A stretch of DNA of 64,000 nucleotides from Sphingobium chlorophenolicum (lineage in GTDB: Bacteria; Pseudomonadota; Alphaproteobacteria; Sphingomonadales; Sphingomonadaceae). Below, piece after piece: positions 1 to 64,000 of this stretch (the first letter of the stretch is position 1; every line of letters starts with the position of its first letter). The DNA is taken from assembly GCF_000722875.1 (NCBI RefSeq), contig NZ_JFHR01000017.1, positions 1 to 64,000 of the forward strand, in the 5' to 3' direction. The notes below the pieces were generated by a model. It did no database searches, was not told where the DNA came from, and saw only the letters and a list, made by a program, of their open reading frames with translations. The translations under genes were made by a program, and so were the position numbers.

Positions 1-455
1 CCCTTGGGCCGACCCGACGTGCCGGAGGTGTAGATCATGCTCGCGACCACCGGATGCGGGTCGCCGGGCATCGGTTCGCTTGCCGTGACTGAGTTGTCCC
101 AATCTGGCTGAGGCGTTGCCTGTCCCACCGTGAAGACCGCCATGCCCGCGGGCAGCGGATCGGTCAGCTTCTCCAGCAGGTCGGCATGGGCGACCAGCAC
201 GCGGGCGCCGCAATCCTGGAGGACATAGGCGATCTCCTGGGCGGTGAAGTGCCAGTTCACCGGGACCGGATAGGCGCCGATATGCTGGGCGGCCAGCGTC
301 GCCTCGATCGCGGTCACGCTGTTGCGCAGCAGCAGGGCCACCGTGTCGCCCGGCCGCACGCCGGACGCGGTCAGCAACCCAGACGCACGACGCACACGCA
401 CCCCCAGCGATCCATGGTCCAGATAGGCACCTTCACTCAATATTCCGCTCTGCAT
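1..455 (-). CDS. AMP-dependent acyl-CoA synthetase/ligase, N-terminal part (cut by window edge)
   Basis: The first 151 residues of an adenylate-forming ligase are visible; the gene runs off the left edge. The frame ends in the P-loop-like adenylation motif YTSGTSGRPKG at residues 141-151, which binds ATP in this superfamily. The preceding stretch (RPGDTVALLLRNS, then HIGAYPVPVNW) is typical of fatty-acid and aromatic-acid CoA ligases. The ATG at 455 is chosen because AAAGGGA lies just upstream. It is the last visible gene of a minus-strand operon with a TonB receptor, flavin reductase and MFS carrier, so it probably activates an acid made by that pathway. Acid specificity is set by the missing C-terminal part. 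Confidence 0.85.
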   Translation of the reverse strand, partial: MQSGILSEGAYLDHGSLGVRVRRASGLLTASGVRPGDTVALLLRNSVTAIEATLAAQHIGAYPVPVNWHFTAQEIAYVLQDCGARVLVAHADLLEKLTDPLPAGMAVFTVGQATPQPDWDNSVTASEPMPGDPHPVVASMIYTSGTSGRPK

Positions 456-475
456 TCGGTCCCTTTCAATGCGTT

Positions 476-501
476 GGGGGCCGGGCGACGGCCCGGCCCC
501 C
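476..501 (-). terminator. GC-rich hairpin between TonB receptor and ligase genes
   Basis: An 11 bp perfect inverted repeat, GGGGGCCGGGC at 476-486 and GCCCGGCCCCC at 491-501, with a 4-base loop. It begins 11 bases past the receptor stop codon. No T-run follows on the minus strand, so it may be a weak terminator or an mRNA-stabilising structure that lowers ligase expression relative to the receptor. Confidence 0.5.
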
Positions 502-512
502 ATGGCGTTCGA

Positions 513-2795
513 TCAGAAGTTGAAGGAGCCGCGCAGCCCATAGGTGCGGGGCGGCCTCAGGGAGTTGAACACGACCGGAACGGCGGGCCGCAAGCGGGAC
601 GCCGCGTAGATCACCTCGTCCTCGACATTGTTGACGAAGGCGGTCAGCGACCAGTGCTTTTCCGCGTCGGCCAGGGTGAGGTAGAGGTCCGACGACATAT
701 AGCCGCCCTGCTTTTCCTCCGGCAGATATTCGATCGCCAGCACGCGCTTCGATTCGATGCGGGTGCGCGCGCCGCCGGTCAGGTTGAAGTTGCCGAGCGG
801 GAATTCATGCTCATAACCGCCGCTGAACGACCATTTCGGCGAGTTGACCGCAGGCATGCCCGCGCAATTGGCCGAATAGAGCCGCGCGGGCGCGACCACC
901 GGCGTGGAGGTGTTCGGCGTCTGCACGCAGGCGCTGCGAAGCGCGGCGCCGGACGGCGAAACCTGGACGTAGGTGAACTCCTTATATTTGCTGTTCAGAT
1001 ATTGCAGCGTGGCGGAGAAACGGTCGCGGGACGACGGCTGGAACAATATTTCGATTTCCGAACCGTACATGCGCGCATTGCCCGCGTTCACCGTCTTGCC
1101 GCCCGCGCCGAATATGCCGGGGGAGATTTCGACCGGACCGATGAAGCCGACCTGCTGGTCCTTATAGTCCCAATAGAAGGCCTCGATATTCAATTGCAGC
1201 TTGTTGTCGAAGAAGCGGTTCTTCGATCCGACAGTATAGGCGGTCAGGGTTTCGGGCGCATAAGTGTTGTTGCGCGCCGCGACGAAGAAGCCGCCTGCCT
1301 TGAAACCAGTCGCGACGTTCGCGTAGAGCAGGGATCGCGGCCCGGCGTCGAATTCCACGCCAGCCTTCCACGTGACCTTGTTGAAGCTGAGGTCGCCCGT
1401 CACCGTCGAAGTCGGCGGATTGGGATTGGCGGGCGTGATCTGGCGCAGGGTGGAGGAAAGGGACTTGTCCTCCTTCGTATATCTCGCGCCGCCGACGACG
1501 CGGAAATGATCCGTCACGTCGAAGGTGAGCTGGCCGAAGACCGCCTTGCTCTTGGTTTCCAGATAGGGGTCGAGGTTGGTCGTGCTGATCGGCCCCTGAT
1601 AGAAGCCGTTATGCGCGGTCTGGTCTTCCTTGAAAAGATAACCGCCCAGCGCGTAGCGCAGCCGGTTGTCCGAAGGGGAGGTGAGGCGCACTTCCAGGCT
1701 GTACTGGTTGTCGATTTCGCTGATGGTCGCGGAATAGCCCGGAGAATAGGTGAGATAATCCGGCTCGCTGCGGCGGTAGGCAGGGATCACGGTCAATGTC
1801 GCGAAACCCAGATCGGCTTCGATCGTGCCGGTCACGCCGTAAAAGTTGCTGTCGATGAAGCCGTCGTTCCTGGGCATCAGGACAAGGCCGGTGTTGGATG
1901 CGTTGACCAGCGTCGGAAAACGCCTTGCGACTTCGGCGATGCTGACGGAATTGGAGCTGGAGATCCGGTCGTCGGGATCGGGCGCGCCGGGCGTCACCGG
2001 GCCGGGCATCAGCACGGCGCCGCCGCCCTTGCCGCCCTGGTGGAAATAGTCGCCGACCAGCGTCACCTTGATGGTGTCGGTCGGATCGAAGCGCAGCGAT
2101 GCGCGGAAGGCCTGGCCATTTTCATCGTCATAGCCGTCGCTGAGATAACCGTCGCGGTTGGCGACCTGACCGGCGAAGCGGATCGCGGCGCGGGTGCCGA
2201 GCGGGATGTTGACGGCCGCCTGGGCCTTGATCGAATCGTAATTGCCGACTTCGATCGTGGCGCTGCCGCCATATTCGCCCAACTGCGCGCCGCGCGGCAG
2301 GACGTTGATCGCGCCGCCGGTGGCGTTGCGGCCGTAGAGCGTGCCCTGCGGTCCCTTCACCACCTCGATCCGTTCCAGATCGTAGAAGCTGCCCAGCGAA
2401 GCGGTAGGCCGCGCCACATAGACGCCGCCGAAGTTGAAGGCGATGGCGTTTTCGAAGAAGGCGTTGCCGCCATAGGAGCCGACGCCGCGCAGGAAGAAGT
2501 TGGCGAACGAACCGCCCGCCGGGGCGGCGGCGAGCGCGGGCACCAGCTTGCTGAGGTTCGTCACGTCGGCGACGCCCGCCGAATTCACGTCATCCTGGCC
2601 GACCGCCGTGACCGCGATGGCGACCTTCTGCAGATTTTCCTCGCGGCGCTGCGCGGTGACGACGATGTCCTGGATGCCGGTCGACCCGTCCTGGGCCGCC
2701 GCCTGTTGCGGTTCCTGCGCATAGGCAGCGACGGAGCCGCCCACCATCATCGCCAATGCGGTCGAACAGCGCAATGCATTGTAAAATCCACTCAT
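513..2795 (-). CDS. TonB-dependent outer-membrane receptor
   Basis: A 760-residue TonB-dependent receptor for active uptake across the outer membrane. Residues 1-26 form a signal peptide ending AAYA. A TonB-box-like segment DIVVTAQRREENLQKV follows near residue 43, then a plug domain with LRGVGS and VVKGPQGTLYGRNATGGAIN, and a beta-barrel ending in the aromatic terminus RGSFNF. GGAGGGG stands just upstream of the ATG. The plug type is that of sphingomonad receptors for organic substrates rather than for recognised siderophores. It lies 52 bp after a flavin reductase gene on the same strand, which suggests one operon importing the substrate of the adjacent oxidative pathway. The ligand is unknown. 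Confidence 0.93.
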   Translation of the reverse strand: MSGFYNALRCSTALAMMVGGSVAAYAQEPQQAAAQDGSTGIQDIVVTAQRREENLQKVAIAVTAVGQDDVNSAGVADVTNLSKLVPALAAAPAGGSFANFFLRGVGSYGGNAFFENAIAFNFGGVYVARPTASLGSFYDLERIEVVKGPQGTLYGRNATGGAINVLPRGAQLGEYGGSATIEVGNYDSIKAQAAVNIPLGTRAAIRFAGQVANRDGYLSDGYDDENGQAFRASLRFDPTDTIKVTLVGDYFHQGGKGGGAVLMPGPVTPGAPDPDDRISSSNSVSIAEVARRFPTLVNASNTGLVLMPRNDGFIDSNFYGVTGTIEADLGFATLTVIPAYRRSEPDYLTYSPGYSATISEIDNQYSLEVRLTSPSDNRLRYALGGYLFKEDQTAHNGFYQGPISTTNLDPYLETKSKAVFGQLTFDVTDHFRVVGGARYTKEDKSLSSTLRQITPANPNPPTSTVTGDLSFNKVTWKAGVEFDAGPRSLLYANVATGFKAGGFFVAARNNTYAPETLTAYTVGSKNRFFDNKLQLNIEAFYWDYKDQQVGFIGPVEISPGIFGAGGKTVNAGNARMYGSEIEILFQPSSRDRFSATLQYLNSKYKEFTYVQVSPSGAALRSACVQTPNTSTPVVAPARLYSANCAGMPAVNSPKWSFSGGYEHEFPLGNFNLTGGARTRIESKRVLAIEYLPEEKQGGYMSSDLYLTLADAEKHWSLTAFVNNVEDEVIYAASRLRPAVPVVFNSLRPPRTYGLRGSFNF

Positions 2796-2847
2796 ATTAT
2801 CCCCTCCATTTTATTCGGTTGCTTTGAGTTGTTGATTGAACTGGTTG

Positions 2848-3342
2848 TCATTCCAGCAGGCTGGCGGAGCCGAACCGGCCGTCGACCCAGATCAGCGGGT
2901 CGATTTCGGGATGATTGGCGATGCGGTCCACCTCGCCGATGAACAGGCTGTGGGTGGCGACGTCGACCGTCGAAACGACCGAGCAGATCAGGCTTGCCAC
3001 CGCATCGCCCAACACCGGCAAGCCTTCGTCCGAAGCCGTCCAGAGACCGCTTTCGAACCGTTCCGCGCCCTTCTTCGCCCCGCTGAATATGCCGACCAGA
3101 TCGCGATGCCGTTCCGACAGGAGATTGACGCAGAACCGGCGGCTTTCCATCACGACCGGATGCAGGCTGGCGTTGCGGTTCACGGAAATCAGGATCGTCG
3201 GCGGGCTGCCCGCGATGGACGTGACCGCCGTGGCCGCCATGCCCGCCCAGCTATCCCCGCGCCCGGACGTGATCAGCGCTATCGTCGTCGCCAGGCGTCG
3301 CATGGCCTGCTTGAAATCTTCCTCTATTGCGACAGTCGTCAT
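2848..3342 (-). CDS. Flavin reductase family protein (FMN-binding split barrel)
   Basis: A 164-residue protein of the HpaC-type flavin reductase family, which supplies reduced FMN or FAD to partner monooxygenases using NAD(P)H. Family features visible are the N-terminal FKQAMRRLATTIALITS, the WAGMAATAVTSIAGSPPTILISVN core near residues 32-53, FCVNLLSE, and a GEVD strand near the C-terminus. Length is normal. It sits between an MFS carrier and a TonB receptor in one operon. The most likely partner in the window is the luciferase-like monooxygenase at 6673-7812, encoded in the divergent unit; this pairing is an inference. Confidence 0.88.
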   Translation of the reverse strand: MTTVAIEEDFKQAMRRLATTIALITSGRGDSWAGMAATAVTSIAGSPPTILISVNRNASLHPVVMESRRFCVNLLSERHRDLVGIFSGAKKGAERFESGLWTASDEGLPVLGDAVASLICSVVSTVDVATHSLFIGEVDRIANHPEIDPLIWVDGRFGSASLLE

Positions 3343-3358
3343 GGTCTTTCCTTTTGCT

Positions 3359-3382
3359 GCCCGGCGGGTTCGGCCGCCGGGC
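3359..3382 (-). other. Intercistronic hairpin
   Basis: A 9 bp perfect inverted repeat, GCCCGGCGG at 3359-3367 and CCGCCGGGC at 3374-3382, with a 6-base loop. It lies between the MFS gene (ends 3395) and the flavin reductase start (3342) on the minus strand. There is no T-run, so an mRNA-processing or stability role is as likely as termination. Confidence 0.4.
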
Positions 3383-3394
3383 GCTTGTTCTTCG

Positions 3395-4639
3395 TCAGTG
3401 GGCGGGCTGATCCGTGCGGGGCGGCTCCCGATAGAGGGTCGCCGCGATCATGGCGCCCAGCGCCAGGGCGGACGCGCACCACATCGCCGCGGGCAGGCCG
3501 AACCGGTCCGCCAGGACGCCCGCCAGCGGCGGCGCCAGGAAGGCTCCGGTGATCTCGCCAAAGGCGACCAGCATGCCGAAGGCCGTGGTGCGCAGCCGGA
3601 GAGGAACCGAAGCGCCGGGGATGATGAAGGTCATCAGCGCGATCGTGCCGCTGCTCATCAGCATCGCGAATATGGCGGGGATCAGGAACAGGTGATTCTG
3701 GGCGGAGAATATCAGCGCCACCGGCACCAGCGTCAGGAAGGCGGTGGCGACGATCAGGCATCCCCTGCGGGAAAAACGGTCCGACAGCGTGGGCGCCAGC
3801 ACCGTTCCCGCCGTGGCGGCCAGTCCCTTGACGACCAGCAGGGTGGTCAGTTCCACCGGGGCGAGCCGCACCTGATGTTCCAGGAAGATCGGCAGGAAGC
3901 TGGAAAAGGCGATATTGTTGCCCATTGCCAGCGCGGCCCCGCCCAGCGCGACCAGGAAATTCCTGTAGCTGAAGAGTTCGCTGACCATCCTGATCGTCAT
4001 CGGCCGGGTTTCGCCGCTTTCGTCGCGCTCGTCCGAACCGAGAAGGATGTACAGGATGCCGCCCAGGGCGACGCCCGGCAGGCCGACGGCGAAGAAGGTG
4101 ATGCGCCAGCCCGCCACCGCCTCCAGCCCGTTCATCAGGGCGGGGGCTATGGCGGCCGAACAGATGGTGACGCCGCCGATGATGATGCCCATGTTGCGGC
4201 CGATGCGATGCGGGGAGGATGAGCGCGCGACCACCGACTGGACCAGCGGTATCACCGGACCTGCCGCCAGGCCGATGATGGCGCGGAGCCACATCATGTC
4301 GGAGAAATTCCGCGCCAGGCCCATCGCGCCCGTCGCCAGGGAGAAGAGGATCACGCAAGCGACGATGATCTGTTTCGGCCGCCCGCCCAGCCAGTCCGAC
4401 AAATAGGTCAGGCCAATGCTCGCAATGGCCCATGTCACGGCGGTGGGGGCCATCAACAGTCCCAGATCGGAATGGTTCAGCCCAAACTCTTCCTGAATCC
4501 GGCTGAAAACGAAGACCATTCCAATTCGATCGGTGAATGCCAGGCCGGCCGTCACGGCCAGGATCGCGATCAGCAGATTTTCGCTGGCTACTGCCCGCCT
4601 GCTATGTATCTGCCCTTGCGTTCGCGACACCATGACCAT
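3395..4639 (-). CDS. MFS transporter, small organic acid type
   Basis: A 414-residue major facilitator carrier with about 12 hydrophobic segments. The first helix contains LLIAILAVTAGLAFTDR and the cytoplasmic loop YLSDWLGGRPKQ is the family A-like motif. The open frame extends upstream to 4939, but the ATG at 4639 is preferred: GGAGGAGG is placed about 6-8 bases upstream, and the extra residues are not membrane-like. It is the first gene of the minus-strand operon with flavin reductase, TonB receptor and ligase, and probably moves the substrate or its acid across the inner membrane. Substrate unknown. Confidence 0.88.
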   Translation of the reverse strand: MVMVSRTQGQIHSRRAVASENLLIAILAVTAGLAFTDRIGMVFVFSRIQEEFGLNHSDLGLLMAPTAVTWAIASIGLTYLSDWLGGRPKQIIVACVILFSLATGAMGLARNFSDMMWLRAIIGLAAGPVIPLVQSVVARSSSPHRIGRNMGIIIGGVTICSAAIAPALMNGLEAVAGWRITFFAVGLPGVALGGILYILLGSDERDESGETRPMTIRMVSELFSYRNFLVALGGAALAMGNNIAFSSFLPIFLEHQVRLAPVELTTLLVVKGLAATAGTVLAPTLSDRFSRRGCLIVATAFLTLVPVALIFSAQNHLFLIPAIFAMLMSSGTIALMTFIIPGASVPLRLRTTAFGMLVAFGEITGAFLAPPLAGVLADRFGLPAAMWCASALALGAMIAATLYREPPRTDQPAH

Positions 4640-4869
4640 TTCACTGCTCCTCCTCCGGTCTCGGCGGCCATTGCGCGGGTTCTCCAGGAGATTGCCCGCC
4701 GGCCTGCTTCTCGATGTTCCCCGGAGGGGACAGGCTCCAGCCATCCTGCGCAGCGGCGGTTCCGTTCGTCTGGTTCCGAAATCCTGTCGGATGTCGGCCG
4801 AACATGCGCTGCGCCATAACCAGGACGACTGTTTCGACTGCCTCCAAAAACGACCGGGGCGGCTTTTTG

Positions 4870-4962
4870 GGATACAGACTTTTCGTCTTATATGTATCCA
4901 ATGCGCCAATACTGCGATATTTTTACCCCGTGTCAACATGTTTTGATCAGATTTGGATACAA
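4870..4962. promoter_or_regulatory. Cluster of three GGATACA sites (candidate GntR operator)
   Basis: GGATACA at 4870-4876 and ATGTATCCAA at 4892-4901 form a widely spaced inverted pair, and TTGGATACAA lies at 4953-4962. The last is close to the TTGTATACAA-like sites bound by FCD-type GntR regulators. The likely regulator is the GntR/FCD protein at 7978-8652. The sites lie 230-325 bp upstream of the MFS start. Confidence 0.45.
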
Positions 4963-5548
4963 TCTATCATTTTCAGTGGGAAGGCGGATGCCAATGCGCC
5001 GACGATGCGGATGTGAGAATGATTGAGATTGGGAGTTTTTCCGCGATTGGGCGGCAAATGTCCGCCAGACCCGGCGCGTCGGCAGCCATTATACAGCAAT
5101 ATCCGCCGAACATGGGTATCCGGCGGGAGGAGTTCACCTGATCCGTTCCGCGTCAAAACCCCGTTCTGCGATTCATCCTCCCGTTTATACTATGTTTCCA
5201 AAAGATTTCGGTCTGTTCACGACCGATGAAATCATTCGAATGACGAAGGAAATGGGATCTGGACTCTTATCTGGCCCAATATCCTGATATTTTGCAATTT
5301 TCGGGGATTATCGTCCCGAAACTAGGGACGCAAACCCCTCACTAACGCAATCTGCCTGGCCTGATCCTCTATCCAACTATTATCTCCCGTGCCGCCGCAA
5401 AGGCGGACAGGTGGCTTTGGTGTAGGATTATGGCTGTACGAAAATGACCGTCCTGCATGAAGATATGGTTTTCCTGCGTGAATTTATCGAAACCCGCCTT
5501 GCGCCGGTCGATCATGCGCGCCAGAGAGGTTTCCATAAAATTGGCACC

Positions 5549-5620
5549 TCGTATCCAATCGTGATGATATCCGCAGATATACGTAGAATTTCCGTCCTTG
5601 ACGCGATCAATCGGATACAT
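5549..5620. promoter_or_regulatory. Second GGATACA pair (candidate GntR operator)
   Basis: TCGTATCCAA at 5549-5558 and TCGGATACAT at 5611-5620 each match the TTGGATACAA form at 8 of 10 positions, in opposite orientations. They lie 190-265 bp upstream of the esterase start, mirroring the cluster on the MFS side of the gap. Confidence 0.4.
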
Positions 5621-5811
5621 TAAGTCGATAGAGAGCCCGATGGAGCTTATACCTTCCGGAAGAGAGGGACGAGGATGCCGCGCAAAATTCGACGTCTGAC
5701 GCAGTCGTTGCCCGCCTTGAGGAAGGCGGCGATGCCGGGTCGCATGTCATGCCGCGTGCAGTCTTCGCATCCGTATCATGGCTTTGCCCGGTCAACAACA
5801 AGGTTATAATC

Positions 5812-6618
5812 ATGATCGTCAAGTCGAATATTGTCTATGCCAACAGTCCTCGGCCATTATTGTGGGACATATACCGTCCGGACGAGGCGAGTGGGCCGTT
5901 GCCTGCGGTGCTGGTCTTCTATGGCGGCGGTTACATGCACGGATCGCCGGAGGACATGGCCGCCGCCTGCGCCGCGCTGGTCGATCAGGGATTCGTCGCC
6001 ATCGCGCCGGAATATCGCCTTTTCGGGGAGGCCGCATGGCCCGCCGCGCTGCGCGACGCGGAACAGGCCATCGCTGCTGCCGTCGCCAATGCGGGCAGCC
6101 TGGGAATCGATCCCAATCTGGTCTTTTGCCTGGGCTATTCGGCGGGCGCGCATCTGTCGCTGCTGGCGGCCGCGTCGACCGGCCTTGCCGCGGGCCTTGC
6201 GTCCTTCTTCCCGCGCGTGCGGATCGGATCGGCGGAGGCCGGGCGCTTCGGCCTGTCGGACCCGGCGCAATGGACGGCGGCCAGCCCGATCGCCTTCGCC
6301 GACAAGCTGCCGCCGACCATCATCTTCACCGGCGACGACGACGAAGTCGTGCCGTTCGAGGACTCGGTCGACCTCTACCGGGCGATGCGCGCCGCGGGGC
6401 GGGTGGCCGACCTGCAGATATTCTCGCCGCTGCCGCATGAATTCGTGACCCTGCCGGGCATGCGGGAACAGACGATCGCCAGCGCCGCCGCCTTCTTCCG
6501 GCGCAGCGTCATCGACAGGGAGGAATTTTCCTCCGCCGTCGCGGACCTGCGCGCCTGGTGGGCGACGATCATCCCCACCCTTGCCGCTTCCAACGCGCCG
6601 GCCGGCGCGACGTCCTGA
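5812..6618 (+). CDS. Alpha/beta hydrolase (esterase, HSL-like)
   Basis: A 268-residue serine hydrolase. The oxyanion-hole motif GGGYMHG is at residues 38-44, the nucleophile elbow GYSAG has Ser110, an acidic residue lies in GDDDEVVPFED, and the catalytic His is in LPHEFVTLPG. This is the hormone-sensitive-lipase-like layout of short-chain esterases. The ATG at 5812 follows AAGG about 8 bases upstream; an in-frame ATG at 5749 has no good ribosome-binding site. It opens the plus-strand unit with the luciferase-like monooxygenase. Esters produced by a Baeyer-Villiger-type oxidation would be a natural substrate, but that is inference. Confidence 0.82.
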   Translation: MIVKSNIVYANSPRPLLWDIYRPDEASGPLPAVLVFYGGGYMHGSPEDMAAACAALVDQGFVAIAPEYRLFGEAAWPAALRDAEQAIAAAVANAGSLGIDPNLVFCLGYSAGAHLSLLAAASTGLAAGLASFFPRVRIGSAEAGRFGLSDPAQWTAASPIAFADKLPPTIIFTGDDDEVVPFEDSVDLYRAMRAAGRVADLQIFSPLPHEFVTLPGMREQTIASAAAFFRRSVIDREEFSSAVADLRAWWATIIPTLAASNAPAGATS

Positions 6619-6672
6619 ACCGGGCGGTCCCGCGTCGACCGCACCGGAATTTGCGAATCAAAGGAGCCTTTC

Positions 6673-7812
6673 ATGATCAAAGTATGGAATTTCGCCTTCA
6701 ACCACGTGCCCGGCCCGGCCATCCCCAACTATGAGGACCGGGAGCTTGTCCAGCGCGCCTTCAACTTCAACATGAACCTGATCGCCAGCATGGAGAAGCG
6801 CGGTTTCGAAGGCGTGTTCTTCAGCGAGCATCATTTCGTCGCCTCGCTCAGCCCCAATCCCAACCTGCTGGTCGCCACGCTGGCGGCGCGCACCGAACGG
6901 ATGAAGATCGGCGTGATGGGCAATGTCCTGCCCTTCCACACGCCCTTCCGCCTGTTCGAGGATCTGGCGATGCTCGACTATCTGACCAATGGGCGGCTGG
7001 AAATCGGCGTCGCCAGCGGCATCCCGCCGGAATTCCTGCTGGTGAAGATTCCCCAGGACGAGATTCGCCCCCGCTTCGCCGAGACGCTGGATTTCCTGGC
7101 GGAGGCGGAGAAGGATCTGTTCGTCACCTTCAACGGCCAGTTCACCAATATGGACGACGTGCCCCTGATGCCGCGCCCCCGCAAGGAAGCGCGCCGCCGT
7201 CACTGGATGACCATCTATTCCGAATCCTCCTGCCGCGACGCGGCCCGGCGCGACTTCAAGGTCTGCACCGGCTTCCAGTCCAGCGCGGCCGCTGGCGCGG
7301 CGTTCGACGCCTATCGCGACGAAGCCGCCAAGCATGGCCGCGACGTGGGCCCCGACGACATCGGCATTCGCCGCCAAGTCGTGCTGGGCGACACGCATGA
7401 GGAAGCGGTGCAGTTGAACCAGGAACTGAAGGATGGCGCGATCGAGCGGATCGAACATACCTATAAGGTGGTGTTCGACCGTTTCGAGAAGGCGGGCCTC
7501 ACCCAGGTCAGCTCCATCCGGTCGAGCGGCATCGCCGACGCCTCCGCGGTCGCGCACAAGGCCGACCCCAAGGAGAAGAAGGGCCCCGCCCCCCGCGGGA
7601 TCGACGTGTCGGACGAGGAGTTCATCTCCGGATCGCCCGCCACCGTCGCGGAGCAGATCGTCGAACAGTGCCGCATCATGGGCGCGGGCAACATACTGGC
7701 CTATCAGAGCACGGCGATGAACGAGACCCAGTTGGAGAAGAATTACCGGCTGTGGGAGCAGGTGATCCCCATCCTGGCCAAGGCCGACGTGCTGGGCGGG
7801 GTTCCGGCCTGA
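6673..7812 (+). CDS. LLM-class flavin-dependent monooxygenase (luciferase-like)
   Basis: A 379-residue TIM-barrel enzyme of the bacterial-luciferase family, which uses reduced flavin and oxygen to oxidise organic substrates. Family signatures are GVFFSEHHF near residue 48, NPNLLVATLAARTERMKIG near 63, the LFEDLAMLDYLTNGRLEIGVASG block near 95-116, and the C-terminal GSPATVAEQI near 318. AAAGGAG is placed ideally before the ATG. It needs an external flavin reductase; one is encoded at 2848-3342 in the divergent operon. Family members perform Baeyer-Villiger, desulfonation or hydroxylation reactions; the sequence does not decide among these. Confidence 0.9.
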   Translation: MIKVWNFAFNHVPGPAIPNYEDRELVQRAFNFNMNLIASMEKRGFEGVFFSEHHFVASLSPNPNLLVATLAARTERMKIGVMGNVLPFHTPFRLFEDLAMLDYLTNGRLEIGVASGIPPEFLLVKIPQDEIRPRFAETLDFLAEAEKDLFVTFNGQFTNMDDVPLMPRPRKEARRRHWMTIYSESSCRDAARRDFKVCTGFQSSAAAGAAFDAYRDEAAKHGRDVGPDDIGIRRQVVLGDTHEEAVQLNQELKDGAIERIEHTYKVVFDRFEKAGLTQVSSIRSSGIADASAVAHKADPKEKKGPAPRGIDVSDEEFISGSPATVAEQIVEQCRIMGAGNILAYQSTAMNETQLEKNYRLWEQVIPILAKADVLGGVPA

Positions 7813-7977
7813 TCGACCTCCGCGCCGCGGGATGGCTTGCGCCGTCCCGCGGCGCGGGCGGTGCGCCTTGCTATATGCGCCCTGCCAGATGGGCATTTAC
7901 ATCGACGGATCGCCGGGCCATGGGTTGACCGGCCTGCCGGTAGGGGCAGGGCGAAAGGCGCAGGCGGGTTCCTGAAC

Positions 7978-8652
7978 ATGGATGAGGAAGGGATGGAGGC
8001 GGAAACTTCCGCGGAGATCGGCGGGGCGCGGTTGGCCGAACTGATGCGCGAGCAGATATTGTGCGGCAAGCTGGAACCGGGCATGCGCATCCGTCAGGAG
8101 GAACTGGCGGCCCAATATGGCGCCAGCCGCCAGCCGGTGCGCGACGCGCTGCGGATGCTGGCCTCCACCGGGCTGGTGCGGCTGGTTGCCAATACCGGCG
8201 CCTGGGTGTCGTCGCTGACGCTGAACGAATGCGTCGAAATCTACCGCATGCGCGAACTTCTGGAACCGTTGGCGCTGCGCGACAGCGTGCCCAATCTGGA
8301 CCCGCTCGATATAGAGCGGATGCGCGAACTGTGCGACCGCATGGCGTCCGACGGGATCGATGCCAGCTTCATCAAGAACGACCGGCAGTTCCACCTGCTG
8401 GGCTATGCCGGATCGTCCATGACCATGCTGCGCGGCATGATCGAGAGTTTCTGGGACCAGACGCAGCATTATCGCCGCACCTTCGTCAGCCTGGTCGAGC
8501 CGGGCCGCCAATGGGTCATCCATTCCGAACATCGGCTGATCATGGACGCCATCGAACGCCGGGACGCCATCGAAGCCGCCGCGCTCCTCAAGGGCCATAT
8601 CCGCAGAACCCGCATCGAACTCCAGAAGCATCCCGAACTGTTCAAGGGATAG
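7978..8652 (+). CDS. GntR-family transcriptional regulator, FCD type
   Basis: A 224-residue regulator. An N-terminal winged helix-turn-helix (RLAELMREQI to RMLASTGLVR, residues 18-63, including ASRQPVRDALR) is followed by an all-helical FCD ligand domain with acidic and His residues in NDRQFHLLGY and HSEHRLIMDAIERRDA that match the metal/effector site. The frame is open to 7837 but the long arginine-rich upstream part is not protein-like. ATG at 7978 is chosen; ATG at 7993 with GAGGAAGGG directly before it is an alternative. It is the natural regulator of the divergent catabolic units at 1-7812, perhaps through the GGATACA sites at 4870-5620. Confidence 0.88.
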   Translation: MDEEGMEAETSAEIGGARLAELMREQILCGKLEPGMRIRQEELAAQYGASRQPVRDALRMLASTGLVRLVANTGAWVSSLTLNECVEIYRMRELLEPLALRDSVPNLDPLDIERMRELCDRMASDGIDASFIKNDRQFHLLGYAGSSMTMLRGMIESFWDQTQHYRRTFVSLVEPGRQWVIHSEHRLIMDAIERRDAIEAAALLKGHIRRTRIELQKHPELFKG

Positions 8653-8701
8653 GATCGCGGCCTTTTCGGGGAGTCGCGGGATAGCCGTTCCAGAACATTG
8701 A

Positions 8702-8833
8702 TCCTCCCTGCGCGAAGCGTGGGGAGGGAACCAGCCGCAGGCTGGCGGAGGGGAATGGGGCACGACCTGCGTATTTCCCCTCCACCACCGCCTTCGGCGG
8801 CGGTCCCCCTCCCCATCTTTCGATGGGCAGGAT
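8702..8833. repeat. Palindromic intergenic repeat, copy 1
   Basis: A roughly 130 bp element made of paired palindromic arms: TCCTCCCTGCGCGAAGCGTG, then GGAGGGGAATGGGGC, then the reverse arm CCCCTCCACC and GGTCCCCCTCCCCATC ending CGATGGGCAGGA. Related copies lie at 13839, 19670 and 55805. It has no coding capacity and is REP-like. Confidence 0.8.
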
Positions 8834-8941
8834 TATGTTGTTCGGCCGATGCGGATTCCGCGTCCATCGCGCAAAGCTTTGCTGGAAATGTCATGCGACT
8901 CTGTGCGATGGACGGCGCGGCAACAGCGGGTGGCACGACGG

Positions 8942-10837
8942 ATGACGGATCGAGCGGGCGAGGGGATGGGGCATGGCCATCCGCAGGAAAAGCTTCCTCT
9001 GCTGGCGCTGGGCGCGCTGGGCGTGGTGTTCGGCGATATCGGCACCTCCCCGCTCTACGCGCTGAAGGAGAGTTTCGTCGGCCATCATCCGCTGGCGGTC
9101 GATCCCCCGCATATCTACGGCGTCCTGTCGCTGGTCTTCTGGACGATGACGCTGATCGTCACGGTCAAATATGTGTTCATCATCATGCGCGCCGACAATC
9201 ATGGGGAGGGGGGCAGCATGGCCCTGCTCGCCATGATCTCCCGCAAGCTGGGGGAAAGCCGCTGGACGCCGGTCATCGCCATGTTGGGCGTGCTGGCGGC
9301 GGCCTTATTCTATGGCGACGCCATCATCACCCCGGCCGTCTCCGTGCTGTCGGCGGTCGAGGGGCTGGAGACGGTGAATGACGGTTTCACGCCGTTCGTC
9401 CTGCCCATCGCCATCCTGATCCTGATCGGCCTGTTCCTGATCCAGAAACATGGCACGGCGCGGGTCGGCGCGCTGTTCGGGCCGGTCATGGCGGTCTATT
9501 TCCTGGTGCTGGCAGGGCTGGGCATTCTCAACATCGTCCGGCATCCGGACATCGTCGCCATCGTCAATCCGATGTGGGCCATTCACTTCTTCGCGCTGGA
9601 CGCGAAGCTGGCCTTCCTGGCGCTGGGGTCGGTCGTGCTGGCGGTGACGGGGGCGGAGGCGCTGTATGCCGACATGGGCCATTTCGGGCGGAAGGCGATC
9701 AGCATCGCCTGGCTCTACGCCGCCTTTCCCTGCCTGCTGCTCAACTATATGGGCCAGGGCGCGCTGCTGCTCGACCTGCCCGAAGCGGCGGAGAATCCCT
9801 TCTTCCTGCTGGCGCCGGAATGGGCGCGGCTGCCGCTGGTGATATTGGCGACGGTGGCGACGGTCATCGCCAGCCAGGCGGTGATTTCCGGCGCCTTTTC
9901 CGTGACGCAGCAGGCGGTGCAGCTTGGTTTCCTGCCCCGGCTCAAGATCGCGCATACCAGCGCGTCGGCGGCGGGGCAGATCTATGTGCCGCTGGTGAAC
10001 TGGGCGCTGCTGATCCTGGTGGTGCTGCTGGTGCTGGGCTTCCAGTCGTCCAGCAATCTGGCGGCGGCCTATGGCATCGCCGTCACGGGCACCATGTTCA
10101 TCACCACCTGCATGATGGGCGTGCTGACCTTCAGCGTGTGGCGCTGGAACCCGTTGCTTGCCGGAGCGGTCACGATACTGTTTCTGGTCGTCGACGGCGT
10201 CTACTTCCTGTCCAACGCCACCAAGATTCCCGATGGCGGCTGGTTCCCGCTGCTGGTGGCGGCGGTGGTGTTCATCGTGCTGACCACCTGGTCGGCGGGC
10301 AGGAAGATCATGAACTTCTATCTATTGGATGGCGCGATGGATGTGGAACTGTTCATACAGTCCGTTTCCGCATCGCTAAAGCGCGTACCGGGCACTGCGA
10401 TCTTTCTCAATTCCCGTATCGAGGGGGTGCCGCCCGCGCTGCTGCACAATGTGAAGCATAACAAGGTGCTGCATGAGCGGGTCATCATCCTGACCGTGCG
10501 GACGGAGGGGGTGCCGCATCTGCCGCTGACCGGCCGGTCGGAGGTGAGCAACCTGGGCGCGGGATTCTACCGCGTGGTGCTGCGCCACGGCTTCATGGAG
10601 GAGGTCGACATTCCCGCCGCGATGAAGGCGGTGGACGGCTGCGGCGGGCCGATCAACGTCAGCCAGACCAGCTATTTCCTCAGCCGCCAGACCCTGATCG
10701 CGTCGGAAAAGCCGGGCATGGCGATCTGGCGGGAGAAGCTGTTCGCCTGGATGATGCGCAACGCGGTGACGCCGATGGACTTCTTCAAGCTGCCGACCAA
10801 CCGGGTGGTGGAATTGGGATCGCAGGTGGAGATTTGA
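8942..10837 (+). CDS. kup: Kup-family potassium uptake transporter
   Basis: A 631-residue low-affinity K+/H+ symporter of the inner membrane. The signature [17 protein letters not shown] is near residues 25-41, followed by about 12 transmembrane segments (to residue 470) with [17 protein letters not shown] and [13 protein letters not shown], then a cytoplasmic C-terminal domain. Length matches the family. The start is uncertain: ATG at 8942 is used; ATG at 8966 is also possible, and the frame is open to 8849. No potassium-related gene is adjacent and the neighbours are unrelated. Confidence 0.94.
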
Positions 10838-10921
10838 GGAAATCGCCTTTGCCGAGGCATGGAAACTGATCTTTCCCCCTAATGGGGCGTTTCGCAAGAG
10901 ACTGAAAAAAAAGGCGATTCC
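10838..10921 (+). promoter_or_regulatory. Inverted repeat that could hide the PKS ribosome-binding site
   Basis: GGAAATCGCCTTT at 10838-10850 can pair with AAAGGCGATTCC at 10910-10921, with one bulged base, closing a loop of about 59 bases that holds an inner CCCC/GGGG hairpin (10876-10886). The right arm includes the AAGG before the PKS start codon at 10923. An RNA fold could therefore control PKS translation, or the structure could end kup transcription. Confidence 0.4.
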
Positions 10922-10922
10922 A

Positions 10923-11987
10923 ATGACCGATATGCGCGCTCGCATCAATGCCATCGGTTGCGCCGTGCCCGCGCAGGACATGCACGCCCCTTTCGTCGAC
11001 TGGGCCGCCCGGCAACTGGACGATCCGCGCGAAAGGCGGCTGTTCCTGCGCATGGCGGAACGGTCGGGCATCGACCATCGCTGGTGCGCGCTGCCGGTGA
11101 CGGCGGAGGGCGGCTCCCCCGTCGATCCGGGCGGCTTCTACGCCGGGGAGATGCCGCCGACATCGATCAGGATGCGGCTCTATGCGGATTACGCCCCGGC
11201 GCTGGCGCTGGAGGCGATAGCGCGGTTGCGGGAACAGGTGGCGGTCGACCGGATCAGCCATCTGGTGGTGGCAAGCTGCACCGGCTTCGTCGCGCCGGGG
11301 ATCGACCAGATCATCGCCGAACGGTTGGGGCTTGAGGGTGTCGAGCGAACGCTGGTGGGCTTCATGGGCTGCTATGCGGCGGTGGCGGCGTTGCGCACCG
11401 CCCGGCATATCGTGCGTTCGGAGCCGGAGGCGCGGGTGCTGGTGGTGACGGTCGAACTCTCCTCCCTCCATTTCCAGCCGGAACGGCAGATCGAACGGCT
11501 GCTGATGATGCTCCAGTTCGCGGACGGCGCGGCGGCGGCGCTGGTGACGGGGGCGGGGCGCGGCGTCGCCATCGACCGGCCCTTTTCCTTCAACCTGGCG
11601 GATTCGGCGGAACTGATCCGCTGGGACATAGGGGACAGCGGCTTCGTCATGCATTTGTCGGGCGAGGTGCCGGGACGCATTCAGTCGGCGCTGGCCGATC
11701 CGGACGTCAGGCGGCGCATGTGGGGCGGCGACGATCCTGCTCAGGTCGACGATTGGGCCGTGCATGCCGGGGGCCGATCGATCCTGGATGCGGTCGAACA
11801 TGGGTTGGGGCTGGACGGCGCCGCGCTGGCCCCATCCCGCAGCGTGCTGGCGCGGTTCGGCAACATGTCCTCCTCCACGCTGATGTTCATCCTGGGCGAC
11901 ATGCTGGAACGGGCGCGGCGCGGGGTGGCGATGGCCTTCGGGCCGGGGGTCGCGGCGGAAGGATTCCGGTTCGAAGGGATCGGCTGA
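10923..11987 (+). CDS. Type III polyketide synthase
   Basis: A 354-residue chalcone/stilbene-synthase-fold enzyme that condenses an acyl-CoA starter with malonyl-CoA units. The catalytic triad is complete: Cys150 in GFMGCYAAVA, His281 in WAVHAGGRSIL, and Asn314 in FGNMSSSTL. ASCTGFVAPGID near residue 117 is a family signature. Length is normal for bacterial members. Its stop codon overlaps the start of an FAD oxidoreductase (TGATG), and a methyltransferase converges from the other side. This trio resembles the Streptomyces srsABC phenolic-lipid set of PKS, methyltransferase and flavoprotein. The product is probably an alkylresorcinol or pyrone type lipid; this is inference. Confidence 0.92.
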   Translation: MTDMRARINAIGCAVPAQDMHAPFVDWAARQLDDPRERRLFLRMAERSGIDHRWCALPVTAEGGSPVDPGGFYAGEMPPTSIRMRLYADYAPALALEAIARLREQVAVDRISHLVVASCTGFVAPGIDQIIAERLGLEGVERTLVGFMGCYAAVAALRTARHIVRSEPEARVLVVTVELSSLHFQPERQIERLLMMLQFADGAAAALVTGAGRGVAIDRPFSFNLADSAELIRWDIGDSGFVMHLSGEVPGRIQSALADPDVRRRMWGGDDPAQVDDWAVHAGGRSILDAVEHGLGLDGAALAPSRSVLARFGNMSSSTLMFILGDMLERARRGVAMAFGPGVAAEGFRFEGIG

Positions 11988-13105
11988 TGCGCGGCGTGGC
12001 GGCGCTGATCGTCGGCGGCGGACCGGCGGGTGCGGCGGCGGCGATCATGTTGGCGCGGGCGGGTGTCCGGGCGCATCTGGCCGACCGGCAGGCAGGCCCG
12101 CATGATGTGGTCTGCGGCGGATTTCTGGGCTGGGACGCGCTGGCGGAATTGCGGGCGCTGGGCGTCGACGCCTTCGCTTTGGGTGCGCGGCCGATCGGGC
12201 GGTTGCGGCTGCTGGCGGGCGACCGCCAGGTGGAACTGGCCCTGCCGCATCGTGCGGCGGGCCTGTCGCGGCGCGTGCTGGATGAAGCGTTGATCGGGCT
12301 GGCGGGGGAGGCGGGCGCGGCCATCATGCGGGGCCGGGCGGTGCGGGCCGCCGACCCCGCCCGCCGGTCGGTTCGCTTCGACGATGGAGAGGAATGGGCG
12401 GCGGACGCCCTGTTCCTGGCCACCGGCAAACATGAGCTGCGCGGGCTTTCCCGCGATCTGAACGGGCGCAGGGAGTCGCCTTCGGCCGGGTTGCGAGCGG
12501 CATTGCCCGCCGTTGTGGGGCGCTCCCGCGATCTGGACGGCATGGTCGAACTGCATCTGTTCGACGGGGGCTATGCCGGGCTGCTGTTGCAGGAGGATGG
12601 AACCGCCAATCTCTGCCTGTCCGTCGCCCGCGAGCGTCTGGCGGGCGGCGTGACGGCGCTGATGGCGGAGATCATGACGGAGGCGCCGCGCCTGAGTGAC
12701 CGGATGAAGGGCGAAATCCCCGCTTTCGATGCGGTGGCGGGCGTGCCCTATGGCTGGCGGGCGAAGGCCACGTCGCCGGGCATCTTCCGCATCGGCGACC
12801 AGGGGGCGGTGATCGCGTCGCTGGCCGGGGATGGCATCGCCATCGCGCTGGGCAGCGGGACCAGCGCCGCTACGGCCTATCTGAACGGCGGTGCGGACGC
12901 GGCGGCCGACTGGCAAGCGCGGATGCGCCGCCGCAGCTTTCGCCCGCTGGCGGTGGCGGAGGCGCTGCGCCACGGCGCGGCGGGACCGTTCGGGCGCGGG
13001 CTGCTGATGCGATTGCTGCACGGGATGCCGGGGCTGGGCGCGCAGGCCGCGCTGCTCACCCGCATATCCGCTCGACGCACAGGCGGAAGGCGAAGCGGCG
13101 TTTGA
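11987..13105 (+). CDS. FAD-dependent oxidoreductase of the PKS locus
   Basis: A 372-residue flavoprotein. The N-terminal dinucleotide-binding motif is VGGGPAGAAAAIMLARAG (residues 9-26), and a second FAD-contacting motif, FRIGDQGAVIASLAGDGIAIA, lies near residues 264-284. This is the layout of the geranylgeranyl-reductase and aromatic-hydroxylase flavoproteins. It starts at the ATG overlapping the PKS stop codon, so translation is coupled. It most likely hydroxylates or reduces the polyketide product, as the flavoprotein does in srs-type phenolic-lipid loci. The 3' end overlaps the convergent methyltransferase by 50 bp. Confidence 0.85.
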   Translation: MRGVAALIVGGGPAGAAAAIMLARAGVRAHLADRQAGPHDVVCGGFLGWDALAELRALGVDAFALGARPIGRLRLLAGDRQVELALPHRAAGLSRRVLDEALIGLAGEAGAAIMRGRAVRAADPARRSVRFDDGEEWAADALFLATGKHELRGLSRDLNGRRESPSAGLRAALPAVVGRSRDLDGMVELHLFDGGYAGLLLQEDGTANLCLSVARERLAGGVTALMAEIMTEAPRLSDRMKGEIPAFDAVAGVPYGWRAKATSPGIFRIGDQGAVIASLAGDGIAIALGSGTSAATAYLNGGADAAADWQARMRRRSFRPLAVAEALRHGAAGPFGRGLLMRLLHGMPGLGAQAALLTRISARRTGGRRSGV

Positions 13106-13754
13106 TCCGCACCTGATCCGGATCGATGCCCGCCTGCGGCAGAATCTGCGCCCAGTCGCCGGGGCGGAAGGCGCGGGCGATGGACAATCGGCCATCTTCC
13201 CGCACGATGCGGTGGACGCGCAGCAGCCGGGCGAGCAGGGGAAAGCCCCAATGGGCGAAGCCGTGCCGATGCAGGTCGCAGATCAGCCAGCCTCTGCGCG
13301 CATTCGCCTCCATATGGCGCAGGAAGGTCATCAGTTGCGCGTCCGTCATGTGATGCGTCACCTGACTGGAGATGATGAAGTCGAACCGCTCCGGCTGGTC
13401 GAGATAATCCCCGGCGCGATAGTCGATGCGCAGGTCCGGCGGCGTGGCGTGGCGGGCAGCGGCCAAGCTTTTCTCATTCAGGTCGACGCCGATCAGTTCC
13501 GCCTCTATGCCCCGCTTTCTGGCCCAGAGGGCGACGGCGCGCAATATGTCGCCGTCCCCGAAGCCGACGTCGAGCAAGCGGAAATGCCGGGCCGAACCGA
13601 CGGCTCGGTTCAGGAAGGCGATGGTCGGCCAGGCGGTGAAGGTCCAGCGATTGACCCGCGCCAGATCGTGCAGCACGCGCTCATAGACGGCCGGGTCCAG
13701 GTCCGGCGCATCCATCTGCTCCTCCTGCCGCGACCGGATCGAAAGGTCGGCCAT
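13056..13754 (-). CDS. SAM-dependent methyltransferase of the PKS locus
   Basis: A 232-residue class I methyltransferase. The SAM-binding motif LLDVGFGDGDILRAVA lies near residues 61-76, followed by IGVDLNEKSLAAAR and FDFIISSQVTHHM. AGAGGACAT precedes the chosen ATG at 13754; the frame is open to 13787. It converges on, and overlaps by 50 bp, the FAD oxidoreductase gene, which suggests a compact locus. A role in O- or C-methylation of the polyketide product is inferred from context. Confidence 0.84.
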   Translation of the reverse strand: MADLSIRSRQEEQMDAPDLDPAVYERVLHDLARVNRWTFTAWPTIAFLNRAVGSARHFRLLDVGFGDGDILRAVALWARKRGIEAELIGVDLNEKSLAAARHATPPDLRIDYRAGDYLDQPERFDFIISSQVTHHMTDAQLMTFLRHMEANARRGWLICDLHRHGFAHWGFPLLARLLRVHRIVREDGRLSIARAFRPGDWAQILPQAGIDPDQVRIKRRFAFRLCVERICG

Positions 13755-13838
13755 ATGTCCTCTCTTCTTGCCCATCCTCATTAGCATATTCCGGCGTGGG
13801 GGGCAGGTCCGTTGCTGGGCAATCCAGGACCTATCCTA

Positions 13839-13971
13839 TTCCTCCCTGCGCGCAGCGTGGGGAGGGGGACCGTCGGCGTAGCCGATGGTGGAGGGGAAAT
13901 ATGCAGGTCGCGCCAATTCCCCTCCACCAGCCTTCGGCCGGTCCCCTCCCCATCTCTCGATGGGGAGGAAT
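13839..13971. repeat. Palindromic intergenic repeat, copy 2
   Basis: A roughly 130 bp copy of the element at 8702. It begins TTCCTCCCTGCGCGCAGCGT and ends CGATGGGGAGGAAT, with internal arms GGTGGAGGGG and CCCCTCCACC. It lies between the divergent methyltransferase and permease genes. Confidence 0.82.
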
Positions 13972-14041
13972 AGGACAGGTCCGCGCTTGGCCACCCCAAT
14001 CCCGACTGGCCAAGTCATTCCGGCATCTATAGCATCCGGAC

Positions 14042-15337
14042 ATGAACGCCAGCACCGGAACCCCGCGCACATTGGGCCTTGCGGCCTGCATCGCGCTGGT
14101 CATGGGCAATATGATCGGGTCGGGCGTCTTCCTGCTTCCCGCCGCGCTCGCGCCCTATGGCTGGGACGCGGTGGCGGGATGGGTCTTCACCATCGCCGGG
14201 TCGCTGGTGCTTGCCTATGTCATCGCCCGGCTGACGGTTCTGATGCCCGATGCCGGGGGCACGGCCCAGTTCATCACCCGCGCCTACGGCCCCATCGCCG
14301 GGTTCGCGATCGGATGGATCTACTGGATTTCAGTGATCTTCACCAACGTCACCATTGCGGTCGCGGCCACCGCCAATCTCAGCAGCATCCTGCCCGCGCT
14401 CAACCGTCCCGGCCTGGGCGCGCTGGCCTCCATCGCCTTCCTGTGGGCAACCACCGGCATCAACCTGATGGGCGCGCGGACAGCGGGCATGGCCCAGCTT
14501 GCCACCACCGCGCTCAAGCTGGTGCCGATCGCGGCGGTCTTCATCCTGCTCGCCATCATGCTGGGCAGTGGTAGGGCGGAGGTCGCCCCTTTTCCCGCTC
14601 AAGGCTTCACCAGCGCGGGCATCACCGCCTCGGCCGCGCTGACGCTCTGGGCGCTGCTCGGCTTCGAATCCGCCAGCGTCGCCGCCGACAAGGTGCGCGA
14701 TCCCGCCCGCAATATTCCCCGCGCCACGCTGATCGGCACGGCGGTCACGGGCCTCATCTACCTGCTCGTCTGTTCCGGCATAGCCCTGACCCTGCCCGCG
14801 GCGGAAAGCCAGTCAGGCTCGCCCTTCGCCGCCTTCGTCGCTCATTATTGGTCGCCCGGTCCGGCCCATCTCATTGCCGCCTTCGCCGTGATATCCTGCC
14901 TTGGCGCGCTCAACGGCTGGACGCTGCTGCAAGGGGAAGTGCCGCTGGCCATGGCGCGGGGCGGGGAATTGCCGCGCTGGCTGGCAGGGACCAGCGCACG
15001 GGGCACGCCGGTGCGCGCATTGCTGCTGTCCTGCGCGCTGGGGACGCTGATGCTGATCGCCAACAGCCTGCAGGGGCTGGTCGCGCTGTTCACCGCGATG
15101 GCGCTGTTGTCGACTTCTGCCACGCTCTGGCTCTATGTCGGGTGCGCGCTGGCGGCGCTCCGGTTCCGGCTGGCGGTTCCGGCGGCGGTGATCGGGCTGG
15201 GTTATGCGCTCTGGACATTATGGGGCGCGGGACTGGTGCCCAGCGGGGCCAGCTTCCTGCTGATGGCGGGAGGGTTTCCCTTCTACGCCTGGGCGCGGAG
15301 GGAGGGAAAATCTGGATCCTCTCCCCGTTCGGGGTGA
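14042..15337 (+). CDS. APC-family amino acid permease
   Basis: A 431-residue inner-membrane transporter of the amino acid-polyamine-organocation superfamily, with about 12 transmembrane segments. The first-helix signature ALVMGNMIGSGVFLLPAAL is at residues 19-37, and ALLGFESASVAADKVRDPARNIPRA near residue 205 is typical of AdiC/CadB-like antiporters. No Shine-Dalgarno stands out before the ATG. The last few codons and the stop fall inside the REP-like repeat that starts at 15325, so the C-terminal tail was probably shaped by the repeat. Substrate not assignable. Confidence 0.87.
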   Translation: MNASTGTPRTLGLAACIALVMGNMIGSGVFLLPAALAPYGWDAVAGWVFTIAGSLVLAYVIARLTVLMPDAGGTAQFITRAYGPIAGFAIGWIYWISVIFTNVTIAVAATANLSSILPALNRPGLGALASIAFLWATTGINLMGARTAGMAQLATTALKLVPIAAVFILLAIMLGSGRAEVAPFPAQGFTSAGITASAALTLWALLGFESASVAADKVRDPARNIPRATLIGTAVTGLIYLLVCSGIALTLPAAESQSGSPFAAFVAHYWSPGPAHLIAAFAVISCLGALNGWTLLQGEVPLAMARGGELPRWLAGTSARGTPVRALLLSCALGTLMLIANSLQGLVALFTAMALLSTSATLWLYVGCALAALRFRLAVPAAVIGLGYALWTLWGAGLVPSGASFLLMAGGFPFYAWARREGKSGSSPRSG

Positions 15338-15403
15338 GCCTGTCGAAGCCCTTTACTTCTCTTCGAAGAAAGGGAAGCCCTTCGACAAGCTCAGGGCGAA
15401 CGG
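15325..15403. repeat. REP-like inverted repeat
   Basis: Two imperfect inverted arms, CCGTTCGGGGTGAGCCTGTC onward at 15325-15353 and AAGCCCTTCGACAAGCTCAG onward at 15375-15403, with an inner hairpin CTTC/GAAG. The arm containing GAAGCCCTTCGACAAGC is of a type common between convergent genes in sphingomonads. It separates the convergent permease and dnaJ, and overlaps the permease stop codon. Confidence 0.8.
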
Positions 15404-15429
15404 AAGGTGGGAATGAAAGGGAAGGGAAC

Positions 15430-16563
15430 TCAATCCCCCCACAATTCCTTGAGCTTGCTGAAAAATCCCGTCGACTGCGGGCATTCCTCGCCCGTCTCGG
15501 TTTCGCGGAACGCCTCCAGCAGTTCGCGTTGCTTGGCGCTCAGCTTGGTCGGCGTCTCGACATCGACCTGGATCACCAGATCGCCTTGTCCGCGCCCGTT
15601 CAGCACCGGCATGCCCGCGCCGCGCTGGCGGATCTGCTTGCCGGACTGGATGCCGCTGGGAATCTTGATCTCATGCCGCTGCCCGTCCAGGCCCGGCACC
15701 TCGATCACGCCGCCCAGCGCCGCCGTGGTGATGCTGACCGGCGCGCGGGCGAACAAAGTCGTCCCGTCCCGCTCGAAGATCGGATGGCGCTTCACATGCA
15801 GGAAGATATAGAGGTCGCCCGCAGGAGCGCCCCGCGCCCCGGCCTCGCCCTCGCCCGACAAGCGGATGCGCGTGCCTTCATCGACGCCGGCGGGGATGTT
15901 GACGGACAGGGTCTTGGGCTTGTCCACTCGTCCTTCGCCCCGGCACGACCGGCAGGGGCTTTCGATCACCTGGCCCGCGCCATGGCAGGACGGACAGGTC
16001 CGCTCGACCACGAAAAAGCCCTGCTGCGCCCGCACCTGGCCATGGCCATGGCAGGTGCCGCAGCTTTTTACGCCCGTCCCCGGCTGCGCGCCGGACCCGT
16101 CGCAGCTTTCGCAGGCCGCCGAAACTTCGATCTGAATTTCGGTCTTCTTGCCGTGATAGGCGTCGTCCAGCGTGATTTCCATGTCGTAGCGCAGGTCCGC
16201 GCCGCGCCGCTGGGCCTGCCGCCCGCCGCCGCCGAAACCGCCCGCTGCCTGGCCGAAGATCGTCTCGAAAATATCGCCCAGGTCGGAAAAGCCGCCCGCG
16301 CCGCCTCGTCCGCCGCCGAAACCGCCGCCGCCATTCTGGAACGCCGCATGACCGAACCGGTCGTAAGCGGCGCGCTTCTGCGGGTCTTTCAGGCAATCAT
16401 AGGCTTCGGAAACGGCCTTGAACTTGGCTTCGCTGTCGGTGCAGCCGCCGTTCTTGTCCGGGTGATATTTCATCGCCAGCTTGCGATAGGCGCTCTTGAT
16501 CGCAGCCGCGTCCGCGGTGCGCTCGACTTCGAGCAGTTCGTAATAGTCGATTTCGGTGCTCAT
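15430..16563 (-). CDS. dnaJ: Chaperone protein DnaJ
   Basis: A 377-residue Hsp40 co-chaperone that delivers substrates to DnaK and stimulates its ATPase. The J domain has the essential HPD in KYHPDKNGG near residue 33. It is followed by a Gly/Phe-rich linker (about 75-110) and a cysteine-rich zinc domain with all four CxxCxGxG repeats: [24 protein letters not shown] and CRSCRGEG. The C-terminal substrate-binding domains follow. It is a full-length class A DnaJ, immediately downstream of dnaK on the same strand. Confidence 0.97.
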
Positions 16564-16580
16564 CTCGCCCCCGGCGTCCC

Positions 16581-16615
16581 TGCCCCGTCACGGCCATAAC
16601 AGTCATGACGGGGCA
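16581..16615 (-). other. Hairpin between dnaK and dnaJ
   Basis: A 10 bp perfect inverted repeat, TGCCCCGTCA at 16581-16590 and TGACGGGGCA at 16606-16615, with a 15-base loop. It lies in the dnaK-dnaJ gap. No T-run follows, so it probably modulates read-through or mRNA stability, keeping dnaJ below dnaK. Confidence 0.5.
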
Positions 16616-16626
16616 AGCACATCAGC

Positions 16627-18525
<1,899 letters not shown>

Positions 18526-18611
18526 TGTGTCCTCTTTGAACCCCAAATCATATTCAGCGGTTGACGGCCCCATACCTCACGAAAGCGCCAAGGCAAGGGC
18601 GTTTGCGCATG

Positions 18612-18641
18612 GGATATAGGCGCGCTTTCGCTTGGCACAAG
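18612..18641 (-). promoter_or_regulatory. Sigma-32 (RpoH) heat-shock promoter of dnaK
   Basis: On the minus strand, CTTG at 18641-18638 is followed after exactly 17 bases by CCTATATCC at 18620-18612. This fits the alphaproteobacterial heat-shock consensus CTTG-N17/18-CYTATNT. It lies about 87 bp upstream of the dnaK start codon and reads towards it. Confidence 0.8.
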
Positions 18642-18703
18642 AAGCTTCGGACATTAGCTAGTCAAACGACCGGAAACGAGACAGTTACAAAGGCCCCTAG
18701 TCG

Positions 18704-19177
18704 ATGCGCGCTTATTTTATCCCCATTGTCCTTGCACCCCTCATGCTGGCGGCCTGCGGCGATCCCGCGCCCACCTATATCGACCAGGCCTGGGTGCGGC
18801 TCAGCCCCAACAAGGACATGCCGTCTTCCGGCTATTTCGTCGCCCATGGCGGCGATGCGGACACGGCGCTGCGCGGCGTGCTGACCGACTATGCGCTGAA
18901 GGTCGAGATGCATGAAAGCATGAGCGAGGGCGGCAAGATGACGATGAAGCCCATCGACAACGTGCCCATCCCGGCCAAGTCGAAGGTCGCCTTCGCGCCC
19001 GGCGGCAAGCATCTGATGCTCTGGGGCGTCAACGACACGGCGATCGGCCGGGGGAAGATGACGCTCACCTTCCTGCTCGCCAATGGCGACCGCCTGCTGG
19101 TCGATGCCGTGATCCAGAAGCCCGGCGCGGCCGATCCCGCCACCGCCGCCATGGCGGAGGATCATAGCCAGCATTGA
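18704..19177 (+). CDS. PCu(A)C-family copper chaperone lipoprotein
   Basis: A 157-residue periplasmic lipoprotein with lipobox LAAC (Cys18). The mature part is the DUF461/PCu(A)C cupredoxin-like fold that carries Cu(I) to cytochrome oxidase. Metal ligands His and Met are visible in MHESMSEGGKMTM (about residues 68-80) and in KHLMLWG, matching the family H(M)x10Mx21HxM pattern. The C-terminus has a further MAEDHSQH that may bind copper. It is translationally linked to the next gene: the start of that gene overlaps its stop codon. Confidence 0.85.
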   Translation: MRAYFIPIVLAPLMLAACGDPAPTYIDQAWVRLSPNKDMPSSGYFVAHGGDADTALRGVLTDYALKVEMHESMSEGGKMTMKPIDNVPIPAKSKVAFAPGGKHLMLWGVNDTAIGRGKMTLTFLLANGDRLLVDAVIQKPGAADPATAAMAEDHSQH

Positions 19178-19644
19178 CCAGCCGCCCGCTGACCCCGGCG
19201 GAAATCGCCCTGGCCCGTTCGGTTTTCGGTGAAGCGATCGACTATGGGCGGGTCCGGGCGCATAACCGCAAATGGTGGCCGCTCCAGCCCAGGGGCGTCA
19301 CCATGGCGCCCGACGGCGACCTCTGGTTCCATCCGGAAGGCGGCCTGTTCTGCGCGGATTTCTGCGACAGCCCCCTGCACATCCAGGGCCATTTCATCCA
19401 TGAGATGACGCATGTGGCCCAGACGGCCAGGGGCGGAAAATGGTATCTGCCGCTGATGCGCCATCCCTTCTGCCGCTATGATTATGTCATCGTGCCGGGA
19501 AAGCCCTTCCACCGCTACGGCATCGAACAGCAGGCGGAGATCGTGCGCCATACGTTCCTGATGCGGAACGGTATCACGATAGCGGGCAAACCGCCGTTGC
19601 AGGTTTATGAGGCTTTGTTGCCATTCAGAGGCGATAACGACTGA
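19174..19644 (+). CDS. Putative zinc-motif protein (HEMTH), DUF4157-like
   Basis: A 156-residue protein with the zincin motif HFIHEMTHVAQ near residues 68-78, preceded by a short domain resembling the DUF4157/eCIS-core proteins that database entries sometimes call vgr-related. There is no signal peptide. The TTG start overlaps the upstream stop (TTGA), so it depends on translation of the copper chaperone gene. Whether it is an active peptidase is unknown; no clear third zinc ligand can be assigned. It ends at a palindromic repeat and converges on the HD-GYP gene. Confidence 0.7.
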   Translation: MTSRPLTPAEIALARSVFGEAIDYGRVRAHNRKWWPLQPRGVTMAPDGDLWFHPEGGLFCADFCDSPLHIQGHFIHEMTHVAQTARGGKWYLPLMRHPFCRYDYVIVPGKPFHRYGIEQQAEIVRHTFLMRNGITIAGKPPLQVYEALLPFRGDND

Positions 19645-19669
19645 TTTGGGGGGAAAGCGGACCTTTCTA

Positions 19670-19804
19670 ATCCTCCCCATCGGGAGATGGGGAGGGGGAC
19701 CGCGCGAAGCGTGGTGGAGGGGAATGGGGCACAACCTCCGAATTTCCCCTCCACCACTCGCTTCGCGAGCGGTCCCCCTCCCCACGCTGCGCGTAGGGAG
19801 GAAT
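19670..19804. repeat. Palindromic intergenic repeat, copy 3
   Basis: A copy of the 8702 family, about 135 bp. It begins TCCTCCCCATCGGGAGATGG, has the central arms GTGGTGGAGGGG and CCCCTCCACCAC, and ends CGCGTAGGGAGGA. It lies between convergent genes. Confidence 0.85.
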
Positions 19805-19903
19805 TGAGGTCAGCCATTGGCCATTTCCGGAAATCCACATTCCGTATTGCAATCCGATTTTGCCAATGCACCTGCCCGCGCGGGAACATGGCTCCACCCA
19901 AAT

Positions 19904-21178
19904 CTAACCCGCCGCCGCCAGCAACTTGGCGCTCAACGCGGGCCATTCCGCCATGTCCCACCCTTCGGGCGTTTCGCGTGTCATGATCTGGTCCGCGCCG
20001 AAACAGTTGGACAGGTCGATATCCTCGGCCTTCACGAAGCAGCGGTCGTTCAAGGAATAGAAGGGGCGGACCACCGGCAGGGTCAGGTCGTCCCGGTTCT
20101 GCTCCACCACGATCGCCAGCCGATGCGAACGTAGCCGCACCAGCGACCCGATCGGATAAATGCCCACCGCCTGCTGGAAGGCCTGGAAAATCTCCGGATC
20201 GTAGAGCGTCTGCGCCTCGTCCAGCATCAGCAGCGCCCGCGACGGGTCTTCGCCATGGCGGTGGATGCGGTTGGACGTCATCGCGTCATACGTGTCGCAG
20301 ATCGCCGCCATGCGCGCGAACAGGCCGATCTCATCCCCCTTCAGCCCATGGGGATAGCCGCTGCCGTCCAGCCGCTCATGATGGTGCAGGCACACGTCCA
20401 GCACCGCTTCGGGCATCTCCCCGCCCAGCGTCAGAAATTCATGCGCCAGCGTGGTATGGCTCTTCACCACCTCCCATTCTTCGGGGGTGAGGGGGCTGTT
20501 CTTGTCCCATGTTTCCTGCGGCACATGGCCCATGCCCACGTCCATCAGCAATCCGGCCAGCCCCGCCTGCTGCACCTGTTCCGGCGAAAGACGCAGTTGC
20601 TGCGCCAGGCTGATCATCAGCGTGCACACCGTCAGCGCGTGGAGATAAAGATATTCGCTGCTGTTCTTCAGCCGCGTCACCGCCATGAAGGCATGGGGAT
20701 TGCGCTGGATCGAGCAGGAAATCTCCTCGATCATCGGCTCCAGTTTGGTCAGCTTGATCGCCTTGCCCAGCCGCACGTCGTCGAAAATCTTCTGCATCGC
20801 CCGCACGGACTTGCGCGCCAGCCGATTGGCGTTGACCATCTCCACCTTGGTGGACAACCTCTCCTTCGACAGCGGGTCGAAGGGGCGGCTGACTGGCGCT
20901 GGCGCTCGCCGCGCGCTGGCGCCCGCACGGCCGAAAGTGCGTTCACGCTGGTCCGGAACGGCGACGGGCCGGGAAGGCGGCGGCGCGGGTTTCAGATCGA
21001 TGCCGCGGGACGTGTCGATCTGCACCCATTCGACCTTGCTGGCCTTCAGCGTTTCCAATTGATCGCCATCGTCGAGCAACATCCTGCTCTTCCAGAAGGG
21101 GTGGGAAAACCACGACCCTTCCATCTTGTGCAGGAACATGCCCAGTTCGACGTCCTGCGTGCGGATTCTCTTCAACAT
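19904..21178 (-). CDS. HD-GYP domain protein with DUF3391, degenerate HD motif
   Basis: A 424-residue protein with an N-terminal DUF3391 domain (about 1-60: MLKRIRTQDVELGMFLHKM) and a C-terminal HD-GYP domain (about 170-340). HD-GYP proteins usually hydrolyse cyclic-di-GMP. The downstream signature HHHERLDGSGYPHGLKG (265-281) is intact, but the usual HDIGK has become LMDVGM: Met212 replaces the metal-binding His, though Asp213 is kept, and Met216 replaces the Lys. The protein may be catalytically impaired and act as a c-di-GMP sensor or adaptor instead. It is a single gene, with no adjacent signalling genes. Confidence 0.85.
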   Translation of the reverse strand: MLKRIRTQDVELGMFLHKMEGSWFSHPFWKSRMLLDDGDQLETLKASKVEWVQIDTSRGIDLKPAPPPSRPVAVPDQRERTFGRAGASARRAPAPVSRPFDPLSKERLSTKVEMVNANRLARKSVRAMQKIFDDVRLGKAIKLTKLEPMIEEISCSIQRNPHAFMAVTRLKNSSEYLYLHALTVCTLMISLAQQLRLSPEQVQQAGLAGLLMDVGMGHVPQETWDKNSPLTPEEWEVVKSHTTLAHEFLTLGGEMPEAVLDVCLHHHERLDGSGYPHGLKGDEIGLFARMAAICDTYDAMTSNRIHRHGEDPSRALLMLDEAQTLYDPEIFQAFQQAVGIYPIGSLVRLRSHRLAIVVEQNRDDLTLPVVRPFYSLNDRCFVKAEDIDLSNCFGADQIMTRETPEGWDMAEWPALSAKLLAAAG

Positions 21179-21243
21179 GGCGCGACCCCTTTTTATGGCC
21201 GCATTTCGCCCTCAAAGCCTTGCGAAAGCGTTAAGGGCGCCCC

Positions 21244-22680
21244 CTATCGCCAGCCCAGCCCCAGCGCCTTTTGCAGGGCGATATAGTCCGCCGTCATGGC
21301 CGCCGTCGCCTGCGACAGCGCCTGCGCCGCGGACAGGCCCTGCCGCTCCGCGTCCAGAAGCTGGATGCGGGTCGCGGTGCCCGCCTCGAAACGCTGGCGC
21401 ATCAGCGCGGCGGTGCGGTCGGCCGACGTCTTGGAGCGTGCGGCGCTGGCGACGCTTAGCCGCCCCGCGCCGAAACGGGAAAGCGCATCCTCGCTGTCGC
21501 GCAGGGCGGTCAGGACGGCCTGCCGATATTGCGCCGCCGCCTCGTCCCGCGCCGCTTCCGTCTGTCCGACGCGGGCGGCGTTGCGGCCGAAATCCAGGAA
21601 GCTCCAGCTCAGGCGCGGCATGGCGATGGCGGCCAGCTTGTCGAAATCGACCAGATCGCCCGCATTGGTGCCGCCGATGCCGATCAGCCCCATGAAACTG
21701 ATGCTGGGGAAGCGCGCCGCCTCCGCCACGCCGATTTTGGCGGTGGCGGCGGCGAAGCGGCGTTCCGCGGCGCGCACGTCGGGGCGGCGCTTCAGAAGCG
21801 CGGCGGGATCGCCCACCGCGACCTCGGCCGGGGGCAGGGGGACGATGGGGTTGACGGGGTTGACGGGGGCCAGCATCCCGTCCAGCGCGCCGGGCGCTTC
21901 GCCCGCCAGCGTCGCCAGCGCGTTCAGATAGGCGTCCCGTTCGGCGGTCAGGGGCGGAAGCGCGCCGTCGGCCTGCTCCACCAGATGGCGCTGCTGCTCC
22001 ACCTCCAGCGCGGAGGCGGTGCCCCCGGCATGGCGCTGTTCGGCCAGGCGCAGCATCTCCCGCTGGCGCGCGAGCGCCTCCTGCGCCAGGGCGATGCGCT
22101 GCTGCCGGTCGCGCAGATTGACATAGGCCTGAGCGATTTCGGCGGTCAGGCTGACCTGCGCGTCCGCGACATCGGCCTCCGCCGCGCCCAGTTGGGCGCG
22201 CGCCGCCTCCACCCCGCGCCGCTTGCCGCCCCACAGGTCAGCCTCCCAACTCGCGTCGAAGCCCAGATTGTAGAAGTTCAGCGACTGGCTGTCGCCGCTG
22301 GACTGGTCGCCCTCATCGGAACTGCCCAGATCGACGCCGGGCAATGTCGCATGGACGTAGAGGGCCGACGCATTGGTGCTGGGCAGGGCGTTGGCCCGTT
22401 CCGAACGCAACGAGGCGCGGGCCTGTCTCATCCGCGCTTCCGCTGCCGCCACGCCGGGGTTGGCGGCGAGGGCGCGGCTTTCCAGCGCGTCGAGCACCGG
22501 ATCGCCCAGCGCCGTCCACCACGCCGCGGCGGCGGGCGCTTGCGCGCTGGCGCCGTCGGCAGCCCGCGCGAATTGCGCGCCGGGGCTTACGGGTTTGGCG
22601 GCTTCCGGCCCGCGATAATCCGGCCCAGCCGTGCAGGCGGCCAGCGCGAGCAGGGGAAGGGCAATGAAGGGAAAACGCAT
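21244..22680 (-). CDS. Outer-membrane efflux lipoprotein, NodT/OprM family
   Basis: A 478-residue RND/EmrAB-type outer-membrane factor. The lipobox LAAC (Cys16) anchors it, followed by the family start GPDYRGPEA and the coiled-coil helical repeats ending IALQKALGLGWR. It forms the TolC-like exit duct. Only 10 bp separate it from the MFS pump gene upstream, so it is the third gene of the EmrA-EmrB-OMF operon controlled by the MarR regulator at 25488. Confidence 0.92.
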   Translation of the reverse strand: MRFPFIALPLLALAACTAGPDYRGPEAAKPVSPGAQFARAADGASAQAPAAAAWWTALGDPVLDALESRALAANPGVAAAEARMRQARASLRSERANALPSTNASALYVHATLPGVDLGSSDEGDQSSGDSQSLNFYNLGFDASWEADLWGGKRRGVEAARAQLGAAEADVADAQVSLTAEIAQAYVNLRDRQQRIALAQEALARQREMLRLAEQRHAGGTASALEVEQQRHLVEQADGALPPLTAERDAYLNALATLAGEAPGALDGMLAPVNPVNPIVPLPPAEVAVGDPAALLKRRPDVRAAERRFAAATAKIGVAEAARFPSISFMGLIGIGGTNAGDLVDFDKLAAIAMPRLSWSFLDFGRNAARVGQTEAARDEAAAQYRQAVLTALRDSEDALSRFGAGRLSVASAARSKTSADRTAALMRQRFEAGTATRIQLLDAERQGLSAAQALSQATAAMTADYIALQKALGLGWR

Positions 22681-22690
22681 GGAACCAGCC

Positions 22691-24247
22691 TCAATGCATC
22701 GCGACGGCTTGCCCCTGGGGCAAGGGGCGCAGGAACAGGACCAGCGGCAGCACGGCGATGATGCCGACCGCCAGCATGGTGAAAATGTCGTTATAGGTCA
22801 TCACCAATGCCTCCCGCTGGATCGTGCCCGCCAGCGTGCGGAGCGCGGCTTCCTGACCGCCCAGGCCATGGGCCAGCCCGCCGATGTAATCCTGCACCTG
22901 GCCGCTATTGGCGTTCAGGCTTTCCTCTATGCGGCGGCTGTGCAGCCAGCTTCGCTGATCCTGGATGGTGGCGATCCCCGCCAGCGCCAGCGATCCGCCC
23001 AGATTGCGGACCGCGTTGAACAGCCCGGCGGCATCGCCCGCATCCTCCCGCGGGACGGACGCGATGGCGGCCTGGTTCAGGAACAGAAATCCGAAGATCG
23101 TGCCGGTGCCGCGCAGCAATTGCGACGCGATGAAATCCTCGCCGCCCGCCTGGTTGGTCAGCACCGTGTCGATCCAGCAGCTCGTCGCCATGATGAGCAG
23201 CCCGGCGCAGACCGCCACGCGTATGTCCAGATGCCGGATCAGCAGCGGCGTCAGCGGCATCAGCATCAGGCTGGGAATGCCCGACAGCAGCACGATCCGC
23301 CCCGATTGCAGCGCGTCGTAACCGGCGATGGCGGCCAGGAACTGCGGAATGACGAAGGCGGTGCCGTAAAGCATCATGCCGATCACCAGCCCCATCAGCG
23401 CCACCGCGCCGAACTGCCGGTCCAGCAGCAATTTCAGCCGGATCACCGGCCTTTTCGCGAAATATTGCCCGGCGAACAACAGGATGAAGCCGATGCCGGA
23501 GACGATCGACATCAGCACGATCTCCCGGCTCTGGAACCATTGTTCGCGCTGCCCCTCCTCCAGCACGATGGTCAGGCCGCCCAGCCCCAACGCCATGCCC
23601 GCAATGCCCAGCCAGTCGGCCTCCCGCAATTCGCTCAGCAGCGGCTTCTGGTGCGGCATCGTCACCAGCAGCAGCGTGATCAGGACGATGCCCACCGGCA
23701 GGTTGATGAAGAAGGCATAGTGCCAGCTAATATTCTCCGTCAGCCAGCCGCCGATCAGCGGACCCAGGACCGGCCCCAATATCGCGGTGACGCCGAACAG
23801 CGCGTTGCCGATCGGCTGCTGCGACCGGGGCAGGCGCATGGCAATGATCGTCATCGCCGTGGGGATCAGCGCCCCGCCGGTAAAGCCCTGGCCGACGCGC
23901 CCGATGATCATGGTCGTCAGATCGTCGGCGATGCCGCACAGCATCGAAAAGCCGGTGAACAGGAAGGCGGCGGTTAGCAGCAGCGTGCGCAGCCCCAACA
24001 GCCGTTCCAGCCAGGCCGCTAGCGGGATGACGATGATTTCCGCCACCAGATAGGATGTCGCGATCCACGTCCCTTCGGTGCCGCTGGCGCCGATTTCGCC
24101 CTGTATGGTGGGCAGGGCGGAATTGACGATGGAAATGTCCAGCGTCGCCATCATCGCGCCCAGGCTGCCCGCCGCGACCGCCAGCCATGCGGCGGCGTCG
24201 GCGCGTTCGGGCGCGGGGGGCGATGGCGAAGCGGCGGCGGCGGTCAT
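22691..24247 (-). CDS. DHA2-family MFS multidrug efflux pump (EmrB/QacA type)
   Basis: A 518-residue, 14-helix drug:H+ antiporter. Signatures are LDISIVNSALPTIQGEIGASGTEGTWIATSYLVAEI in the first two helices (motif D1-like), and a motif C-like GPVLGPLIGGWLTENISWHYAFFINLP near residue 150. It pumps hydrophobic compounds together with the HlyD-type adaptor whose stop overlaps its start by 4 bp (ATGA). Likely substrates are uncouplers, phenolics or antibiotics; none can be named. Confidence 0.93.
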   Translation of the reverse strand: MTAAAASPSPPAPERADAAAWLAVAAGSLGAMMATLDISIVNSALPTIQGEIGASGTEGTWIATSYLVAEIIVIPLAAWLERLLGLRTLLLTAAFLFTGFSMLCGIADDLTTMIIGRVGQGFTGGALIPTAMTIIAMRLPRSQQPIGNALFGVTAILGPVLGPLIGGWLTENISWHYAFFINLPVGIVLITLLLVTMPHQKPLLSELREADWLGIAGMALGLGGLTIVLEEGQREQWFQSREIVLMSIVSGIGFILLFAGQYFAKRPVIRLKLLLDRQFGAVALMGLVIGMMLYGTAFVIPQFLAAIAGYDALQSGRIVLLSGIPSLMLMPLTPLLIRHLDIRVAVCAGLLIMATSCWIDTVLTNQAGGEDFIASQLLRGTGTIFGFLFLNQAAIASVPREDAGDAAGLFNAVRNLGGSLALAGIATIQDQRSWLHSRRIEESLNANSGQVQDYIGGLAHGLGGQEAALRTLAGTIQREALVMTYNDIFTMLAVGIIAVLPLVLFLRPLPQGQAVAMH

Positions 24248-25410
24248 CCGCCGGTCCGTGCGTTATGCCGCTCCTGCTCCCGGCGGATCTGCGCGGCGGC
24301 GTCCCTGGCCGAACGGGTGTCGACCGAAACCTCCACCGACATGCCGGGCACCAGCAGCTTGCGGGTTTCCGGCCCGGCGTCAATGGCGATGCGGACGGGG
24401 ATGCGCTGGACTATCTTGGTGAAATTGCCCGTGGCGTTCTGCGGCGGCAGGACGGAAAATTGCGCGCCGGTGCCGGGCGCGATGCTGGCCACCCGGCCGC
24501 GCAGTTCGACGCCGGGCAGCGCGTCCACCTCGATCGTCACGGGCTGACCGACGCGCATCAGGCCCAGTTGCGTCTCCTTGAAATTCGCCTCGACATAGAG
24601 GCTGGCCCTGGGGACCAGGGTCATCAGCCGGGTCGCCGCCTGGATGAACTGGCCCTGCCGCACGCTCCGGTCGCCGATCCGTCCGTCGACCGCGGCGCGC
24701 AGGATGGTCGCTTCCACATCCGTATTGGCGGCGGACAGTTGGGCGCGGGCGGCCTCGCCCTGGGCCTGCGCCTGCCTGACCTGCGCCTCCAGCGTGGCGA
24801 CCCGCTTCTGCGCGCTGGTCAGCGCGGCCTGCGCGGCGGCGGCCCTGGCTTTGGCCTGTGTTGCCTGATTCTGAAGCTCCGACAGGCGCTCGCGGCTCTC
24901 CGCGCCGCTGGCGGCCAGCGGGCGATATCGTTCCGCCTCGCTCGCGGCGAAGGCGGCGTTGGCGTTGGCGGCGTCCCGTTCCGCCTTCGCCTGGGCGATG
25001 GCGGCGCGCTGTTCCTCGATCTGGGCGGCCACGCCAGCGGCGCTGGCCCTGGCCACGTCGATCTGCGCCACCGATTGCGCCGCCTGCGCCCGATAGTCGC
25101 GGGGGTCGATCTGGACCAGCGGCTGCCCCGCCTTCACATCCTGATTCTCCTCCACGAAGACGCGGTCGACATAGCCGGAAACCTTCGGCGCGATGGTGAT
25201 CGAATCGGACTGGACATAGGCGTCGTTGGTCGATTCCTGATATCGCCCGACGGCTTCGTACCGGATGAACCACAGCACGCCGCCGACGATCAGCGCCAGC
25301 GCCGCCAGCAGCAGGGCCAGCCGCACGCGGGGATTGTTGAGCAGGGAAGAGCGACTCTGGCCCGAGTCGCCGGCGGATGCGGAGGTGGAGGCCATATCGT
25401 CAGAACTCAT
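24244..25410 (-). CDS. HlyD/EmrA-family membrane fusion protein
   Basis: A 388-residue periplasmic adaptor. One N-terminal transmembrane helix (LALLLAALALIVGGVLWFI) is followed by the biotinyl-lipoyl half-motif IAPKVSGYVDRVFVEENQDVK, a long alpha-helical hairpin (about 100-220), and the second lipoyl half with the beta-barrel. It bridges the inner-membrane pump and outer-membrane duct. The ATG at 25410 is used; an in-frame ATG lies at 25440, and neither has a strong ribosome-binding site. It diverges from the marR-type gene by 77 bp. Confidence 0.9.
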   Translation of the reverse strand: MSSDDMASTSASAGDSGQSRSSLLNNPRVRLALLLAALALIVGGVLWFIRYEAVGRYQESTNDAYVQSDSITIAPKVSGYVDRVFVEENQDVKAGQPLVQIDPRDYRAQAAQSVAQIDVARASAAGVAAQIEEQRAAIAQAKAERDAANANAAFAASEAERYRPLAASGAESRERLSELQNQATQAKARAAAAQAALTSAQKRVATLEAQVRQAQAQGEAARAQLSAANTDVEATILRAAVDGRIGDRSVRQGQFIQAATRLMTLVPRASLYVEANFKETQLGLMRVGQPVTIEVDALPGVELRGRVASIAPGTGAQFSVLPPQNATGNFTKIVQRIPVRIAIDAGPETRKLLVPGMSVEVSVDTRSARDAAAQIRREQERHNARTGG

Positions 25411-25476
25411 GAAAAACCGGAAATTCGAATCTCGACCCATATGCTCGCTCTTGCAGCACCTCGCAATACCATTTAT

Positions 25477-25488
25477 TGAGGTTCCTCA
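25477..25488. promoter_or_regulatory. Candidate MarR operator
   Basis: The inverted repeat TGAGG-TT-CCTCA lies in the divergent gap between the efflux operon and the MarR-type gene and touches the start codon of the latter. It is a plausible autoregulatory site, but the same TGAGG also serves as the ribosome-binding site, so the symmetry could be chance. Confidence 0.35.
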
Positions 25489-25919
25489 TGAATCTCTCCG
25501 ACGAACAACTGCTGACGGATTTGTCCCGCGTCATCACCCTGATGCGCAGATCCTTCGACCGTGCCATGACGGAGCAGGGCGCGTCCCTGGCCCAAACGAA
25601 GCTGCTGACGTGCATAAAGGCGCAGTCGGGAACGGCGCGCGCGGCCGATATCGCCGAGATTATGAGCATTGCGCCGCGGACCGTGACCGAGGCGCTGGAC
25701 GGGCTGGAACGCGAAGGGTTGATCCAGCGGACGCCCGACAAGGCGGACCGGCGGGTCAAGCGGCTGACCCTGACCCCGGCCGGGGAAGCGGCCGTAGCCG
25801 TGACCGAACCCCTGCGCCGCGAACTCAGCGCAAAGATGTTGGCGGCTCTAAACCCGTCGGATCGGGCGCATTTTCATGCTGCACTGCAAAAATTACTGGA
25901 GGCGCTGGCCGACGGTTGA
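25488..25919 (+). CDS. MarR-family transcriptional regulator
   Basis: A 143-residue winged-helix repressor. The DNA-binding core ARAADIAEIMSIAPRTVTEALDGLEREGLIQRTPDKADRRVKRLTLTPAG (about residues 49-98) contains the conserved wing Asp-Arg. ATG at 25488 follows GAGG; a TTG at 25476 is less likely. It diverges from the EmrAB/TolC-type operon and almost certainly represses it until a drug or phenolic ligand binds. Confidence 0.92.
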   Translation: MNLSDEQLLTDLSRVITLMRRSFDRAMTEQGASLAQTKLLTCIKAQSGTARAADIAEIMSIAPRTVTEALDGLEREGLIQRTPDKADRRVKRLTLTPAGEAAVAVTEPLRRELSAKMLAALNPSDRAHFHAALQKLLEALADG

Positions 25920-25994
25920 CCTTTGATTCGCGCTTTTTTCTCTGTTATCATCCCGCCGTCGACCAGCATAAGCCTGGCGGCAGGGGAGAGTGCG

Positions 25995-26102
25995 ATGGAG
26001 CGTATGCATCATAGCATGTGCCAGTGCAGCGTCGGGCTGTTGAGCCTGTTCAGCGCGTCGGCGTTGATGCTGACAGGCACGTTGTTCGTCCTGCTCAACT
26101 GA
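25995..26102 (+). CDS. Small predicted membrane peptide (35 aa)
   Basis: A short frame: ATG at 25995, stop at 26102. GGGGAGAG is spaced well upstream. The product starts MERMHHSMCQCSVG and continues with one hydrophobic helix (LLSLFSASALMLTGTLFVLL). It could be a small membrane protein. I do not recognise it, and a frame this short could be chance. Confidence 0.4.
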   Translation: MERMHHSMCQCSVGLLSLFSASALMLTGTLFVLLN

Positions 26103-26172
26103 TTGCACCCCACCGCGACCATCCTTCCCGGCGCGCCGCCGCTTCATGCGAGTGCGACGCGCCCCTTCGGGA

Positions 26173-28026
26173 TCAATCCTTTTCGATCTGACCGACGTCG
26201 CGCACCGCGCCGCGCGCCGCATTGGTCGTCAGCGCGGCATAGGCGCGCAAAGCGGGCGAAACGTTGCGCTTGCGGCCGAACGGCTTCCACGCCCTGGCGC
26301 CCCGGCTCTCCATCTCCGCCTTGCGTTCCGCGATGACGGCGTCGTCCAGGTCCAGCCTGATGACGCGGTTCGGAATGTCGATGACGATCGGATCGCCGGT
26401 CGCGACCAGCGCGATCAGCCCGCCTTCCGCCGCTTCGGGCGAGACATGGCCGATGGAAAGGCCGGATGTGCCGCCCGAAAAACGCCCGTCGGTGATCAGC
26501 GCGCAGGCCTTGCCCAGCCCTTTCGACTTCAGATAGCTTGTCGGATAGAGCATTTCCTGCATCCCCGGCCCGCCCTTCGGCCCTTCGTAACGGATGACGA
26601 CCACGTCGCCCGCCTTCACCTCGTTGCCGAGGATGCCCGCGACCGCCGCGTCCTGGCTTTCATAGACCCGTGCCGTGCCGTGGAAGGTCAGGATGGATTC
26701 GTCCACGCCCGCCGTCTTCACGATGCAGCCTTCCGGCGCGATATTGCCGAACAGGACCGCCAGCCCGCCATCCTTGGAGAAGGGGTGCTCCGCGCTGCGG
26801 ATGACGCCGGTCTCGCGGTCGGTGTCCAGTTCCTTCCAGCGGTTCGACTGGCTGAAGGCGACCGTCGTGCGCACGCCGCCCGGCGCTGCCTTGAAGAAAT
26901 CCTGCACCGCCGCGCTGTTGGTGCGGCTGATGTCCCAGCGATTGAGCGCCTCGCCCATGGTCGTGCTGTGGACGGTCGGCAGGCTGGCGTCGATCAGGCC
27001 CGCCCGTTCGAGCTGGCCCAGGATCGCCATGATGCCGCCTGCGCGGTGGACATCCTCCATATGCACGTCCTGCTTGGCGGGCGCGACCTTGCACAGGCAG
27101 GGAACCCTGCGCGACAGCCGGTCGATGTCCGCCATGGTGAAGTCGACCCCGCCCTCATAAGCGGCGGCCAGCAGGTGCAGCACCGTATTGGTCGACCCGC
27201 CCATGGCGATGTCCAGGCTCATCGCATTTTCGAACGCGGCGAAGCTGGCGATGGAGCGGGGCAGGACCGATGCGTCCTCCTGCTCATACCAGCGCTTGGC
27301 GAGATCGACGATGGTGCGGCCCGCCTCCAGGAACAGCTTCTCCCGGTCGCTATGGGTCGCCAGCGTCGATCCATTGCCGGGAAGCGAGAGGCCGAGCGCT
27401 TCGGTCAGGCAGTTCATCGAATTGGCGGTGAACATGCCGGAGCAACTGCCGCAGGTCGGGCAGGCCGACCGTTCGATGACCTTCACTTCCTCGTCAGTAT
27501 AGCTTTCGTCGGCGGCGGCGACCATGGCGTCGACCAGGTCGAGCGCGATGGTCTGGCCATGGATGTCCGCCTTGCCCGCTTCCATCGGCCCGCCGGACAC
27601 GAAGATGGCGGGGATGTTGAGGCGCATCGCCGCCATCAGCATGCCGGGCGTGATCTTGTCGCAGTTGGAGATGCAGACCAGCGCGTCGGCGGTATGGGCG
27701 TTGACCATATATTCGACGCTGTCGGCGATCAGGTCACGGCTGGGCAGCGAATAGAGCATGCCGTCATGGCCCATGGCGATGCCGTCGTCGACCGCGATGG
27801 TGTTGAATTCCTTGGCGACGCCGCCCGCCGCCTCGATCTCGCGGGCGACCAACTGGCCCAGATCCTTCAGATGGACATGGCCCGGCACGAACTGGGTGAA
27901 GCTGTTGGCGATGGCGATGATCGGCTTGCCGAAATCCTCGTCCTTCATGCCCGTGGCGCGCCACAGGCCGCGCGCGCCCGCCATGTTGCGGCCATGGGTG
28001 CTGGTGCGTGAACGATAATGCGGCAT
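26173..28026 (-). CDS. ilvD: Dihydroxy-acid dehydratase
   Basis: A 617-residue Fe-S enzyme that dehydrates 2,3-dihydroxy-isovalerate and -methylvalerate to the 2-keto acids in branched-chain amino acid synthesis. Cluster cysteines are visible as Cys122 in [10 protein letters not shown] and Cys195 in [33 protein letters not shown] near residue 510 is the C-terminal signature. The ATG at 28026 follows GAGGAAA and gives the usual family length; the frame stays open far upstream, to 29094, but that region is the lysR gene on the other strand. Divergent from a LysR regulator by 93 bp. Confidence 0.97.
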
Positions 28027-28082
28027 GATATTTCCTCGGTTCCTCGCGTCCTGAATACGCCTGCATGAACAAGTTGTGAAAT

Positions 28083-28100
28083 ATATTGCAAAGCCAATAT
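28083..28100. promoter_or_regulatory. Candidate LysR-type binding box
   Basis: The perfect inverted repeat ATATTG-N6-CAATAT, containing the T-N11-A arrangement of LysR operators, lies in the divergent ilvD-lysR gap, 19 bp before the LysR start codon. It probably controls one or both genes. Confidence 0.55.
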
Positions 28101-28119
28101 AAAGTCGCATGGTGAATGA

Positions 28120-29040
28120 ATGATCGACCTGCGCCAACTCAACCATTTCCTTGCCGTGGCGGATGAACTGCATTTCGGCCGCGCCGCCGAACGGCTGGGC
28201 ATGACGCAACCGCCGCTCAGCCAGTCGATCATGGCGCTGGAGAGGGAATTGGGCGCGCCGCTCTTCGCCCGCACTAAACGCCATGTCGCGCTCACCCCCT
28301 TCGGCGCGCAATGGCTGGAGCATGTTCGCCCGGCGGTGGCCGCGATCGCCGAACTCGGCCCCATGGCGCAACGCCTGCGGGACGGGACGGCGGGTCGGCT
28401 GGCGCTCTCCTTCGTCAGCCCCGCCGACTACTCCATCCTGCCTTCGCTGGTGCGGCGCTATTCCACCGCCTTCCCCAACGTCGAGATGGCCTTGGCGGAG
28501 GCCACCAGCGACGTCCAGATCGAGGCGCTGGTCGAAGGGCGGATCGACGCGGGCATATTGATCCCTCCGGCATCGGGCCTGCCCGCGCTCATCGAATATC
28601 GCCCGCTGCTCCGAGAACCGCTGGTCGCCGCCGTGCCGGATAGCTGGGTCGCGGACGGAAGCCTGCGCGTCGAGCAGGGCAGGCTGACGGGGGAGGATTG
28701 GCTGGACCAGCCGCTGCTGCTCTTCCCGCGCCATGTGTCCCCCACTTTTCACGACCTTATCATCGACCATTATCGGGCCAAGGGGCGGACGCCGCATATC
28801 CGCCAGCGCGCCATCCAGATGCAGACCATCATCAGCCTGGTCTCGGCGGAGATGGGCATGGCGCTGGTCCCCGCCTCGCTCCGGAATCTGGCGCGGACCG
28901 GCGTGCGTTATCTGCCGCTCGCCGATGCCGCGCCGGTTCTGGAAACCGGCCTCGCCTGGCGCCGCGCGGATGAGGCGCCGACATTGCTCGCGCTGGTGCG
29001 CATCGCGCTGGAGGCGAGGGAGAATGCCCTCGCCGGATGA
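28120..29040 (+). CDS. LysR-family transcriptional regulator
   Basis: A 306-residue LTTR. The N-terminal helix-turn-helix ([46 protein letters not shown], residues 4-48) is followed by the periplasmic-binding-like effector domain (about 90-295). Sequence style resembles CatR/BenM-like regulators. It diverges from ilvD with a LysR-type box between. It may sense a small organic acid; a role in ilvD control would be unusual but is what the layout suggests. Confidence 0.92.
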
Positions 29041-29053
29041 GACGGTCAGTCCG

Positions 29054-29851
29054 TTATCGCACCACCGCCCGCGTGTAGAGATGCCAGGTCGCATAACCCA
29101 GCACCGGCAGCACCACCGCCAGCCCCACCAGCGCGGGCAGCGCGCCCAGCACCAGCAACGCCACGACGATCAGGCCCCAGATCGCGACCGTCACCGGATT
29201 GTGCCATGCCACCCGGCATGACGTGCGCAACGCCACGCCCCAATTGACCGGCCTGTCCACCGCCATGGGGAAGGACACGACGCTCACCGCCAGCGTCAGC
29301 AGCGCGAAGCCGAAGCCGACCAGATTGCCGACCACGATCATCTCCCAGCCCTCCGGCGTGCCGAACACCGCCGACAGGAACGCCCCAACGGAGGATGTCG
29401 ACCCCGGCACATTTTCCAGCGTCGCATGATAGATGAACCAGGCCGCCGCCATCCACGCCATGAACAGCAGCGCCAGCACGCAGGTCAGGTCGAACAGGGC
29501 GGACCCGCCCGGCTTGCGGATCACGTCCAGGAAATGGCGCCAGCGAGCGTCCAGCCCCGCCTCCCGCCGCCGCGCCAGTTCGTAAAAGCCGCTGGCGAAG
29601 GCCGGCCCCAACAGGATCGCGCCCGCGACCAGCGGGAATATCAGCGGCAGGATGGACATGCGGCTGGCCGACATGATCGCCAGCGCGACGATCACCGGAT
29701 AGATGAAGCCGATGAACACCAGATCGCCCCGCTTGGCGAGGAAATCGTCCCACCCCTGACGCAGGGCGATGCGCAGATCTTCGAAACCGATAGTGCGGAT
29801 GGAAATATCTTGCCCCGCGGACTCCGCCTGGGACGGATGAGCCATTGCCAT
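29054..29851 (-). CDS. DUF2189 membrane protein
   Basis: A 265-residue inner-membrane protein with about six hydrophobic segments. The N-terminal region [31 protein letters not shown] is characteristic of the DUF2189 family, and the rest contains SFPMAVDR and a C-terminal pair of helices. Start at 29851 is supported by AGGAGAGC. The family has no known function. The gene converges on lysR with a 13 bp gap and stands alone. Confidence 0.82.
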
Positions 29852-30173
29852 GGTTCGCTCTCCTGACCGAACGCCACGACGCGCCTTGCTCTGCTTTGGT
29901 CCTCTGTCGGGACATGCCCGTCTTTCGGGGCGGGCATCTCTCGGCATGAGGGGAGCGCCTCATGGCCAATGGCGGCATCCTACACGTGGAATGCGGGGGC
30001 CGCCAGTGCTTTGATCGGACCGGCCGTCGCTACGGCATGCCTGCGCGGCGACAATGCCAGCCTAGCATGCCCGATGGTTATCAAGAATGTCATTTCGTTC
30101 AGCGATTTCCTGGCCATCCCCGTCTACCGAAATGGGGACAGACCTGCACCACGCAGGCGATCGGGAGGATCAT
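29852..30173. other. Intergenic region before TonB receptor
   Basis: A 322 bp gap between divergent genes. It contains a hairpin ATGCCCG/CGGGCAT around 29914-29936 and no recognisable gene. Short frames present are not protein-like. I see no copy of the GATACCGGTAAC site here. Confidence 0.4.
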
Positions 30174-33026
30174 ATGCGGATTTCATCGGCCGGGATTGCT
30201 CTGCTTTCCAGCATCGCCCTTGCCGCCATCGCCCCGCCGGGCGCGGCCCTTGCCCAGCAGAATGATTTAGCCGGAAACCGTACGGCCAGCGTGCCCGAAC
30301 AGCCGCCCGAAGCCGACATCGTCGTTTCGGGTTCCCGCATCGTGCGGGACGGCTTCAACGCGCCGACGCCCATATCCGTGATCGGCGCCGACCAGGTGGA
30401 GAACCGGGCGGCGATCAGCATCGGCTCCGTATTGCAGGAGGCGCCTGCGTTCCGCCCTAGCCAGAATCCTTCCGCCGCCCGCACCTTCACCAACAGCGGC
30501 TATTATGCCGATCTGCGCGGGCTGGACGCCAACCGCACGCTGGTGCTGGTGGACGGCCACCGCTTCGTCCCCACCTCCAACGTCGGCACCGTCGACCTCA
30601 GCCTCATCCCCACCTTCCTGGTCGAGCGGGCCGAGGTGGTGACCGGCGGCGCGTCCGCCGCCTGGGGATCGGACGCCGTCGCAGGCGTCGTCAACATCAT
30701 CCTGAACCACAAGCTGACCGGCCTGCGCGGCGAAGCGCAGGCGGGCATTTCGGAAGAGGGCGACGGATATAATATGAAGGCGGCGCTGGGCGGCGGCACC
30801 GGCTTCGCCGACGGCGCGGGCCATATCATCCTGGGCGCCGAATATTCCTATGACGAAGGGGTGGGCGACAATTACACCCGCGACTGGGGGCGGGAGGAAT
30901 GGTGGTTCGTCACCAATCCCAATTTTGCGACCAACGGCCAACCGGCGCGCATCTGGACCAGGAACGTCCATTATGCTTCGCAGACGCCCGGCGGCCTGAT
31001 TGCCACCGGCCCGCTGCGCGGCACCGCCTTTGCGCCCGACGGCACCCCCTTCCAGTTCAATTTCGGGGAAGTGTGGGGCGACGACCAGATCGGCGGCGAC
31101 GGTTACGGCACCAGTTCCTGGACCGGCGTCAACATCCGGCAGCCGCATGAGCGCATCGTGGCGATGGGCCGCGTCAGCTTCGAAAGCGGCGACACGACCT
31201 TTTTCGCGGAGGGTAATTACGCCCATGTCGACTGGACCGTGCCCAGCATCGGCACGCGCAATTTCGGGACGCAGACGCCCAGCACCAGCGCCTTTTCGCC
31301 CATCGTCGTCAGCGCGGACAATCCCTTCATCCCAGCAGCGACGCGGGCGGCCATCGACAATTACAACGCGACCCGCCCCGCTGGCGCGCCCGCGCTGACC
31401 AGCTTCCAGTTCGGCCGCTTCGGGACGGAGAATTTCCAGCAGATCGTCAGCAAGGCGAATGAAACCGCCCGCGGCGTGATCGGCGCGGAAGGAAAGTTCG
31501 GCGGCGTCAAATGGGATGTCTATGCACAACATGGCCAGAACCGTTTCGTCCGGGGCGTCATCGGTCAGCGGATAGAGGCGAATTGGCGCCGCGCCATCGA
31601 TGTGGTGAGCGTGACGCAGAACGGCGTCTCGATCCCCGTGTGCCGCGACCTGCTCAGCCCCAATGCCGCCATTCGCGAAGCGGCGGCGGGCTGCGTGCCC
31701 TATAATATCTTCGGCACCGACACGGCGAGCGACGCGGCCAAGGCCTATGTGACCGGCCTCTCGCTCCAGCGTCAGAAGACGACGCAGACGGTGGTCGCGG
31801 GCAATCTTCAGGCGGAACCTTTCTCAACCTGGGCAGGCCCCGTGTCCATCGCGACCGGCATCGAATATCGACGGGAGACATTGCTTTCCATCCCCAGCCC
31901 GCTGGAGGCCGCCCGCGCCTTTTCCAGCGCCAATTCCGCTTTCGTGGATGGAAACTTCGACGTGAAGGAAGCCTATGTCGAGGCGCTGGTCCCGCTGGCG
32001 GCGGACAAGCCCTTCTTCCGCCACCTGGATGTCAACGCCGCGGCGCGCTATGCCGATTACAGCGGCGCGGGCAGCGTCTGGACGTGGAAGGCCGGCGTGA
32101 ACTGGTCAATCACCGATGAATTCCGGGTTCGCGCCACGCGCTCCCGCGATGTCCGCGCGCCCAACCTTACCGAAATGTTCACGCCGGAAAGAAACCAGAA
32201 TGCGCGCGTCATCGACCCGGTGACCAACACGGCCTATACGGTGCGCACCTTCTCCGTCGGCAATCGCAACCTGAAGCCCGAAGTCGCCAATTCCCTGACG
32301 GCCGGTTTCGTCTATCAGCCGCAATGGGCGTCCGGCCTGCAATTGTCGGTCGACTATTACGATATCGACATAAAGGGCGTCATCAACACGTCCAACGCGC
32401 AGGTCGTGCTGGATTCCTGCGTTGCGGGCGACGCCAGCCGGTGCGCCTTCATCACCCGCCCGGCCGCCAACGGACCGATCACGGAGATGGTGACGCCCTA
32501 TCTGAACCTCAACCGGTTCCAGACCAGCGGCGTCGACGTGGAACTGTCCTATCGCATGCCGTTGGGGGCGGGCAATCTCAGCACCCGGCTGCTCGCCACC
32601 TATGTCTGGGACTATACGCTGACCGACACGACCGGCGCCATCGACCGGTCGGGCCAGAACGGCACGCCGGTGAACGGCGGCACGACCGGCATGGTCGACC
32701 TGACGATGAACGCCACCATCGCCTATGACACGGACGATTTCGGCGTGAACCTGCAGGCGCGCTACATCAATGGGGGGAAGATCGACACGGCGGCGGTGCC
32801 GGGCACGGCCACCAGCCTCAACATCAACAAGATTCCCAGCCGCGTCTATTTCAACCTGGGCGGGAAGCTGACCCTGACGCGCAGCGAGGACGGCGACCGC
32901 AAGGTGGAATTGTTCGGGACCGTCGACAATCTGCTGGACACCGATCCGCCATTCCCCTCCTTCGACGGGACATATTATGATCTGATCGGGCGCGCCTATC
33001 GCCTTGGCGTGCGTTTCCGTTACTGA
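30174..33026 (+). CDS. TonB-dependent outer-membrane receptor
   Basis: A 950-residue receptor. The signal peptide ends GAALAQQ (about residue 28), followed by a TonB-box-like ADIVVSGSRIVRDGFNAPTP, a plug domain (YYADLRGLDANRTLVLVDGHRFVPTS, then VERAEVVTGGASAAWGSDAVAGVVN) and a large barrel ending in the aromatic terminus LGVRFRY. GGGAGG precedes the ATG at 30174. It is the same receptor subtype as the one at 47678. It is followed 21 bp later by a solute-binding lipoprotein, so the two probably handle one substrate. Confidence 0.94.
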   Translation: MRISSAGIALLSSIALAAIAPPGAALAQQNDLAGNRTASVPEQPPEADIVVSGSRIVRDGFNAPTPISVIGADQVENRAAISIGSVLQEAPAFRPSQNPSAARTFTNSGYYADLRGLDANRTLVLVDGHRFVPTSNVGTVDLSLIPTFLVERAEVVTGGASAAWGSDAVAGVVNIILNHKLTGLRGEAQAGISEEGDGYNMKAALGGGTGFADGAGHIILGAEYSYDEGVGDNYTRDWGREEWWFVTNPNFATNGQPARIWTRNVHYASQTPGGLIATGPLRGTAFAPDGTPFQFNFGEVWGDDQIGGDGYGTSSWTGVNIRQPHERIVAMGRVSFESGDTTFFAEGNYAHVDWTVPSIGTRNFGTQTPSTSAFSPIVVSADNPFIPAATRAAIDNYNATRPAGAPALTSFQFGRFGTENFQQIVSKANETARGVIGAEGKFGGVKWDVYAQHGQNRFVRGVIGQRIEANWRRAIDVVSVTQNGVSIPVCRDLLSPNAAIREAAAGCVPYNIFGTDTASDAAKAYVTGLSLQRQKTTQTVVAGNLQAEPFSTWAGPVSIATGIEYRRETLLSIPSPLEAARAFSSANSAFVDGNFDVKEAYVEALVPLAADKPFFRHLDVNAAARYADYSGAGSVWTWKAGVNWSITDEFRVRATRSRDVRAPNLTEMFTPERNQNARVIDPVTNTAYTVRTFSVGNRNLKPEVANSLTAGFVYQPQWASGLQLSVDYYDIDIKGVINTSNAQVVLDSCVAGDASRCAFITRPAANGPITEMVTPYLNLNRFQTSGVDVELSYRMPLGAGNLSTRLLATYVWDYTLTDTTGAIDRSGQNGTPVNGGTTGMVDLTMNATIAYDTDDFGVNLQARYINGGKIDTAAVPGTATSLNINKIPSRVYFNLGGKLTLTRSEDGDRKVELFGTVDNLLDTDPPFPSFDGTYYDLIGRAYRLGVRFRY

Positions 33027-33047
33027 CGGGCCTTGGGGAGAGTGAAG

Positions 33048-34082
33048 ATGCGCAGGAACAAGGCGGTGATCGCCGTAAGCATCGCCGCTCTGGCGCTTGC
33101 CGGATGCGCCACCGCGCCGACGGCGGCGCGTCCGGCCTCCCCGATTCCGGCGGACCCGCTTTCGGTTTTCGGCCATCGAACCGTGCTGGAATTCGGCCCC
33201 GCCTTGCTGGCGGCGAAAAATGCCCCGCCCGGCACCGTCGTCACCGCCAGCGGGGGCGTGCCCAATTTGTGGGCGGCCCCCGACCCCGCGCTGGCCGCGT
33301 CGGTCGGCGGCCATGCGGATGGCGCGCCCCCGCCGCCCAATCCGGGCGTGGCCGACCTTGCCGGCAATGCGGAGACGCAGACGCTGCGCATGTCGCTGAA
33401 GCATCCCGATGTCCGCATCATCGTCACCACGACAGAGGGGCTGTACCGCATCGTCGCCCGCCGTTCCTCCGGAATCGCCTCCGTCGCGGACCTTCGGGGC
33501 AAGCGGATCGCGGTGTTCGTCAACACTTCCGCCGCCTTCTACCTCCACCGGCTGCTGAAGGGCGCGGGCCTCAGCGAAGCGGACGTCACTATCGTCCCCC
33601 TGACCGCGAAGGCGGGCGCCGACGCCCTGATCAAGGGCGATGTCGACGCGCTCTCCACCTGGGAACCGGAGGCGGAACGGGCGTCCCTGGCGCTGGGCGA
33701 CAACGGCCTCAGCATCCAGCCTGAGGGCGTCTATCGCGAAATATACAGCCTGAACGCCAAGGCCGCCACGCTGGCCGATCCGGCGAAGCGGGCACAGGTC
33801 GTCGCCTTCCTGCGCGAACTGCTGGTCGGTTGCCGCAAGGCGGAGGAAGACCCCGCCGAAATGCAGGCCATGCTGGCGGAGCGGACCGGCCAGAACCTCC
33901 AACTCATCCGCCAGTCATGGCATCATCACCGCTTCCCCTGCACGCTTCCCGGCGATCTGCTGGACGTGATGGTGGAGGAGGAGCAATGGCTCGCGAAAAT
34001 CGATGGCCGCCAGCCGCGAGACCGAGCCGCGCTCTCCCGGCTTATCGACGCCAGCCTGTTGCGGGAAGCCGCTGCGCCCTGA
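33048..34082 (+). CDS. ABC-type substrate-binding lipoprotein (SsuA/TauA-like), orphan
   Basis: A 344-residue periplasmic binding lipoprotein with lipobox LAGC (about Cys19). The fold signatures, VADLRGKRIAVFVNTSAAFYLHRLLKGAGLSEADVTIVPL and DVDALSTWEPEAERA, are those of the nitrate/sulfonate/taurine-type binding proteins. GGGGAGAG precedes the ATG at 33048. No permease or ATPase gene is nearby. It follows a TonB receptor, so it may be a periplasmic carrier working with the receptor, or its membrane partners lie elsewhere. Confidence 0.88.
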   Translation: MRRNKAVIAVSIAALALAGCATAPTAARPASPIPADPLSVFGHRTVLEFGPALLAAKNAPPGTVVTASGGVPNLWAAPDPALAASVGGHADGAPPPPNPGVADLAGNAETQTLRMSLKHPDVRIIVTTTEGLYRIVARRSSGIASVADLRGKRIAVFVNTSAAFYLHRLLKGAGLSEADVTIVPLTAKAGADALIKGDVDALSTWEPEAERASLALGDNGLSIQPEGVYREIYSLNAKAATLADPAKRAQVVAFLRELLVGCRKAEEDPAEMQAMLAERTGQNLQLIRQSWHHHRFPCTLPGDLLDVMVEEEQWLAKIDGRQPRDRAALSRLIDASLLREAAAP

Positions 34083-34088
34083 CGTCCC

Positions 34089-34883
34089 TCAAGACCCGAC
34101 CGGCTCCACGTCCAGCCTGACCACCCCTGCCACGTCGCCGCGCGCCAGCGGATAGCGGCTCAGCACCAGTGGATCATGGCCGGGGATGATGTGGCTTTCC
34201 GAACTGGCCAGTTCCCGCATCCGGTCGAAGCCGAACAGCATGTCGGTCATGCTGTCGAAGGAGGGGAAGGGTCGGGCCTGCTCGAAATTGGCGTAGAGAT
34301 GCGCGGCGTCCGACCCCAGCACCACCCAGCCGCGCCGGGTCTTCACCCTGACCACCTGCAACCCCCGCGTATGCCCGCCGACCCGGTGCAGAGTCAGACC
34401 CGGCGCCAGTTCGCTGTCGCCGTCGTGAAATTGCAGCCGCCCGTCGAACAGCCGCCCGATCATGGCCTGGACATCGCCCGGCTCATAGGCGTGGCGCAGC
34501 GGTTCGTGGCACATGCACCGGCCGGTGCAATAGGCCATTTCCGCATCCTGCACATGGTAGCGCGCCTGCGGGAACATCGCATGATTGCCCGCATGGTCGA
34601 AATGCATGTGCGATATGATGACGTCGCTGACCGTGGCGGCGTCGATGCCGATGGTCCTCAACCCCTCGTTCACCGGGCGCACCAGTTGCCGGTTGCGCTT
34701 AAGCCCCATCGCCGCGTCGAAGCCGGTGTCCAGCACATAGGTGCCGTGATCGCCGACAATCGCCCAGACGAAATAGTCCAGCGGCATCGGCCGGTCGTGC
34801 GGATCGCCGCCGACGAAATTGGCCGACGCGGTCCGGTCGTGATGGCCGTACTGGACGGCATAGACTTGGTAGCAATCTTCCAA
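34089..34883 (-). CDS. Metallo-beta-lactamase-fold lactonase-like hydrolase
   Basis: A 264-residue MBL-fold enzyme with the metal motif SHMHFDHAGN (His92, His94, Asp96, His97), later ligands in VGGHTRG, GSDAAH and IIPGHDP, and overall similarity to AHL-lactonase (AttM/AiiB-type) and 4-pyridoxolactonase proteins. It is the last gene of the minus-strand operon that starts with the PrpD-type gene at 37985, and so is more likely a catabolic lactonase than a quorum-quenching enzyme. Length is normal. Confidence 0.85.
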   Translation of the reverse strand: MEDCYQVYAVQYGHHDRTASANFVGGDPHDRPMPLDYFVWAIVGDHGTYVLDTGFDAAMGLKRNRQLVRPVNEGLRTIGIDAATVSDVIISHMHFDHAGNHAMFPQARYHVQDAEMAYCTGRCMCHEPLRHAYEPGDVQAMIGRLFDGRLQFHDGDSELAPGLTLHRVGGHTRGLQVVRVKTRRGWVVLGSDAAHLYANFEQARPFPSFDSMTDMLFGFDRMRELASSESHIIPGHDPLVLSRYPLARGDVAGVVRLDVEPVGS

Positions 34884-34913
34884 CGGCTATTCTCCGAACG
34901 CGTCCTGTCCCAT

Positions 34914-35795
34914 TCAGCCGATTTCGACCCCGGCCCATTGCTCCACGACCCTGGCCATCATCGTGAAGTCGGCATCCGGCCCGAACTGCGCGGCCGTGAT
35001 GTCCAGCATCGTCTTGGCCAGATTGCCCAGCATCATGGGTACGCCCAATGCCTGCGCCTCGTCCAGGCAAAGGCGGACATCCTTCAGCGACAGGCCCGTC
35101 GCAAAGCCGAAATCGAAGGTGCGCGGCACGACGGCGCGGGGGAATTTGTCCTTCGTCGCGCTGTTCTGCCCGCTCGATACATTGAGCACGTCCAGCATCA
35201 CCCTGGGGTCCAGCCCGGCCTTCACGCCCATCGCCATGCCTTCGGACGTCGCGGCCAGAGCCACCACCGACATGATGTTGTTGATCAGCTTCATCGTCTG
35301 CGCCTGCCCCGGCTGGGCGCCGACGGGAATGACCTTGCCGAAATGGGAGAGCAGCGGCGTGACCTCTTCCTGCACGGCGGGCAGCGCGGCCAGCATCAGC
35401 GTCAGCTTGCCCGCCAGCGCCCCGGCGCGCCCGCCGCTGACCGGCGCGTCCGCGAAAGCCTTGTCGCGGTCCGCCAGCGCGACGGCTGCGTCCATCGAAG
35501 CGCGCGAACCGACGGTGGACAGGTCGACCATGATCCGGACCCTCGTCTCCGCCAGTTCCGCCGCCACGTCCCGGACGATCTGGGGGGAGGGGAGGCTGGT
35601 GAAGACGATTTCCGACCGGTCGCCCACCTCCGCCACGCTTTCGCCCGCCACGCCGCCTGCCGCCGCGAAATCCTCTCGCGCCGCGCCGTCTATGTCATAG
35701 GCGATCACCACATGGCCGTTCTTCAGCAATCGGGGCGCCATCGCACTGCCCATGCTGCCCAGGCCGATAAATCCCAAATTCCGGCTTTGCGTCAT
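34914..35795 (-). CDS. NAD(P)-dependent dehydrogenase, 3-hydroxyisobutyrate dehydrogenase family
   Basis: A 293-residue beta-hydroxyacid dehydrogenase. The Rossmann motif FIGLGSMGSAMAPRLLKNGH is at residues 8-27, the substrate signature DAPVSGGRAGALAGKLTLMLA near residue 118, and the catalytic Lys in MKLINN near 172. ATG at 35795 has GGAG upstream; an ATG at 35807 overlaps the stop of the preceding SDR gene. Part of the four-gene operon 37985-34089. It probably oxidises a beta-hydroxy acid to a semialdehyde or reduces the reverse. Confidence 0.88.
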   Translation of the reverse strand: MTQSRNLGFIGLGSMGSAMAPRLLKNGHVVIAYDIDGAAREDFAAAGGVAGESVAEVGDRSEIVFTSLPSPQIVRDVAAELAETRVRIMVDLSTVGSRASMDAAVALADRDKAFADAPVSGGRAGALAGKLTLMLAALPAVQEEVTPLLSHFGKVIPVGAQPGQAQTMKLINNIMSVVALAATSEGMAMGVKAGLDPRVMLDVLNVSSGQNSATKDKFPRAVVPRTFDFGFATGLSLKDVRLCLDEAQALGVPMMLGNLAKTMLDITAAQFGPDADFTMMARVVEQWAGVEIG

Positions 35796-35806
35796 CAATC
35801 GCTCCA

Positions 35807-36604
35807 TCAGCGGGCCAGCCATCCACCCTCGATCGGCAGGATCGCCCCATTCATATCCGTTCCGGCCGGGCCGCACAGCAACAGAAGCACTTCCGCGACG
35901 CTGTCGGCGTCGACGAACCGGCCACTGGGCTGCTTGCCGTCCAGAAAGCGTATCTCGGCTTCGGGTCGGGTCAGCCCTTCCTCGATCATCATCCGCTCCA
36001 GCCGGTCTGACCAGAGCGGCGTCAGCACCGATCCCGGCATCAGCGCGTGGCAGGTGATCGGCCCGCCCGCCGTTTCCAGCGCGGTCGCCCGCGTCAGCCC
36101 CTGGATCGCCGTCTTGGTGGTGACATAGTCCACGCGATTGACGGTGCCGCGATAGCCGTAGACCGACGTCATGTTGAACACCCGCCCATAATGGGCCGCC
36201 CGCATCCCCGGCAGCACCATCTGGGTGGCAAGGAAGGCGGCGGTCACGTTGACGGCCAGCGCTTCGGTCCATTTCTCTATGGGGAAATCCTCTATCCGGG
36301 CGAAATGCCGGACGACGGCGTTGTTGATCAGGATATGGACCGGACCCAGCGCTTCCTCGGTACGGTCGACCAGCTCCCGCACCGCCGCCGTCTGGCGCAG
36401 GTCGGCGCGGCAATAGAGGGCGCGGACGCCGAATTCCCGTTCGATCGCTTCCGTGAGGCAGGCGGCTTCCTCCGGCTCTTCCAGCCCGTGCAGCATGACG
36501 TTCGCCCCGGCCGACGCCAATTTGCGCGCCATCGCTTGGCCCAGCCCCCCGACCGATCCAGTGATCAGCGCATTGCGGCCGGTCAGTCTCCTGGCGTCAG
36601 TCAT
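35807..36604 (-). CDS. Short-chain dehydrogenase/reductase
   Basis: A 265-residue SDR close in style to 3-hydroxybutyrate dehydrogenase. The NAD-binding ITGSVGGLGQAMARKLA is near residues 14-30, NNAV near 93, and the catalytic Tyr-x3-Lys in YVTTK near 160. The ATG at 36604 overlaps the stop of the PrpD-type gene by 8 bp, and its own stop touches the next gene, so translation is coupled. It is the second gene of the LacI-regulated minus-strand operon. Confidence 0.88.
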   Translation of the reverse strand: MTDARRLTGRNALITGSVGGLGQAMARKLASAGANVMLHGLEEPEEAACLTEAIEREFGVRALYCRADLRQTAAVRELVDRTEEALGPVHILINNAVVRHFARIEDFPIEKWTEALAVNVTAAFLATQMVLPGMRAAHYGRVFNMTSVYGYRGTVNRVDYVTTKTAIQGLTRATALETAGGPITCHALMPGSVLTPLWSDRLERMMIEEGLTRPEAEIRFLDGKQPSGRFVDADSVAEVLLLLCGPAGTDMNGAILPIEGGWLAR

Positions 36605-37985
36605 GGTCCGTCACCGTCAGTTCGGTAAAGCGCGAAACATCATCGAACCGATCCAGCGCCAGCGCGGCGTCGACCAGGCGTTCGGTCTGGTCTGCGGAGA
36701 GCGTTCCGGCCACATTTTCGCGGAACTTAGCCACGATCTCTTCGGTGGTCATCGGATTTTCCGCCGATCCGCGATTATGCTCCTCGACTTCCTGCAGGAT
36801 CGTGCCGTCGGTCAGTTCCACCGAAATCACGCCCTTGAACTGCTCCGGACCGGGCAGCGTCTCGTCCACCCGATAGTCTACCCGTCGCGTCAGGGAGAGG
36901 ATGGCCTCGTCGCGGAGGAATTCCGGCTGATAGGCGTCCTTCCCTAGCCGCCCGCGCACCAGCGCCTCGGCCAGCGTATATTGCAGGCTGACGCGTCCGT
37001 GCGAGTCGGTCAGCGGATGCAGCTTCTCGTCCTGCGGTTCGCAGACGATGCCGACGATATAGGGCGCGACGTCGCAACGGATGCGGCTAATCCGCTCCTC
37101 CGAAAGGCCGTGTCGCTCGCGCAGCCGCAGCAGCGCGCTGATATAGGGATGGATCACATGGGCGGCGGGAAAGGGCTTGAACGATGCGTTGCGGCTTTCC
37201 CATTCGTCCCCCAGCGCCTCGGTCAACCGGTTCCAGTCCGGGACGACGGCGCTGTCCTGAAGATGGGAGGCATAAAGGCCGAACCGCCCCTCCAGCACTT
37301 CGCCAGGGCCGGTGACGCCCGCCTTCGCCAGCGTCGCGGCGGCGATCCCGCTCTGCGCCGCCCAGCCGGGGTGCAGGAATTTGGATTGCGTGCCGTCTAC
37401 CCAGCATTGGATCAGCCCCGCCGCGAAGCTGCCGGTGATCCCGGCCGCGCAGATCATCTGGCGCTGGTCCAGCGACTGCATCTTCGCCGCCAGCCAGCTT
37501 ACGCCGAAGGGCGCGAACAGGCCGGATGGGTGGAAACCCCGCTTGTGGAACTGCCCCGGCGCCAGGCTGCCGACCCGGCAGCTTATCTCATTGCCGATGG
37601 CGACGGCCAGGATCGCGTCGCGCCCGCCGCTGCGCAGACGGTCGCCCAGCGCCAGCGCCGCCGCGACCGCAGGGCTGCTCATATGGACGATGGATTCATT
37701 GTGCGTGTCGTCAAATTCCAGCGCCTGCGACAGCGCGCCATTGGCGAAGGCCGCGCCCGACATGCTGGCCCGGGCCTTCGCGCCCCAGATGCGGGCCTCC
37801 GTTCCGGGATGCAGGTTGGCGGTGGCGCGGCGCACCGACTCGCCGAAGGGGCGCTGGCCGCCGGCGATGGAGAGGCCGATGACGTCGATGATCCGCAATC
37901 TGGTCGCGGTCACAACATCTTCGGGCAGATCCCCGAAGCGTAATCCCCCTACCCATTCCGACAATTTTTGCGAGGCGGCTATCAC
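36597..37985 (-). CDS. MmgE/PrpD family dehydratase-like protein
   Basis: A 462-residue member of the MmgE/PrpD family, which includes 2-methylcitrate dehydratase and cis-aconitate decarboxylase. Family signatures are LRIIDVIGLSIAGGQRPFGESV near residue 25, GAAFANGALSQALEFDDTH near 80, and HPSGLFAPFGVSW near 155. The frame is open to 38060, but the GTG at 37985 is preferred: TGGAGGGG lies about 8 bases upstream, and the LacI-type operator at 38014 would otherwise lie inside the gene. First gene of the unit with SDR, beta-hydroxyacid dehydrogenase and lactonase. The substrate is unknown. Confidence 0.87.
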   Translation of the reverse strand: MIAASQKLSEWVGGLRFGDLPEDVVTATRLRIIDVIGLSIAGGQRPFGESVRRATANLHPGTEARIWGAKARASMSGAAFANGALSQALEFDDTHNESIVHMSSPAVAAALALGDRLRSGGRDAILAVAIGNEISCRVGSLAPGQFHKRGFHPSGLFAPFGVSWLAAKMQSLDQRQMICAAGITGSFAAGLIQCWVDGTQSKFLHPGWAAQSGIAAATLAKAGVTGPGEVLEGRFGLYASHLQDSAVVPDWNRLTEALGDEWESRNASFKPFPAAHVIHPYISALLRLRERHGLSEERISRIRCDVAPYIVGIVCEPQDEKLHPLTDSHGRVSLQYTLAEALVRGRLGKDAYQPEFLRDEAILSLTRRVDYRVDETLPGPEQFKGVISVELTDGTILQEVEEHNRGSAENPMTTEEIVAKFRENVAGTLSADQTERLVDAALALDRFDDVSRFTELTVTDHD

Positions 37986-38013
37986 CCTCAAACCCCTCCA
38001 GTTCATTTTTTGA

Positions 38014-38025
38014 GATACCGGTATC
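38014..38025. promoter_or_regulatory. LacI-type operator, site A
   Basis: A perfect 12 bp palindrome GATACCGGTATC in the context TGAGATACCGGTATCATGA. It lies 28 bp upstream of the PrpD-type start. On the minus strand a possible promoter TTGTGC-N17-TATCCA (38060-38032) ends 6 bp before it, so a bound repressor would cover the transcription start. The likely binder is the LacI protein at 53372. Confidence 0.8.
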
Positions 38026-38095
38026 ATGATTTGGATACGACGCGAACGGCTTCGGCACAAGCCCCAAAACTTCAGATCATCTCTTTGTGACGGAT

Positions 38096-38653
38096 TCAGC
38101 CCCGATGCGGTTGCCGGGGATGCCAGGCTGTTACGGCTTCGACGTCAATCTCCGGGCCGCTGACCGCCGCAATCCTCGCCAGCATCATATAAGTGCAGGC
38201 GATGATGAGGACTTCGAAGATGGCGGGCAGGCTGAAATGCTCCTGCATGGATGCCAATGTCCGGTCCGAAGGCGAGACGTTCGTCACCACTTCGCTGACG
38301 AATTCGCACAGACAGGCTTCGTCTGCCGCGAAGGCGACGAAATCCCCGGTTTCAAGGGCTTTCATCTCCGCATCCGTCATACCCAGCGCGGCGGCGATGC
38401 TCTCATGATGATAGATTTCATAGTCGGATCGGGAGAGATAGGCGACCCGCAGGATGATCAGTTCCCGCTGGCGCTGGCCGATGCCGATGTCGAAAATGGC
38501 GGCCCGCCCCAGCGCGCGCTGGGCCGCCCAGAAGGCGTCCGGGGCGTGCATGGCCATGCGCGATATGTTCAGCACGCGGCCGAAGGCGCCCGACAGGACT
38601 TCCCGTTTCGTGTCGGAAAGGGTGGCGGGGTCCGGATAGGGAATGCGGGGCAT
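38096..38653 (-). CDS. Carboxymuconolactone-decarboxylase family protein
   Basis: A 185-residue all-helical protein of the CMD/AhpD superfamily. The core QRQRELIILRVAYLSRSDYEIYHHESIAAALGMTDAEMKAL (about 60-100) carries the conserved acid and His residues. The redox CxxC pair of AhpD is absent from the usual site, so decarboxylase-like or lyase chemistry is more likely than peroxidase activity. AGGAGA precedes the ATG. It diverges from the SDR at 38843 and has LacI-type sites on both sides (38014, 38803). Confidence 0.82.
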   Translation of the reverse strand: MPRIPYPDPATLSDTKREVLSGAFGRVLNISRMAMHAPDAFWAAQRALGRAAIFDIGIGQRQRELIILRVAYLSRSDYEIYHHESIAAALGMTDAEMKALETGDFVAFAADEACLCEFVSEVVTNVSPSDRTLASMQEHFSLPAIFEVLIIACTYMMLARIAAVSGPEIDVEAVTAWHPRQPHRG

Positions 38654-38802
38654 GGAATCTCCTGTTTCTTCTACTTTTCAAAGGGTTTTCGCCGACGCGG
38701 GGCATGTCGGCGGCGGCTGCGCTATCGAATATCGTTATGCTGATGGCCTATCATGTTGTGCCTCTCCGTTACTTTGGCCCTAGCTAAAGCGAGCGATCTT
38801 AT

Positions 38803-38814
38803 GGTACCGGTATC
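38803..38814. promoter_or_regulatory. LacI-type operator, site B
   Basis: GGTACCGGTATC; read on the minus strand it is TGAGATACCGGTACCAT. It lies in the divergent gap between the CMD-type gene and the SDR, 28 bp before the SDR start, the same spacing as site A. A possible promoter TTGGCC-N17-TCTTAT (38774-38802) abuts it, which suits steric repression. Confidence 0.78.
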
Positions 38815-38842
38815 TCATAAAGATGCAAAGAGGATGCGATCC

Positions 38843-39619
38843 ATGTCCGACAATCTCTTTTCCCTGCAAGGGCGCAAGGCGTTGGTCGTGGGCTGCGACA
38901 GCGGCATAGGGCTGGCCTGCGCCCGTGCCATCGCCGCGGCGGGCGCGAGTCTGGTGATGTCGGGACTGGACAGCGAAAGGGGGGAGGCGCTGGCGCGGGA
39001 GATCGCTTCGGACAGCGGCCGATCCGTCCATTATCGCGCCGTCGACGTTCGCGAAGAGAAAAGCGTCGAAACGCTCGTGGCGGCGGCGGCGGAAATGATG
39101 GGCGGGCTGGACATTGCGATGAACAATGCGGGCATTCCCGGCCCGGCCGCCGCCATCCAGGATCTAAAGGCCGCCGATTTCGACAATCTGTTCGCGATCA
39201 ACGTGCGGGGGGCATGGCTGGGCATGAAATATCAGGTTCCGGCCATGCTGGCGGCGGGGCAGGGCGGTTCCATCGTCAACCTCGCCTCTACCGCCGCCTT
39301 GTCGGGGCTTGCCTTTGTCAGCGCCTATTCCGCCAGCAAACATGCGGTCGCCGGGCTGACCAAATCCGCCGCCATCGAACTTGCCCCCCACAATATCCGG
39401 GTGAACGCGATCGCGCCGGGGCCGGTCCAGACCGGCCTGCTGCACAATATGCGGGCCAATCGCAGCCAGGTCGGCCATGCGCCGCCCGCATCCGTGCCGA
39501 TGGGCCGCGTCGCCCAGCCGGAGGAGATGGCGGGAACGGTCGTCTGGCTGGCCTCGCAGGCGTCATCCTTCGTCACCGGATCGATCATATCCGTCGACGG
39601 CGGCGTGATCGCGGCCTGA
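38843..39619 (+). CDS. Short-chain dehydrogenase/reductase
   Basis: A 258-residue SDR with VVGCDSGIGLACARAIAAAG near residues 14-33 (NAD-binding), NNAGIPG near 94, and the catalytic YSASK near 159. The ATG at 38843 follows AGAGGA; longer in-frame starts at 38834 and 38753 would include operator site B. It opens a plus-strand operon with an MFS carrier, esterase and two amidohydrolases. It probably oxidises a secondary alcohol of the imported substrate. Confidence 0.88.
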   Translation: MSDNLFSLQGRKALVVGCDSGIGLACARAIAAAGASLVMSGLDSERGEALAREIASDSGRSVHYRAVDVREEKSVETLVAAAAEMMGGLDIAMNNAGIPGPAAAIQDLKAADFDNLFAINVRGAWLGMKYQVPAMLAAGQGGSIVNLASTAALSGLAFVSAYSASKHAVAGLTKSAAIELAPHNIRVNAIAPGPVQTGLLHNMRANRSQVGHAPPASVPMGRVAQPEEMAGTVVWLASQASSFVTGSIISVDGGVIAA

Positions 39620-39690
39620 TCGGAAAAGCACATGCGCCACACAGATGGCGGAAAGACGGAGGAGATGGAGATGGCGGCGGAGGCAAGGAG

Positions 39691-41064
39691 ATGAGCGGCG
39701 GAGCCCCTATCGATGCGGTGCGCACCGGGTCCGGCGCGGAGGCGGCGGTGGGCGCGGCGCTCGACGGCATTACCTCGGCCCGGCTCAGGATTGTCCCGCC
39801 GCTGCTGCTGGGCTTCATCATGCTGTTCGATTCCTGGGACAGCATCGCCATCGCCTATGTCATGCCGTCCCTGACCCGCGAATGGCATCTGACGCCGGTG
39901 GCCGCGGGCAGCCTGATCTCCGCGGGCTATGCCGGGCAGTTCGTCGGCGCGATCCTGCTGGGTTCGCTGGCCGAACGGTTCGGCCGGATGCCGGTGTTTC
40001 TGGCCTCGGTCGTCTGGATGGGATTGCTGGCGATCTTCTGCGCGCTGACGCCCGATTACGGGACGCTGTTCGCCCTGCGCGTGGTCCAGGGCGTGGCGAT
40101 CGGCGGCGCGCTGCCGGTATCGATCACCTATATCAACGAAATCGCGCCTTCCGCCACGCGGGGCCGCTACTTCGGCATATTCCAGTTCATCACCATGGCC
40201 GGTTACGCGGCGGCCTCCTTTTCCAGCACGGTCGTCATCCCTTATCTGGGATGGCGCTGGCTGTTCGCCTTCGGGGCGACGCCCCTGTTGCTGCTGCCGG
40301 TGGTGGTGATGCTGCTGCCGGAATCGCCGCGCTGGCTGGTCCGCAGCGGTCGCGCGGCGGACGCGGCGCGGGCGCTCCGCAAATTCGGCGATCCCACCGC
40401 CGAACCGCAGGCGTTCCACGCCGCCGGGTCGACAGCCGGACCCGCGCCGCGCCTGCCAGCGACCGTCCTCTTCTCCCCCGAATTCCGGCGGCGCACGACG
40501 GTCGTCATGCTGCTCTGGTTCTTCACATCCTTTGCCAGCTTCGGGCTGACGACCTGGCTGCCGTCCATCTATGTGTCGGTCTTCCATATTCCGGTGGCGA
40601 CGGCGCTGCGCTATTCGGCGACGGCCAGCCTGCTGTTCCTCGTCCTGGCCCCGACCATCGCGCTGGTGATCGACAGCGTCGGCCGCCGTCCGCTGGCGAT
40701 AGGCGGATCGCTGATCGCCACCTGCGCGTTGCTGACGCTGGGCTTCACCCTGCCGAAGGATGTGATGATCCTGGTGCCATTGGTGATTGCGGGTCAGCTT
40801 TCGATCTTCACCGGCTCCATCGTCCTGTGGCCCTATACGGCGGAAACCTACCCCACCCATGTCCGGGCGGTCGCGCTGGGCCTCAGCAGTTCGCTGGCGC
40901 GGGGGGCGTCCACGCTGACGCCCGTCGTCGTGGGCGCGATCCTGGCGAGCGGGGCTTCGGTCGCCATCGTCTTCGGCATATTCGGCCTGTGCGCCGCCGG
41001 GGCACTGATCCTGTGGGTGACGGCCACCAAGGAAACCGCCCGGATGCGGCTGGACGCGATCTGA
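39691..41064 (+). CDS. MFS transporter, aromatic acid:H+ symporter (AAHS) type
   Basis: A 457-residue, 12-helix carrier. GFIMLFDSWDSIAIAYVMPSL in helix 1 has the acidic residues typical of the AAHS family, and GSLAERFGRMPVF and VVQGVAIGGALPVSITYINEI follow. It is close in sequence to the carrier at 45573, sharing most of helix 1 and the first loop, which points to duplication. ATG at 39691 with GGAGG 7 bases upstream. Its stop overlaps the esterase start. It presumably imports the pathway's acid substrate. Confidence 0.9.
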   Translation: MSGGAPIDAVRTGSGAEAAVGAALDGITSARLRIVPPLLLGFIMLFDSWDSIAIAYVMPSLTREWHLTPVAAGSLISAGYAGQFVGAILLGSLAERFGRMPVFLASVVWMGLLAIFCALTPDYGTLFALRVVQGVAIGGALPVSITYINEIAPSATRGRYFGIFQFITMAGYAAASFSSTVVIPYLGWRWLFAFGATPLLLLPVVVMLLPESPRWLVRSGRAADAARALRKFGDPTAEPQAFHAAGSTAGPAPRLPATVLFSPEFRRRTTVVMLLWFFTSFASFGLTTWLPSIYVSVFHIPVATALRYSATASLLFLVLAPTIALVIDSVGRRPLAIGGSLIATCALLTLGFTLPKDVMILVPLVIAGQLSIFTGSIVLWPYTAETYPTHVRAVALGLSSSLARGASTLTPVVVGAILASGASVAIVFGIFGLCAAGALILWVTATKETARMRLDAI

Positions 41065-41996
41065 TGCTGGATGCCGACGCGCGCGCCGTGCTCGACCTCA
41101 TGGAAGCGAGCGGCAGGCCGCCGCTCCACACGCTGAGCGTCGAAGAAGCGCGGGCGGCCGTCCGCGCCTCGCTGGACGCGTTGGGCAAGCCGCCCCCGCC
41201 GGTCGGGGAACAGGATATTTTCGCGGACGGTCCGCTGGGCGCCGTCCCCCTCAAATTATACCGCCCCTTGCATGCGCCGGAGGATGTTCCGCTGCCGGTC
41301 ATGGTCTATTTCCACGGCGGCGGCTGGATGACCGGGGATCTCGCCTATGGCGCATGGTTCTGCGCCTCGCTGGCGGATCGGGCCGGGATCGCGGTGGTTT
41401 CGGTGGATTACAGGCTGGCCCCCGAATATCCCTTTCCCGCCGGGCTGGAGGATTGCGTGGCCGCACTCCGTCATGTCCGTCGCGAGGCTCCGGCACTGGC
41501 CATTGACGGGACGCGCATCGCCGTCGGCGGAGATTCCGCTGGCGGCAATCTCGCCGCCGCGTGCGCGCTATGGGCGCGGGACGAAGGGCTACCGCTCAGC
41601 GCGCAGATATTGCTCTATCCGGTGACCGATCTGATGGAGGAGCATGAATCCTATCGCCGCAATGCCGACGGATTCGGCCTGACGGCGGATGCGATGCGAT
41701 GGTTCCGCGACGCCTACCGGAACGGGGCCGATGCCGCCGACTGGCGCCTGTCGCCGCTGCGCGCCCGGCGGCTGAAGGGCGTTGCGCCCGCGCTGGTGCT
41801 GACCTGCGGCTTCGACCCCCTGTGCGCGGAGGGCGACGCCTATGCGGACCGGCTGGCGGGCGCGGGCGTACCGGTGAACCGCATCCGCTATACCGACCAG
41901 ATACACGGCTTCGTCCTGTGGGCGAAAAGGGTGCGCGCCGCCGATCAGGCCCTGTCGCAAATAGCGGAGGAATTGCGCGGCAGGCTGTTCGCCTGA
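41064..41996 (+). CDS. Alpha/beta hydrolase (HSL-family esterase)
   Basis: A 310-residue esterase of the hormone-sensitive-lipase family: oxyanion hole HGGGW at residues 84-88, nucleophile Ser158 in GGDSAGG, Asp in CGFDPLCAEG near 257, and His in DQIHGFVLW near 287. The start ATG overlaps the MFS stop (TGATG). It probably hydrolyses an ester taken up by the neighbouring carrier. Confidence 0.9.
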   Translation: MLDADARAVLDLMEASGRPPLHTLSVEEARAAVRASLDALGKPPPPVGEQDIFADGPLGAVPLKLYRPLHAPEDVPLPVMVYFHGGGWMTGDLAYGAWFCASLADRAGIAVVSVDYRLAPEYPFPAGLEDCVAALRHVRREAPALAIDGTRIAVGGDSAGGNLAAACALWARDEGLPLSAQILLYPVTDLMEEHESYRRNADGFGLTADAMRWFRDAYRNGADAADWRLSPLRARRLKGVAPALVLTCGFDPLCAEGDAYADRLAGAGVPVNRIRYTDQIHGFVLWAKRVRAADQALSQIAEELRGRLFA

Positions 41997-42017
41997 ACCA
42001 GCGGGAGGATGATGAAC

Positions 42018-42932
42018 ATGGCAAAGGACCAGATTTTCGACACCCACGCCCATCTGATCGCGGATGACGACGTCGCCTATCCGCCGTCGCCCATGCGCGG
42101 CACGACCCATGTGACGCGGATGACCTATACGGCCACCGCCGAATGGCTGATCGGCCAGATGGACCGCAATGGCGTCGGCAAGGCGTGCATCGTGCAGCGC
42201 GGCCATGTCTATGGCTATGACAACAGCTACATCATCGATTCGGGCAGGAAATATCCCGACCGCTTCGTGCCGGTGGTCATATTGGACGCGCAGGATCCGG
42301 AAACGCCCGCCAGATATCGCGACATGGTGCTGAACCAGGGCGTGCGCGGCTTGCGCCTCGCCCAGACGCATTTCGAATATTACGACACCGCGTGGATGAA
42401 TTCGCCCATGGCCATGGAATGCTGGCGGACGGTGGCCGATCTGGGGACGCCGGTGGCGATCATCTTCTTCCGCAGGCATTTATCCTGGGGCCTGCCGGCG
42501 CTGAAGTTCATCGCGGAATCCTTGCCGTCGCTGCGGATCATCGTCGATCATATCGGCACGCCGCACACCCTCTCCAACCCCGAAAAGGCGCGCTATGTCG
42601 AGGCGGGGCTGGACAGTTCGATGCCGCCGCCGCCGGATTTCGGCATTGCCGAGACCATCTCCATCTTCGAAAAACTGCCCAATGTCAGCTTCAAGTTCAC
42701 GGAGATCAACATGGAACGGCTGGCCGACCAGAAGGCGGAACCCGCCGCCTTCATCCGGCGGCTTGCGGATGCCTTCGGCGCGGACAGGTTGATGTGGGGT
42801 TCCGATCTGGGGCAAAGCGAATGGCCCTATGAGGAAAAGGCGGCATGGGCGCGACGGGCGGCGGGCGAACTCAGTCCCGACGAACGGCGCGCCTTCCTCT
42901 ACGAGACGGCGGAGAGGCTGTATGAACGCTGA
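42018..42932 (+). CDS. Amidohydrolase family protein (2-pyrone-dicarboxylate lactonase/ACMSD-like)
   Basis: A 304-residue TIM-barrel metal hydrolase. His10 and His12 in FDTHAHLI, a His in IVDHIGTPH near 181, and Asp in GSDLGQSEW near 259 form the metal site of the amidohydrolase_2 group, which holds lactonases and decarboxylases of ring-cleavage products. GGGAGG lies 9 bases before the ATG at 42018; in-frame ATGs at 42009 and 42012 are too close to it. Overlaps the next amidohydrolase gene by 11 bp. Confidence 0.86.
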   Translation: MAKDQIFDTHAHLIADDDVAYPPSPMRGTTHVTRMTYTATAEWLIGQMDRNGVGKACIVQRGHVYGYDNSYIIDSGRKYPDRFVPVVILDAQDPETPARYRDMVLNQGVRGLRLAQTHFEYYDTAWMNSPMAMECWRTVADLGTPVAIIFFRRHLSWGLPALKFIAESLPSLRIIVDHIGTPHTLSNPEKARYVEAGLDSSMPPPPDFGIAETISIFEKLPNVSFKFTEINMERLADQKAEPAAFIRRLADAFGADRLMWGSDLGQSEWPYEEKAAWARRAAGELSPDERRAFLYETAERLYER

Positions 42933-43716
42933 GCTTCGGGTCGACACGCACGCCCATATCTGGGGGGAGGCCATGCCCTTCTGGAGCAAGGCCTGGAACC
43001 GGCCGGCCTACCCCTATACGGTCGAAACCTATCTCGAAACGCTGGACGCCAGCGGCGTGGAGTGCGCGGTGATCGCGGCGGCCAGCCTGTTCGGCACCTA
43101 TAATGACTATGTGATCCGCGCCTTGCGCCAGCATAAGCGCCTGCGCGGAACCGTGATCGTCGATCCGGAGATCGGCCTGTATGAGCTGGAAGCGATGCGA
43201 CGCGACGGCGTGGTCGGCGTCCGCCTGCAACTCTTCCACACCGACCTGCCGGACTTCGCCGATGACGGCCATAATCGCCTGTTCCATCGGCTTCGCGACC
43301 TCGACATGCATGTCCACGTCAATATCGAAGCGCATCGTCTTGCCGCCGTGCTGGAGGGCCTGCGACCTAGCGGGGTCAAGGTGGTGATCGACCATTTCGG
43401 CTGGCCGGACGCGGAAAAGGGGGTGGACTGCCCCGGCTTCCAGGCGGCGGTCGACGCCTGTCGCGACGGGCGGGCCTGGGTGAAGCTGTCCGGCGGTTTC
43501 CGGCGGCCCGATCAGGACATACCCCGCCTGTTCGCGCAGGCCTATGTCGAACGCGTCGGCACTGACAGGCTCTTCTGGGGCAGCGACGCGCCCTTCGTGG
43601 GCATGGAGGGCAAGGTGACGCACCGGGAGACGTTGGACCAGCTCAGCTATTGGCTGCCCGATCCGGAGATGCGCGCCGCTATCCACCGCAATGCCCATGA
43701 TTTCTACTTCGCCTGA
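42922..43716 (+). CDS. Amidohydrolase family protein (COG3618-like)
   Basis: A 264-residue TIM-barrel hydrolase related to the preceding gene product: VDTHAHIWGE gives His10 and His12, KVVIDHFGWPD gives the third His near 155, and FWGSDAPFVG the Asp near 215. GGAGAGG precedes the ATG at 42922. Tandem, overlapping coding suggests that the two enzymes act on successive intermediates, or form a complex. COG3618 members hydrolyse lactones such as 2-pyrone-4,6-dicarboxylate and sugar lactones. Confidence 0.86.
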   Translation: MNAELRVDTHAHIWGEAMPFWSKAWNRPAYPYTVETYLETLDASGVECAVIAAASLFGTYNDYVIRALRQHKRLRGTVIVDPEIGLYELEAMRRDGVVGVRLQLFHTDLPDFADDGHNRLFHRLRDLDMHVHVNIEAHRLAAVLEGLRPSGVKVVIDHFGWPDAEKGVDCPGFQAAVDACRDGRAWVKLSGGFRRPDQDIPRLFAQAYVERVGTDRLFWGSDAPFVGMEGKVTHRETLDQLSYWLPDPEMRAAIHRNAHDFYFA

Positions 43717-44159
43717 GCCGGGCGCGACGAAGGGAGTTTGAAAACGCCATTTGCCCGCGCCACCGTACCGTCGGCGCCCATCAGCACGCCGTCGCAAAAG
43801 GCGAGGGAACGGGTGACGCGCAACAGGCGAACGCGGGATTCCAGCCAGTCGCCGGGCAGGGCGCCGCGCATGAAGTCGATGGTCAGCGATATGGTGGGCG
43901 CATGGGGCACCGCGCAGCCCGCCTGCACGTTCAGCCCAAGGGAGACGTCCAGGATCGCCGAAAGCCAGCCGCCATGGGCATGGCCGGAATAGCTGCAATT
44001 ATGCGAAGAAACCCGGAACCCCAGGCGGACGGCTTCCTCTGCGGTGGGTTCGAAGGGGTCCGCGATGTAGAAGGGGCCGTTGAGATGATGGAAGGGGTCG
44101 ATGTCGGCGCCTTCCTTGACGCGCCAGCCGGGCGGGGCGGATAATTGCGGCGGGTTCAT
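43704..44159 (-). CDS. PaaI-like hotdog-fold thioesterase
   Basis: A 151-residue hotdog protein. CSYSGHAHGGWLSAILDVSLG near residue 56 resembles the PaaI/acyl-CoA thioesterase signature with the catalytic acid in the central helix, and ISLTIDFMRGALPGDWLESRV is the following strand pair. It overlaps the end of the convergent amidohydrolase gene by 13 bp and diverges from the BKACE gene across operator C. It probably releases CoA from a pathway intermediate. Confidence 0.82.
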   Translation of the reverse strand: MNPPQLSAPPGWRVKEGADIDPFHHLNGPFYIADPFEPTAEEAVRLGFRVSSHNCSYSGHAHGGWLSAILDVSLGLNVQAGCAVPHAPTISLTIDFMRGALPGDWLESRVRLLRVTRSLAFCDGVLMGADGTVARANGVFKLPSSRPAQAK

Positions 44160-44193
44160 GACTTTTCTCCGTTATGGCTTGCTGCGGCGATGT

Positions 44194-44205
44194 GATACCG
44201 GTACC
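44194..44205. promoter_or_regulatory. LacI-type operator, site C
   Basis: GATACCGGTACC in the context TGTGATACCGGTACCAAT. It is almost centred between divergent starts: 34 bp from the thioesterase ATG and 37 bp from the BKACE ATG. One site could repress both genes. Confidence 0.75.
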
Positions 44206-44242
44206 AATTTCTTAGGGACAGGATGATGGAAAGGCAAATGCC

Positions 44243-45169
44243 ATGAAGAAGAGCAAGGTCATCATAAGCTGCGCGCTGACGGGGAGCATGCATACGCCCG
44301 CCATGTCGCCATTCCTGCCGATCACGCCGGAAAAGATCGCGGAGGAGGGGATAGCGGCGCACCGGGCGGGCGCGGCCATATTGCACCTGCACGCCCGCGA
44401 TCCAGGCAATGGCCGCCCGACCCCCTCGGCCGAAGTCTTCATGCAGTTCCTGCCGCAGCTTCATGCGGAGACGGACGCGGTGATCAACATCAGCACGGGC
44501 GGCGGGCCGGGCATGACGCTGGAGGAAAGGCTGCGCGCGGCGGTGCAGGTCAGCCCCGAACTCTGCTCGCTCAACATGGGCTGCATGAACATCAACCTGT
44601 CGGACCTGGCGGGCCGGTATGACTTCAAACATGATTGGGAAAAACCCTTTCTGGAGGCCACGGAAGATCTGGTGGCCAAGAACACGTTCCGCGACATCCG
44701 CCATATCATAGAGACGTTGGGACCGGGCGGCACCCGGTTCGAGATGGAATGTTATGAGATCGGCCATCTCCACAATATCGCCTATTTCGCTGACAAGGGG
44801 CTGTTGAAGCCGCCCTTCCTGATCCAGTCGGTGCTGGGCGTGACCGGCGGCATGAGCGCGGACGCCGACAGCGTCTTCTTCATGCGCCAGACCGCCGACC
44901 GGCTGTTCGGCAATGATTATATCTGGTCGCTTTTCGGCGCGGGACGGCACCAGATGGGCGCGTGCACCATGGGGGCGCTGATGGGTTCCAGCGTGCGGGT
45001 TGGGCTGGAGGACAGCCTGTTCATCTCCAGGGGGCAGCTTGCCCACAGCAATGCCGATCAGGTGCTGAAGATCCGCCGCATCCTGGACGAGCTGGGCCTG
45101 GAGGTCGCGACTGCCGACGAAGCCCGGCAGATGCTGGCTCTGAAGGGGCGTGAGAACATCAACCTCTGA
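44243..45169 (+). CDS. Beta-keto acid cleavage enzyme (BKACE, DUF849)
   Basis: A 308-residue Zn-dependent TIM barrel. BKACE enzymes use acetyl-CoA to cleave a beta-keto acid into acetoacetate and a new acyl-CoA. Metal ligands are His48 and His50 in ILHLHARDP; INISTGGGPGM near 80, FEMECYEIGHL near 172, and VRVGLEDSLFISRGQLAHSNADQV near 250 are family blocks. The beta-keto acid specificity cannot be read. Its partner on the other strand is a thioesterase, which fits CoA-ester chemistry. Confidence 0.9.
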   Translation: MKKSKVIISCALTGSMHTPAMSPFLPITPEKIAEEGIAAHRAGAAILHLHARDPGNGRPTPSAEVFMQFLPQLHAETDAVINISTGGGPGMTLEERLRAAVQVSPELCSLNMGCMNINLSDLAGRYDFKHDWEKPFLEATEDLVAKNTFRDIRHIIETLGPGGTRFEMECYEIGHLHNIAYFADKGLLKPPFLIQSVLGVTGGMSADADSVFFMRQTADRLFGNDYIWSLFGAGRHQMGACTMGALMGSSVRVGLEDSLFISRGQLAHSNADQVLKIRRILDELGLEVATADEARQMLALKGRENINL

Positions 45170-45199
45170 ACGCCTGATCGGCTCCCGAATCAAAGACCC

Positions 45200-45287
45200 G
45201 TCATGCTGAACTTGTTTCAGCATCCATTTCTCCCCACGCGCCTTGGCTTGTGGGGCACGATGGACGCAGAAACAAGTTCAGCATGAC
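45200..45287. repeat. REP-like palindrome
   Basis: GTCATGCTGAACTTGTTTC at 45200-45218 and its exact reverse complement at 45269-45287 flank a GC-rich centre. The 19 bp arms are perfect. The first 43 bases are repeated exactly at 47221-47263 without the right arm. It sits just after the BKACE stop codon and may also serve as a transcription terminator. Confidence 0.85.
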
Positions 45288-45308
45288 GAAGGCGATAAAG
45301 GCGCTGTC

Positions 45309-45576
45309 CTAGGCCGTAAACTCATAAATGGCGCGTTCGAGGTTTGAGGCAAAAAGGCCCAGCACAAGAAGAGAGGGCGCAGGAATATGTCGATATTTCG
45401 AGCCCTCTTGACGCCGGGATGGGCCTTTTTGGTCAAATCCGCAGGACGTCAAAATGGCTTCCATCTCGAACCGAAATGCGCTTGCAAAGGTGTCCAACCT
45501 TCGCGGCGCGCATTTCGGCCCGATATGTTCGCCATTTTGGCGCCTCGAACGCGCCATTTATGAGTTTACGGCCTAG
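45309..45576. mobile_element. MITE-like element with 34 bp perfect terminal inverted repeats
   Basis: A 268 bp non-coding element. The left end 45309-45342 starts CTAGGCCGTAAACTC and is repeated as an exact 34 bp reverse complement at 45543-45576. A TA (or CTAG) is present at each end and is probably the target duplication, as for IS630/Tc1- or some IS5-type transposons. An inner inverted repeat AAAAAGGCCCA/TGGGCCTTTTT is also present. No transposase is encoded, so it is a non-autonomous derivative. The right end includes the stop codon of the adjacent MFS gene. Confidence 0.82.
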
Positions 45577-46949
45577 ATCGTCTCCAGCTTTCGCCGCGCC
45601 GTTTCGGTCGTGGCGAATATCCAGAGCAACGCCGCCCCGAAGGCAAAGGCCGCGAAGGCGCTGTAGACCAGCGAAATCGCCGCCCCGGTGCTCAATATCA
45701 CCCCCACGAACAGCGGCGTCAGCATCGACGCCGCCCGCGCCATGGAACTGGAAACGCCCATGCCCACCGCGCGCAGATGGGTGGGGAAGCTTTCCGCCGT
45801 ATAGGGCCATTGGATGAAGGAGCTGAGCGCGCTGCCCAGCGTGCCGATCACCACCAGCGCCACCAGCGCCCCGGTGTCGAAGCGGAAGAGGGCGAGCGAC
45901 AGCAGCGCCATCCCTGCCGCGATGCAGCCGCCGATGGCATAGGGCCGCCGCCCGACCCGGTCCATGGTCGCGCCGATGAACGGCGTGGCGATCAGGAACA
46001 ATATCGGCGTCGCCGCAGCATAGCGCAGCGCGTCGGCCAGCGGGATATTATAGACCGTGACGAAGATAGACGGCGCCCAGGTGGTGAGCCCGAAATTGGT
46101 GAAGGCGACCGTGAACCAGATGCTCATCAGGATGACGGTCGATGCGCGCTGCCGGGGCGCGAACAGGGCGGAGATGGGAATCCTGGCCGGTCCCTGAAGG
46201 CTGGGCGCGGCGGGGCGCAAGTCGGCGTCGGTCAGATCGATCCTGCCGCCCAATTTGGCGAGCGCGCCCGGCACCTGTGCAGCGCGGCCGGTGCGCGCCA
46301 GCCAGCGCGGCGATTCCGGCAGCATCAGCATCACGACCGGCAGCAGCAGCAGCGGAATGCCGCCCAGCCCGATCAGCCATCGCCACCCCAGCATGGGTAT
46401 GACGACGGTGCTGGAAAGGGAGGCGGCGGCATAGCCGCTCATGCACAGCCACTGGAAGATCATGAAATAACGGCCGCGAGTCATCGTCGGCGCCAGTTCG
46501 TTGATATAGGTGATCGAAACCGGCAGCGCGCCGCCGATCGCCAGCCCCTGAACGAAGCGGATCGCCAGCAGCGCCTCCGGCCCCGGCGCGACGGTGCAGG
46601 CCAGCGCCAGCGTCGCCATGACCGCGACGGACGCGACGAACACCGGCATCCGCCCGAACCGTTCGGCCAGCGATCCGAGCGCGATGGCGCCCATGAACTG
46701 GCCGATATATCCCGAAGAGATCAGCGCGCCCATCATCGCGGGATGCAGGCCCCATTCGCGGGAGAGTGATGGCATGACATAAGCGATGGCGATGCTGTCC
46801 CAGGAATCGAACAGCATGATGAAACCCATCAGCAAGGGTGCCAATATGCCCACCCGAAAGGTGCGGAGATTGTCGAGCGTGTCCCCCACGCGCAGTTCCA
46901 AAGGACTGGCGGCCGTCCTGTCGGCCTGAGCAGCGGTCAGGCTGTCCAT
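45573..46949 (-). CDS. MFS transporter, aromatic acid:H+ symporter type (paralogue)
   Basis: A 458-residue, 12-helix carrier, a close paralogue of the one at 39691 (shared GFIMLFDSWDSIAIAYVMPSL in helix 1, GSLAERFGRMPVF, and IGGALPVSITYINEL). AGGAGAGGA precedes the ATG at 46949; the frame is open to 47012. The TAG stop lies within the terminal inverted repeat of the MITE-like element, at its TA end, and the protein still ends at the same point as its paralogue (ETARRKLETI against ETARMRLDAI). A degenerate LacI-type site is at 47043. Confidence 0.9.
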   Translation of the reverse strand: MDSLTAAQADRTAASPLELRVGDTLDNLRTFRVGILAPLLMGFIMLFDSWDSIAIAYVMPSLSREWGLHPAMMGALISSGYIGQFMGAIALGSLAERFGRMPVFVASVAVMATLALACTVAPGPEALLAIRFVQGLAIGGALPVSITYINELAPTMTRGRYFMIFQWLCMSGYAAASLSSTVVIPMLGWRWLIGLGGIPLLLLPVVMLMLPESPRWLARTGRAAQVPGALAKLGGRIDLTDADLRPAAPSLQGPARIPISALFAPRQRASTVILMSIWFTVAFTNFGLTTWAPSIFVTVYNIPLADALRYAAATPILFLIATPFIGATMDRVGRRPYAIGGCIAAGMALLSLALFRFDTGALVALVVIGTLGSALSSFIQWPYTAESFPTHLRAVGMGVSSSMARAASMLTPLFVGVILSTGAAISLVYSAFAAFAFGAALLWIFATTETARRKLETI

Positions 46950-47042
46950 GATGCGATCCTCTCCTGTTCCGGCCGGGCGTCCAGCGGATGCTGCGCCCTT
47001 TCTCGATGCCATTGCTTAGCTGTCCCGCAAGCAGGGCGCAAT

Positions 47043-47054
47043 GATACCGTTCCC
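47043..47054. promoter_or_regulatory. Degenerate LacI-type site D
   Basis: GATACCGTTCCC keeps the left half GATACC but has a poor right half. It lies 93 bp upstream of the MFS start at 46949. Function is doubtful, though the position upstream of an island gene fits. Confidence 0.35.
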
Positions 47055-47220
47055 AAAATAACCGCGCCGAAGCTGCATGCATGATGGAGGACAGCCTTGC
47101 GCCACGCCGCCCCTCCGGCGCTTCCCCGCCGTCAAGCTCGCCAAACAGCCCGAAAAGCGCCAATCCGACCGCAGTCCTAAATCCGCCGCCCGACCATCCA
47201 CTGAATTTCCTCGCCTTTCC

Positions 47221-47263
47221 GTCATGCTGAACTTGTTTCAGCATCCATTTCTCCCCACGCGCC
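47221..47263. repeat. Half copy of REP-like palindrome
   Basis: 43 bases identical to 45200-45242, then divergence. The right arm is missing, so no hairpin of the full kind can form. Confidence 0.8.
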
Positions 47264-47605
47264 AAGCTGGGAAGACACAAGCTGCAACCGGACCCAAGAA
47301 AATATCATTATATAACATATATTTAAATGCACTCCTCCGCCCCCGCAGCCGGAGCGCCCAAAACCATCGGCCACTCAATGCCGCGATCATGCGAGCAGCC
47401 CCAAAATCCAGCAAAAAATCTCGTGCCATGCTATGCGCATATATTATGCTGTAACGATACGTAGATATTCTCTGGCATAGTGGAGGCCATATTTCCTTGC
47501 CAAACGGGCGCCATATCGGCGCGAACGATGGCCCATGACCCCAGGCGGAACTTGCCTTCTCGGTCATTTTCGCCGTCACGCCGTTTGACACCGGCCCAAC
47601 TCTGA

Positions 47606-47617
47606 GATACCGGTAAC
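47606..47617. promoter_or_regulatory. LacI-type operator, site E
   Basis: GATACCGGTAAC in the context TGAGATACCGGTAACAAA. It lies 60 bp upstream of the TonB receptor start. TTGACA at 47585-47590 would place the -10 region at about 47608-47613, inside the operator, so bound repressor would block the polymerase. The operon behind it ends with the LacI gene itself. Confidence 0.8.
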
Positions 47618-47677
47618 AAATATTCCGCCATTGCGCTGACGTCGCCCGGCAGGAAAAATAAGAGGAGGAGGGGTGAA

Positions 47678-50617
47678 ATGAATTTGCAGGGTGCATTGCT
47701 TTGCCGCAGTTCGGCCTTCGCGCTGACATGCGCGGCCGTCGCGGCGCTGTCTCCGGCCTTCGCGCAGGACAATCCTCCTGCGGACCAGTCCCCGGCGCAA
47801 TCCAGCGCCGCCGCCCCCAGCGACGCCGACATCGTCGTCACCGGTTCCCGCGTCGGCCGTAAGGGCTATGACGCGCCGACGCCGGTCAATGTCGTTGGGG
47901 AGGAACGGCTGAAGCAACTGGCCATCGACAATGTGGCGGACGCGCTGAACCAGATTCCGTCCTTCCGCCCGATCAACACGCCGGCTTCCACCTTCTTCCG
48001 GGTGTCCGGCAATATCGGCGCCCGCACGCTCGACCTGCGCGGCCTGGGCGCGACGCGGACGCTGACCCTGGTCGACGGCCGCCGCTTCGTGCCTAGCGCG
48101 GATGACGGCACGGTCGACATCAACGGCGTCCCGTCCATGCTGATCCAGCGGACCGAAGTCGTGACCGGCGGCGCTTCCGCCGCCTATGGCGCGAACGCGG
48201 TGTCGGGCGTGGTCAACCTGATCCTCGACACGAAACTCAACGGCATAAAGGCCAATGCCAGCTACGGCATCAGCCAGCGGGGCGACGCTTCCAGCCTGTT
48301 CGTCGGCGCTGCGGGCGGCACGGATTTCGCGGGCGGGCGCGGGCATATCGTCGCTGCCGTCGAATATGCCAGGGAAGGCGGCATCGGCCCGTGCGAGGAA
48401 CGAAGCTGGTGCACCCGCTACACCAATTACGTTCCCAATCCCGGCTATAATACGACGACCCGCACCAGCACCAACGGCCTTCCGGCGACGCTGGTCCTTC
48501 AGGGCACGTCCTTCGTCTATAATGAGAATGGCATCCTGGTCGGGGCGCGCAAGCCCAACGGCACGGGTGGGACCATCACTTTGGGTCAGCAGGTGCTGAA
48601 CACCGGCGCGACGTCGCTGCCCAACGCGCTGCGGGGCAAGCAGTTCGATTCCAGCGGCAATCTGGTCCCTTATCAGTTCGGCAATTATCTGAGCGGCATA
48701 TTGCAACAGCTCGACGATCCGACCCAGCCTTATGCGTTGGGCCTCAGCCCACTGCCGCTGATGGTGCCGACGAAGCATGTGTCCGGCACGGTCCATGCCG
48801 ATTATGAACTGACGGACGCCATCACCGCATCGGTCGAATTCATGTATTCAAAGGTGACGGGCGGCCCCACGGCCCGTTCCGCGCCGCTGGACGCGGGCGT
48901 CGCCATCGACATCAACAATCCCTTCGTGTCCAACGCGACGCGGGCGACCATCCTGGCCGCCGATCCGTCGATCACCCATCTGATCGTCAATTCGTCAAGC
49001 TGGGCGCTGGGCAGCCTGTCCAAGGCGACCAGCAAGGTGAACACTTATCGCGGCGCCTTCGCCCTGAAGGGCGAATTGTCCGAACATTGGGATTGGGACG
49101 CCTATTACACCTATGGCCGCGTCGACAGCCGGGTGGGCGCGGACAACAACCGCCTGGCCGAATGGAACAACGCGCTGGACGTGGTGTCCGCCCCCGCCGG
49201 TCTGCCCGGCATAGCGGCGGGCACGCCGATCTGCCGCACCACCATCGCCAATCCGACCAACGGCTGCATCCCGATCAACCTGTTCGGCTTCGGCAATATC
49301 AGCCAGGCGGCCATCGACCGCTACATCGTCCCCGAATGGCAGACCCGCCGGTTCGAACAGCATGCCGCCGCCGTCAACCTGCGCGGATCGCCCTTCTCCA
49401 CCTGGGCGGGCGAGGTGAAGGTCGCCCTGGGCGGCGAATGGCGCCGCGACACGGCAGAGGGTGATGTCGATCCCAACACGCGGGCGGGCAAATTCATCGC
49501 CGCCAACGGATCGGTGCTTCCCTTCACCAAGACCAGCGTGGTCGAAGGCTATCTGGAGGTCGCCGTTCCCCTGCTCAAGGATTCGGCGCTGGGCCGGTCG
49601 CTGGATGTGGACGGCGCCATCCGCCAGACCCATTACGACCCCTTCGGCAACGCCACGACATGGAAGCTGGGCGCGGTCTACAGCCCGATCGAGGACATCA
49701 CCTTCCGCGTGACGCGCTCCCGCGACATTCGCGCGCCCTCCGCCCGCGAATCCAGCCCCAACGCGACGACGATCCAGTTGCCGCTGCCCGATCCGTTCGT
49801 CGGCGGCACGACCAGCCAGTTCGTTGTGACCGGCGGCAATCCGGGGCTGAACCTGGAAAAGGGCGACACCTTCACCGCGGGCGTGGTGCTGCGGCCGTCC
49901 TTCATCCGCAACCTCAACATTTCCATCGACTATTATGACATCAAGGTGAAGGGCGCCATCGACTCCCTGACCGGGACCGCTATCGCCAACGCCTGCAAGC
50001 AGAAGAATCTGCTCTGCAACCTGATCCAGTTCAATCCCAACGGATCGATCAACACGGTCTTTTCCAATTTCCAGAACCTCAGCAAGCTTCATGCGGAGGG
50101 GATAGAATTGGTTTCCGACTATCAGGTGCCCGCTTTGGGCGGCAATCTCAATTTCCAGATCAACGGCAACTATGTGATCGACCTGTCGACCATCGACGCG
50201 ACGGGGGTGAAGACGCAGCTCGACAACTGGACCGGCAACGCCGGATCGGTGACGAATATCCAGGGCGTGCCGCGCTGGAAACTGGACGGCGTGATCACCT
50301 ATTCGCGGCCGACCTGGTCCATGACCTTCCACGGCCGCTATATTCCCCGCGCCCTGCTGGACCCGACCAAGATCGGCCCGGAACAGGCCGGTTACGACAT
50401 CAACGATCCGAACAGCATCAGCGAAAACCATATTTCCGCGCGCTTCTACCTCGACATGACGGGAACGCTGAAGGTCAACGACTCCTTCGAGATTTTCGGC
50501 ACCGTCAACAATGTGTTCGACAAGGACCAGCCGCAGGAACTGCGTTTGATCGGCAATCCGTTGCATTTCGATCCGATCGGGCGTTTCTTCAAGATCGGGG
50601 TGCGGACGCGGTGGTGA
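47678..50617 (+). CDS. TonB-dependent outer-membrane receptor
   Basis: A 979-residue receptor. The signal peptide ends SPAFAQDN (about residue 29), followed by DADIVVTGSRVGRKGYDAPTP, a plug domain with GARTLDLRGLGATRTLTLVDGRRFVPS and VVTGGASAAYGANAVSGVVN, and a barrel ending in FFKIGVRTRW. GAGGAGGAGGGG stands before the ATG. It is a paralogue of the receptor at 30174. It leads an operon with cupin, aldolase, DUF6282 hydrolase and LacI genes, with gaps of 29, 10, 16 and 80 bp. It is the likely entry point for the island's substrate. Confidence 0.94.
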   Translation: MNLQGALLCRSSAFALTCAAVAALSPAFAQDNPPADQSPAQSSAAAPSDADIVVTGSRVGRKGYDAPTPVNVVGEERLKQLAIDNVADALNQIPSFRPINTPASTFFRVSGNIGARTLDLRGLGATRTLTLVDGRRFVPSADDGTVDINGVPSMLIQRTEVVTGGASAAYGANAVSGVVNLILDTKLNGIKANASYGISQRGDASSLFVGAAGGTDFAGGRGHIVAAVEYAREGGIGPCEERSWCTRYTNYVPNPGYNTTTRTSTNGLPATLVLQGTSFVYNENGILVGARKPNGTGGTITLGQQVLNTGATSLPNALRGKQFDSSGNLVPYQFGNYLSGILQQLDDPTQPYALGLSPLPLMVPTKHVSGTVHADYELTDAITASVEFMYSKVTGGPTARSAPLDAGVAIDINNPFVSNATRATILAADPSITHLIVNSSSWALGSLSKATSKVNTYRGAFALKGELSEHWDWDAYYTYGRVDSRVGADNNRLAEWNNALDVVSAPAGLPGIAAGTPICRTTIANPTNGCIPINLFGFGNISQAAIDRYIVPEWQTRRFEQHAAAVNLRGSPFSTWAGEVKVALGGEWRRDTAEGDVDPNTRAGKFIAANGSVLPFTKTSVVEGYLEVAVPLLKDSALGRSLDVDGAIRQTHYDPFGNATTWKLGAVYSPIEDITFRVTRSRDIRAPSARESSPNATTIQLPLPDPFVGGTTSQFVVTGGNPGLNLEKGDTFTAGVVLRPSFIRNLNISIDYYDIKVKGAIDSLTGTAIANACKQKNLLCNLIQFNPNGSINTVFSNFQNLSKLHAEGIELVSDYQVPALGGNLNFQINGNYVIDLSTIDATGVKTQLDNWTGNAGSVTNIQGVPRWKLDGVITYSRPTWSMTFHGRYIPRALLDPTKIGPEQAGYDINDPNSISENHISARFYLDMTGTLKVNDSFEIFGTVNNVFDKDQPQELRLIGNPLHFDPIGRFFKIGVRTRW

Positions 50618-50646
50618 CGGCAGGCGGCGGGCACTGGAGATAATCG

Positions 50647-51549
50647 ATGTACGACAAGACCGACCTTCGTTCGACATTGGCAGGCTCCCCCGCCGGGGCC
50701 GCGCCGGTGGACCGGTTGTACGACGCGGAATATGGCCTGTTCTACCGCGATCCGCCGGTGGAGGATGATGATCGCGGCAGGAACTGGTATGTGCGCGGCC
50801 AGAATTTCGTCATCGCCTATAGCGAGGCGCTGCCCGGCGCGACCTTCGAACGGACCGGGCAGGCGGACGAATATATGGTCCTGCTGCCCGATGAAGACAC
50901 CCCCGCCATCGCCAGCGCGGGGAACCAGAGCGAACGGAGCGGGGGATATGCGCTGTTCGTCATGCCGCCGGGCGACAGCCGGATCACGCTGGAGAAGGGT
51001 GGGCGCATCGTCCGCATCTTCTCCGCCCGGTCGCCGGATCTGGTGGCGAAATGCCCCAATGCCGACGCCTATGCGGATCGGCATGCGAACATCCCGCCCT
51101 TCCAGCCCTGGCCGGAACCGCCGGGGGGATACAGGGTGCGCCTCTATTCGCTGGACGTGCCAATCGAGCCGGGGCGGTTCGGGCGCATCTGGCGCTGCAC
51201 CACGGTCATGGTCAACATCCCCAACAGGCAGAAGGGGCCACGCGATGTCACCAAGGTGTCGCCCCATCATCATGACGATTTCGAACAATGTTCGCTCGCG
51301 CTGGAGGGGGAATGGCGGCATCATATGCGCTGGCCCTGGGCAGTGGACATGAACAAATGGCATGACGACGTGCATGTCGCTGTGGATTCGCCGTCGGTGA
51401 CGGTGATCCCGGCGCAGGTGATCCACACGTCCACCTGGCATTCGGACGCCAATCAACTGGTCGACATCTTCGCGCCGCCACGGATCGACTTCTCGCTGAA
51501 GCCCGGATGGGTGCTGAATGAGGGCGACTATCCGATGCCGGCCCAATAG
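50647..51549 (+). CDS. Cupin-like protein of unknown function
   Basis: A 300-residue protein of predicted double-stranded beta-helix type. A cupin-like metal motif is seen in KVSPHHHDDFEQCSLALEGEWRHH (about residues 202-225), with a later His in IPAQVIHTSTWHS near 265. The first half lacks such ligands, so it may be bicupin with one active barrel. GGAG precedes the ATG. I do not recognise a named family. Position between the TonB receptor and an aldolase suggests a catabolic isomerase or dioxygenase. Confidence 0.72.
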   Translation: MYDKTDLRSTLAGSPAGAAPVDRLYDAEYGLFYRDPPVEDDDRGRNWYVRGQNFVIAYSEALPGATFERTGQADEYMVLLPDEDTPAIASAGNQSERSGGYALFVMPPGDSRITLEKGGRIVRIFSARSPDLVAKCPNADAYADRHANIPPFQPWPEPPGGYRVRLYSLDVPIEPGRFGRIWRCTTVMVNIPNRQKGPRDVTKVSPHHHDDFEQCSLALEGEWRHHMRWPWAVDMNKWHDDVHVAVDSPSVTVIPAQVIHTSTWHSDANQLVDIFAPPRIDFSLKPGWVLNEGDYPMPAQ

Positions 51550-51559
51550 GAGGGATATT

Positions 51560-52336
51560 TTGGATCGCAAACCAAGCCTGATCGAACGCCTTCGCGCCAA
51601 GGACGCGTTCCTGGTCGGCACCTGGGCGAAGATCGCGTCGCTGGAGACGGTCGAACTGATCGGCCATGCCGGTTTCGACTTCGCCGTGGTGGACATGGAA
51701 CATGCGCCGCACAGCTTCCAGACGGCCTATCAGGCCATCGCGACGGCGCAGGCGGTCGGGCTTCACGTAATGGCCCGCCTGCCGGACCGGAGCGGCGGCG
51801 CAGTACAGAGACTGCTGGACGCGGGCATAGACGGGCTGCTCGTCCCCAGGGTGGAGACGCCCGAAATCGCTGCGGAGGTGACGGCGGCCATGGCCTTTCC
51901 TCCGCTGGGATCGCGGGGCATGGGCTATACCTCCCGCGCGGCCCGCTGGGGGCTGGACAGCGCGGCGGACTATCTGGAGCGGGGGCGCAACCATGTCATG
52001 CGCGGCGTCCAGATCGAGGACGTCAGCGCGCTGGAGCAGATTGACGGCATATTGGCCGCCCCCGCGCTCAACGCCGTCTTCATCGGCTTCGGCGATCTGG
52101 CGCTGAGTTCGGGCCTGCCCGGATCGCACCCGACGCTGCGCGGGCTGGAGGCGAAGGTGCTGGAGGCGGCGAGGGCGAAGGGCGTGCCCTGCGGCACCGC
52201 CGTGCAGACGCCGGAGGAAGCAGTGCGCTGCCGCGAGGCGGGCTATTCCTTCGTCATGATCAGCGCCGACACGACCTTGTTCGCCCATGCGGCGCGCAAA
52301 TTGATGGACGACACGAAAAACGCGTTGGGGCGCTGA
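51560..52336 (+). CDS. HpcH/HpaI-family class II aldolase
   Basis: A 258-residue aldolase of the 2,4-dihydroxyhept-2-ene-1,7-dioate (HpaI) type, which splits 4-hydroxy-2-keto acids to pyruvate and an aldehyde. FAVVDMEHAPHS holds the base His48; GVQIEDVSALEQID and VFIGFGDLALSSG carry the metal ligands. The start is an unusual TTG at 51560, chosen because AGGAGGG is ideally placed; no better ATG exists. Ten bases follow the cupin stop. It points to a 4-hydroxy-2-keto acid intermediate in the pathway. Confidence 0.9.
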   Translation: MDRKPSLIERLRAKDAFLVGTWAKIASLETVELIGHAGFDFAVVDMEHAPHSFQTAYQAIATAQAVGLHVMARLPDRSGGAVQRLLDAGIDGLLVPRVETPEIAAEVTAAMAFPPLGSRGMGYTSRAARWGLDSAADYLERGRNHVMRGVQIEDVSALEQIDGILAAPALNAVFIGFGDLALSSGLPGSHPTLRGLEAKVLEAARAKGVPCGTAVQTPEEAVRCREAGYSFVMISADTTLFAHAARKLMDDTKNALGR

Positions 52337-52352
52337 AAACGAAGAGGCGAAA

Positions 52353-53291
52353 ATGGTTTCACTATTGGACGAAAATGTCGCGGACCAGGCGGTGGAGGAT
52401 CGGATTTCCAGCCTGCTGGTCGGCGCGGTCGACATGCATTGCCACAGCGGCCCGTCGGTCATGCCCCGGTCGCTCGACCATATAGAGGCGTTGCAGGATG
52501 CGGCGGACGCGGGATTTCGCGCCATGCTGATCAAGGATCATTATTATTCCGCGACGCCGATCACCGAACTGCTGAACCGGTCGCACGGCCATTTGAAGGT
52601 GCAGTTGTTTTCGGGCGTCCCGCTCAACAACACGACCGGCGGTTTCAACAAATATGCGGTCGACCACGGCATCGCCCTGGGCGCGAAACTGGTGTGGATG
52701 CCCACCTTCGCGTCGAAAAATCATGTAGAGGCGGACCAGAAGCGCAAGAAAGGCTTCCCCCACACCATAAAGCCGCTGCTGCCGCCCGATCCGCTGACCC
52801 CGCTGGACGCCAACGGCGCCCTGAAGGACGAGGTGAAGGAGATATTGGACATCATCGCCGAACATGACGTGATCCTGTCGGGCGGCCACCTCCATATCTC
52901 CGAAATCTTCCCTGTGTTCGAGGAGGCGGTCAGGCGCGGCGTCAAGCGGTTGCTGGTCAACCACCCGACCTTCATCATCGGCGCGTCGCTGGACGACATC
53001 CGCCAACTGGTGGGCATGGGCGCTTATATCGAACATTCGCTCTGCATGTTCATCCAGATGGTCGGCCGCGAACAGGCGATGTTCCCGCCGGAGGAACTGG
53101 ACGCGCTGATCCGGGCGGGCACGGTGGACCGCACCATATTGGCGTCCGATCTGGGTCAGGTGGGCAATGATCGCCCGGTCGACGGCTTCCGGGGCGTGAT
53201 CCGCAATTGCATCGGCCTGGGTTATTCGGATGAGGATATCCGCAAGATGATCTCGACCAATGCCCTGCGCCTGCTCGGTCTGGAGGATTGA
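52353..53291 (+). CDS. DUF6282 family metal-dependent hydrolase-like protein
   Basis: A 312-residue protein of PHP/amidohydrolase style. Potential metal ligands are His29 and His31 in VDMHCHSGPS, Asp-His in LIKDHYYSA near 66, His in SGGHLHISE near 173 and LLVNHPTF near 202, and Asp in LASDLGQVGN near 266. This matches the DUF6282 family, whose activity is not established. It follows the aldolase by 16 bp and precedes the LacI gene. Confidence 0.8.
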   Translation: MVSLLDENVADQAVEDRISSLLVGAVDMHCHSGPSVMPRSLDHIEALQDAADAGFRAMLIKDHYYSATPITELLNRSHGHLKVQLFSGVPLNNTTGGFNKYAVDHGIALGAKLVWMPTFASKNHVEADQKRKKGFPHTIKPLLPPDPLTPLDANGALKDEVKEILDIIAEHDVILSGGHLHISEIFPVFEEAVRRGVKRLLVNHPTFIIGASLDDIRQLVGMGAYIEHSLCMFIQMVGREQAMFPPEELDALIRAGTVDRTILASDLGQVGNDRPVDGFRGVIRNCIGLGYSDEDIRKMISTNALRLLGLED

Positions 53292-53337
53292 CGGGGTACC
53301 GCGCCCGCCCTCAGTTTATCATGGCACGGCCCACCGA

Positions 53338-53348
53338 GTTACGGTAAC
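53338..53348. promoter_or_regulatory. Possible LacI auto-operator, site F
   Basis: GTTAC-G-GTAAC, one base shorter than the other sites but with the same half-site letters. It lies 23 bp before the LacI start. An altered centre may weaken binding. It could give autoregulation, in addition to control through site E. Confidence 0.4.
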
Positions 53349-53371
53349 GAGCTTCCATCAGGAGGAGCCAC

Positions 53372-54385
53372 TTGCCGGTATCGAAGAAAGCCAACGGAAC
53401 GATCCGGATGCGCGACGTCGCGGAACGGGCGCAGGTCTCGCGCATGACCGTGTCGCGGGCGCTGAACAGCCCGGAATCCGTGAACGAGACGCTGCGCAAC
53501 CGCGTGCTGGAGGCGGTGCAGGAACTGGGTTACGTCCACAACCATCTGGCGCGCAGCCTGTCCTCGCGCCGTTCCAACGTCATCGGCCTGGTCCTGCCCA
53601 GCCTGGAAAACTCCATCTTCTCCCAGACGGTGAAGGGCATATCGGACGTGCTGCGACCGCTCGGCTATCATCTGATGGTGGCGGAAAGCTCCGACGATCC
53701 GGAGGATGAGGAACAGGTCATCGCCGCCTTCCTGGCGCAGCGGGTAGGGGGGCTGATCCTGCATTCGACCAACCATTCGCCCACGGCCGTCCGGATGCTG
53801 AAGGCGTCGGACACGCCGGTCGTGGAAAATGGCGATTTCCCGGTCGACCCGGTCGACATGGTGGTCAGCTATTCCAACCGCGCCGCCGCCAAGGCGATGA
53901 CGCTGCACCTGGCGCGTCTGGGCTATAAGCGGATCGTCTTTGCAGGGCTAGCCGCCAATCCCCGCGCCGCCGAACGGCAACGCGGCTTTCAGGACGCGCT
54001 GGCGGAAATCGGGCAGAAGGCGGATCGCAAGCATGCGGTCGCCGTGTCCCGCGGCTTCGGCGGCGGGACGGAGGCGATTTCCTATATAGAGGCGAATGTG
54101 CCCGACGCCGACGCGCTGTTCTGCGCGGGCGACGTGCTGGCCGTCGGCGCGCTGCTGGAGTGCGACAGGCGCGGATGGGCCGTGCCGGATCGGCTGGCCA
54201 TCGCCAGTTTCGACGATCTGGACCTGATGCGCCATGTCAGCCCGGCGATCACCTCGCTGCGCCTGCCGCGCTATGAGATCGGCCGCCGCAGCGCCCAGAT
54301 GATCCTGGACAGGATCGAGGAACGCACCATGCCGGTCACGACGATCGACCTGGGCTTCGAAATCGTCCAGCGCGCCAGTTCCTAA
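53372..54385 (+). CDS. LacI-family repressor of the catabolic island
   Basis: A 337-residue repressor of the GntR-like LacI subgroup. The helix-turn-helix is IRMRDVAERAQVSRMTVSRALNSPESV (about residues 11-37), the hinge helix is HLARSLSSRRSNVIGLVLP, and a periplasmic-binding-like effector domain follows (about 60-330). The start is TTG at 53372 with AGGAGG 6-7 bases upstream. E. coli GntR and IdnR, which share this recognition helix style, bind TGTTACCGGTAACA-like sites; the recurring GATACCGGTAAC sites here are close to that. It probably senses the island's substrate or an early metabolite. Confidence 0.92.
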   Translation: MPVSKKANGTIRMRDVAERAQVSRMTVSRALNSPESVNETLRNRVLEAVQELGYVHNHLARSLSSRRSNVIGLVLPSLENSIFSQTVKGISDVLRPLGYHLMVAESSDDPEDEEQVIAAFLAQRVGGLILHSTNHSPTAVRMLKASDTPVVENGDFPVDPVDMVVSYSNRAAAKAMTLHLARLGYKRIVFAGLAANPRAAERQRGFQDALAEIGQKADRKHAVAVSRGFGGGTEAISYIEANVPDADALFCAGDVLAVGALLECDRRGWAVPDRLAIASFDDLDLMRHVSPAITSLRLPRYEIGRRSAQMILDRIEERTMPVTTIDLGFEIVQRASS

Positions 54386-54430
54386 GCAATTGCCGAAGCA
54401 AATTCGGGGCCGATTCGGGTGGAAGACATT

Positions 54431-54454
54431 CCCCCTCCCGCAAGCGGGAGGGGG
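54431..54454. terminator. Symmetric hairpin between convergent genes
   Basis: A perfect 10 bp stem CCCCCTCCCG/CGGGAGGGGG with a CAAG loop lies between the LacI gene and the convergent CMD-type gene. The same hairpin type recurs at 62645 and 62748. It may act as a bidirectional terminator, though no T-run is present. Confidence 0.5.
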
Positions 54455-54524
54455 ACTATGGTCGCCAACCTCCGCCAATGGCCATTTCCCCACCTTCCGA
54501 TCCTCCCCGCGCAACCCAGCTCCT

Positions 54525-54911
54525 TCACTCCGCCGCCTGATCCACTTCCGCAAAAGCCTCCCTCGCGATCCGCGTGGAATCCAGCCCGGCCGGTACGCCG
54601 CAATAAATGGCGACCTGCAGCAGCGCTTCGCGTATCTCATCCCTCGACAAGCCGTTGGTCAGCGCCGCCTTCACATGCAGCTTCAACTCATGCGGCCGGT
54701 TGAGCGCGCTGATCATGCCGATGTTGAGCAGGCTGCGGTCGCGCCGCGACAATCCCTCGCGCCCCCATATCTTGCCCCAGCAATATTCGGTCGACAATTG
54801 CTGCATGGGACGGCTGAAATCATCGGCATTGGCGAAGGAGCGTTCGACATAGTCGGCCCCCAGCACTTCCTTGCGCAATGCCAGTCCCCGCTCATATTCT
54901 TCCGTGGCCAT
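54525..54911 (-). CDS. Gamma-carboxymuconolactone decarboxylase family protein (PcaC-like)
   Basis: A 128-residue all-helical protein with the PcaC pattern: SLLNIGMISALNRPHELKLHVKAALTNGLSRDEIREALLQVAIYCGVPAG (about residues 61-109), including the conserved Glu and His of the active site. True PcaC makes 3-oxoadipate enol-lactone in protocatechuate breakdown, but no protocatechuate dioxygenase is seen here, so the substrate is likely another carboxylated lactone. It diverges from an SDR across operator G. Confidence 0.87.
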   Translation of the reverse strand: MATEEYERGLALRKEVLGADYVERSFANADDFSRPMQQLSTEYCWGKIWGREGLSRRDRSLLNIGMISALNRPHELKLHVKAALTNGLSRDEIREALLQVAIYCGVPAGLDSTRIAREAFAEVDQAAE

Positions 54912-54974
54912 GACGATCTCCTCTACCGATGATTTGAACCGCTATTCGGGCTTGCCGAAAGACTATGCGGATGC

Positions 54975-54986
54975 GATACCGGTAAC
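54975..54986. promoter_or_regulatory. LacI-type operator, site G
   Basis: GATACCGGTAAC in the context TGCGATACCGGTAACAAC, between divergent genes: 63 bp from the CMD-type start and 50 bp from the SDR start. A possible minus-strand promoter TTGTTA-N17-TAGTCT overlaps it. Confidence 0.78.
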
Positions 54987-55036
54987 AACAGTAAAAATCG
55001 CGGCATAAGCCATATTTTTCAAGGGAGGGATCGAAG

Positions 55037-55786
55037 ATGCGGCTGGACGGGAGGATCGCCATCGTGACCGGCGCGGCGCGGGGCATCGGACGGGCGATCG
55101 CGCAGGGACTGGCCGAAGCGGGCGCGCATGTCGCGCTGACCGACGTGCATCGGGATGAAGCCGTCGAAGCGGCGCAGGCCATCGCCGGTGCAGGCGGCCA
55201 GGCCGCGCCCTTCGGCCTCGACGTTTCCGATGCGCAGGCGTGCGATGCGCTGGCGGCGCGGCTGGAGCGGGAGATCGGCCCGGTCTCCATCCTGGTGAAC
55301 AATGCGGGCGTCATCTTCCCCGGCCGCATCGACGATCCGGGCGCGAAGGAAAAATGGGATCGCACGCTGGCGATCAACGTCGGCGGCCCGTTCAACATGT
55401 GCCGCGCCTTCTATCCGCAGCTTCGCGCCACCAGGGGGGCTGTGATCAACCTCGCCTCCATCCGCTCCTTCGTCGCCGCGCCCAATGCGGCGGCCTATGC
55501 GGCTTCCAAGGGCGCGGTGATGCAGTTGACGCGGGCGCTGGCGGTCGAATGGGGCGGCGACGGGATCAGGGTCAACGCCATCGCTCCGGGCTTCATCGAA
55601 ACCACGCTGGTGCCGGACCATGAAAAGACGGCGGAACGCGAAGCCGCCATCCTCGCCAGGACGCCGCTGCGCCGCCAGGGCCGGCCGGACGAGATCGCGG
55701 GAACGGCGGTCTATCTGGCGTCGGACGCGGCGCGCTATGTGTCGGGGGCTATCATCCCGGTCGACGGCGCCTATCTGGCCGGGTGA
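55037..55786 (+). CDS. Short-chain dehydrogenase/reductase
   Basis: A 249-residue FabG-like SDR: IVTGAARGIGRAIAQGLAEAG near residues 9-29 binds NAD(P), NNAGVIFPG near 90, and YAASK near 154 is catalytic. GGGAGGG precedes the ATG. It is the only gene on its strand before the palindromic repeat at 55805. It is the third SDR of the island, so several alcohol/ketone steps are likely. Confidence 0.88.
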   Translation: MRLDGRIAIVTGAARGIGRAIAQGLAEAGAHVALTDVHRDEAVEAAQAIAGAGGQAAPFGLDVSDAQACDALAARLEREIGPVSILVNNAGVIFPGRIDDPGAKEKWDRTLAINVGGPFNMCRAFYPQLRATRGAVINLASIRSFVAAPNAAAYAASKGAVMQLTRALAVEWGGDGIRVNAIAPGFIETTLVPDHEKTAEREAAILARTPLRRQGRPDEIAGTAVYLASDAARYVSGAIIPVDGAYLAG

Positions 55787-55804
55787 GGAGGCTCGGCTTA
55801 AAAT

Positions 55805-55930
55805 TCCTCCCCATGCTTGCATGGGGAGGGGGACCGCTCGCGAAGCGAGTGGTGGAGGGGAATTTCGGAGGTCGTGCCCCATTCCCCTCCACCAGCCTTC
55901 GACCGTCCCCATCTATCGATGGGGAGGATT
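55805..55930. repeat. Palindromic intergenic repeat, copy 4
   Basis: A copy of the 8702 family, about 126 bp: it begins TCCTCCCCATGCTTGCATGG, has GGTGGAGGGG and CCCCTCCACC arms, and ends CGATGGGGAGGA. It lies between the convergent SDR and thiamine-diphosphate enzyme genes. Confidence 0.85.
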
Positions 55931-55953
55931 AGCAACATCCGCCAACACTCAAA

Positions 55954-57561
55954 CTACCCCCGAATGGCCAGGATCTGATCCTCATAACTCGCCGGATTGA
56001 TCGCCACATCGATCAGAGCCGGACGACCGCTCGCCAAGGCGTCGGCAAAGGCTCCGGCAAGCCCACTTTCCTCCTCCACCCGACAGGCATGCCAGCCGAA
56101 ACCGGCGGCGACCTGCGCGAAATCGGTGGGGGAGAAATCCACTCCCGCCGCCGCCAGTTGCCGCCGCCGCTGCTTGGCCCCGATCAACGTCAGGCAGGAA
56201 TCGTTGAATACCACGACGATGGGCTTCGCCCCGCTCTGGACAGCCGTGCCCAGCTCGCCCAGGCACATCATCGCCCCGCCGTCTCCGGTAAAGGCGATGG
56301 TGGTGCGTTCCGGATCGGCCAGGCTGGCGGCAATCGCGGCGGGAATGGCGAAGCCCATGGTCGAAAGCCCCCGCGAGATCAGCGACCGGTTCGGCTCGTC
56401 GCACCGCCACATATGCAGCACCGGCAGCATATGCGCGCCCGCGTCAATGGTGATGCGGCTGTCCCCAGGCACCGCTTCCCGCGCCGCGCGAACCAGCGCC
56501 GCCGGAGAGATGCCCGAACCCCCGAAAATCTCCGCCGCCGCCCACAGGGCCTCCTTGCGCCGCTCCAGTTCGCCCGGCTCCCATCCGCTGCTGTCCACCG
56601 CATCGCGCAGGCTGGCGATGGAAGCGGCTATGTCGCCCACCACCGACAGGCGGGGCGCGAACAGCGGATGCTCAAAAGGATGATTAGTGAGTTCCACCGT
56701 CGGAATGGCGCCATATCGCCATGGCTGCGGCGGCCCTTCGACCGGATCGAAGCCATAGAGGATGATGAGGTCGGCGGACCCGATCAACGGCTGCTCCGGC
56801 ACGCCATTGGCATATAGTCCCAAGCCGAGCGGCGCATTTTCCGACACCACCCCCTTCGCCTTGTAGGTGGCGAGCACGGGACAGCCGGTCGCCGCGACGA
56901 AGGCGCGCAAGGCTGCGGCTGCATCGGGAGACCGCGCCTGAAGCCCCGCCAGCAATATCGGCCGCCGGGCCGCAGCGACCAGCCTCTTCGCCTCCGCCAG
57001 CGCGGACGGGTCCGGCGCGGGCAGGGCAGGGGCGGGATGGGCCGCAGGCACCGGCCCGGACCGCCCGCGAATGAAGGAACCGGCGACCTCCAGATAGGCA
57101 GGCCCCGGCGGATTCCCCATGGCGGCGTCGATCAGCCGGTCCACCTCCGCGATGGGATCGCCGCCCCGCAGGTTGGACGAAGCCCGCAACATCGGCGCCA
57201 ATATAGCCGTCTGGTCGATCCGTTGATGGCTGATATAGGCCTGATCATCCTCATAACCGTCCGCGATCAGCAGCATCGCCGCCCGGTCCAGATCGGCATA
57301 AGCCACGCCATTGGCAACCGCAGCCAGCCCCGGCCCCCGCGTCGTCATCGCCACGCCGGGCGCTCCGGTGATTTCGGCGGTGACGCAGGCCATCATCGCC
57401 GCCGCCGTCTCCGTCCGCGTCAGGATGAAGCGCATCCCCTGCTTTTCCGCCGCCGCGATGAAGTCCAGATTGCACTCGCCCCCCGGCACGCCGAAGATGA
57501 AGCGCGCCCCCTTTTCCGCGAGGCGGGCGACTATCGCCTCGCTTACCGTTCCAACGGTCAT
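55954..57561 (-). CDS. Thiamine-diphosphate enzyme, acetolactate synthase/benzoylformate decarboxylase-like
   Basis: A 535-residue ThDP-dependent enzyme with the N-terminal FGVPGGECNLDFI, the cofactor-activating Glu51 in TRTETAAAMM, and the ThDP-binding stretch FTGDGGAMMCLGELGTAVQS with a downstream VVVFNDS (about 410-445). It is shorter than true acetolactate synthase large subunits and has no small-subunit gene nearby, so 2-keto acid decarboxylation to an aldehyde is more likely. An aldehyde dehydrogenase and a dioxygenase precede it on the same strand. Confidence 0.88.
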   Translation of the reverse strand: MTVGTVSEAIVARLAEKGARFIFGVPGGECNLDFIAAAEKQGMRFILTRTETAAAMMACVTAEITGAPGVAMTTRGPGLAAVANGVAYADLDRAAMLLIADGYEDDQAYISHQRIDQTAILAPMLRASSNLRGGDPIAEVDRLIDAAMGNPPGPAYLEVAGSFIRGRSGPVPAAHPAPALPAPDPSALAEAKRLVAAARRPILLAGLQARSPDAAAALRAFVAATGCPVLATYKAKGVVSENAPLGLGLYANGVPEQPLIGSADLIILYGFDPVEGPPQPWRYGAIPTVELTNHPFEHPLFAPRLSVVGDIAASIASLRDAVDSSGWEPGELERRKEALWAAAEIFGGSGISPAALVRAAREAVPGDSRITIDAGAHMLPVLHMWRCDEPNRSLISRGLSTMGFAIPAAIAASLADPERTTIAFTGDGGAMMCLGELGTAVQSGAKPIVVVFNDSCLTLIGAKQRRRQLAAAGVDFSPTDFAQVAAGFGWHACRVEEESGLAGAFADALASGRPALIDVAINPASYEDQILAIRG

Positions 57562-57589
57562 TCTCTTTTCCTTCCGGACGCCTGCCCTG

Positions 57590-58504
57590 TCAGATCGGCT
57601 GTTCCAAAGTGGGCGCGCTGTCCTCCAGCGTCACCCGGCGCATGTCGCGGGGATATTTCTTGTCGTCGAAGCGGGTGCCGCGATGCATGGTGCAGCGATT
57701 GTCCCAGATGACGAGGTCGCCGACCGCCCATTGATGCGCATAGACGAACGGCCGCTGGGTCGCGAATTCGGTGAGTTCGCGGATCAACGCCATGGCTTCG
57801 GGCCGCGGCCAGCCCTCTATCGCCCCGATATGCGCCGACAGATAAAGCGCAAGCCGCCCGGATTCCTTGTGCAGCCGCACCAGCCGCTGCGGGACCGGCG
57901 TGCACCGCTCCACCTCATCTGGACTGAAGGCGTCGAACCCCATCTGCTCGCGCGAATAGATGAGCGAATGATAAGCGACCAGATCCTTGGCGATGGCCTT
58001 CAATTCGTCCGGCAGATGGTCCCACGCCACCCGCGTGTCGATATATTCGGTCGCCCCGCCCACCGGCGGAATGACGCGGGCCTGCAGCATCGACCAATAG
58101 GCCGGCGTCGGCTTGAAGCTGCTGTCGCTGTGCCACAGCAGATTGCCCAGATTATACATGCGCCGCCGGTCGTCCGCGCCCCAGATCTGCCCGTCCGGAC
58201 CCAGGTTGGAAATGTCGTTGATCTTCATGTTGGCGATGCGCCGCCGTTCCTGATCGACCAGCGTCGGCGTCTCTTCTATCGCGCCGAATTGTTCGGCGAA
58301 GGCGGCCTGTTCGTCGTCGCTCATCATCTGATTGGGGAAGACGACCACGCCATAACGGTCCATCGCGCCCTTGACGGCGGCCTTCTGCTCCGCCGTCAGC
58401 GGCCGGCGCAGGTCGATTCCCTCCGCCCGCGCCGCGAAATGCGGATGGGCGGGGGTGCATCGCAGCACATCGTCCCTGTCCATGATGGTCGAATGACTGG
58501 ACAT
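57590..58504 (-). CDS. TauD/TfdA-family Fe(II)/2-oxoglutarate dioxygenase
   Basis: A 304-residue dioxygenase. The facial triad is His125 and Asp127 in LLWHSDSSFK and a distal His in NRCTMHRGTRF near 270, followed by the 2-oxoglutarate-binding Arg in DMRRVTL. Family members hydroxylate carbons next to ether oxygen, sulfonate or amine groups, releasing succinate. AGGAGA precedes the ATG at 58504; the longer open frame to 58612 would contain operator H. It is followed by the ThDP gene after 28 bp. Confidence 0.9.
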   Translation of the reverse strand: MSSHSTIMDRDDVLRCTPAHPHFAARAEGIDLRRPLTAEQKAAVKGAMDRYGVVVFPNQMMSDDEQAAFAEQFGAIEETPTLVDQERRRIANMKINDISNLGPDGQIWGADDRRRMYNLGNLLWHSDSSFKPTPAYWSMLQARVIPPVGGATEYIDTRVAWDHLPDELKAIAKDLVAYHSLIYSREQMGFDAFSPDEVERCTPVPQRLVRLHKESGRLALYLSAHIGAIEGWPRPEAMALIRELTEFATQRPFVYAHQWAVGDLVIWDNRCTMHRGTRFDDKKYPRDMRRVTLEDSAPTLEQPI

Positions 58505-58551
58505 TCCGTTCTCCTGTCGACTGCCTGGGGCGCCCGCCCCGAAAGCATTTT

Positions 58552-58563
58552 GGTACCGGTCAC
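58552..58563. promoter_or_regulatory. LacI-type operator, site H
   Basis: GGTACCGGTCAC in the context TTTGGTACCGGTCACAAA. It lies 47 bp upstream of the TauD-type start and downstream of the aldehyde dehydrogenase stop, so it separates the two units and gives dioxygenase and ThDP gene their own repressible promoter. Confidence 0.7.
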
Positions 58564-58593
58564 AAACCTGTCTCGCACAAATGCCCCGCCGGT

Positions 58594-60018
58594 TCAAGCG
58601 AGAGACAGGCAAAGATATTTAAGCTCCAGATAATCATCCAGCCCGTACCGCGACCCTTCCCGGCCCAGGCCCGATTGCTTGACCCCGCCAAAGGGCGCCA
58701 CTTCGGTGGAGATGATCCCGGTGTTGATGCCGACGATGCCGGATTCGATCCCCTCCGCCACGCGCCACACGCGGCCGATGTCGCGGGCGTAGAAATAGGC
58801 GGCCAAGCCGAATTCGCTGTCATTGGCGAGGGCGATGGCTTCGCCCTCCTCATCGAACTTCACCAGCGGCGCGAGCGGACCGAACGTCTCCTCCTCCAGC
58901 ACCTGCATGCCCGGCCTGACGTCGCGCAGGACCGTCGGCGCGAAGAAGCGCGGCCCATCCGGGGCAGGGCGGCCGCCGGTCACGACCTGCGCGCCCTTCG
59001 CTACGGCATCGTCGATATGGCGCTGCACCTTCGCCACGGCGCGCTCATCGATCAGGGGGCCGATATCCACGCCGGGGCTGGTCCCTTCGCCGACCCGCAG
59101 CTTCGCGACGGCGGCAGCCATCTTCCCGACAAAGGCGTCATAAATGCCCGCCTGGACATAGAAACGGTTGGCGCAGATGCAGGTCTGCCCCGCATTGCGA
59201 TATTTGGACTGGATCGCGCCCGCGACGGCGGCATCCAGATCGGCATCGTCGAACACGATGAAGGGCGCATTGCCGCCCAGTTCCAGGCTCAGCTTCTTGA
59301 TGCTGCGCGACGCCTGCTCCATCAGCAGCCGCCCGACCGCCGTCGACCCCGTGAAGCTGATCTTGCGGATGACCGGATTGCCCGTCAGCTCGCCCCCGAT
59401 TTCCGCCGCATCCCCCGTGACGACGTTGAAAAGCCCCTTGGGCACGCCTGCCTCGTCCGTGATTTCCGCTATGGCCAGCGCCGTGAAGGGCGTCAGTTCC
59501 GAAGGCTTCAGCACCATGCCGCACCCGGCGGCCAGCGCGGGGGCCAGCTTGCGCGTGATCATTGCGGCTGGGAAATTCCAGGGGGTGATCGCCGCGACGA
59601 CGCCCACCGGCTGCTTCAGCACCATGATGCGCTTGTCCGCCGCAGGAGCGGGGATGACGTCGCCATAGGCGCGCTTCGCCTCCTCCCCGAACCATTGGAG
59701 GAAGGACGCGGCATAGACGATCTCGCCCCGCGCCTCCGCCAGCGGCTTGCCCTGTTCCTGCGTCAGCAGCGCGGCCAGCGCATCGGCCCGCTCCAGCATC
59801 AGTGCGGCGGCGCGTTGCAGGATTGCGGCTCTTTCTCCCGCCGGACGTGCCGCCCAGGCGGGCATGGCGGCGGCCGCGGCCGCTATCGCCCGCCGGGCAT
59901 CCTCCCGCCCCATCGCCGGAACCCGGCCGATGATCGCGCCCGTGGCAGGATTGTCGACCGCAATCCATTCCCCATTGTCGACCCACTCGCCCGCGATGAA
60001 ACATTGCTCGCGCTTCAC
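58594..60018 (-). CDS. Aldehyde dehydrogenase, succinate-semialdehyde dehydrogenase-like
   Basis: A 474-residue NAD(P)-dependent aldehyde dehydrogenase of the GabD/SSADH type. Asn148 in TPWNFP, Lys171 in VLKPSELTP, Glu246 in LELGGN and the nucleophile Cys280 in NAGQTCICANR are all present. Length matches the family. It probably oxidises an aldehyde or semialdehyde made by the aldolase or ThDP enzyme. It lies 31 bp after the NTF2-like gene on the same strand. Confidence 0.93.
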   Translation of the reverse strand: MKREQCFIAGEWVDNGEWIAVDNPATGAIIGRVPAMGREDARRAIAAAAAAMPAWAARPAGERAAILQRAAALMLERADALAALLTQEQGKPLAEARGEIVYAASFLQWFGEEAKRAYGDVIPAPAADKRIMVLKQPVGVVAAITPWNFPAAMITRKLAPALAAGCGMVLKPSELTPFTALAIAEITDEAGVPKGLFNVVTGDAAEIGGELTGNPVIRKISFTGSTAVGRLLMEQASRSIKKLSLELGGNAPFIVFDDADLDAAVAGAIQSKYRNAGQTCICANRFYVQAGIYDAFVGKMAAAVAKLRVGEGTSPGVDIGPLIDERAVAKVQRHIDDAVAKGAQVVTGGRPAPDGPRFFAPTVLRDVRPGMQVLEEETFGPLAPLVKFDEEGEAIALANDSEFGLAAYFYARDIGRVWRVAEGIESGIVGINTGIISTEVAPFGGVKQSGLGREGSRYGLDDYLELKYLCLSLA

Positions 60019-60049
60019 TGCCTATTCCTTCGCCCGCATGCCGCCCACA

Positions 60050-60571
60050 TCAATCCTTCAGACTGCCCGGACTCCATTTCTCATACCATGCGCGGGGCGG
60101 CACGGTGGTGGGCGTGTCGCCCTTGAACAGGTTGACGAACTCCCGCGTGCGGAAACGCCAGCGCCCGTCCTCGCACAGGACAAGATGGTCGATCTGCTCC
60201 GCGATCTGGATCGGCGCATGCGACGGCAGCACCGGCACGCCGTCCCCGGCGAACAGCATCATCACATTGTTCGTGCGGGCAAGGCCGGGTTCGATCAGTT
60301 CGGCCCGGAAATTGGCGATGACATGGCGGTTGACCCGCGGCCCCCGGCTCTGCCGCCAGACATAGAATTGATGGATCGCCTCGCGTCCCTTCAGGTTGAA
60401 GAAGGTGGCGTCCTCCAGATAATAGTCGCGGGTGTTCAGGCCCCCATTGACGTCCACCTCATGCCAATAGTCCGTGGCGTTGGCGAGCAGTAGCTGGGTC
60501 AGCATGATCCTGTCTTGCGCGGTCGTCGCCAAATCCCTCATCCTCTCCTTGGCCGGCGGGCCTTGGGTCAC
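60050..60571 (-). CDS. NTF2/SnoaL-like protein
   Basis: A 173-residue protein of the NTF2-like fold, related to the small subunits of ring-hydroxylating dioxygenases and to SnoaL. Visible features are DYWHEVDVNGGLNTRDYYLEDATFFNLKGREAIHQFYVWRQSRG and a central strand VNRHVIANFRAEL. The GTG at 60571, with GGGAGG 6 bases upstream, is preferred to an in-frame ATG at 60541. It diverges from a flavin monooxygenase that has its own N-terminal NTF2-like domain. Function (isomerase, hydratase or binding subunit) not assignable. Confidence 0.8.
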   Translation of the reverse strand: MTQGPPAKERMRDLATTAQDRIMLTQLLLANATDYWHEVDVNGGLNTRDYYLEDATFFNLKGREAIHQFYVWRQSRGPRVNRHVIANFRAELIEPGLARTNNVMMLFAGDGVPVLPSHAPIQIAEQIDHLVLCEDGRWRFRTREFVNLFKGDTPTTVPPRAWYEKWSPGSLKD

Positions 60572-60744
60572 GAAATGCCTCCCGCCCGCTGTCTCACCAG
60601 AACATAGAATAGGGAATAACGCCCTGTCCGATCACCTTTGGTTATACTCGCGCCAAAAGACTTATTTTTTCCCGCCATGGGATTTTGCCACCGAAGGCGA
60701 CAGGTTGAAATGGGCCCGTTCGCGGGACGGGAGAGGAGCGGAAG

Positions 60745-62577
60745 GTGAATAGTGGACAGCATGACCGGACGCTGGAACGCTGGCTGGACCGGTTTCAGGC
60801 CGCGCTCGTCGCTCGCGACAGGGAAGCTGTCCTTGCCCTTTTCGCGCCCGACCCATGCTATTGGCGCGATCTGGTCGCCTTCACCTGGAACATCGCGACG
60901 ATGGAGGGGCGCGACGCCATAGCCAGGATGCTGGACGCCCAGATGGACGCCGTCCTGCCTTTCGCCGCCAGCCGCGAAGGCGGCGCGGAGGAAAAGGACG
61001 GGTTGGTCGAGGGCTGGTTCGATTTCGAAACCGCCGCCGGGCGGGGCAAGGGCCATGTCCGGCTGAAGGACGGCCGCTGCTTCACTCTGCTCACCGCCTT
61101 GCAGGAATTGAAGGGCTTCGAGGAACCGGGCGGGTCGCGGCGGCCCGAAGGCGTCGTTCATCGCGCCATGAAGGACAGGGAAACCTGGACGGAGGCGCGG
61201 GCCGCCGCCGCCCGGACGCTGGGGACGGAGGTTCAGCCCTATTGCCTGATCGTCGGCGGCAGCCAGGGCGGACTGGCGCTGGGCGCGCGGCTGAAGCGGC
61301 TGGGCGTCCCGACCCTTATCATCGACGCGCTGGAAAAGCCGGGGGACGCCTGGCGCAGCCGGTACAAATCGCTCTACCTGCACGATCCGGTCTGGCTGGA
61401 CCATCTGCCCTATATCCCGTTCCCCGACCATTGGCCGGTCTACACCGCCAAGGACAAGATGGGCGACTGGCTGGAAATGTACGCCAAGGTGCTGGAACTG
61501 GACTTCTGGGGCTCCACCCGCTGCATCAAGGTCCATTATGACGCGGCGGCCGGGCGCTGGACCGTGACGGTCGATCGGGCAGGGCGGGAAATGGTGCTGC
61601 GCCCCGCGCAGTTGGTGCTGGCCACCGGATTGTCCGGCATCGCCAACAGGCCTGAATTCCCCGGCGCGGACAGCTTTCGCGGTGTGCAGTGCCACAGCAG
61701 CGACTATCAGGACGGCTCGGCCTTTGCGGGCAGGAATTGCGTGGTGGTCGGCTCCAACAATTCGGCGCACGACATTTGCGTCGACCTCTGGTCGAACGAC
61801 GCGAAGGTGACGATGATCCAGCGTTCGCCCACCACCGTGATCAAGGCCAGCGCGCTCCGCCGCATTTCGGAGGAAGGCCCCTATTCCGAAAAGGGGATCG
61901 GGGCAGGCATCGACACCGACCGGGCGGATCTGATCTCCGCCTCCATCCCCTTTCGCCTGAAGGAGGCGGTCGACCGGCGCAACTGCGACCGGATTCGCAG
62001 GGAGGACGCGGCTTTCTACGAACGGCTGGCGGCATCGGGATTCCAGTTCGATTTCGGGGAGGACGGCACGGCCATAGCGGGCAAATATATGCGGCGCGCT
62101 TCGGGCTATTATATCGATGTCGGCGGGTCGGACCTGATCTGCGATGGAGAGATAAAAGTGCGCAGCGGCGTCGGCGTCGCGTCCCTCACGCCGGACGGGC
62201 TGGTGCTGACCGACGGCAGCGCATTGCCCGCCGACGCGATCATCTACGCCACCGGCTACGGCCCGATGGATGGTTGGGCGGAGATGCTGATTTCTAGGGA
62301 AGTCGCCGAAAAGGTCGGCCGCTGCTGGGGCCTGGGTTCGGACACGGCGATGGACCCTGGCCCCTGGGAAGGCGAACTTCGCAACATGTGGAAACCGACC
62401 CGGCAGGAGGGGCTGTGGTTCCACGGCGGCAATCTGGCCCAGTCCCGCTTCCACTCGCTGCATCTGGCGCTGCAACTCAAGGCGCGGATGGAGGGGATGG
62501 AAACTCCTGTCCACCAACCCGAAGCCGTAACCAGAGCGCCGCTTCCCGATGACATGATGACGCCCCAGGAGGCATGA
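60745..62577 (+). CDS. Flavin-containing monooxygenase with N-terminal NTF2-like domain
   Basis: A 610-residue protein with two parts. Residues 1-150 are NTF2-like (LERWLDRFQAALVARDREAVLALFAPD). From about 160 a flavin monooxygenase core follows: FAD motif IVGGSQGGLALGARLKRLG (169-187), an NAD(P)H-type motif VVVGSNNSAHDIC near 333, and ATGLSG and ATGYG strand ends. This resembles Baeyer-Villiger and N-hydroxylating FMOs. The GTG start follows GGAGAGGAGCGGAAG. It most likely oxygenates a carbonyl or amine of the substrate. Confidence 0.86.
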   Translation: MNSGQHDRTLERWLDRFQAALVARDREAVLALFAPDPCYWRDLVAFTWNIATMEGRDAIARMLDAQMDAVLPFAASREGGAEEKDGLVEGWFDFETAAGRGKGHVRLKDGRCFTLLTALQELKGFEEPGGSRRPEGVVHRAMKDRETWTEARAAAARTLGTEVQPYCLIVGGSQGGLALGARLKRLGVPTLIIDALEKPGDAWRSRYKSLYLHDPVWLDHLPYIPFPDHWPVYTAKDKMGDWLEMYAKVLELDFWGSTRCIKVHYDAAAGRWTVTVDRAGREMVLRPAQLVLATGLSGIANRPEFPGADSFRGVQCHSSDYQDGSAFAGRNCVVVGSNNSAHDICVDLWSNDAKVTMIQRSPTTVIKASALRRISEEGPYSEKGIGAGIDTDRADLISASIPFRLKEAVDRRNCDRIRREDAAFYERLAASGFQFDFGEDGTAIAGKYMRRASGYYIDVGGSDLICDGEIKVRSGVGVASLTPDGLVLTDGSALPADAIIYATGYGPMDGWAEMLISREVAEKVGRCWGLGSDTAMDPGPWEGELRNMWKPTRQEGLWFHGGNLAQSRFHSLHLALQLKARMEGMETPVHQPEAVTRAPLPDDMMTPQEA

Positions 62578-62639
62578 GCACGACGCCTAAATTGGCAGCA
62601 TGGACAAGTTCGGAAATGTCGGGAAATGGCCAGCCCAAG

Positions 62640-62775
62640 ACATTCCCCTCCCGCAGGCGGGAGGGGCTAGGGGTGGGCGCGAGCGTAGCGAGCTTCCGGC
62701 TTAACCGTTGCGAAACAGCGCAGATGTCGCGCCAACCCACCCCCTAACCCCCTCCCGCAGGCGGGAGGGGGAATG
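62640..62775. repeat. Paired hairpin repeat between convergent genes
   Basis: Two copies of a hairpin, CCCCTCCCGC-AG-GCGGGAGGGG at 62645-62666 and CCCCCTCCCGC-AG-GCGGGAGGGGG at 62748-62771, flank about 80 bases containing GAGCGTAGCGAGCTTCCGG. The same stem occurs at 54431. It lies between the monooxygenase and the convergent cyclase gene and may also end transcription. Confidence 0.75.
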
Positions 62776-62822
62776 ACGGCTAACCACCCAAACCGGTCAG
62801 CCAGCCAGTCCCGCATCCCGCT

Positions 62823-63560
62823 TCAATCCCGCACCGCCCGCGCAACAACCCGCGCCGGCGACCCGTCCCCGCCCGCAATAGGCAGCGCGCCGAACAGAAA
62901 TTCCACGCGCTTCCCCGCCAAAACGGCATGTCCCGTCAGATGCTCGCAGATCAATATCCCGTTGGCCAGCAGCGTCCGGTGCACCGGCCAGTCGAAACCC
63001 GGCTGCCGCAGATGATAGACCAGATCCGGCGTGGCGAAGTCGCAGGCCAGCATCTTGATCCGCTTCTCCAGCAGCCAGACCGCCGCCTCCGGACTGAAGC
63101 TGGGGTGCCGTTCATAGTCCGGCGTGCCGAACCGCGCCGCCCAGCCGGTATCCACCGCCAATATGTCCCCCGCCCGCAGCAGCGGACGGCATCGCTCCAG
63201 CTCCGCGACGGAGATGATCTCGTCCGGCCCCTTTTCCACGCGCCAGACGACGCCCGTGCCGCCCAGCCGCTCCGGCGGGATCGACGCCATGTCGGGCGCA
63301 TCCTCGAAATAATGGAGCGGCGCGTCGACATGCGTCCCGGCATGCGCGACCATGTGGATGTCGGTCACGTTGAACGGATCGTCGGGCAGCGAACGCAGCT
63401 TGCCGAAACTGGGCCGGGGAAAGATCGACGCGCAGGGCATGTCCGGCCCGACCGCATGGGTCAGGTCGATCCACGGACCGGCGGGCTGCATCGCGCGGCT
63501 TTCAGGCAGATCCAGCCAGCCGATCCAGCCACGCGGCGCCTTGGGGCATTGATCGCACAT
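62823..63560 (-). CDS. Cyclase family protein (kynurenine-formamidase-like hydrolase)
   Basis: A 245-residue metal-dependent hydrolase of the cyclase/KynB family. The signature HAGTHVDAPLHYFED is at residues 73-87, with DLTHAVGPDMP at the N-terminus and later LACDFATPDLV and FLFGALPIAGGDGSPARVVA, as in that family. Members open amides or lactones. An N-terminal Cys-x2-Cys (residues 2-5) is unusual. It starts 19 bp after the aldehyde dehydrogenase stop on the same strand. Confidence 0.88.
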   Translation of the reverse strand: MCDQCPKAPRGWIGWLDLPESRAMQPAGPWIDLTHAVGPDMPCASIFPRPSFGKLRSLPDDPFNVTDIHMVAHAGTHVDAPLHYFEDAPDMASIPPERLGGTGVVWRVEKGPDEIISVAELERCRPLLRAGDILAVDTGWAARFGTPDYERHPSFSPEAAVWLLEKRIKMLACDFATPDLVYHLRQPGFDWPVHRTLLANGILICEHLTGHAVLAGKRVEFLFGALPIAGGDGSPARVVARAVRD

Positions 63561-63579
63561 CGGCTCGTCCTCTTCTGCC

Positions 63580-64000
63580 TCAGGTCTGGACCTGGAACGG
63601 GTCGCGCTCGCTTTCGGACAGGTTGATCATCACATTCTTCGTGGTCAGGAATTCCTTCAACCCCTCTTCGCCGCGCTCGCGCCCGAAACCGCTGTCCTTC
63701 ACCCCGCCGAAGGGCGTCTGCACCGCCACGGCGCGATAGGTGTTGACCCACACCATGCCGGTGCGCAGCGCGGCGGAAACGCGATGCATGCGGTTCAGGC
63801 TCTGCGTCCAGATGCCCGACGCCAGGCCGAAACTCTGGTCGTTGGCGATGGCGATCGCCTCCTCCTCCGTATCGAAGGGGATGATGGACAGCACCGGCCC
63901 GAAAATCTCCTCCCGCGCCACGCGCATCTGGTTGTGCACGTCGGCGAAGATGGTGGGCTTCACGAACAGCCCGTCGCGCAGGACGCCCTCCCGCGCCGCT
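63580..64000 (-). CDS. Aldehyde dehydrogenase, C-terminal part (cut by window edge)
   Basis: The last 139 residues of an NAD(P)-dependent aldehyde dehydrogenase; the gene runs off the right edge, and the GTG at 63963 is internal, since the frame continues upstream as AAREGVLRDGLF. EEIFGPVLSIIPFD, NDQSFGLASGIW, VWVNTY and FGGVKDSGFGRERGEEGL are the family's C-terminal blocks. The catalytic Cys lies outside the window. It heads the minus-strand pair with the cyclase. Confidence 0.9.
   Translation of the reverse strand, partial: AAREGVLRDGLFVKPTIFADVHNQMRVAREEIFGPVLSIIPFDTEEEAIAIANDQSFGLASGIWTQSLNRMHRVSAALRTGMVWVNTYRAVAVQTPFGGVKDSGFGRERGEEGLKEFLTTKNVMINLSESERDPFQVQT

Follow-up and report, generated by a model that had tools for sequence, protein, structure and literature searches.

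What kind of element can land exactly on the stop codon of a gene, leave the encoded protein intact and come to lie in its 3′ UTR? The question is raised by a palindromic sequence in the window, the 64,000 nt stretch of Sphingobium chlorophenolicum contig NZ_JFHR01000017.1 analysed here. An initial annotation had described this sequence as a MITE-like insertion of 268 bp with perfect 34 bp inverted repeats, whose right end falls on the TAG stop of an MFS transporter gene. Our preferred reading, to which we assign a probability of about 0.6 from sequence comparison, is a non-autonomous element that keeps an RNA-like core and changes its ends, that would be mobilized in trans, and that may exert an RNA effect in cis within the 3′ UTR. 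The features on which the argument depends are as follows.

45310–45311, no strand: left TA of the target-site duplication, within CTAG (TA on both sides in 60 of 73 copies; YTAR in 51 of 51; empty site in Sphingobium G019)
45312–45342, plus strand: left terminal inverted repeat, 31 bp, GGCCGTAAACTCATAAATGGCGCGTTCGAGG; outer ~17 bp like the ends of IS5-family insertion sequences (ISs)
45348–45433, plus strand: arm 1 hairpin with the internal-loop motif ARGGA / GACGC; covariance model scores 99.4 bits (R1) and 87.1 bits (R2)
45438–45446, no strand: mini-hairpin linker joining the arms (TCC GCA GGA), which folds; columns 133–143 of alignment A1
45447–45542, minus strand: arm 2, a second long hairpin, inverted (inverted repeat I3); A-C:G-U of 17:6 on the plus strand for pairs predicted from both strands
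45543–45573, minus strand: right terminal inverted repeat, 31 bp, from complementarity to the left end and the end-sequence search
45574–45575, no strand: right TA copy, which with element base 45573 forms the regenerated TAG stop (sequence and orthologue end)
45573–47012, minus strand: MFS transporter gene, ORF of 479 aa, with its TAG stop at the element boundary; same end in the empty-site orthologue
39691–41064, plus strand: MFS paralogue ending at the equivalent residue without the element, from the ORF list (start as in the initial annotation; the listed ORF runs from 39214)

An insertion on a stop codon

The inverted repeat is exact. Positions 45309–45342 and 45543–45576 are complementary at 34 of 34 nt (100%), and with up to three mismatches allowed the outer end sequence occurs at two places in the window, both of them the element's own ends, where 0.01 would be expected. 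The limits first drawn for the element do not stand: when copies are compared, the outermost CTAG proves to belong to the target and not to the element, and the element proper occupies 45312–45573, which is 262 bp with perfect inverted ends of 31 bp plus target bases. TA flanks both sides in 60 of 73 delimited copies with window-type ends, a count in which many copies came from searches requiring TA at one end. In all 51 TA-flanked copies with enough flanking sequence, TA is preceded by C or T and followed by A or G (38 MITEs or mini-copies and 13 ISs; of the 22 copies left out, 13 have no TA on one side and 10 have a short flank, one copy being counted under both). Because these two positions vary independently, the duplication is TA inside a YTAR target. 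A 4 bp duplication of CTAG was ruled out, since copies with TTA or TAA flanks fit TA only.

The MFS ORF ends in TTETARRKLETI-TAG at the right end of the element, and this TAG consists of the target TA and the element's own G. Empty sites were sought by searching genomes of the genus with the joined flanks. Sphingobium G019 aligns across these flanks (82% identity, 7% gaps) without the element, its site reading CCTAAATCGTC (also given as CCTAAATCGTCTCC) with a single TA, and its MFS orthologue ends in TTETARRKLETI-TAG (LETI-TAG). G032 also lacks the element, and there the orthologue ends ...TARRKLETI with TGA, at the same residue. As both genomes without the element share this end, the MFS gene ended there before the insertion. 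The paralogue at 39691, for which an equivalent end had been noted, has the C-terminus ETARMRLDAI. The account first given, of an insertion into a TA within the stop codon that restored a stop and left the protein intact, is thus upheld by comparison with related strains. The accompanying claim that the natural 3′ UTR was replaced needs rewording: the 3′ UTR was displaced.

The element had also been called non-coding, and we concur. Its only ORF of at least 80 aa, an 82-aa frame, gave no Pfam match; of 34 alignable copies, 16 keep it open and 18 break it, and a protein product was rejected. A terminator or promoter role was set aside as well for the window copy, inside which no match to an intrinsic terminator or a promoter was found. 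Compared with shuffled sequences, the predicted fold has z = −14.5 as RNA (minus strand) and z = −15.1 as DNA (plus strand). Adjoining the element, at 45199–45288, is a separate 90 bp inverted repeat (GTCATGCTGAACTTGTTTCAGCATCC...) that has matches at many sites across numerous genomes of the genus. Its Rfam match to AaHKsRNA41, at 35.7 bits, is below the cut-off of 97, and only part of the repeat is present at the G019 empty site.

The first base of the element is G, so that TAG is restored wherever it inserts at a Y-TA-R stop, whether TAG or TAA, and on either strand. The combination of YTAR target and terminal G would therefore explain a cost-free settling on stop codons, followed by co-transcription within the 3′ UTR. 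Exactly on a TAR stop are 20 of 52 MITE-size insertions, three of them common to the stops of two convergent genes; 24 others are intergenic, 6 lie in coding sequence and 2 at edges. All MITE-size copies entered this count, among them nine whose flanks are short and which all lie away from stops. The remaining YTAR sites of the flanking sequences served as a control, and 24 of these 286 are at stops, with 128 intergenic, 133 coding and 1 at an edge. The enrichment at stops is significant over all sites (Fisher test, 2e-7) and among non-coding sites (20 of 44 versus 24 of 152; 1e-4); removal of one thrice-seen site leaves 18 of 50 at stops, with values of 2e-6 and 5e-4 respectively. Mini-copies are at stops in 2 of 7 cases and IS copies in 4 of 14. 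The 73 insertions form a modest sample, for which empty sites were rebuilt by script and genes were taken from a simple home-made codon-usage caller. Target sequence and selection against harmful insertions explain part of the enrichment, and what remains of it counts as modest evidence. Relative to the upstream gene the core has no consistent orientation, a result that is expected if either strand works and that lends no positive support to a cis effect.

Elsewhere in the S. chlorophenolicum genome, a 53 bp end-to-end mini-copy without a core (G000:C43:27885-27942; L016:11386-11442) likewise sits on a TAG stop, that of a 524-aa ORF. The copy on contig C38 is not on a stop; a TAA that lies five bases inside its end closes a frame of 489 codons. 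A 10 kb composite transposon considered for C43 was set aside, its right 'end' being the complete 53 bp mini-copy and its left a degenerate solo end.

A core that recurs with many different ends

The genome carries three full-size copies, one of them with different ends, together with the 53 bp copy and solo ends. Within this one genome the core thus occurs with GGCCG ends and with GGGTCAGTACCC ends; the copy on C47 has a core 92% identical to that in the window and ends reading GGGTCAGTACCCATTAATTGCACC. Ends of the GGGTCAGGACCC or GGCTCAGGACCC type are also found on copies in Sphingobium G019 and G049 and in Novosphingobium EMRT-2. Ends like these lie near the borders of S. chlorophenolicum contigs C1 and C23, beside a stretch that, judged by eye, resembles the end of a transposase; a 44-aa piece gave no Pfam match. 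In the genus as a whole, 13 of 94 genomes have blastn matches to the element, this genome included, and some of the matches are partial.

Forty-one elements were delimited around arm matches. Thirty-six exceed 240 bp, of which 34 measure 260–274 bp and the others 280 and 303 bp. In one set of 30 loci, boundaries were obtained for 19 (one a spurious short palindrome) and none for 11, comprising nine incomplete loci and two whole ones (L214 and L221); in 29 further loci, four were too short to examine and two had no inverted repeat. With nine more elements added, the resulting 50 fall into 20 end groups under simple single linkage at a similarity reached by ~0.1% of shuffled pairs, and truly unrelated groups may be fewer than 20, because several share their first five to seven bases (AGAGC, ATACC, TATACCC) and L227 is perhaps mis-delimited. 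The sequences show that the same core occurs with many different ends.

Further copies and a transposase gene with matching ends had been proposed as things to look for. Other copies exist, as described above; in this draft genome no IS with exactly these ends was found, and a protein search returned two distant fragments only. The genus does contain ISs of 1.0–1.3 kb with similar outer ends and the same YTAR target. In two of these, L030 (1178 bp) and L083 (1047 bp), two frames together specify an IS5-family transposase (DUF4096 at 3e-31 and 1e-28, DDE_Tnp_1 at 6e-9 and 2e-19, respectively). Ends of the GGGTCAGGACCC type also have a partner, an 842 bp element in G198 with an IS5-family transposase in two frames (DUF4096, 3e-17; DDE_Tnp_1, 2e-9). 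The partner ISs would belong to an IS427-like subgroup of the IS5 family. L030 also carries a passenger ORF of 102 aa upstream of its transposase (positions 1578–1886), which has no Pfam match.

The existence in the genus of ISs with like ends and the same target agrees with the suggestion in the initial annotation that the element may spread in trans, and supports putative mobilization by ISs sharing its ends. The element resembles these IS5-family ISs (DUF4096 / DDE_Tnp_1) in its terminal ~17 bp, its TA duplication and its YTAR target. In contrast to the transposase of the ISs, its interior holds hairpins only, and comparison of 41 cores with 14 partner ISs gave no blastn match at E 0.01. 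On this result, descent from a partner IS by simple internal deletion looks unlikely and was rejected. At the level of sequence, then, the comparisons show a YTAR site with TA duplication, IS5-family-like ends (DUF4096 plus DDE_Tnp_1) and a conserved inverted pair of predicted hairpins.

The description as MITE-like is also sound: the element is short and non-coding, it has terminal inverted repeats and a target-site duplication, copies are dispersed in the genome, and an autonomous partner with similar ends is present in the genus. As it fits the sequence definition of a MITE, we class it as a MITE variant.

Evidence for a putative structured RNA and competing explanations

The predicted fold consists of the 31 bp outer stem, arm 1, the mini-hairpin and arm 2. 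Since the arms are inverted, each DNA strand encodes one sense hairpin. Alignment A1 spans 270 columns; its 31 elements, selected because they resemble the window copy, come from Sphingobium, Novosphingobium, Sphingomonas, Roseibium/Labrenzia and one unclassified Pseudomonadota MAG. RNAalifold predicts 83 pairs in A1, 51 of which have at least one compensatory double change. In alignment A4, composed of 48 arms, 27 of 29 pairs have double changes and 94.5% of cells pair, with a covariation score of 0.80 compared to a mean of 0.22 for shuffled alignments (0 of 500 as high) and 0.10–0.14 for slid ones. A4 and the 60-arm alignment A5 are made up of model matches above thresholds, and a model-fitted alignment favours pairing; despite this fitting, covariation in the arms is hardly in question, given the slid control and how many pair types occur. 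The compensatory changes exceed both shuffled and slid controls, as those of a structured RNA would.

The distribution of the arms is wide. The arm 1 model R1 matched 11 of 289 class-wide genomes, and the improved model R2, in a scan within Pseudomonadota at E ≤ 0.001 per genome, matched 83 of 398 genomes in 57 of 213 genera (both counts include S. chlorophenolicum). Carriers outside the sphingomonads include Roseibium, Labrenzia, Magnetospirillum, Halomonas, Azotobacter and Catenovulum. Arm matches are present in nine of ten genomes searched via named loci, the Asticcacaulis genome having none, and number up to 48 in Sphingomonas sp. IC081. Relatives reside on plasmids too, and a search of phage records with one gamma-type element gave no match. 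In 19 of 66 sources R2 identifies one arm on each strand; in the rest it finds a single arm or none. Arm 2 of the window has no R2 match, and in the related copy L127 the model finds arm 2 only at E = 0.006; judged by these scores, arm 2 of the Sphingobium type has drifted.

A known RNA family was ruled out at the thresholds used, as Rfam 15 gave no gathering-score match for the window region and 20 loci (21 sources). One sub-threshold Rfam match, to the mir-15 model on L248 (E 0.14), overlaps an element.

Three characteristics of the arms point to RNA rather than DNA. Among the 60 arms, the conserved unpaired bases are A26 (97%), G28 (92%), A78 (98%) and G80 (92%), and G27-C79 is paired in every one. 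Columns 29 and 77 covary in a non-canonical manner, being A-G in 40 arms, C-A in 19 and C-G in 1. Arm 1 of the window departs from the motif at one base, with A for G. By our own reasoning, a kink-turn reading of the loop was discarded, as the bulge and the tandem G-A pairs have a G-C pair between them. A variant motif, AAGGCG..CAACGCC in place of AAGGAG..CGACGCC, is present in L242, L244, L245, L251, L255, L256, L257 and similar arms, many of them from outside the class to which the window belongs.

The third characteristic is a strand bias in mismatches. Counted in cells, which are not independent events, the motif strand of the 60 arms has 88 G-U against 15 A-C, leaving out one pair that is G-U in 33 of 60, and 15 second arms have 29 against 3 with the mostly-G-U pair kept in. 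For pairs predicted from both strands of the window-type alignment, G-U:A-C is 16:16 in the outer stem, 11:3 in arm 1 and 6:17 in arm 2, values drawn from few columns (six pairs with G-U and two with A-C in arm 1, five and eight in arm 2). Pairs predicted from the plus strand alone give 65:3 for arm 1 and 29:18 for arm 2, where a single pair, U-G in 21 sequences, contributes most. A reversed bias in arm 2 is expected if this arm functions on the other strand, and the mismatches point to the minus strand as its probable functional strand.

These characteristics bear on the alternative that the element is an ordinary MITE, whose palindromic interior is functionless and is kept by DNA-level processes such as template switching and arm conversion. 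Long hairpins can indeed be kept by template switching, and much about the element would suit this account: the TA duplication, the IS-like ends, the lack of a credible gene, the outer stem without strand bias (16:16), and size variants of 136–182 bp (whole-arm deletions) and 363 bp (extra hairpins) of the sort that slippage would give. However, arm correction would erase mismatched internal loops, which are instead fixed in place across many different ends; the strand bias of G-U over A-C is confined to the arms; the A-G / C-A exchange is non-canonical; and the 41 cores have no blastn similarity to the 14 partner ISs at E 0.01. We therefore regard an ordinary MITE as unlikely.

We give still less credence to the element being a 3′-end insulator, in which hairpins on stop codons would terminate or separate convergent transcription. 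Such a role would suit the 20 of 52 insertions on stops, the three common to two convergent stops, and the window copy, which sits between convergent genes. Against it, the window copy has no terminator-like match, 24 of the 52 insertions are elsewhere in intergenic DNA, and termination does not need a conserved loop motif. Least probable, in our judgement, is that the arms work as folded single-stranded DNA at the replication fork or in conjugation or uptake, for example as protein-binding hairpins that aid transposition or integration: the DNA fold is strong (z = −15.1), relatives occur on plasmids, and a G-T mismatch is milder than A-C in DNA as well, yet both the ends and the TA duplication are typical of DDE elements, which work on duplex DNA, no bias is seen in the outer stem, which as single-stranded DNA would fold too, and no likeness to an integron attC core site is apparent by eye.

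The reading we prefer, a mobile element with an RNA-like core, could operate as follows. Resident transposases of the cell would move the element in trans, and its line would survive by keeping the core and changing the ends to suit whichever IS5-type, or perhaps other, transposase is present. Landing on stops is expected to be harmless, and transcripts of the host gene would then run into the element. An effect in cis on these transcripts is the leading interpretation, as insertions favour the 3′ ends of genes and each strand carries one sense arm. The transcribed hairpin may act through protein binding, RNA stability or RNA processing, which is the least certain step, and action of this kind would account for the retention of both pairing and internal loops. 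We infer that selection acts on the transcribed arm. A broader proposal, which we advance tentatively and with somewhat less than even confidence, is that these are phylum-wide mobile RNA cassettes: the transcribed two-hairpin RNA would be the unit of descent, repeatedly gaining new ends, usable in either orientation, carried between genomes by different transposases, harmless on stop codons and active on host mRNA.

Relation to known repeats

The usual view of bacterial MITEs is of short-lived remnants of a single insertion sequence. Relatives of this one structured core in about one-fifth of sampled Pseudomonadota genomes, with ~20 end groups among delimited elements, suggest instead a parasite or passenger lineage of long standing that switches transposase. 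The arms suggest a new structured RNA motif with a testable consensus, and the element lends itself to studying how a mobile hairpin in the 3′ UTR affects the transcripts of its host.

ERIC, Correia/NEMIS and RUP repeats are each generally confined to particular lineages and have one set of ends. Passages on these repeats in PMC2229807 and PMC10969869 describe short sequences of ~100–200 bp with TA termini whose transcripts form long stem-loops, and mention effects on mRNA via RNase III or RNase E, which in the case of ERIC occur at the 3′ ends of genes as well. ERIC and NEMIS are precedents for RNase-mediated effects. Unlike these families, the present one has a two-armed core of ~265 bp with conserved internal loops, and occurs across a phylum with many ends.

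CIR elements (Chen and Shapiro 2003), as outlined in PMC2229807, are ~110 bp long, carry GANTC and are without a 5′–3′ stem. Like our element, they are in that outline repeats of alphaproteobacteria in which a linker connects two hairpin arms. In contrast to CIR, the present element has an outer stem, and 36 of the 41 window-type elements of 240–300 bp have no GANTC. Membership in CIR was ruled out by size (34 of 41 at 260–274 bp) and by the absence of GANTC in 36 of 41. For comparison, R2 matched 3 of 60 genomes of the Asticcacaulis family. QMITE2 of Coxiella, also a palindromic MITE, has partial relatives in the alphaproteobacteria Bradyrhizobium and Rhodopseudomonas, and a passage in PMC5896051 notes a stop-codon context. 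Its direct repeats of 7–9 bp and core of 113–145 bp, as given in a passage of PMC10969869, set it apart from our element so far as that description goes.

A search of open-access full text, with subscription journals outside its scope, yielded no description of this element family. What appears to be new is the combination of a phylum-wide conserved, RNA-like core with exchange of ends.

Two further observations concern individual copies. The sequence GTAGTGYTA recurs at insertion sites, in the left flanks of L126, L137, L138, L188 and L193 and the right flanks of L131 and L083; at L083 it adjoins a 414-aa ORF with a DDE transposase domain (DDE_5, 9e-42), which suggests a hotspot in the end of another insertion sequence. 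In Roseibium, the 363 bp copies are L182:4748-5110 and L184:479-841; arm 1, as seen in L182, contains ~100 nt of additional hairpins, and the flanks of L184 are identical to those of a 264 bp copy in L179.
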